Source: a virus
Length of the DNA stretch: 20,103 bases
Strand: one strand, 5' to 3'
Virus record (IMG/VR): IMGVR_UViG_3300009320_000140
Location: 1 to 20,103 of that record
Within the stretch, counting starts at the first letter, position 1; each line of letters opens with the position of its first letter. A program made the position numbers and the translations under genes. Below the pieces are notes generated by a model. That model saw only the letters and a list, made by a program, of their open reading frames with translations. It was not told the origin of the DNA and did no database searches. This document shows positions 1-20,103 of this stretch, piece after piece.

Positions 1-78
1 CTTGATGACGACGGAGAGTCGGAACAGAATACGGAAAGGTTTAGTTATGGCAGTTCACCCCAAACAGCTTATAGATAA
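1..78 (+). CDS. C-terminus of upstream gene (5' end outside window), possibly terminase large subunit
   Basis: Frame 1 is open from the first base and ends in TAA at 76-78, giving 25 residues that finish with SSPQTAYR. The stop shares one base with the ATG of the portal gene (TAATG), so the two are probably translationally coupled. Nothing in this short tail identifies a family. In Mu-like head modules the gene directly before a DUF935 portal is usually the large terminase, so that is the positional guess only. Confidence 0.6.
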   Translation, partial: LDDDGESEQNTERFSYGSSPQTAYR

Positions 79-1379
79 TGAATATACTAAGCAGGTACAT
101 ACAAAAACAAGTTAACAAAGGTGTTAAAGAGAAGTTTGAAAATATAGCAAAAAAACTACCTAAAAAAGCAAATACATATCATTATATTGACCCTGAAACA
201 TTGGACAGGATTTCCGCAAATATTGGAGAATGGAATGATATAGTTGAAAATGCGGAAGATATCGACAATCCGGATAGGGAAGAATTAATACAAGGATATA
301 AGGGATTCGTTGATGATTACCAAGTTTTTTCAGCGATGCAAGCGCGAATTAATAAAGCTATTTCTGGATCGTTTGCAATAATGGGTAAAGATGGAGAGAT
401 TGATGAGGAGGAAACGGCTAAATTTCTTGATCCTAAAGGTTATCCATTGCCTTGGTTTCGTGAGTTTATGACAATTGTTGAATTGGCTATATTCTACGGA
501 TATGAAGTGATACAACTAGGTGATATTATTGATAATAAATTTGATTGGGTTGAAAAAATACCAGAGGAAAACTTAATCCCTTATTATCATGCTATTTTAA
601 AAAATTACAATTATTCGTTTACAGAAGAAAACTCTATCAGTATAGATGACGACCTTTATAAAAATTGGACAATCGGCGTAGGTTCTGAAACTGATTTAGG
701 ATTGCTGAACAAGTGTGCAAAATATGTAATTTACAAAGGCGTATTCGGCTCATGGTCTGAACATGCCGATAGGTTTGGAATGCCATTAAGGCGTGCAAAA
801 ACTAATTTGGCAGATAACGAAAGACGGCAAAATCTTATAGACTCATTTGAAAACCAGTTAGGGGCACATTATATAATAGGCGACTATGACGATGAAATTG
901 ATTTGATTGAACAAAAGGGCGGCAGCGATCCGCATAATATTTACGGAATGCTTATTGACAAATGCGATGCGGCGATAAGCAAAATAATATTGTCACAAAC
1001 AGGAACAACAGATGAAAAAGCGCATGTGGGGGCGGCAAATGTCCATAAAGATGTAATGGATGGCGTTATATTCTCAGATAAGCTTACAATTGCAAAAATT
1101 GTAAATAAAGAACTATTCCCACGAATGAAAAAACTTGGACTAATAAGTCAAGGTAAGGATATTTACGGACAGTGGGACTTTTCGGAGCAATTAACTATAA
1201 ATGACCATGTTAAAAATATCGAAAGCTTAAGTAGGTCGGGATTTAGCGTTGACACCGAGGAGGTAAACAAGAAAACGGGCTATAAGGTAGATGAAACGAT
1301 TATTAATGTGCCTGAAAATAAGATAGGCTCAATCATGAGCGAAGTTAGTAACATGTATAAATCTAAAATAGATGGCTAG
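78..1379 (+). CDS. Portal protein, DUF935 / Mu gp29-like
   Basis: This 433-residue protein resembles the DUF935 portal family (Mu gp29), which forms the dodecameric ring at one capsid vertex through which DNA is packaged and to which the tail connects. Supporting features are the block FGSWSEHADRFGMPLRR (about residues 222-238), where family members carry a similar 'FaE.yG.P.RvGk' region, followed by a helical stretch with GAHYIIGDYDDEIDLIE and a later SKIILSQTGTTDEKAHVGAANVH segment matching the 'ilGqTlTt...gSra.a.vh' region of the family. It is somewhat shorter than Mu gp29 (roughly 500 residues). The ATG overlaps the preceding stop by one base, and the end overlaps the next gene by eight bases. 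No Shine-Dalgarno sequence is visible. Confidence 0.88.
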   Translation: MNILSRYIQKQVNKGVKEKFENIAKKLPKKANTYHYIDPETLDRISANIGEWNDIVENAEDIDNPDREELIQGYKGFVDDYQVFSAMQARINKAISGSFAIMGKDGEIDEEETAKFLDPKGYPLPWFREFMTIVELAIFYGYEVIQLGDIIDNKFDWVEKIPEENLIPYYHAILKNYNYSFTEENSISIDDDLYKNWTIGVGSETDLGLLNKCAKYVIYKGVFGSWSEHADRFGMPLRRAKTNLADNERRQNLIDSFENQLGAHYIIGDYDDEIDLIEQKGGSDPHNIYGMLIDKCDAAISKIILSQTGTTDEKAHVGAANVHKDVMDGVIFSDKLTIAKIVNKELFPRMKKLGLISQGKDIYGQWDFSEQLTINDHVKNIESLSRSGFSVDTEEVNKKTGYKVDETIINVPENKIGSIMSEVSNMYKSKIDG

Positions 1380-2253
1380 GACAATTGCGGAAATAAAACA
1401 ATCAATGATTGACCAAAAAAACGCCGAAAGCGGATTGAGCGATCTTACCTCCACAAGCTCGGTAGCTATTTGGAATTTAATATTTTTTATATGTGCCGTA
1501 GCCATAAAAGTAATCGAGGATTTATTTGATGTTTTACAGGAAGATGTGGAAGAGCGAAAGCTAGAACTGCCAACAGGTGTTTTAAGATGGTACGCAGCAG
1601 AGAGTTTATTATTCCAATATGGCGACCAAGTTGTATATAGGGATACTTATATCAACGAAGACGGCGATACTGTTACATTAAACGGCAAAGCAGTTGTATA
1701 CCCTGTTGTAGATTTAGATAAAAGAGTAGTTGAGTTGGCTGCGGCTAGCGAATCAGCAGGATTAATAACTATTAAAGCAGCCAAAATAACAAGCGGAATA
1801 GCCGAGCCGTTAACGGCAGGGGAATTAGCGTCTTTTGAAGATTATTGGAAGTCGAAAAGATTTGCAGGTACGCCTTTAGTGTTCATTTCTGCTGATCCTG
1901 ACTTAATGAAAGCTTATTATAATATTACTTATGATCCTGAGCTATTGGACAGTACAGGAACATTGATAAGTGACGGTGTAACCAAGCCTATTGAAGATGC
2001 AATAGATGATTATTTACAGACATTTCAAGCAGAAGATTTTAACGGAACACTTAAGGTTTTAAGCCTAACTTCTGCAATTGCGGAAGCCACTGGCGTATTA
2101 AATGCAGTAGCTACGGATATACAAGCAAAACCAGACGGCGGCACATATTCGGATATACTGGCGGCGTCTGGTCAAACATACGATAGTACGGCGGGATATA
2201 TGAAGATTGACCCAACCTTCCCATTAAGTACAACTATAAGCTATACAACATGA
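1372..2253 (+). CDS. Baseplate J-like protein (gpJ / Mu gp47 type)
   Basis: A 293-residue protein that I place in the baseplate J family, which forms wedge components of contractile-tail baseplates. The C-terminal half has the family pattern: an 'AGTPLVFISADPDLMKAYY' strand region, then paired strands, then a helix before a yL...F region (DAIDDYLQTFQAEDFNG) and an SAIAEATGV motif near residues 234-242. The N-terminus holds a hydrophobic helix (about residues 31-52, rich in Ile, Phe and Ala) followed by acidic and basic helices. It starts eight bases inside the portal gene and ends in an ATGA overlap with the next gene. It is shorter than P2 gpJ or Mu gp47, and its position next to the portal is unusual. 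A misleading 'nucleotidyltransferase' label is possible in automated annotation; I see no such catalytic motif. Confidence 0.72.
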   Translation: MARTIAEIKQSMIDQKNAESGLSDLTSTSSVAIWNLIFFICAVAIKVIEDLFDVLQEDVEERKLELPTGVLRWYAAESLLFQYGDQVVYRDTYINEDGDTVTLNGKAVVYPVVDLDKRVVELAAASESAGLITIKAAKITSGIAEPLTAGELASFEDYWKSKRFAGTPLVFISADPDLMKAYYNITYDPELLDSTGTLISDGVTKPIEDAIDDYLQTFQAEDFNGTLKVLSLTSAIAEATGVLNAVATDIQAKPDGGTYSDILAASGQTYDSTAGYMKIDPTFPLSTTISYTT

Positions 2254-2771
2254 GTATATTTGACATATATTGGTTTAATGTAGGTGAAAATTTAACGCCA
2301 AGTTTTTGGAGAAAGACAAAGGCAGGATTAGAGTCTAAATTAATCCCTTTCATTAGGTCAATATTAGCACCTGTTCAAGAGTTGAACGATTTATTATTTG
2401 ATTACCAAAGAGCAATAAAATCATATCTTGATTATACAGGTCAACACATCGCCTTGGAGGAATATTTAAATAAGACTTACGACATAGTAGATAGGCGTAT
2501 ATTTATAACAGAAAACAATATAGTAAATGGGGCGCAAAATGTCGACCTTTATTTAAAAGGAGAAGTAGATCCAACGCCTCTAAGCTTGTATTTACAAGGC
2601 GAAGCGGCGGATGTTCCTTTTAGCCTTTATTTACAAGGTGAATCAATACCAGATACTTATAATTTCACTATCAACATACCTCTTGTAGTTGGATTTAATG
2701 CCGACACAGTAACAAGGCAGGTTAAGAATTATAGCGAGGCGGCTAAAACATTTAATATAGTAACATTTTAG
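2250..2771 (+). CDS. Putative baseplate protein in gpI position, with triple LYLQGE repeat
   Basis: I do not recognise this 173-residue protein by sequence. It directly follows the J-like gene (ATGA overlap), the usual place of tail protein I (P2 gpI, Mu gp48), which links baseplate to fibres. The N-terminal 85 residues look helical and include ALEEYLNKTYDIVDRRIFI. Residues 99-137 contain three copies of a 13-residue unit built on [SD]LYL[KQ]GE, separated by six variable residues rich in Pro, Asp and Ala. The last 35 residues look like beta strands. The repeats resemble linker or stalk modules. The gpI role is an inference from position only. Confidence 0.6.
   Translation: MSIFDIYWFNVGENLTPSFWRKTKAGLESKLIPFIRSILAPVQELNDLLFDYQRAIKSYLDYTGQHIALEEYLNKTYDIVDRRIFITENNIVNGAQNVDLYLKGEVDPTPLSLYLQGEAADVPFSLYLQGESIPDTYNFTINIPLVVGFNADTVTRQVKNYSEAAKTFNIVTF
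2544..2660 (+). repeat. Three 39-bp in-frame repeats encoding the [SD]LYL[KQ]GE unit
   Basis: Units begin at 2544, 2583 and 2622. Each starts with a 21-bp conserved core (such as AGCCTTTATTTACAAGG) encoding seven residues, followed by 18 bp that vary. The cores differ at several, mainly third-codon, positions while the peptide is nearly constant, suggesting an old duplication kept by selection on the protein. Confidence 0.85.
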
Positions 2772-2774
2772 GAT

Positions 2775-3491
2775 ATGAACGAGAAAATAACTTTTACAGG
2801 CGGCGAACCTGCTATAAATTTTGATGATTTAGATAGGAATAATAAGGCAAATAAAAACGCTTCAATAAATTCATTTAGAGCTTTTGGTGATAATTATATA
2901 ATTCAAGGCGTTACTGGAAATCCGGCTATATCGGCTGGATATGTTATGTTAGACGGTGAGATACTACAAGTTGACGCACATTCAAAAACAGGTACGCATT
3001 TTGAAAAAGTTACAACTTATGACAACGGAGGAAATAAGACGTTTAACGATGGGACACCACGTCAAACGTGGGCGAAACATAGGGCGACCATAACAGCAGG
3101 TTCGGGAAGCTTAGCTTATTTAACAGCGGTAAGATTAGGGACTAAATTTGTAGAGCCAACTACAATTGCAAATCTAACAACTACAGTTATTGAAATAGGC
3201 GATTGGAATATGAACAGCGTGCCGACTTCAACCATAACGGTGGCGCATGGAATTGGTAATTATAAAAATATAAGAAGTGTAAATGTAATAATAAGAGATG
3301 ATAGCGATGTGAATTATTATGATATAAATAAAAAATGCGGCGGTGCTGATATCCCCGTAGCAGCTGGAATATCTTCTATAGATGCCACAAACATAGTACT
3401 AACACGCCCTACGGGCAGTTTTTTTGCAAGTGTTAATTTCGACTCAACAGGATACAATAGAGGGTGGATAACGGTACAATACGAAACATGA
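2775..3491 (+). CDS. Putative tail fibre / baseplate appendage protein
   Basis: This 238-residue protein has no family I can name with certainty. Its first half contains NPAISAGYVMLDGEILQVDAH, resembling the 'a.G.v.lnGei' turn often found near the start of fibre and collar proteins in Bacteroidota phages. The rest is predicted to be strand-rich, with many Thr, Ile, Gly and Asn residues, a short Lys-Cys-Gly-Gly turn, and a closing strand ending in WITVQYET. It follows the gpI-position gene after three bases and overlaps the MuF gene by ATGA. Its grouping with the J-like and gpI-position genes suggests a fibre or a baseplate-fibre adaptor. Confidence 0.6.
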   Translation: MNEKITFTGGEPAINFDDLDRNNKANKNASINSFRAFGDNYIIQGVTGNPAISAGYVMLDGEILQVDAHSKTGTHFEKVTTYDNGGNKTFNDGTPRQTWAKHRATITAGSGSLAYLTAVRLGTKFVEPTTIANLTTTVIEIGDWNMNSVPTSTITVAHGIGNYKNIRSVNVIIRDDSDVNYYDINKKCGGADIPVAAGISSIDATNIVLTRPTGSFFASVNFDSTGYNRGWITVQYET

Positions 3492-4252
3492 TGCCAATAA
3501 CCAACAAGGAGATAGAGAAAATATTAAGGGGTATCTGGAAAGGTGAAATATCAATATTTAGTTTGCCAAAAAGGATATTTGAATTTACATACTCGGAATT
3601 AATCGGAGTGGTAGATAATGGTTTTGGCGGCGGCGTTGGCGATTTCCAAGAGGGTAGTTTTAAAGCAAATAAAGCATTGGCATATCAAAATAATATATCT
3701 GTATTTTCAGGCGCAAAGACATTCCAGGAGGTTAAGGATATGTCAATGTTTATTTTTAAGAATGATGGATCAAAAAGACCATTTAAGGAATTCAGGGAGT
3801 TTGGGCAAAAAATAAATGAAACATATAACGTGCACTGGTTAAAAACAGAACAAGACACGGCGTTCGGAATGGCTCAAAGTGCTGATAAATGGATTAAAAT
3901 AGAAGATGAACAAGAGCTATTACCTTATCTTAAATACGTAACGGCAGCAGATGAAAGAGTAAGAGACGAACACGCACAATGGGATGGAATAGTAAGACCT
4001 GTAAATGATTCGTTTTGGGATACTACTATGCCCGTAAATGGGTTCAATTGCAGGTGTACGGTTACAAGATTACATGAAGGGAAAGAATCAAGCTTAAAGG
4101 GAGTAAAAAGAAACGATGATAAATTATTCAGCGTTAACGCAGGTAAAGTAGACTATATATTTAATGAAAACAAGCACCCATATTTTAAGGTTGAAAAGAG
4201 ATTTAAACCTATGCTAAAAAACAACTTTGGATTTAAAACACCTGAAAAATGA
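3488..4252 (+). CDS. Head morphogenesis protein, MuF / SPP1 gp7-like (Mu gp30 type)
   Basis: A 254-residue minor head protein of the MuF-like family, which associates with the portal and is needed for head assembly and, in SPP1, DNA ejection. The diagnostic motif lies at residues 150-193: YVTAADERVRDEHAQWDG followed by a Pro-rich stretch and PVNGFNCRCTVTR, with conserved Asp/Glu-His pairs and the paired cysteines Cys188 and Cys190. I chose ATG 3488 because it forms an ATGA overlap with the preceding stop, the dominant coupling in this operon; an in-frame GTG at 3464 would add only eight residues. The protein is shorter than Mu gp30 (gpF, over 400 residues), keeping the core domain. The C-terminus has GKVDYIFN, a motif also present in the gene at 5195. 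Confidence 0.9.
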   Translation: MMPITNKEIEKILRGIWKGEISIFSLPKRIFEFTYSELIGVVDNGFGGGVGDFQEGSFKANKALAYQNNISVFSGAKTFQEVKDMSMFIFKNDGSKRPFKEFREFGQKINETYNVHWLKTEQDTAFGMAQSADKWIKIEDEQELLPYLKYVTAADERVRDEHAQWDGIVRPVNDSFWDTTMPVNGFNCRCTVTRLHEGKESSLKGVKRNDDKLFSVNAGKVDYIFNENKHPYFKVEKRFKPMLKNNFGFKTPEK

Positions 4253-4692
4253 GTCTAAAAAGAGTGTCGGGAAAATTTGATCTTGGGCGAAAAAGTAAAA
4301 AGTTTCGACAACTAAAGAAAGAAGCTCCAAAAGTTATTGCCGAAAATTCATTAAATCACTATTTAGAAGGTTTTAGAAAAGGAGGAGGGCAAACTAATGA
4401 CTCTAAGAGCGGTTGGAGAAAAAGAAAACCAACGGCAAAAAGAGACGCAGGAAGGGCGATATTAGTAGATACAGGAGCGTTAAGAAGGGATCTGCAAGTA
4501 ATATCAGCCAAAGAAGGAAAAATAATACTAGGAACAAGGCGAATTCCTTACGCTCGCAGACATAACGAAGGAATAACGGACAGGTTGGGGCGAAAAATGC
4601 CGCAAAGGGAATTTATAGGACATTCAAGAGAGTTGAATAAGGAAAATATGAAACTATTGAATAGAATGGTTAAAAAAGCAATGAGAAAATGA
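4249..4692 (+). CDS. Virion morphogenesis / tail completion protein, Mu gpG / P2 gpS-like
   Basis: A 147-residue, very basic protein that fits the phage virion morphogenesis family (Mu gpG, P2 gpS), needed for tail completion and head-tail joining. The typical pattern is present in order: SGWRKRK, then ILVDTGALRRDLQV (residues 71-84), a beta pair ending GTRRIPYARRHNEG (95-108) and the C-terminal MPQREFIGHS (118-127), which matches the family 'MPaRpFLG.s' signature. Start and stop both lie in ATGA overlaps. Length is normal for the family. Confidence 0.87.
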   Translation: MSLKRVSGKFDLGRKSKKFRQLKKEAPKVIAENSLNHYLEGFRKGGGQTNDSKSGWRKRKPTAKRDAGRAILVDTGALRRDLQVISAKEGKIILGTRRIPYARRHNEGITDRLGRKMPQREFIGHSRELNKENMKLLNRMVKKAMRK

Positions 4693-5183
4693 CAGAAGAT
4701 GTAAAATACGACATATATACGACTATCGAAGCGGCTTTAGAAGAAATTGCAGAATTAAAACACGTTCTTAAGTATAATTCGCAGGATATCGATGTAACGC
4801 AAGAACAGCAACTTAATTATCCACAAGCGTGGCTCTACTTTTCGTCTATAGAATGGAAAGATAATATGCAGGTGGGTCATCAACAAAACACAACAAGGGA
4901 GCAGAAGGGGAATTTTGAGATAACTGTAAGAATAGCCCAACATTCTTTTGAAAATGATAATGTAAGTTGGAAAACTGATTTAAGCATATTTAACACGGTT
5001 TACAGGAAATTAGCAAATTTACGGGGTGATAATTTCACGCCATTACAACGAAAATCAGAAAATGATGACACAACAAACGATAATGTAAGAATTTGGAATA
5101 TAGTTTTCACCACAATGGGTACAGAATGTGGCGTAAGCAACAATAAAACAGATGCAGCACCGGTAAAATTAACAATAAATTAA
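4689..5183 (+). CDS. Putative tail terminator / head-tail joining protein
   Basis: I do not recognise this 164-residue protein from motifs. It has a helical N-terminus (IYTTIEAALEEIAELKHVL) followed by alternating strands and a long helix (KTDLSIFNTVYRKLANL), then a last strand pair with RIWNIVFTTMG. This order, with the IAQHSF and WNIVF strands flanking a helix, is like tail-terminator proteins of the lambda gpU type, and the gene sits right after the gpG-like gene, where terminators and connectors often lie. It starts in an ATGA overlap. Function is inferred from position and predicted fold. Confidence 0.5.
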   Translation: MTEDVKYDIYTTIEAALEEIAELKHVLKYNSQDIDVTQEQQLNYPQAWLYFSSIEWKDNMQVGHQQNTTREQKGNFEITVRIAQHSFENDNVSWKTDLSIFNTVYRKLANLRGDNFTPLQRKSENDDTTNDNVRIWNIVFTTMGTECGVSNNKTDAAPVKLTIN

Positions 5184-5194
5184 ACAATAACAAC

Positions 5195-5458
5195 ATGACA
5201 ACAAGAGCAGAGAATGGATCGGAAATATTATACCAAGTAACAGGCAAAGTAGACTATGTGTTTAATCAAACACTAGAACAAGCAGGGCTATTTAAATTAA
5301 AAACAGCATCACCATCAGGAAATGTAAGCGTAAAATTCGAAGATGGCAGCACGGATATAGTAGATTGCGACAGGTTAGACGCAATGAACGCTAAAGTATT
5401 AATTGTATATAGTACAAATACAGATATATTAATTACTGATTTTGGGCTATACAAGTAA
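5195..5458 (+). CDS. Small protein of unknown function
   Basis: An 87-residue protein with no recognised family. It appears mostly beta: strands around residues 10-24 (EILYQVTGKVDYVFN), 31-50, and a C-terminal pair with KVLIVYSTNTDILITDFGLYK. It is separated from the preceding gene by 11 bases and is the last gene before the promoter-like gap. The GKVDYVFN string shares both protein and codon similarity with the C-terminus of the MuF-like protein. It may be a small head or head-tail component, but only its position suggests this. Confidence 0.6.
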   Translation: MTTRAENGSEILYQVTGKVDYVFNQTLEQAGLFKLKTASPSGNVSVKFEDGSTDIVDCDRLDAMNAKVLIVYSTNTDILITDFGLYK

Positions 5459-5488
5459 TGACATATGTCTAAATTCAATGACATATGT
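5457..5488 (+). repeat. Two 12-bp direct repeats, AATGACATATGT, 20 bp apart
   Basis: Exact copies lie at 5457-5468 and 5477-5488; the first overlaps the stop codon of the preceding gene. Each contains the 8-bp palindrome ACATATGT. The 20-bp period is about two helical turns, so two dimers could bind one DNA face. The pair lies just upstream of where the -33 region of the adjacent promoter would be, the expected place for a transcription activator. The sequence is seen directly; the operator role is inferred. Confidence 0.55.
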
Positions 5489-5512
5489 ATAATTACTTAA
5501 TATACAATGGAT

Positions 5513-5520
5513 TACATTTG
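5513..5520 (+). promoter_or_regulatory. Bacteroidota-type -7 promoter element for the capsid genes
   Basis: TACATTTG at 5513-5520 matches the Bacteroidota consensus TAnnTTTG exactly and lies in the largest intergenic gap, 43 bases before the protease start. A TTG-type -33 element at the usual 17-23 base spacing is not visible, so basal activity may be low and depend on a factor bound at the direct repeats upstream. The leader 5521-5562 is AT-rich and lacks a Shine-Dalgarno sequence. Confidence 0.55.
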
Positions 5521-5562
5521 AAAAACAGGATATAAATTAATAATTTTATACAAAATTTTAGT

Positions 5563-6696
5563 ATGGAATTAAAGTATTTTACAAATCAAGGCGAAGGAGT
5601 TTATGACATTTTATTAAGTGGCGTAGTTGGTCAAAAGATAGATGGCGATCAAATAGCGGCAGAGATAAAGTTTTTAAACGAAATTGGGGCAACTTTAATT
5701 CGAGAAAGAATTAATAGTGTAGGTGGCAATATAATAAACGGTATGTCTATTATAGCAGCAAACATAGAAAGTAAAGCAGAAATACATACTATAAACGAAG
5801 GGATGGCAGGAAGTATAGCAAATGTGATTCTTACTACAGGAAATAAAAGAATCTCATATGATTACGGACTGGGCGTAATTCATAATCCATCATACAACGG
5901 CATTTCATTAAATGACATGGATGACGGAAAAGGAAAGGATAATGCAGTAAAATTCAAAAATTCAATACTCGACATATACACAAATAATACAAGCATGACG
6001 AGAAGTGTAGCTTCTAAAAAAATGGATGAAGATATACTTTTAAGTTCTGCCGAAATGCTAGAACTGGGAATGATTGATGAAATAGCTAAAAGTAAATCAA
6101 AACCTGCAATAACTAAAAATATGTCATACGTTGACATAATGAATATATGTAACGATAAAAGTAAATTTATAGATAAACCAAAAATTAACAAAATGAGCGA
6201 TTTAACAAAATTTTTCAATTTAACCGATGAGGCTAACGAAACCGCTATCCTTAAAGCAGCTCAGAAGGATAGGAGTGAATTGAAATTAGCCAAAAATCAA
6301 ATTTCTGCTTTGGAAAAAACCAAAGGGGAAAAAGACACTGAGATCAATAACCTAAAAGAAGAAGTGAAAACTTTTAAAAATCAAGCCATTGAGAGTTATG
6401 TAAATGCTCAAATAGAAATAGGCATGTTTTTAGAAGAAAACAAAGAAAGTGTTATTGAAAATGCCACTAAAATAGGGCTTGAAGCTTTTAGGGCTATCGT
6501 GGATGGAATGCCGAAAAAACCTGCTAATGTTTTAAATCAAATCAATAACAACGCAGGAGAGCCAAAAAAAACAACTGACGAGAAATTAAAAGAAGAATAT
6601 CAAAACTTGTGTGAAAACGATTCTATTGAATTAAAAAGGATTAAAACCGAAGAGAAAGCAAGATTTGACAAAATGTTTAACGCTTGGAATAAATAA
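5563..6696 (+). CDS. Head maturation protease (ClpP-like, S14) fused to scaffold domain
   Basis: A 377-residue protein that combines a serine protease of the ClpP fold with a scaffold, as Mu gpI and related prohead proteases do. It shapes the procapsid and then degrades the scaffold. The N-terminal 180 residues are ClpP-like: the oxyanion region INSVGGNI (50-57), nucleophile Ser84 in GMAGSIANVI, His107 in GVIHNPS, and Asp157 in DEDILLSSAEMLELGMIDEI, which aligns with the ClpP catalytic Asp. Residues 211-377 are helical and highly charged, with a coiled coil around 235-275. The spacing of Met211 after a Lys-rich linker suggests an internal scaffold start. It is the first gene after the putative promoter and precedes the decoration and capsid genes. 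Confidence 0.9.
   Translation: MELKYFTNQGEGVYDILLSGVVGQKIDGDQIAAEIKFLNEIGATLIRERINSVGGNIINGMSIIAANIESKAEIHTINEGMAGSIANVILTTGNKRISYDYGLGVIHNPSYNGISLNDMDDGKGKDNAVKFKNSILDIYTNNTSMTRSVASKKMDEDILLSSAEMLELGMIDEIAKSKSKPAITKNMSYVDIMNICNDKSKFIDKPKINKMSDLTKFFNLTDEANETAILKAAQKDRSELKLAKNQISALEKTKGEKDTEINNLKEEVKTFKNQAIESYVNAQIEIGMFLEENKESVIENATKIGLEAFRAIVDGMPKKPANVLNQINNNAGEPKKTTDEKLKEEYQNLCENDSIELKRIKTEEKARFDKMFNAWNK
6193..6696 (+). other. Possible internal start producing a free scaffold protein
   Basis: An in-frame ATG at 6193-6195 (Met211) falls exactly at the boundary between protease and scaffold and begins MSDLTKFFNLTDEANETAI, a natural-looking N-terminus. The preceding bases are A-rich (aaaattaacaaa), like other starts in this operon. 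Mu makes scaffold Z from within gene I, and lambda makes Nu3 from within C in the same way. The product would be 167 residues. This is inferred by analogy, not shown by the sequence. Confidence 0.4.
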
Positions 6697-6704
6697 TTAC
6701 AGAT

Positions 6705-7280
6705 ATGCCAGAACCAGCAACAATAAGACAACCTTTTGGAACTAGTGGAACAAATCAACTACCACTTACTACATTAGGAACAGGAACAGCGGCAACAGGA
6801 GTTACAGCCGTTGAGTACGGAGACGGAGTAAACCACAAAACCGTATTAACAGTAAGTACGACATTAGGCGCAATAGCGGGAGGTGCAAACCTTGGGCTAG
6901 GCACATTAATGTACACCCTACCCGCAGGGGCACATGTAATCAATTCTGCCTATATGAGTATGGCACTAACGGCAGCAGATGGAAATATTGACGCAGATAC
7001 GCCAGATGTAGGTATCGGAACAGTAGTTGCAAGCGGAGCGGTGGCAGTATTGAGCGGAACAGCAACGTTTGAAAATATTATAACAGGACAAACCGCAACA
7101 AACTGCACAGGAACGGCATCAATTAAGACTACCGCACCAACAGCAGGTACGGGACTTGCTATTGAAGCAGCAGCAGCGCACACTGTTTACTTTAACGTAG
7201 CAGACGGATGGGCAGCATCAGGTGAAGCAGCTTGTCCAATTTCAGGTACAATCACTATCGAATGGACAACTTTAGCGTAA
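6705..7280 (+). CDS. Putative capsid decoration protein
   Basis: A 191-residue protein, rich in Ala, Thr and Gly and nearly free of charged residues, with an apparent all-beta pattern (VEYGDGVNHKTVLTVSTTLG; the closing strand pair ends in GTITIEWTTLA). It lies between the protease/scaffold and the major capsid gene, where head decoration or stabilisation proteins usually lie. The N-terminal 35 residues (Pro, Gly and Thr-rich) look flexible. I do not recognise a named family. It is in the same short transcription unit as the capsid gene, consistent with high-copy expression. Codon use is strongly biased to GCA/ACA/GGA. Confidence 0.6.
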   Translation: MPEPATIRQPFGTSGTNQLPLTTLGTGTAATGVTAVEYGDGVNHKTVLTVSTTLGAIAGGANLGLGTLMYTLPAGAHVINSAYMSMALTAADGNIDADTPDVGIGTVVASGAVAVLSGTATFENIITGQTATNCTGTASIKTTAPTAGTGLAIEAAAAHTVYFNVADGWAASGEAACPISGTITIEWTTLA

Positions 7281-7301
7281 AAAATTAAAAAATAAGATAA
7301 C

Positions 7302-8243
7302 ATGGCACAAATAAATCCAATTAAATTTTCAAAAGAGCTACAAAAGCAGCTATTCCCTGATAATTCTTTTTACAAGAAATCAAGGACAGAAACAGGTATA
7401 GGCGCAAGCGTTGAAACTGTAGAGATACCTGTTTCTGGGGACGTAGGAGCAGCAAAAAGCGGAAACCCAACACTACCACTAGCTATTAACACTAGGACAG
7501 ATACGAAAAAATCATATCCAGTTGAACAGCTGTACACGAACCCGTACTTAGTTACCAGAGAAGAGGATATTGTATTAAATTACAGTAAATTCACAGACCT
7601 TGCTAATTCTTTAGCTATGTCGCTGAATACAAGGGCGGCTAATATAGCAGCTACAGAATGGGGAGCAACTTTATCAACAAACATAGTAAGAACTACAGGA
7701 AGTACAGGTAGGTCAACGGCAGTGACTGGAACAACTGGAAATAGAAAGCCGATCGTAAAAGCAAACATGCTAGATGTTAGGAACTTGTTTAATAGAATGA
7801 ACTTACCAGACATGGGAAGGGGTTCGATATGGGGAATCCTTACCCCTGATATGGTGGACGATCTACTTAATATCAATGAGTTTGTTGATTCTGACAAAAC
7901 AGGCGAATTATCTAAGTTAAAAAATGGAGAAATTGGCTATATATTAGGCATGAATCTATTAATGAGAAACAACGATGTAGGCTCAACTGGAATTATGTAT
8001 AATGTTGATGCAACCACAAAAAGAACAGTTGACGAAACACTAGCAACTACCGATAATGCAGCGGCTATTTTCTTTCATAAATCAATGGTAAGACATGCCG
8101 AAGGGCATGCAGAGACTATTATTAATAGAAAACCTGCGGGATATTTAGGTGGAACTATTGTTGAATCAGTTGTAAGATTTGGAGCGACATATGACAGACC
8201 TGACCAAAAAGGAATTGTAGCTTTAGTAGAAACGAACGCATAA
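7302..8243 (+). CDS. Major capsid protein, HK97-fold
   Basis: A 313-residue protein placed and shaped like an HK97-fold capsid protein. Visible elements are an N-terminal helix (FSKELQKQLFPDN), a variable region 25-60 (VETVEIPVSGDVG) likely to form the E-loop, the long spine helix around residues 88-118 (DLANSLAMSLNTRAANIAATEW), a P-domain segment with GSIWGILTPDMVDDLLNIN, and a C-terminal strand pair (SVVRFGATYDRP). It lacks a long N-terminal delta domain, consistent with a separate scaffold domain on the protease gene. It is preceded by an A-rich leader and followed at once by a terminator hairpin, which fits a highly expressed unit. Confidence 0.87.
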   Translation: MAQINPIKFSKELQKQLFPDNSFYKKSRTETGIGASVETVEIPVSGDVGAAKSGNPTLPLAINTRTDTKKSYPVEQLYTNPYLVTREEDIVLNYSKFTDLANSLAMSLNTRAANIAATEWGATLSTNIVRTTGSTGRSTAVTGTTGNRKPIVKANMLDVRNLFNRMNLPDMGRGSIWGILTPDMVDDLLNINEFVDSDKTGELSKLKNGEIGYILGMNLLMRNNDVGSTGIMYNVDATTKRTVDETLATTDNAAAIFFHKSMVRHAEGHAETIINRKPAGYLGGTIVESVVRFGATYDRPDQKGIVALVETNA

Positions 8244-8265
8244 GGGAGGGTAAAACCTCCTTTTT
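8244..8265 (+). terminator. Rho-independent terminator after the capsid gene
   Basis: GGAGG (8245-8249), a six-base loop (8250-8255) and CCTCC (8256-8260) form a five-GC/AU-pair stem extendable by one G-T and A-T pairs, followed by five T (8261-8265). It begins one base after the capsid stop codon. Genes continue downstream on the same strand with no obvious new promoter, so it probably acts as a partial terminator or attenuator that lowers downstream tail mRNA relative to capsid mRNA. Confidence 0.75.
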
Positions 8266-8280
8266 AAAAACTTTATTATT

Positions 8281-8583
8281 ATGAATAAAAAGGAATTAAT
8301 GAAGTTAGCACGGCAATATTTCGAATCTAACGAAGATAGAAAAGAGATATTTGCCACAGAGGATAAGCATTTTTTCGACAACGAAGGCGATGTAAGGCAT
8401 TACTGCAAAACAGAAAAAAAATACTTTCACATTTCTTTAGTTGATTACGAACTTGCAGCAAAAGAGGCAGCTGAAAAAGAAGCAGAAGAAAGAAAATCAG
8501 CAGAACTTGCAGCAAAAGAGGCTAAGAAAAATAAAGCTCAAACACCTAAAATTAAAGTAAATGGGTCAAATAACAGTAAATAG
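8281..8583 (+). CDS. Small Ala/Glu/Lys-rich protein between capsid and sheath
   Basis: A 100-residue protein not assigned to a family. The first 55 residues look folded (MNKKELMKLARQYFESN, then FATEDKHFFDNEGDVRHYCKTEKKYFHISL); the remainder is a charged helix built from Ala, Glu and Lys with two copies of ELAAKEA, ending in a basic tail. The position just after the major capsid protein is where head-completion or connector proteins are often found. Its last 23 bases overlap the sheath gene in another frame. A head-tail adaptor is possible but unsupported by motif. Confidence 0.6.
   Translation: MNKKELMKLARQYFESNEDRKEIFATEDKHFFDNEGDVRHYCKTEKKYFHISLVDYELAAKEAAEKEAEERKSAELAAKEAKKNKAQTPKIKVNGSNNSK
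8449..8522 (+). repeat. Two identical 20-bp segments within the Ala/Glu-rich tail
   Basis: GAACTTGCAGCAAAAGAGGC occurs at 8449-8468 and 8503-8522, exactly 54 bp (18 codons) apart, in the same reading frame. Identity at every codon suggests a recent tandem duplication in the helical tail. Confidence 0.85.
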
Positions 8584-10111
8584 ACTACCAGGCGGTTTAG
8601 GCAGGCAACAGCCGGGCGAAGATTACATATCAGGCATGATCTTCAAACAAGCCACTTTGCCTAGCGGTTTTGGCACATCTGACAGGATTAAAAAGGTTAC
8701 TACTTTAGCAGAAGCAGAGGCTTTGGGTATAAATAACACGCATTCTGACGAAACTAAAGCGACAGGCGGCAATGTTGAAATTACAGCAGCAGGGGCTACT
8801 GGTGACGTTTGGACAATAACCATAACGCCAACTGGCGCAAGTGCGGTTGTTTTAGCAACTTATACAGAGCAAAGTGGAGACACGACAGTATTAATAGCGA
8901 CAGGTTTATTTAACAATCTTAATCTTAATACTATTAATCACGGCTATACGGCAACAAACGCTGTAGCTTCAAAGGTAGCAATTATAGCGGCAGATAAAAA
9001 AGGGGCTTCGATAAATACGGCAGGATTAGCGGCGGCATCAACAGGAACAGGGACGAGTACAGTAACGCAATTTTCTGGTGGTGTGGGATCGGTAACGGCT
9101 ATTAATTATTATCACGTTTCAGAATTTTTTGCGCTTGCCCAACAAATAACAGGTTTTGCGCAAGGCATTTTGTATATAGGAATTTACACAACTTACACAG
9201 GTGCAGAGTTGAAATTGTTACAAGATTATTCGAGCGGTAAAATTAGGCAATGTGGCGTATATATCCCTGATCCTTTTGCTTCTAGCATGGTAACAGGATC
9301 ACAAACTTACTGCACTACTCTGGAAGTTGAAAATCAACCTTTGTCAAATGTTCTATTAGCGGCTGACTTTTCGGGAACAACACTTTCAGCATTAGCAGAT
9401 ATGAGAGCTTTAGATTCCAAAAACGCAACTGTAGTTATCGGCGAAGACAAAGGCGGCAACGGTGGAGCATTGGCAGGTATAATAAGTAAGTCTATTACTA
9501 ACATGGGAGCAGCTTTAGGGACAGAGGCAAATGCGGCGGTGCATGAGAATCTAGGTTGGAGAGGTGCTTTTAACCAAATTCACGGCTCTGAATATGAAGG
9601 ACTGCAATTTGCAACTGGCGAAGATTATGATATACAATCAAACGCAACATTAACCGAATTAACAAATAAAGGATATTTATACCTTACACGTGAAATTAAT
9701 ATTGTAGGTTCATTTTTTAATGATGCGCCAACGTCTACACTTATAACAAGCGACTATGCGTATGTTGAAAATATGCGAACAATCGACAAGGCAGCAAGGT
9801 TAGTCCGTGAAAATCTAGTTCCTAAAATTAGCTCACCTTTATATGCTGATGCAGATACAGGAAAGTTAAGCCAGGCAACTATTGAGGATTTTAAAAACGA
9901 TGCTTTTAAAGCTTTGGAAAATATGGCGAATCTTGGAAATATAAACACTAATCCAGACGGCAATTTACCAGCAAATTCAGTGCTTATTGATCCAGATCAA
10001 GATGTCCTAACTTCTTCCGAAATCGTGCTAACATTACAAATTTCACCTGTAGGCGTAGCAAGGCAGATTACTGTAAATATTGGTTTTGCTGTTAATATAG
10101 GAAAAAAATAA
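8561..10111 (+). CDS. Tail sheath protein (contractile) with an inserted beta domain
   Basis: A 516-residue protein identified as the contractile sheath from its position before the tube gene, its size and its domain layout. The N-terminus MGQITVNRLPGG and TTLAEAEALGI (48-57) match the start of sheath proteins, continued at INYYHVSEFFALA (181-193). The late part has the core-domain helix and strands around residues 388-516 (NDAPTSTLITSDYAYVENMR, then LVPKISSPLYAD, ending in a strand pair VARQITVNIGFAVNIGKK). The closing strands probably supply the inter-subunit handshake typical of sheaths. Between about residues 68 and 176 lies an insertion rich in Thr, Ala and Gly. The gene starts 23 bases inside the previous one; Met26 is a less likely alternative start. 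Confidence 0.8.
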   Translation: MGQITVNRLPGGLGRQQPGEDYISGMIFKQATLPSGFGTSDRIKKVTTLAEAEALGINNTHSDETKATGGNVEITAAGATGDVWTITITPTGASAVVLATYTEQSGDTTVLIATGLFNNLNLNTINHGYTATNAVASKVAIIAADKKGASINTAGLAAASTGTGTSTVTQFSGGVGSVTAINYYHVSEFFALAQQITGFAQGILYIGIYTTYTGAELKLLQDYSSGKIRQCGVYIPDPFASSMVTGSQTYCTTLEVENQPLSNVLLAADFSGTTLSALADMRALDSKNATVVIGEDKGGNGGALAGIISKSITNMGAALGTEANAAVHENLGWRGAFNQIHGSEYEGLQFATGEDYDIQSNATLTELTNKGYLYLTREINIVGSFFNDAPTSTLITSDYAYVENMRTIDKAARLVRENLVPKISSPLYADADTGKLSQATIEDFKNDAFKALENMANLGNINTNPDGNLPANSVLIDPDQDVLTSSEIVLTLQISPVGVARQITVNIGFAVNIGKK

Positions 10112-10116
10112 AAGAT

Positions 10117-10533
10117 ATGAGTCAACCATTAATAAACGGACAAGCATACGATTACGTGAGCATTACGCCACTAGCTTTAGGTGTTCCATTACCTAGTATT
10201 TCGGCTATAAATTATACGTCAGAGCAGACTAAGGAGAATAATTACGGAACAGGCAACGAGCCAGTTTCGAGAGGTAGGGGCGCAAAAACTTACACCGCAT
10301 CGTTTGATATATCAATGAACGATACAGAAGCCTTAAGGGACGCAGCACCAAACGGTAATTTATTAGACATTCCTCCTTTTGATTTTGTGATAGTTTTTGG
10401 AAATCCTCAAAAGCCAGTAACTCACATTATTAAAAATTTTGAATTTTCAGACGATGGAGTAGAGACAACACAAGGAGATACTGATATAAAGAGAACTTTC
10501 ACGGGCACACCTTCACATATAAAATATAGATAA
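10117..10533 (+). CDS. Tail tube protein
   Basis: A 138-residue, beta-rich protein directly after the sheath gene, the standard place for the tube protein of contractile tails (Mu gpM type). Consistent features are the loop with YTSEQTKENNYGTGNEPVSRGRG (about 29-51), which resembles the 'G.g.epvg...G' turn of tube proteins, and the paired strands KTYTASFDISMND and FDFVIVFGN. The closing region, HIIKNFEFSDDGVETTQGDTD, looks like the final sheet strand before a disordered end. It starts five bases after the sheath stop; its stop overlaps the chaperone ATG by one base (TAATG). Confidence 0.78.
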   Translation: MSQPLINGQAYDYVSITPLALGVPLPSISAINYTSEQTKENNYGTGNEPVSRGRGAKTYTASFDISMNDTEALRDAAPNGNLLDIPPFDFVIVFGNPQKPVTHIIKNFEFSDDGVETTQGDTDIKRTFTGTPSHIKYR

Positions 10534-10910
10534 TGGATAAAGCAGTAAGGATAGAAGAAAGGAAAAGCGACATTTATACTTTCGAGTTTGGTAACGATGA
10601 TTTGAAAAAAGAAATATCTTTGCTTAATCTTAAAAAAGATGCTGAAAAAATAGCAGAACTAGAGGGTAAATTTAAAACTTACAAATACGAAATACAAGAA
10701 CCTCAATTCGATCAGTTAGTTGCGGCATTAGGTGAACTTTACGATTCTAAAGGTAGGTTAAGTTTAGCCACAGCAGGAAAAGTAATATGGGAATTATGCT
10801 GCGTGGAATTCGACCCTATAATTGAGGAGAATCCAAAAATATTACTTTTAGTGTGTCAAAGATTATCCGAATATGTTTTGCCTTTAGATATCGAAATAAA
10901 AAAAAAGTAA
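10533..10910 (+). CDS. Tail assembly chaperone, short form (gpG-type)
   Basis: A 125-residue, charged, mostly helical protein that lies between the tube and tape measure genes, the place of the tail assembly chaperone in most long-tailed phages. Such proteins coat the tape measure and recruit tube subunits, and are not part of the finished tail. The reading frame ends ATA AAA AAA AAG TAA, so the last sense codons form the slippery heptamer A AAA AAG at 10901-10907. The short form ends at TAA (10908-10910); a -1 slip would yield the long form. Confidence 0.78.
   Translation: MDKAVRIEERKSDIYTFEFGNDDLKKEISLLNLKKDAEKIAELEGKFKTYKYEIQEPQFDQLVAALGELYDSKGRLSLATAGKVIWELCCVEFDPIIEENPKILLLVCQRLSEYVLPLDIEIKKK
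10901..10907 (+). promoter_or_regulatory. Programmed -1 frameshift slippery site A AAA AAG
   Basis: The heptamer is the one used by E. coli dnaX, here at the end of a nine-A run and in the correct phase (preceding base, then AAA AAG). The zero-frame stop follows immediately. A 15-bp hairpin (10934-10948 with 10959-10973) starts 26 bases downstream; this spacing is longer than the usual 5-9 bases, so its stimulatory role is uncertain. Confidence 0.72.
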
Positions 10911-11101
10911 TTCTTTATAAGCACAATAGTGAAAATATAGGATTAAGGCAAAAAATGGCTTTAATCCTATATTATTTTAAACAGGATATAATGAAAAGCA
11001 AATCACCAGTAGACGACTTAGCAAGATATTGGAATGATTTGATTTATTTATCAAAACAAGGGATTATACCGATTGCCCAACTACCTTTAAAATTTGAATA
11101 A
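10907..11101 (+). CDS. Tail assembly chaperone extension made by -1 frameshift (gpGT-type)
   Basis: After a -1 slip on A AAA AAG, reading continues GTA ATT CTT..., giving 64 further residues and a fusion of 189 residues. The extension includes KMALILYYFKQDIM and DDLARYWNDLIYLSKQGII, a typical helical T-domain. Read alone, this frame has no convincing start: the only upstream candidate is a GTG at 10853, deep in the short form. The stop is directly followed by the tape measure ATG. Lambda makes G and GT by the same logic, in the same position. Confidence 0.75.
   Translation, partial: VILYKHNSENIGLRQKMALILYYFKQDIMKSKSPVDDLARYWNDLIYLSKQGIIPIAQLPLKFE
10934..10973 (+). promoter_or_regulatory. 15-bp RNA hairpin inside the frameshift extension
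   Basis: AATATAGGATTAA (10934-10946) pairs exactly with TTAATCCTATATT (10961-10973); the stem gains a G-T and a G-C pair inward, leaving the ten-base loop CAAAAAATGG. No T run follows, so it is not an intrinsic terminator. It lies in coding DNA and could slow ribosomes near the frameshift or block an internal start, since an in-frame ATG lies in the loop. Confidence 0.65.
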
Positions 11102-12694
11102 ATGGCAAACGAACAAGTAACATATGTACTTAATTTAAGGGATAAGTTTTCATCTAAAATGGCTACCGCCAATATGCAAACCCAAAAATTTGAAAAGTCA
11201 ATAGGTAGTTTAATGGGTAGATTTGTCACGTTTGCAGCGGTTGGGGGCGTATTAGTTAATTCGGTTAAAAAAATTGCAGATTTTGAGGAAGCCGTATCTA
11301 ACTTATCGGCAATTACGGGCGCAACTGGTGATGATTTAGATTTTTTAAAATCAAAAGCTATTGAATTAGGTAAGGCAACAACAAAAAGTTCTATCGAAAC
11401 CGTTCAAGCTTTTAAATTAATAGCCTCTGCCAAACCTGAGTTACTGGAAAACAAAGAGGCTTTGACAGCAACAACAAAAGAAGCTATAGCGTTAAGCGAG
11501 GCATCTGGATTAACATTGCCGGAAGCTGCATTGGCATTAACTAGCGCTCTAAATCAATTTGGATTAGAGGCAGACCAATCAAGTAGAGCAATAAACGTAC
11601 TTGCAGCAGGTTCGAAATTTGCAAGTGCAGAAATACCCGACTTAGCAGCATCATTAAAAGAATTTGGAGGTGTAGCTGATTCTTTAGGGGTATCCTTAGA
11701 GCAAGCTTCGGCAGCGGTTGAGACATTATCAGCAAAAGACCTAAAAGGACAAAGGGCGGGTATGATGCTTAGAAATGTATTCCTTAAGCTTGGAGCGTCA
11801 ACTGATAGAAAGTTAAATCCTAAAATAGTGGGCTTATCAACAGCTTTAGAGAACCTCGCCCCTATTCAGGATGATGTAACAGAACTAACAAAAATGTTCG
11901 GTAGACAAAATGTTATAGCGGCTCAAACATTAATAAAAAACAAGGACAGGTTAAGTGAATTAACTATTGCTATGACAGATACAAACATAGCATACGAACA
12001 AGCAAGCGTAAATACAAACAACCTAAATTCAGACGTAAAAAGATTAGGGTCGGCATGGGAGGGTTTCGTGTTGAACCTAAATAAAGGAGAGGGGAATGTA
12101 TCAAAAGTTTTAAGAAATACGGTTCAAGGATTAACAAGGGCAATAGAAAAATTAGACGAATTAAATAAAACAGCAGCAGAGGCAGGTAGGAGTGAGGCAC
12201 AAAAAGCGTTTGAGCAATCAGATAAATTTTTTATAGATAAAGCCGAAACAGTAGAAGAAAAAGTAAAAATAGCAACAAAATTAATAAAAGATTACGAAGG
12301 GTCGTTAATTTCACTAAAAAGGCAACGTAGGAACTTAAGAAACCCGTTTACTAGAAAAAGCGAAACCAGAAGGATCGACGAACAGACGGAGAAGTTTAAA
12401 GAATTGATTATAATAGCTGGGAAATATAGGGATCAGATCTTAAATCCTAAAAAAAGAACAAAAAAAACAGACGAAGAGAAAGTCTTGGATGAATTAAAAG
12501 ATTTGTCAGAACAGGATCTAACAACAAAAATAACCGCCGCCGCCCCAAAAGTTTTTAATATTACAGTTCAGAAACTAACAGGAATCGAAACCGTTAATAC
12601 AACAACAATAACAGAAGGAATTACAGCAGCAGGGAATGCAGTTAAAGAGGAATTAATGACAGCATTGGCAGATTTGCAAATAACAGCAGGATAA
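11102..12694 (+). CDS. Tail tape measure protein (TP901-type core)
   Basis: A 530-residue protein whose N-terminal 300 residues match the TP901-family tape measure core: ADFEEAVSNLSAITGATGDDL (59-79) followed by SIETVQAFKLIASAKPELL, the helical LPEAALALTSALNQFGL and a GQRAGMMLRNVF segment. A short hydrophobic segment occurs at 41-53. Residues 330-460 are charged and likely coiled coil, and the last part is Thr-rich. The protein sets tail length by spanning the tube and is ejected on infection. Using the rule of about 0.15 nm per residue, the length suggests a tail near 80 nm. Its ATG abuts the stop of the frameshift extension, and its stop overlaps the hub gene by one base. Confidence 0.88.
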   Translation: MANEQVTYVLNLRDKFSSKMATANMQTQKFEKSIGSLMGRFVTFAAVGGVLVNSVKKIADFEEAVSNLSAITGATGDDLDFLKSKAIELGKATTKSSIETVQAFKLIASAKPELLENKEALTATTKEAIALSEASGLTLPEAALALTSALNQFGLEADQSSRAINVLAAGSKFASAEIPDLAASLKEFGGVADSLGVSLEQASAAVETLSAKDLKGQRAGMMLRNVFLKLGASTDRKLNPKIVGLSTALENLAPIQDDVTELTKMFGRQNVIAAQTLIKNKDRLSELTIAMTDTNIAYEQASVNTNNLNSDVKRLGSAWEGFVLNLNKGEGNVSKVLRNTVQGLTRAIEKLDELNKTAAEAGRSEAQKAFEQSDKFFIDKAETVEEKVKIATKLIKDYEGSLISLKRQRRNLRNPFTRKSETRRIDEQTEKFKELIIIAGKYRDQILNPKKRTKKTDEEKVLDELKDLSEQDLTTKITAAAPKVFNITVQKLTGIETVNTTTITEGITAAGNAVKEELMTALADLQITAG

Positions 12695-13662
12695 TGTTAA
12701 GATTATATTCGGCAATAACAATAGGATCGTTAAAGTTTTCATATGTAATTAATTGTGAAATTAGAAGTAGTTGGGAAACATTTACAGATACGGCTGTAAT
12801 ATATCTGCCAAATAATTTAAGAAAAAAAAATATCAGAATCAAAGACATTATAAAAGTAAACGACCCTGTTACTATAAAAATCGGATATTTTCCCAATTTG
12901 GTTACAAGATTTACAGGGTATGTGAGTAAATTAGTAAATGAATCGCCATTAAAGGTGATGTGCGAAGATGAAAGTTATCAACTTAAGCAGCAATTTCTAG
13001 AATCCTACACAAAAAAAAGGGTTTCACTTGAGACTTTAATAAAAGACAATTATACAGGCGAATATAATGTAAGTGATGCAGATTTAGGCGGCTTTTCAAT
13101 TCAGAAAGGCGCAACAATGATTGATTTATTACAGAAACTAAGGAGTGTTTATAAATTATATTCATGGAATAAAGATGGGGTCTTAAATGTTGGGTTGCCA
13201 TATTTAGGGGCCGGAACAATAAAAAAATTTCACTTTCAAAAAAACATAATTAACGGGTCTAATTTAGAAGTTACAGACGAAACGGACTTAAAAACAATAG
13301 CTTACGGGGTTAGTCAACAATCTAACGGTACAAAAATTGAATTATATACTTATTATGAAAACGGGCAAATAAAAACATCCGAAACAAACCCGACAGGCTA
13401 TTTAAATACAATGAATATCCCTGGCTTAACAAAAGTAAAATTAACGGAATTACTCGAAAGATGGTTGCCTAACTTAAATTACACAGGATATAAAGGGCAA
13501 TTTACAACATTTGGAGAGCCTGCAATGGAGCATGGGGATGTAGCGGAAATAATAGATTTTAAATATCCAGAAAAAAACGGAAAATATTTAATCAAGGCTG
13601 TGAATATTATTTTCGGGCAAGATGGGTACAGGCAAAGAATAGAATTAGATAAAAAGTTATGA
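12694..13662 (+). CDS. Baseplate hub protein (P2 gpD / Mu gp44 / T4 gp27-like)
   Basis: This 322-residue protein follows the tape measure and precedes the spike, the usual place of the baseplate hub. Its N-terminal half is made of strands typical of the hub beta-barrel (CEIRSSWETFTDTAVIYLP, then INDPVTIKIGYF-like VNDPVTIKIGYFPNLVTRFTG), with the late KGQFTTFGEPAMEHGDVAEIIDF matching the 'G.p.l.pGd.v.i.d' strand of gpD/gp44 proteins. The last segment GYRQRIELDKKL forms the final strand. No lysozyme domain is present. ATGA overlap with the spike gene. Confidence 0.75.
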   Translation: MLRLYSAITIGSLKFSYVINCEIRSSWETFTDTAVIYLPNNLRKKNIRIKDIIKVNDPVTIKIGYFPNLVTRFTGYVSKLVNESPLKVMCEDESYQLKQQFLESYTKKRVSLETLIKDNYTGEYNVSDADLGGFSIQKGATMIDLLQKLRSVYKLYSWNKDGVLNVGLPYLGAGTIKKFHFQKNIINGSNLEVTDETDLKTIAYGVSQQSNGTKIELYTYYENGQIKTSETNPTGYLNTMNIPGLTKVKLTELLERWLPNLNYTGYKGQFTTFGEPAMEHGDVAEIIDFKYPEKNGKYLIKAVNIIFGQDGYRQRIELDKKL

Positions 13663-14240
13663 GTGAAACAAAAGATATATTATTTGATTTTATTGATATT
13701 TGGGGTAAAGAGAATCAGATTTATTCTAAAGTTTGTACGGTAAAAAGTGTAGATTCAAGTAAAAAGATTTGCGACTGCTCTCCTATAGATGGCAGTGCTG
13801 ATATATTAGAAGTTCTTTTAGAGGGAGATATATCTATAAATTCAGAAAAAGAGCCAATAACAAGCGACTCAAAAGGTTTTTTTGTCGTTCCTGCCGTTGG
13901 AAGTTTAGTAATTGTAACATTTACAGGCAAAGAAAACGCTTTTGTAAGTGCATGGACAGAAATAAGCGACATTGTAATAAAATCAACAAATATAACATCC
14001 ATACAAGATCAGTTCATTTTTAATGATGGCTCATTAGGTGGATTAATAAAAATAGAAGCACTAACAGGTAAGTTAAATGACTTGGTAAATGAAATAACAA
14101 GCTTAAAAACTAAATTAGATACACATACACATACGGGTGTTACTGTTGGGACGGGTATTACGGGAATTCCCACCCCATTTATTCAAAACTTTACTAGTTT
14201 CAATAAAAACGACTATGAAAACACTAAAATAAAACATTAA
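13659..14240 (+). CDS. Baseplate spike protein (P2 gpV / Mu gp45-like)
   Basis: A 193-residue tail-spike protein that pierces the outer membrane. The N-terminal 100 residues fit an OB-fold: VCTVKSVDSSKKICDCSPIDG, then a strand with GFFVVPAVGSLVIVTFTGKENAFV (73-96). The middle contains the Gly-rich repeat region leading to a trimeric beta-helix. The end has DTHTHTGVTVGTGITGIPTP (154-173); His156 and His158 form the HxH motif that binds iron at the spike tip in P2 gpV and phi92 gp138. The THTH-G pattern is common in spikes of this class. The gene follows the hub by an ATGA overlap and precedes the wedge by one base. Confidence 0.85.
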   Translation: MSETKDILFDFIDIWGKENQIYSKVCTVKSVDSSKKICDCSPIDGSADILEVLLEGDISINSEKEPITSDSKGFFVVPAVGSLVIVTFTGKENAFVSAWTEISDIVIKSTNITSIQDQFIFNDGSLGGLIKIEALTGKLNDLVNEITSLKTKLDTHTHTGVTVGTGITGIPTPFIQNFTSFNKNDYENTKIKH

Positions 14241-14241
14241 T

Positions 14242-14550
14242 ATGATAAGTTATGATTTGGTATTAGACGAAAATAACGACTTAGTTATTGAGAATGGTGA
14301 TTTTAAAATAGGGCAATCGGACGATCAAAACATTGAGGCTATAATGATATCTGAAAAAGGTCAATTTTACGAATTTCCAAAACTAGGCTATGGAGTTAGG
14401 CGAAAGTTATATGGAGCAATGAACATTCCACTAGAAAGAAAATTGATAAGGGAAAATCTAAAGCTAGACAATTACAATATTAAAAAACTAAACATAACTG
14501 GCGTAGGCGATGAATTAGCAATTGGAGTTGACGCAGATAAAATAAGGTAG
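14242..14550 (+). CDS. Baseplate wedge protein, gpW / T4 gp25-like (Mu gp46 type)
   Basis: A 102-residue member of the gp25/gpW baseplate family, which helps nucleate sheath polymerisation. The signature is clear: IGQSDDQNIEAIMISEKGQF (24-42) is the family 'd..qni...i...kGe' segment and EFPKLGYGVRRKLYG (44-58) is the 'P.fGyGl...l' loop. Length is normal for the shorter gp25-like proteins. It starts one base after the spike stop and ends one base before the next start. In Mu-like and P2-like tails its partner, the J protein, follows; here the J-like gene is instead at 1372. Confidence 0.88.
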   Translation: MISYDLVLDENNDLVIENGDFKIGQSDDQNIEAIMISEKGQFYEFPKLGYGVRRKLYGAMNIPLERKLIRENLKLDNYNIKKLNITGVGDELAIGVDADKIR

Positions 14551-14551
14551 T

Positions 14552-14860
14552 ATGGTAACAGTTCAGAAAGGTCAAAGCATGACAGACATAACGTTGCAAG
14601 AATTTGGGACTTTAAATTATTTAATTCAAGTTTCAATGGATAATAACATTTCCATATCCGACCAACTAGAAACCAAACAGCAACTAATAATTAATAATAA
14701 GGGATTAGGGAATCAGGAAATAAAAGATTATTACAGCTTAAATTCCATAAAGCCTAATAATGATTTTGTTAATGTACAGAAAATAGTTAACTTTGTCTTT
14801 GATGATGAGGGCAATAACTTTATATTTGATGATGAGGGCAATAACTTTATATTTGACTAA
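14552..14860 (+). CDS. LysM-like tail protein (gpX type) with a repeat tail
   Basis: A 102-residue protein. The first 47 residues fit a LysM-like fold (MVTVQKGQSMTDITLQEFG, then LIQVSMDNNISISDQLETKQQLII), as in tail protein X of P2-type phages, which binds the baseplate or tape measure region. The middle is a linker with polar residues. The C-terminus carries FDDEGNNFI in two full copies plus a final FD, preceded by a related NFV. The exact repeat shows that the tail has recently been extended. It starts two bases after the wedge stop, and its TAA directly abuts the ATG of the next gene. Confidence 0.7.
   Translation: MVTVQKGQSMTDITLQEFGTLNYLIQVSMDNNISISDQLETKQQLIINNKGLGNQEIKDYYSLNSIKPNNDFVNVQKIVNFVFDDEGNNFIFDDEGNNFIFD
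14798..14856 (+). repeat. Perfect 27-bp tandem repeat encoding FDDEGNNFI
   Basis: The unit at 14798-14824 is repeated without a mismatch at 14825-14851, and a five-base partial third copy (TTTGA) follows just before the stop. The period is nine codons. Perfect identity indicates a recent or still active length change, as by slippage. Confidence 0.92.
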
Positions 14861-15322
14861 ATGGCAACAGTAGATCAAAAAGGTAGCGACAGGGATGTTA
14901 CGACAACAACATCAGGAACTCATTTATTTACAAATGTACCAATTGGTGGCGGCAAATACACAACTAAAAGAATAGAATTTACTTCTTTATTTTCTGCAAC
15001 AAATGCAGCTATATCATCTATACAGAACGCAGTTTCTACAAAAACAAGAGAGGCAAATAAGAGTGCAGCTTTTACGGTTGTCATTCCTGCCGATTCTAAA
15101 TTGGAATCAATAGATTTAATTTGGGTAAGCGGTGCGCCTTCGGTAAAGATTGGATCAACAGCAGGAGCGAGCGATATTATTTCTACAAGAACCCCAACGA
15201 GCGGAGACCCGAAGACCACGACCATTACAGATTATTACGATACAGCAAAGACACTATACGTAACTGTAACAAGCGGCGCAATAGATTTTATTATTAACTA
15301 TAAAGAAAACTATAATTCATGA
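14861..15322 (+). CDS. Small putative tail appendage protein
   Basis: A 153-residue protein of unknown family. The first 40 residues are Gly/Thr-rich (TTTTSGTHLFTNVPIGGG), followed by a helix (LFSATNAAISSIQNAVSTKTREANKS) and a small beta domain (AAFTVVIPADSKLESIDLIWVSG to the closing TLYVTVTSGAIDFIINYKE). The beta domain resembles the small capping or receptor-contacting modules at fibre ends. It sits between the baseplate genes and the fibre genes, and ends in an ATGA overlap with the signal-peptide gene. A fibre adaptor is likely but inferred from context. Confidence 0.6.
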   Translation: MATVDQKGSDRDVTTTTSGTHLFTNVPIGGGKYTTKRIEFTSLFSATNAAISSIQNAVSTKTREANKSAAFTVVIPADSKLESIDLIWVSGAPSVKIGSTAGASDIISTRTPTSGDPKTTTITDYYDTAKTLYVTVTSGAIDFIINYKENYNS

Positions 15323-16410
15323 AAAAGTTATTGTATATATTATTATTCATTTCATTTAATTCATTTTCGCAAGATGGTGAATTTAATGATTTGTACGTAA
15401 GGAATTTTATAAGATTAAGTGACAGTACGGTTACAAATATATCTACAGGCGACACACTGACAACAAATGAATTTTTAAGAGCTTATTTATTGGATTATAC
15501 AACACTGGATTCATTAAGCTATTACATGTTAACGACAGATATAAGACAAGAGATAAGCGACAGCATAAGCAGCTATAATTCTCCTTCTTTCGGAACAGAC
15601 GGACAAATCCCTTTTATGAATACAGGAGGAACAGATTTACAATATTCATCGGATTTTAGATGGTTTAATTCATTAGGTTATTTCAGATTAGGATACTCTA
15701 CTATAAACGACTATATGCAATTAGAAGAAGATGGGTTATTATTATACAACACGTCAGCAGGTATTCATTTTAGGACGAACGGGGCAGCAGATAGTTATCA
15801 AGCGCGGATAAATGGCATACCAACAACAACAACAGGTAATATTTTCGAAATAGCATATCAAGATAACGAAATAGCTAAGTTTGATCCGGATACGGTTAGA
15901 ATTTTTAATAATCTACAGATAGATTCAACATTATACGCTCTACATCAAGTACAAGTAGCGGTTAAAGACTGCACAATAATACCTAGCACTGATTGGGTAA
16001 CCATTAAATACGACACATTATTTACAGACTATTCAACGTCAGCTTTTAAATTTAATGATGATAGCACAGGTATCGTTTGCCTAAAAGATATGTTGTTAAA
16101 AATGTCGGGCAAAGCCATATTAACAAACAATACAGCAGGAAATGTAATCGCTAATATTAAGCTTGTGCTGCAACGAAACTCAGAACAGGTATCAAAAATA
16201 ACAACATCGGTAACTAGACCATGGGCTGCATACGGATCATCAACGCTGATAGCTCCGTCATTTTCGTTTAATGTCAATAAAAACGATACATTATACGCTA
16301 CTGGAAAATTTGGCAGCACAGATATAAATTTAGATTATCCCGATGAGGATATTCAACCGCAATATCCTTTTATTTTGGAGTTTACAGAAAACCCATTAAA
16401 AAAAGAATAA
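15319..16410 (+). CDS. Tail fibre-like protein with an N-terminal signal peptide
   Basis: A 363-residue protein. Residues 1-18 (MKKLLYILLFISFNSFSQ) are a clear Sec signal peptide: basic start, hydrophobic core and the SFSQ end common in flavobacteria, with likely cleavage near residue 17-18. No Cys follows, so it is not a lipoprotein. The middle has GTDGQIPFMNTGGTDLQYS (92-110), a phrase type frequent in phage fibres. Residues about 210-358 look like a compact beta jelly-roll (DWVTIKYDTLF through PQYPFILEFTENP), similar in pattern to C1q/TNF-like receptor-binding heads. The start is fixed by an ATGA overlap with the upstream gene, so the signal is not an artefact of start choice. Confidence 0.68.
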   Translation: MKKLLYILLFISFNSFSQDGEFNDLYVRNFIRLSDSTVTNISTGDTLTTNEFLRAYLLDYTTLDSLSYYMLTTDIRQEISDSISSYNSPSFGTDGQIPFMNTGGTDLQYSSDFRWFNSLGYFRLGYSTINDYMQLEEDGLLLYNTSAGIHFRTNGAADSYQARINGIPTTTTGNIFEIAYQDNEIAKFDPDTVRIFNNLQIDSTLYALHQVQVAVKDCTIIPSTDWVTIKYDTLFTDYSTSAFKFNDDSTGIVCLKDMLLKMSGKAILTNNTAGNVIANIKLVLQRNSEQVSKITTSVTRPWAAYGSSTLIAPSFSFNVNKNDTLYATGKFGSTDINLDYPDEDIQPQYPFILEFTENPLKKE

Positions 16411-16411
16411 T

Positions 16412-16524
16412 ATGTTTTGGTGTCCTCTCTGGCAATGAATTTGATAAAGGTTCATATACATGTAAAAAAAGTGTGGGACACAGGAACAGAGTTAACAACA
16501 TTAGATTTTTATTTATGGCAATAG
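16412..16524 (+). other. Gap holding two tiny coupled ORFs (8 and 29 codons)
   Basis: ATG 16412 opens eight sense codons (MFWCPLWQ) ending in TGA at 16436-16438. This overlaps ATG 16435 in ATGA form; the second ORF has 29 sense codons and ends in TAG at 16522-16524, one base before the tailspike start. Both peptides end in LWQ. The stop-start spacing matches the rest of the operon, so at least the 29-codon ORF may be translated, if only to couple ribosomes into the tailspike gene. No promoter or terminator is evident here. Confidence 0.35.
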
Positions 16525-16525
16525 T

Positions 16526-18382
16526 ATGTTAAATATACACGGAAATTTAAATATAGCACAAAGGAAAGGCGACAGACCCCCTTTTTACGATGATTTAAGC
16601 CTGTTTTATACAAGACGGGAAGGTTTAAACCTAATCGAGTCTAAAGAAGGGTTAGACGCTAAAATTCTACCTAGCATTGCTTTTATAAACGGTACCTCAT
16701 ATTTATCTAAATCATTAGTTTCATTTGCCGCATCTGATTCAAGTGGATACGTAGAAGCATATGTATATGTAGATCAAGCAACGCTAATTGATGTATTTTC
16801 TTCATGTGACCCTGCCAGAACAACAAGGTACTTTGCGTTTTTTATAAATGCAGCTGGAAACGCTTATATCACAGCTAGAGAACCAGGTGTCGGAACTCCA
16901 TTTTCCAACACGTATCTAACAGATGATGCAATAAGCGTAGGTTGGCATAAAATTAAATGGGCTAGCAATGGCAGTTCTTATACTATTTATGTAGATGATA
17001 TTGCCGTAGGTGGATCTGGCTCAAACAATGGCGAATGGTTAGGAGATGTAAGTGCATCTTTTAGAAATAATATAAGTATTGGGGCGCTAATTACATCAAG
17101 TCCACGGATTTCAACTAATGGTAATATTGCATGGGTAAAATACAACAATGGTACAGACGTTGTTAATCAATGGATATTAACAGGTTATGGGATTAATGAA
17201 TACGACAATATAGGAACAACCCACGTTCCTTGGGTTAATGCTCCTTCTAATAAATATGGAATTGAAGGGTCTCAGGAGTTGTTGGATAATGGATTTTCGG
17301 AATGGAGAAAAGCAGGAGCATTAAATGAATATGTTCCTTATAAAAACGGATCACCACAAACTCAATTTGATGAGCTTTTAGGGTACGTAAAAAACTCTGA
17401 TAACGAAGGAAGTACAAACAAGTATAATTTTGCCCCCTCTTTAGTTGATTTTGATTATACAGACACTACAAATATATTATTGTCACAATTTGATAAATCA
17501 AATGCTACCATACATATTACAACCGGCAGTATGAATTATTATGATGCCGCTATGCCTTATGGGTGGAGGCAAGACGAATTAAATCACCCTCGCATATACT
17601 CCACTACATATAAAAACAATACATACAGGGGAATGTTATATGTGAAGGGATTAGTTAGCGGCAATAATGTAATAAACTCAGATCAAATATTAGTTTATTC
17701 GTCTGATTACGAAGGATTGAATCAATACACAATTGCTAAGTATTGTGGATTGGATGGTATTGTAATAAAATCTGGCGGTGTTCCTGTTTATGATTCTGAT
17801 GGATATTTAACATATTTATACAATGAACCGGTTAGCAGTTCATTAGCTATTGGGCTAGTTGGAGATAGTATTATGGTTGGAATCGTGCCATTTTGGAACT
17901 ACACAGCATTTACAAAGATTAATATTGCAAATATCGGTGATGAAATATCCTTACAGGAGGCAGCTTGGAACGCTTTAACAACCATACAACAGCAATCATT
18001 TGATTATGTTCTAATACAATTAGGACTTAATGACTTGGGTAATTCTGTTAGTGGATTTACATCTGATTATCAATCTTTAGTTACACAAATAGAAACGGAC
18101 ACAAAGGCAGGATGTAAGATTGTGGCGGGAAACATGACCCCTGTAGATGGTTTTTTTGAAAATCCAACAACGTTAGCGATATGGCAAGGAGATAATGAGG
18201 CAATAAATGGAGCAGGAGTGTACGCAATATCTGATATTGATATTGCTTTAGTAGAAAATAATACAGATTTAAACGACGGAAGCGATGCGCTTAAAAGCGA
18301 ATACGACTCAGGCGATCATTTGCACCCGAATGAAACGGGGTACAAAGTACTTTTTAATAACTTTTTAAAAGAAATAAAATAA
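16526..18382 (+). CDS. Tailspike with LamG-like domain and SGNH/GDSL esterase domain
   Basis: A 618-residue protein. Residues about 50-215 look like a concanavalin A/LamG-like beta sandwich (SSGYVEAYVYVD, then GWHKIKWASNGSSYTIYVDD), which often binds glycans. Residues 436-618 form an SGNH hydrolase: block I GDS at 446-448 with nucleophile Ser448, block II Gly471, block III GLND at 500-503 and block V DHLHP at 597-601 with Asp597 and His600. Such tailspike esterases remove acyl groups from host surface polysaccharide. The region between, 220-435, is beta-rich and ends in KNNTYRGMLYVKG. The start follows the small ORFs by one base. Substrate is unknown. Confidence 0.83.
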   Translation: MLNIHGNLNIAQRKGDRPPFYDDLSLFYTRREGLNLIESKEGLDAKILPSIAFINGTSYLSKSLVSFAASDSSGYVEAYVYVDQATLIDVFSSCDPARTTRYFAFFINAAGNAYITAREPGVGTPFSNTYLTDDAISVGWHKIKWASNGSSYTIYVDDIAVGGSGSNNGEWLGDVSASFRNNISIGALITSSPRISTNGNIAWVKYNNGTDVVNQWILTGYGINEYDNIGTTHVPWVNAPSNKYGIEGSQELLDNGFSEWRKAGALNEYVPYKNGSPQTQFDELLGYVKNSDNEGSTNKYNFAPSLVDFDYTDTTNILLSQFDKSNATIHITTGSMNYYDAAMPYGWRQDELNHPRIYSTTYKNNTYRGMLYVKGLVSGNNVINSDQILVYSSDYEGLNQYTIAKYCGLDGIVIKSGGVPVYDSDGYLTYLYNEPVSSSLAIGLVGDSIMVGIVPFWNYTAFTKINIANIGDEISLQEAAWNALTTIQQQSFDYVLIQLGLNDLGNSVSGFTSDYQSLVTQIETDTKAGCKIVAGNMTPVDGFFENPTTLAIWQGDNEAINGAGVYAISDIDIALVENNTDLNDGSDALKSEYDSGDHLHPNETGYKVLFNNFLKEIK

Positions 18383-18384
18383 TT

Positions 18385-18453
18385 ATGAAAAACAGGAAAA
18401 CAGATCCGCCAGAGGAAATAGAACCACCTGGAGGAATACCGCCAAAAACATGA
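18385..18453 (+). CDS. Tiny proline-rich ORF (22 residues)
   Basis: ATG 18385 opens 22 sense codons, a basic start MKNRKTDPP followed by EEIEPPGGIPPKT, ending in TGA at 18451-18453. The stop overlaps the ATG of the next gene as ATGA, and the start lies two bases after the tailspike stop. Six of 22 residues are proline. The tight packing on both sides supports translation. It could be a true micropeptide or only a coupling leader for the lysis cassette. Confidence 0.45.
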   Translation: MKNRKTDPPEEIEPPGGIPPKT

Positions 18454-18806
18454 AAATAAAATTAGCAGATATCGGATTAGTTATATTAGCATTACATTGG
18501 ATGTTAGGTTATATACTTAGGTACAATTTAGAATGGCTAAATGATCATAATATGAACTATTTTGTCACATTCTGCACAGGAATAGGAATGGCTTTGATAT
18601 CTTTAGATTTTAAACAAAAAGAAAAAAGGAATTGGAAAAAATACGCATTTTACAACATCATTGCATTACTTGGGGGAGTAATAGTATTAATTCACTTTAT
18701 AGATATATGGTTTGAAAAGATAATCTTTATAAACAAACCTATATACGTATCTGTAATAGGGGCAATAATAAGCTTATGCATATATTTTTACAGGCGCAAA
18801 CCCTAA
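18450..18806 (+). CDS. Four-helix membrane protein of unknown function at start of lysis cassette
   Basis: A 118-residue protein dominated by hydrophobic segments at about 7-24, 37-52, 66-86 and 97-114, with a basic loop KQKEKRNWKK (55-64) between the second and third. Both ends would be on the same side; the positive loop suggests a cytoplasmic location for the middle. It is the first member of a run of membrane and amidase genes, so holin, antiholin or superinfection-exclusion roles are possible. No family motif is recognised. Its last 31 bases overlap the next gene. Confidence 0.6.
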   Translation: MKIKLADIGLVILALHWMLGYILRYNLEWLNDHNMNYFVTFCTGIGMALISLDFKQKEKRNWKKYAFYNIIALLGGVIVLIHFIDIWFEKIIFINKPIYVSVIGAIISLCIYFYRRKP

Positions 18807-19183
18807 GTATTAACTGGGGTGTTTTTTTGACAATAATATTTACTGCTATAACTACAATGATAGGCGTATTGGGCTATGTTAACAGCCTGAACAGGGCAAG
18901 AAAAAAGGATATTATGGACGTAGTTGAAAAAAAGGCAGACAAGGCGGTTGTAAAAGAACAATTTCAAACGCGAGATGTTAAAATAAACTCATTGGAAAAT
19001 ATCCTAAAAGAACATACCGTTAATATGAAAAATGATTTTGGTGAGTTCTTGGAAGAATATAAGACCTCTATTGAGAATTTTAACAAGGTAGCGGAAAGAT
19101 TAGCAAGGGGAGCAAATAAAATCGAGCATTTAGAAAAATCAGTTGAGGATTTAGAGAAGAAAGTTTATAAAAAAACAGGATGA
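18776..19183 (+). CDS. Single-pass membrane protein with coiled coil; spanin-like candidate
   Basis: A 135-residue protein with one transmembrane helix at about 14-35 (WGVFLTIIFTAITTMIGVLGYV), then a basic stretch NRARKKD and a long coiled coil from about 44 to 131 (heptad-like pattern through SLENILKEH and IEHLEKSVEDLEKKV). This is the topology of an inner-membrane spanin subunit such as Rz; an XhlA-like or holin accessory role is also possible, although XhlA proteins carry the helix at the C-terminus. It overlaps the amidase gene by ATGA. No lipoprotein partner of the Rz1 type is seen nearby. Confidence 0.58.
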   Translation: MHIFLQAQTLSINWGVFLTIIFTAITTMIGVLGYVNSLNRARKKDIMDVVEKKADKAVVKEQFQTRDVKINSLENILKEHTVNMKNDFGEFLEEYKTSIENFNKVAERLARGANKIEHLEKSVEDLEKKVYKKTG

Positions 19184-19734
19184 GCAAGTACTTATACATA
19201 TTAGACAACGGGCACGGAGAAGATACAAAAGGCAAAAGGTCACCTATATGGAATGATAGAAGTCAATTATTGGAATATCAATTCAATAGGAATGTAGTTA
19301 AATATTTGTCTTTCATGCTCCGACAAATGAAAATTGATTGTGAGGTGTTGGTTCCAGAATTAACAGACATAGGATTAAAAGAAAGGGTGAATAGAGCTAA
19401 TCTAATCGCAAAAAAACGAAAATGTATATTAATATCAATACACGGGAATAGCTTCACAGATGAGAAGATAAACGGCATTGAAACGCATTATTACAGTGAG
19501 AAGGGAAAGGAATTAGCAAAGGTATTCCAAAAGAGAATTGGTAAGCTAGGGAACAATAGGGGTATAAAAGAGTCAAGTTTTTATATACTTAAGTACACTT
19601 CAATGTCAGCAATTTTAACAGAGAATGGATTTTATTCTAACGAAATCGAATGTAAAAGAATGCTTAATAACCAGTTTCAATATGAATTAGCTAATGAACA
19701 TTTAAAAGCTATTCAGAAAATCGAAAGCTTATGA
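19180..19734 (+). CDS. Endolysin, N-acetylmuramoyl-L-alanine amidase (Amidase_3)
   Basis: A 184-residue zinc amidase that cuts the bond between N-acetylmuramic acid and L-alanine in peptidoglycan. The family motifs are in order: LDNGHG with His12, the zinc ligand Glu32 in LLEYQFN, SIHGNS with His88, and ILTENGFYSN with catalytic Glu148. The region GLKERVNRANLIAKKRKC matches the helix before the second histidine. There is no signal peptide or binding domain, so it needs a holin or similar pore to reach the periplasm. It is flanked by ATGA overlaps on both sides, within the lysis cassette. Confidence 0.93.
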   Translation: MSKYLYILDNGHGEDTKGKRSPIWNDRSQLLEYQFNRNVVKYLSFMLRQMKIDCEVLVPELTDIGLKERVNRANLIAKKRKCILISIHGNSFTDEKINGIETHYYSEKGKELAKVFQKRIGKLGNNRGIKESSFYILKYTSMSAILTENGFYSNEIECKRMLNNQFQYELANEHLKAIQKIESL

Positions 19735-19937
19735 AAAAACTTTTTAAAATATTAAACGGAAACAAGACAATAATTTGCTTAACAATTTCTACAGTATTGG
19801 AGCAAGCTATCAAATACGAGGTTTTAAACAACAATAAATACATCCAATTCACAATTGGTATATTGGTACTACTTGGAGGTGGTTCATTAATGCATCACGC
19901 CAAAAAGGGGTATTTCAAACAGAATAAAGGTAATTAA
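19731..19937 (+). CDS. Small membrane protein, holin candidate
   Basis: A 68-residue protein with a basic start (MKKLFKILNGNK), a moderately hydrophobic segment at about 12-27 and a stronger one at 38-56 (IQFTIGILVLLGGGSLMHHA), then a basic tail. Size, one or two membrane helices, charged tail and direct coupling to the endolysin gene (ATGA) all fit a small holin, which opens the inner membrane for the amidase. No family-specific motif can be named; the four-helix protein at 18450 is a competing holin candidate. Confidence 0.58.
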   Translation: MKKLFKILNGNKTIICLTISTVLEQAIKYEVLNNNKYIQFTIGILVLLGGGSLMHHAKKGYFKQNKGN

Positions 19938-19966
19938 CATATATTATTAATTAAAAAGAAGGAACA
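19938..19966 (+). promoter_or_regulatory. Short AT-rich leader with an SD-like AAGAAGGA
   Basis: AAGAAGGA (19956-19963) precedes ATG 19967 by three bases, one of the few SD-like sequences at a start in this window. An AT-only inverted repeat (TAATTAA 19931-19937 with TTAATTA 19947-19953) overlaps the preceding stop codon; too weak to call a terminator. Confidence 0.3.
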
Positions 19967-20103
19967 ATGGAAAAATTAGGTATTGAAAATTTAAAAACAG
20001 CTATTCTTGCGGCTATTAAATTAGCTGAGAAGATAGAAAAAAACTATGTTGATGATGGTAAAATATCATTGTCGGAAGCTTTAGGGATAGGAGCCAGTTC
20101 ATT
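19967..20103 (+). CDS. N-terminus of a small protein, cut by window end
   Basis: The frame is open from ATG 19967 through the last base, giving 45 residues that start MEKLGIENLKTAILAAIKL and continue with AEKIEKNYVDDGKISLSEALG. It is amphipathic and probably helical. No family can be assigned with the rest missing. It follows the holin candidate by 29 bases and has an SD-like sequence, so it may begin another translational unit. Confidence 0.6.
   Translation, partial: MEKLGIENLKTAILAAIKLAEKIEKNYVDDGKISLSEALGIGASS

Follow-up and report, generated by a model that had tools for sequence, protein, structure and literature searches.

A putative activator-dependent late promoter and leaky terminator bracketing the capsid cassette of a Mu-like phage from a likely Bacteroidota host

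Do the capsid genes of a Mu-like phage form a transcription unit with a promoter and terminator of their own, as an earlier note on this DNA had proposed? The stretch analysed, referred to here as the window, is a 20.1-kb viral record carrying a Mu-like head and tail module in which profile matches identify a Mu-type portal, a Mu F-like protein, a head maturation protease, a major capsid protein, a DUF2586 sheath-type protein, a tape measure protein and an amidase. Because relatives of the capsid protein are found in phages of Porphyromonas and Flavobacterium and in prophage-like loci of Marinifilum, Massilibacteroides, Mariniphaga and other Bacteroidales, the host is likely to belong to the Bacteroidota. 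In what follows we set out why we consider it probable, from sequence and its comparison across relatives, that an activator-dependent late promoter and a partial terminator bracket a conserved capsid cassette.

The cassette comprises three plus-strand genes. The first (5563-6696) encodes a head maturation protease of the ClpP/S14 type with a C-terminal scaffold part (Pfam CLP_protease, 6e-18; PHROG head maturation protease) and the third (7302-8243) the major capsid protein (PHROG 267 major head protein, 8e-20), whose phage relatives are annotated as major capsid proteins. Between them lies a decoration-protein candidate (6705-7280) that is conserved in L003-L010 and has no family match in Pfam or PHROG. 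This order of protease, small decoration candidate and capsid gene is kept among the relatives while the neighbours vary: in the window's clade these are same-strand connector genes and the DUF2586 sheath-type gene, whilst in a group of probably transposable phages they are reversed terminase genes and other genes, with no DUF2586 found. In the phage lotta8-1 the small middle gene is missing. DUF2586 marks the sheath-type gene in both the window's clade and lotta8-1; PF04984, tried as an alternative sheath marker, gave an empty search. Within the protease gene, an in-frame ATG in an A-rich context (6193) stands where the scaffold part begins; 23 of 24 relatives have a methionine at or adjoining this position, which suggests that a scaffold gene is nested here as it is in Mu I/Z. 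The protease ORFs of L005 (3690-5399) and L006 (3694-5400) are longer, by some 85 residues at the N-terminus and by an insert of about 110 that separates the protease and scaffold parts.

Upstream of the protease gene is a gap of 104 bp (5459-5562), and the direct-repeat pair that the earlier note had placed here is borne out. Two copies of AATGACATATGT, identical at 12 of 12 positions, 20 bp apart and each containing the palindrome ACATATGT, form tandem operator-like sites on the plus strand at 5457-5468 (site 1) and 5477-5488 (site 2), the latter overlapping a TGTATAA (5486-5492) that is conserved in the clade. No other exact 12-mer in the window is repeated at a distance of 18-24 bp, and a comparable repeat arises in 0.13% of dinucleotide-shuffled gaps. 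Located 36 bp from the start of the second copy is TACATTTG (5513-5520, plus strand), the predicted -7 element of a sigma-A type promoter. The perfect TAnnTTTG match claimed for this position is indeed present but is not significant by itself, such a match being found in 10.7% of shuffled gaps and the window holding 33 matches against 30 expected. Promoters recognised by sigma-A in the Bacteroidota combine TAnnTTTG at -12 to -5 with TTTG near -33. In the window the canonical -33 TTTG is absent at the right distance, and the positions 17-24 bp before 5513 hold no TTG either. Counting from a -7 box placed at -12 to -5, as mapped in Flavobacterium psychrophilum (PMC9723704), the predicted start falls near 5525, sites 1 and 2 span about -68 to -57 and -48 to -37, and their centres lie at about -62 and -42. 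The predicted 5′ leader (5525-5562, plus strand) carries a AATTTTATACAAAATTTTAGT before the ATG that is conserved in the alignment. A -33 box is not always detectable within the Bacteroidota (PMC7366714), and repeats at -62 and -42 without a -33 TTG would be the layout of an activator-dependent promoter. A scan for E. coli sigma-70 promoters gave no excess over shuffles.

Comparison within the window's clade (L005-L008, capsid identity 79-81% to the window) shows which parts of this layout are kept. The corresponding gaps hold GTATAA, exactly 20 bases and then TAATTTTG (L005, L006) or TAAATTTT (L007, L008), followed by a similarly retained AATTTTATA(C/A)AAAATTT-like leader. With up to one mismatch allowed, TGTATAA-N20-TAnnTTTG occurs once per contig in G001-G004 (contigs of 19-50 kb), solely before the protease gene. 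In L006 TGTATAA recurs 20 bp further upstream, and a second repeat copy is not clear in L005 and L007. The window's own repeat sequence is found in IMG/VR only in near-identical contigs and in one unrelated contig, where it forms a tandem array (L044). When the repeats alone are set against shuffles of each relative, significance is clear in the window only and borderline elsewhere; the fixed-spacing test is the more informative of the two.

Evidence for a separate transcript comes from relatives with 27-48% identity, in which the upstream neighbours lie on the opposite strand, these being terminase genes or, in lotta8-1, other minus-strand genes; the same holds for L010 (69% identity). Reversed upstream genes are seen in L010, L011, L016-L030, L032-L036 and L041, and since they run the opposite way, the protease gene must begin its own transcript in most of the distant relatives. 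A pair of genes matching MuA and MuB in size and position is present in several of these phages, and a Mu-transposase domain is detectable in one, for which reason they are probably transposable. At six loci (one of which, L032, is nearly the same as L017) the gap contains TTGGAC-N15-TTGGAC and, at a constant distance behind it, GACTTTTG or GACTTTTA. Each contig, those of 34-39 kb included, has a single exact tandem pair. The spacer between the tandem site and GACTTTTG is fixed at 29 bp in the transposable relatives, and the second site begins 36 bp before the -7 box, exactly as in the window. The 36-bp spacing recurs with altered letters in L021, L022, L026 and L027 and, more weakly, in L029. 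L030 carries a mirrored site: the operator stands at the same spacing to GACTTTTG on either strand, facing both divergent genes; with that exception, a test for a minus-strand (terminase-side) promoter was not significant.

The p-values attached to these spacings are descriptive only, because members of one clade are not independent of one another (nor are all the distant loci) and the motif letters were picked by inspection before counting. Less affected by both are the hairpin comparison described below and a scan of the whole IMG/VR collection for TTGGAC-N14-16-TTGGAC-N28-30-GACTTTTG, in which all six matches (L016, L018, L020 and three further contigs) lie before a capsid cassette.

At the other end of the cassette, an intrinsic-terminator-like hairpin with a T-run (8242-8265, plus strand) overlaps the TAA stop of the capsid gene. 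The hairpin itself, AAGGGAGG-GTAAAA-CCTCCTTT at 8242-8263, has a folding energy of -11.8 kcal/mol (z -3.3) and qualifies as a GC-rich hairpin. The claim of a terminator with five T's directly after the capsid stop needs qualifying: a hairpin is there, but it overlaps the stop codon, and three of the five T's (8261-8265) can pair within an 8-bp stem, leaving TT and then AAAAA beyond the full stem. A generic terminator consensus scan of the window did not list it. The terminator in the window's clade is short and hence probably leaky: few T's are left free, and its stem reaches the stop codon, so that a ribosome could hinder it. Partial termination is our best guess. In L005-L008 a different hairpin (GGGGC/GCCCC) occupies the same place, L009 has AAGGAGG/CCTCCTT after its capsid gene and the distant relatives have strong post-capsid hairpins with T-runs, among them textbook terminators in L016, L023, L030, L031 and L033. 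The sequences of these hairpins are unrelated among loci. By a strict score, a hairpin with a T-rich tail follows 19 of 25 capsid ends, as against one of 23 protease ends (Fisher p = 2e-7) and 51 of 180 random stretches (p = 6e-6). The score failed in L005 and L006 (2-3 T's), L011, L034 and L035; in L010 and the P. gingivalis phage L034 no post-capsid hairpin was found.

It had also been suggested that the clearest signals in the window flank the capsid genes and that all other genes are packed with overlaps. The repeat pair is unique, as described, but the post-capsid hairpin is not the strongest post-gene hairpin, which lies at 10934-10973 (-19.5 kcal/mol) inside a frameshifted tail gene, and the packing claim does not stand, given intergenic stretches of 115 bp (16411-16525) and 67 bp (18383-18449). 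The 115-bp gap precedes a GDSL-lipase-like gene (16526-18382) and is a further possible regulatory site. The frameshifted gene belongs to a tail-assembly-chaperone-like pair (10533-11101) upstream of the tape measure gene, with a programmed frameshift. Its first ORF ends just past an A-run (10898-10906), and its second frame (10853-11101) encodes a protein conserved in L008 (72%), L005 (57%) and L010 (44%); in L008 and L005 stop codons precede the slip point. The 10934-10973 hairpin, a 16-bp inverted repeat less than 30 nt past the A-run, is possibly a frameshift stimulator. Elsewhere, a small protein of the baseplate region ends in a repeated FDDEGNNFIFD, encoded by a near-perfect 27-bp tandem repeat (14788-14860).

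Sequence and comparison establish the elements, their conserved spacing and unique position, and the conservation of the cassette; the way they act, including the timing, we infer as follows. The 5459-5562 gap would act as a late promoter, probably dependent on a phage-made activator, with two tandem operators, two DNA turns apart, ahead of the TACATTTG box. A transcript from near 5525 would cover all three genes of the cassette; the short hairpin would end part of these transcripts and the remainder would run on into the genes for sheath and tail, giving higher capsid mRNA and reduced tail mRNA. That the capsid genes are a unit with their own promoter and terminator, the central claim of the earlier note, is supported by the reversed neighbours, the conserved spacing and the post-capsid hairpins of the relatives. 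Judging by their association across genomes, both brackets appear to remain attached to the cassette as the modules around it change.

Several other explanations deserve consideration. The post-capsid hairpin might not terminate transcription but instead protect or define the 3′ end of an mRNA processed from a longer late transcript, a reading favoured by the window's clade, where stem and free T-run are short and L005 and L006 have very weak T-runs; the textbook terminators at the same place in five distant relatives make it rather unlikely. As to the upstream gap, the tandem sites might serve in gyrase binding, packaging or replication. Terminase small subunits bind DNA repeats close to their gene, and in the transposable relatives the site is central and adjoins a small HTH gene preceding terminase. 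Mu has a strong gyrase site near the genome centre at a similar junction, near genes G and I (PMC10052514). Against this stand the constant distance to a -7 box, a layout that points at the start of the gene and, in L030, its mirror image facing the opposite gene, and the C-terminal domain of Mu transposase was not found in the window's clade; we regard this explanation as improbable.

Still less probable is that the repeats act in RNA, with transcripts from upstream folding through AAGTAAT..ATTACTT and GACATATGTC pairing to end or attenuate the upstream unit. The segment is foldable (z -1.96), but no T-run follows the hairpin, which is lost in L005-L008 while GTATAA-N20-TAnnTTTG is kept. Chance resemblance in an AT-rich gap could account for the -7 box taken singly, expected in about 11% of such gaps; against the rarity of the exact repeat in shuffles, the conserved spacing and the recurrence across clades, it is hardly credible. 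We retain the promoter and partial terminator as the preferred reading.

Whether this arrangement is general is a more tentative matter. Possibly, Mu-like phages of the Bacteroidota share a hitherto undescribed late switch: a single tandem-operator promoter per genome, placed before the cassette (in transposable members, where the terminase and protease genes diverge) and served by a putative activator unrelated to Mor/C, the operator letters having changed between clades whilst spacing and position were kept. A candidate for such an activator in the transposable relatives is a small protein of about 65-88 amino acids encoded in the middle-gene region (L061:7193-7456, minus strand; homologues in L058, L062, L065, L066, L069, L070 and L073). 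Its AlphaFold model is helical (pLDDT 80) but matches no known fold (E >= 6.7), nor does the protein match any family; since the window's clade lacks it as well, it stays a lead.

No work on late promoters of Bacteroidota phages came up in our search of the open literature, and the present model, with its fixed spacing, conserved cassette and testable transcript ends, is a concrete one that could guide the design of phage-inducible expression parts for these bacteria. Among characterised systems, the Mu late-promoter parallel drawn in the earlier note holds for position: the C-dependent promoter PI precedes gene I (PMC4461284), and in both phages an activator-type site stands upstream of a promoter without a good upstream box, before the head protease/scaffold gene and amid Mu-like head genes. 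It does not extend to the activator, as no Mor/C homologue (PF08765) was found in any of 17 records, the window and several others being fragments. Moreover, Mu has four C-dependent promoters and the window phage and its relatives one site per contig, with tandem direct repeats and a Bacteroidota -7 box rather than a -10 box. Judged by membership, the window site is not a Mu C promoter: it is single and no Mor/C protein was found.

Compared with sigma-A promoters of the Bacteroidota, the window shares the -7 box, present at the same place in L005 and L006, but has tandem repeats at -68 to -37 in place of a TTTG or TTG at the usual -33 distance. The P. gingivalis transposable phages and the Flavobacterium phage lotta8-1 (Pippivirus) have homologous capsid proteins (27-31% identity) and a protease gene before the capsid gene, with opposite-strand genes just upstream; their upstream sequences and neighbouring modules differ from those of the window, and no hairpin follows the capsid gene of P. 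gingivalis phage 007a. For the terminator the closest likeness is T-phi of T7, the sole terminator for the phage polymerase, which lies right behind capsid gene 10, lowers downstream expression and leaves genes 11 and 12 to read-through (PMC5592923). T7 uses its own RNA polymerase, whereas here the host polymerase is presumably employed and the hairpin of the window's clade is much shorter. Taken together, capsid bracketing is likely to be a real variation on a known phage theme, in which the ideas behind Mu PI and T7 T-phi are combined in phages of the Bacteroidota.
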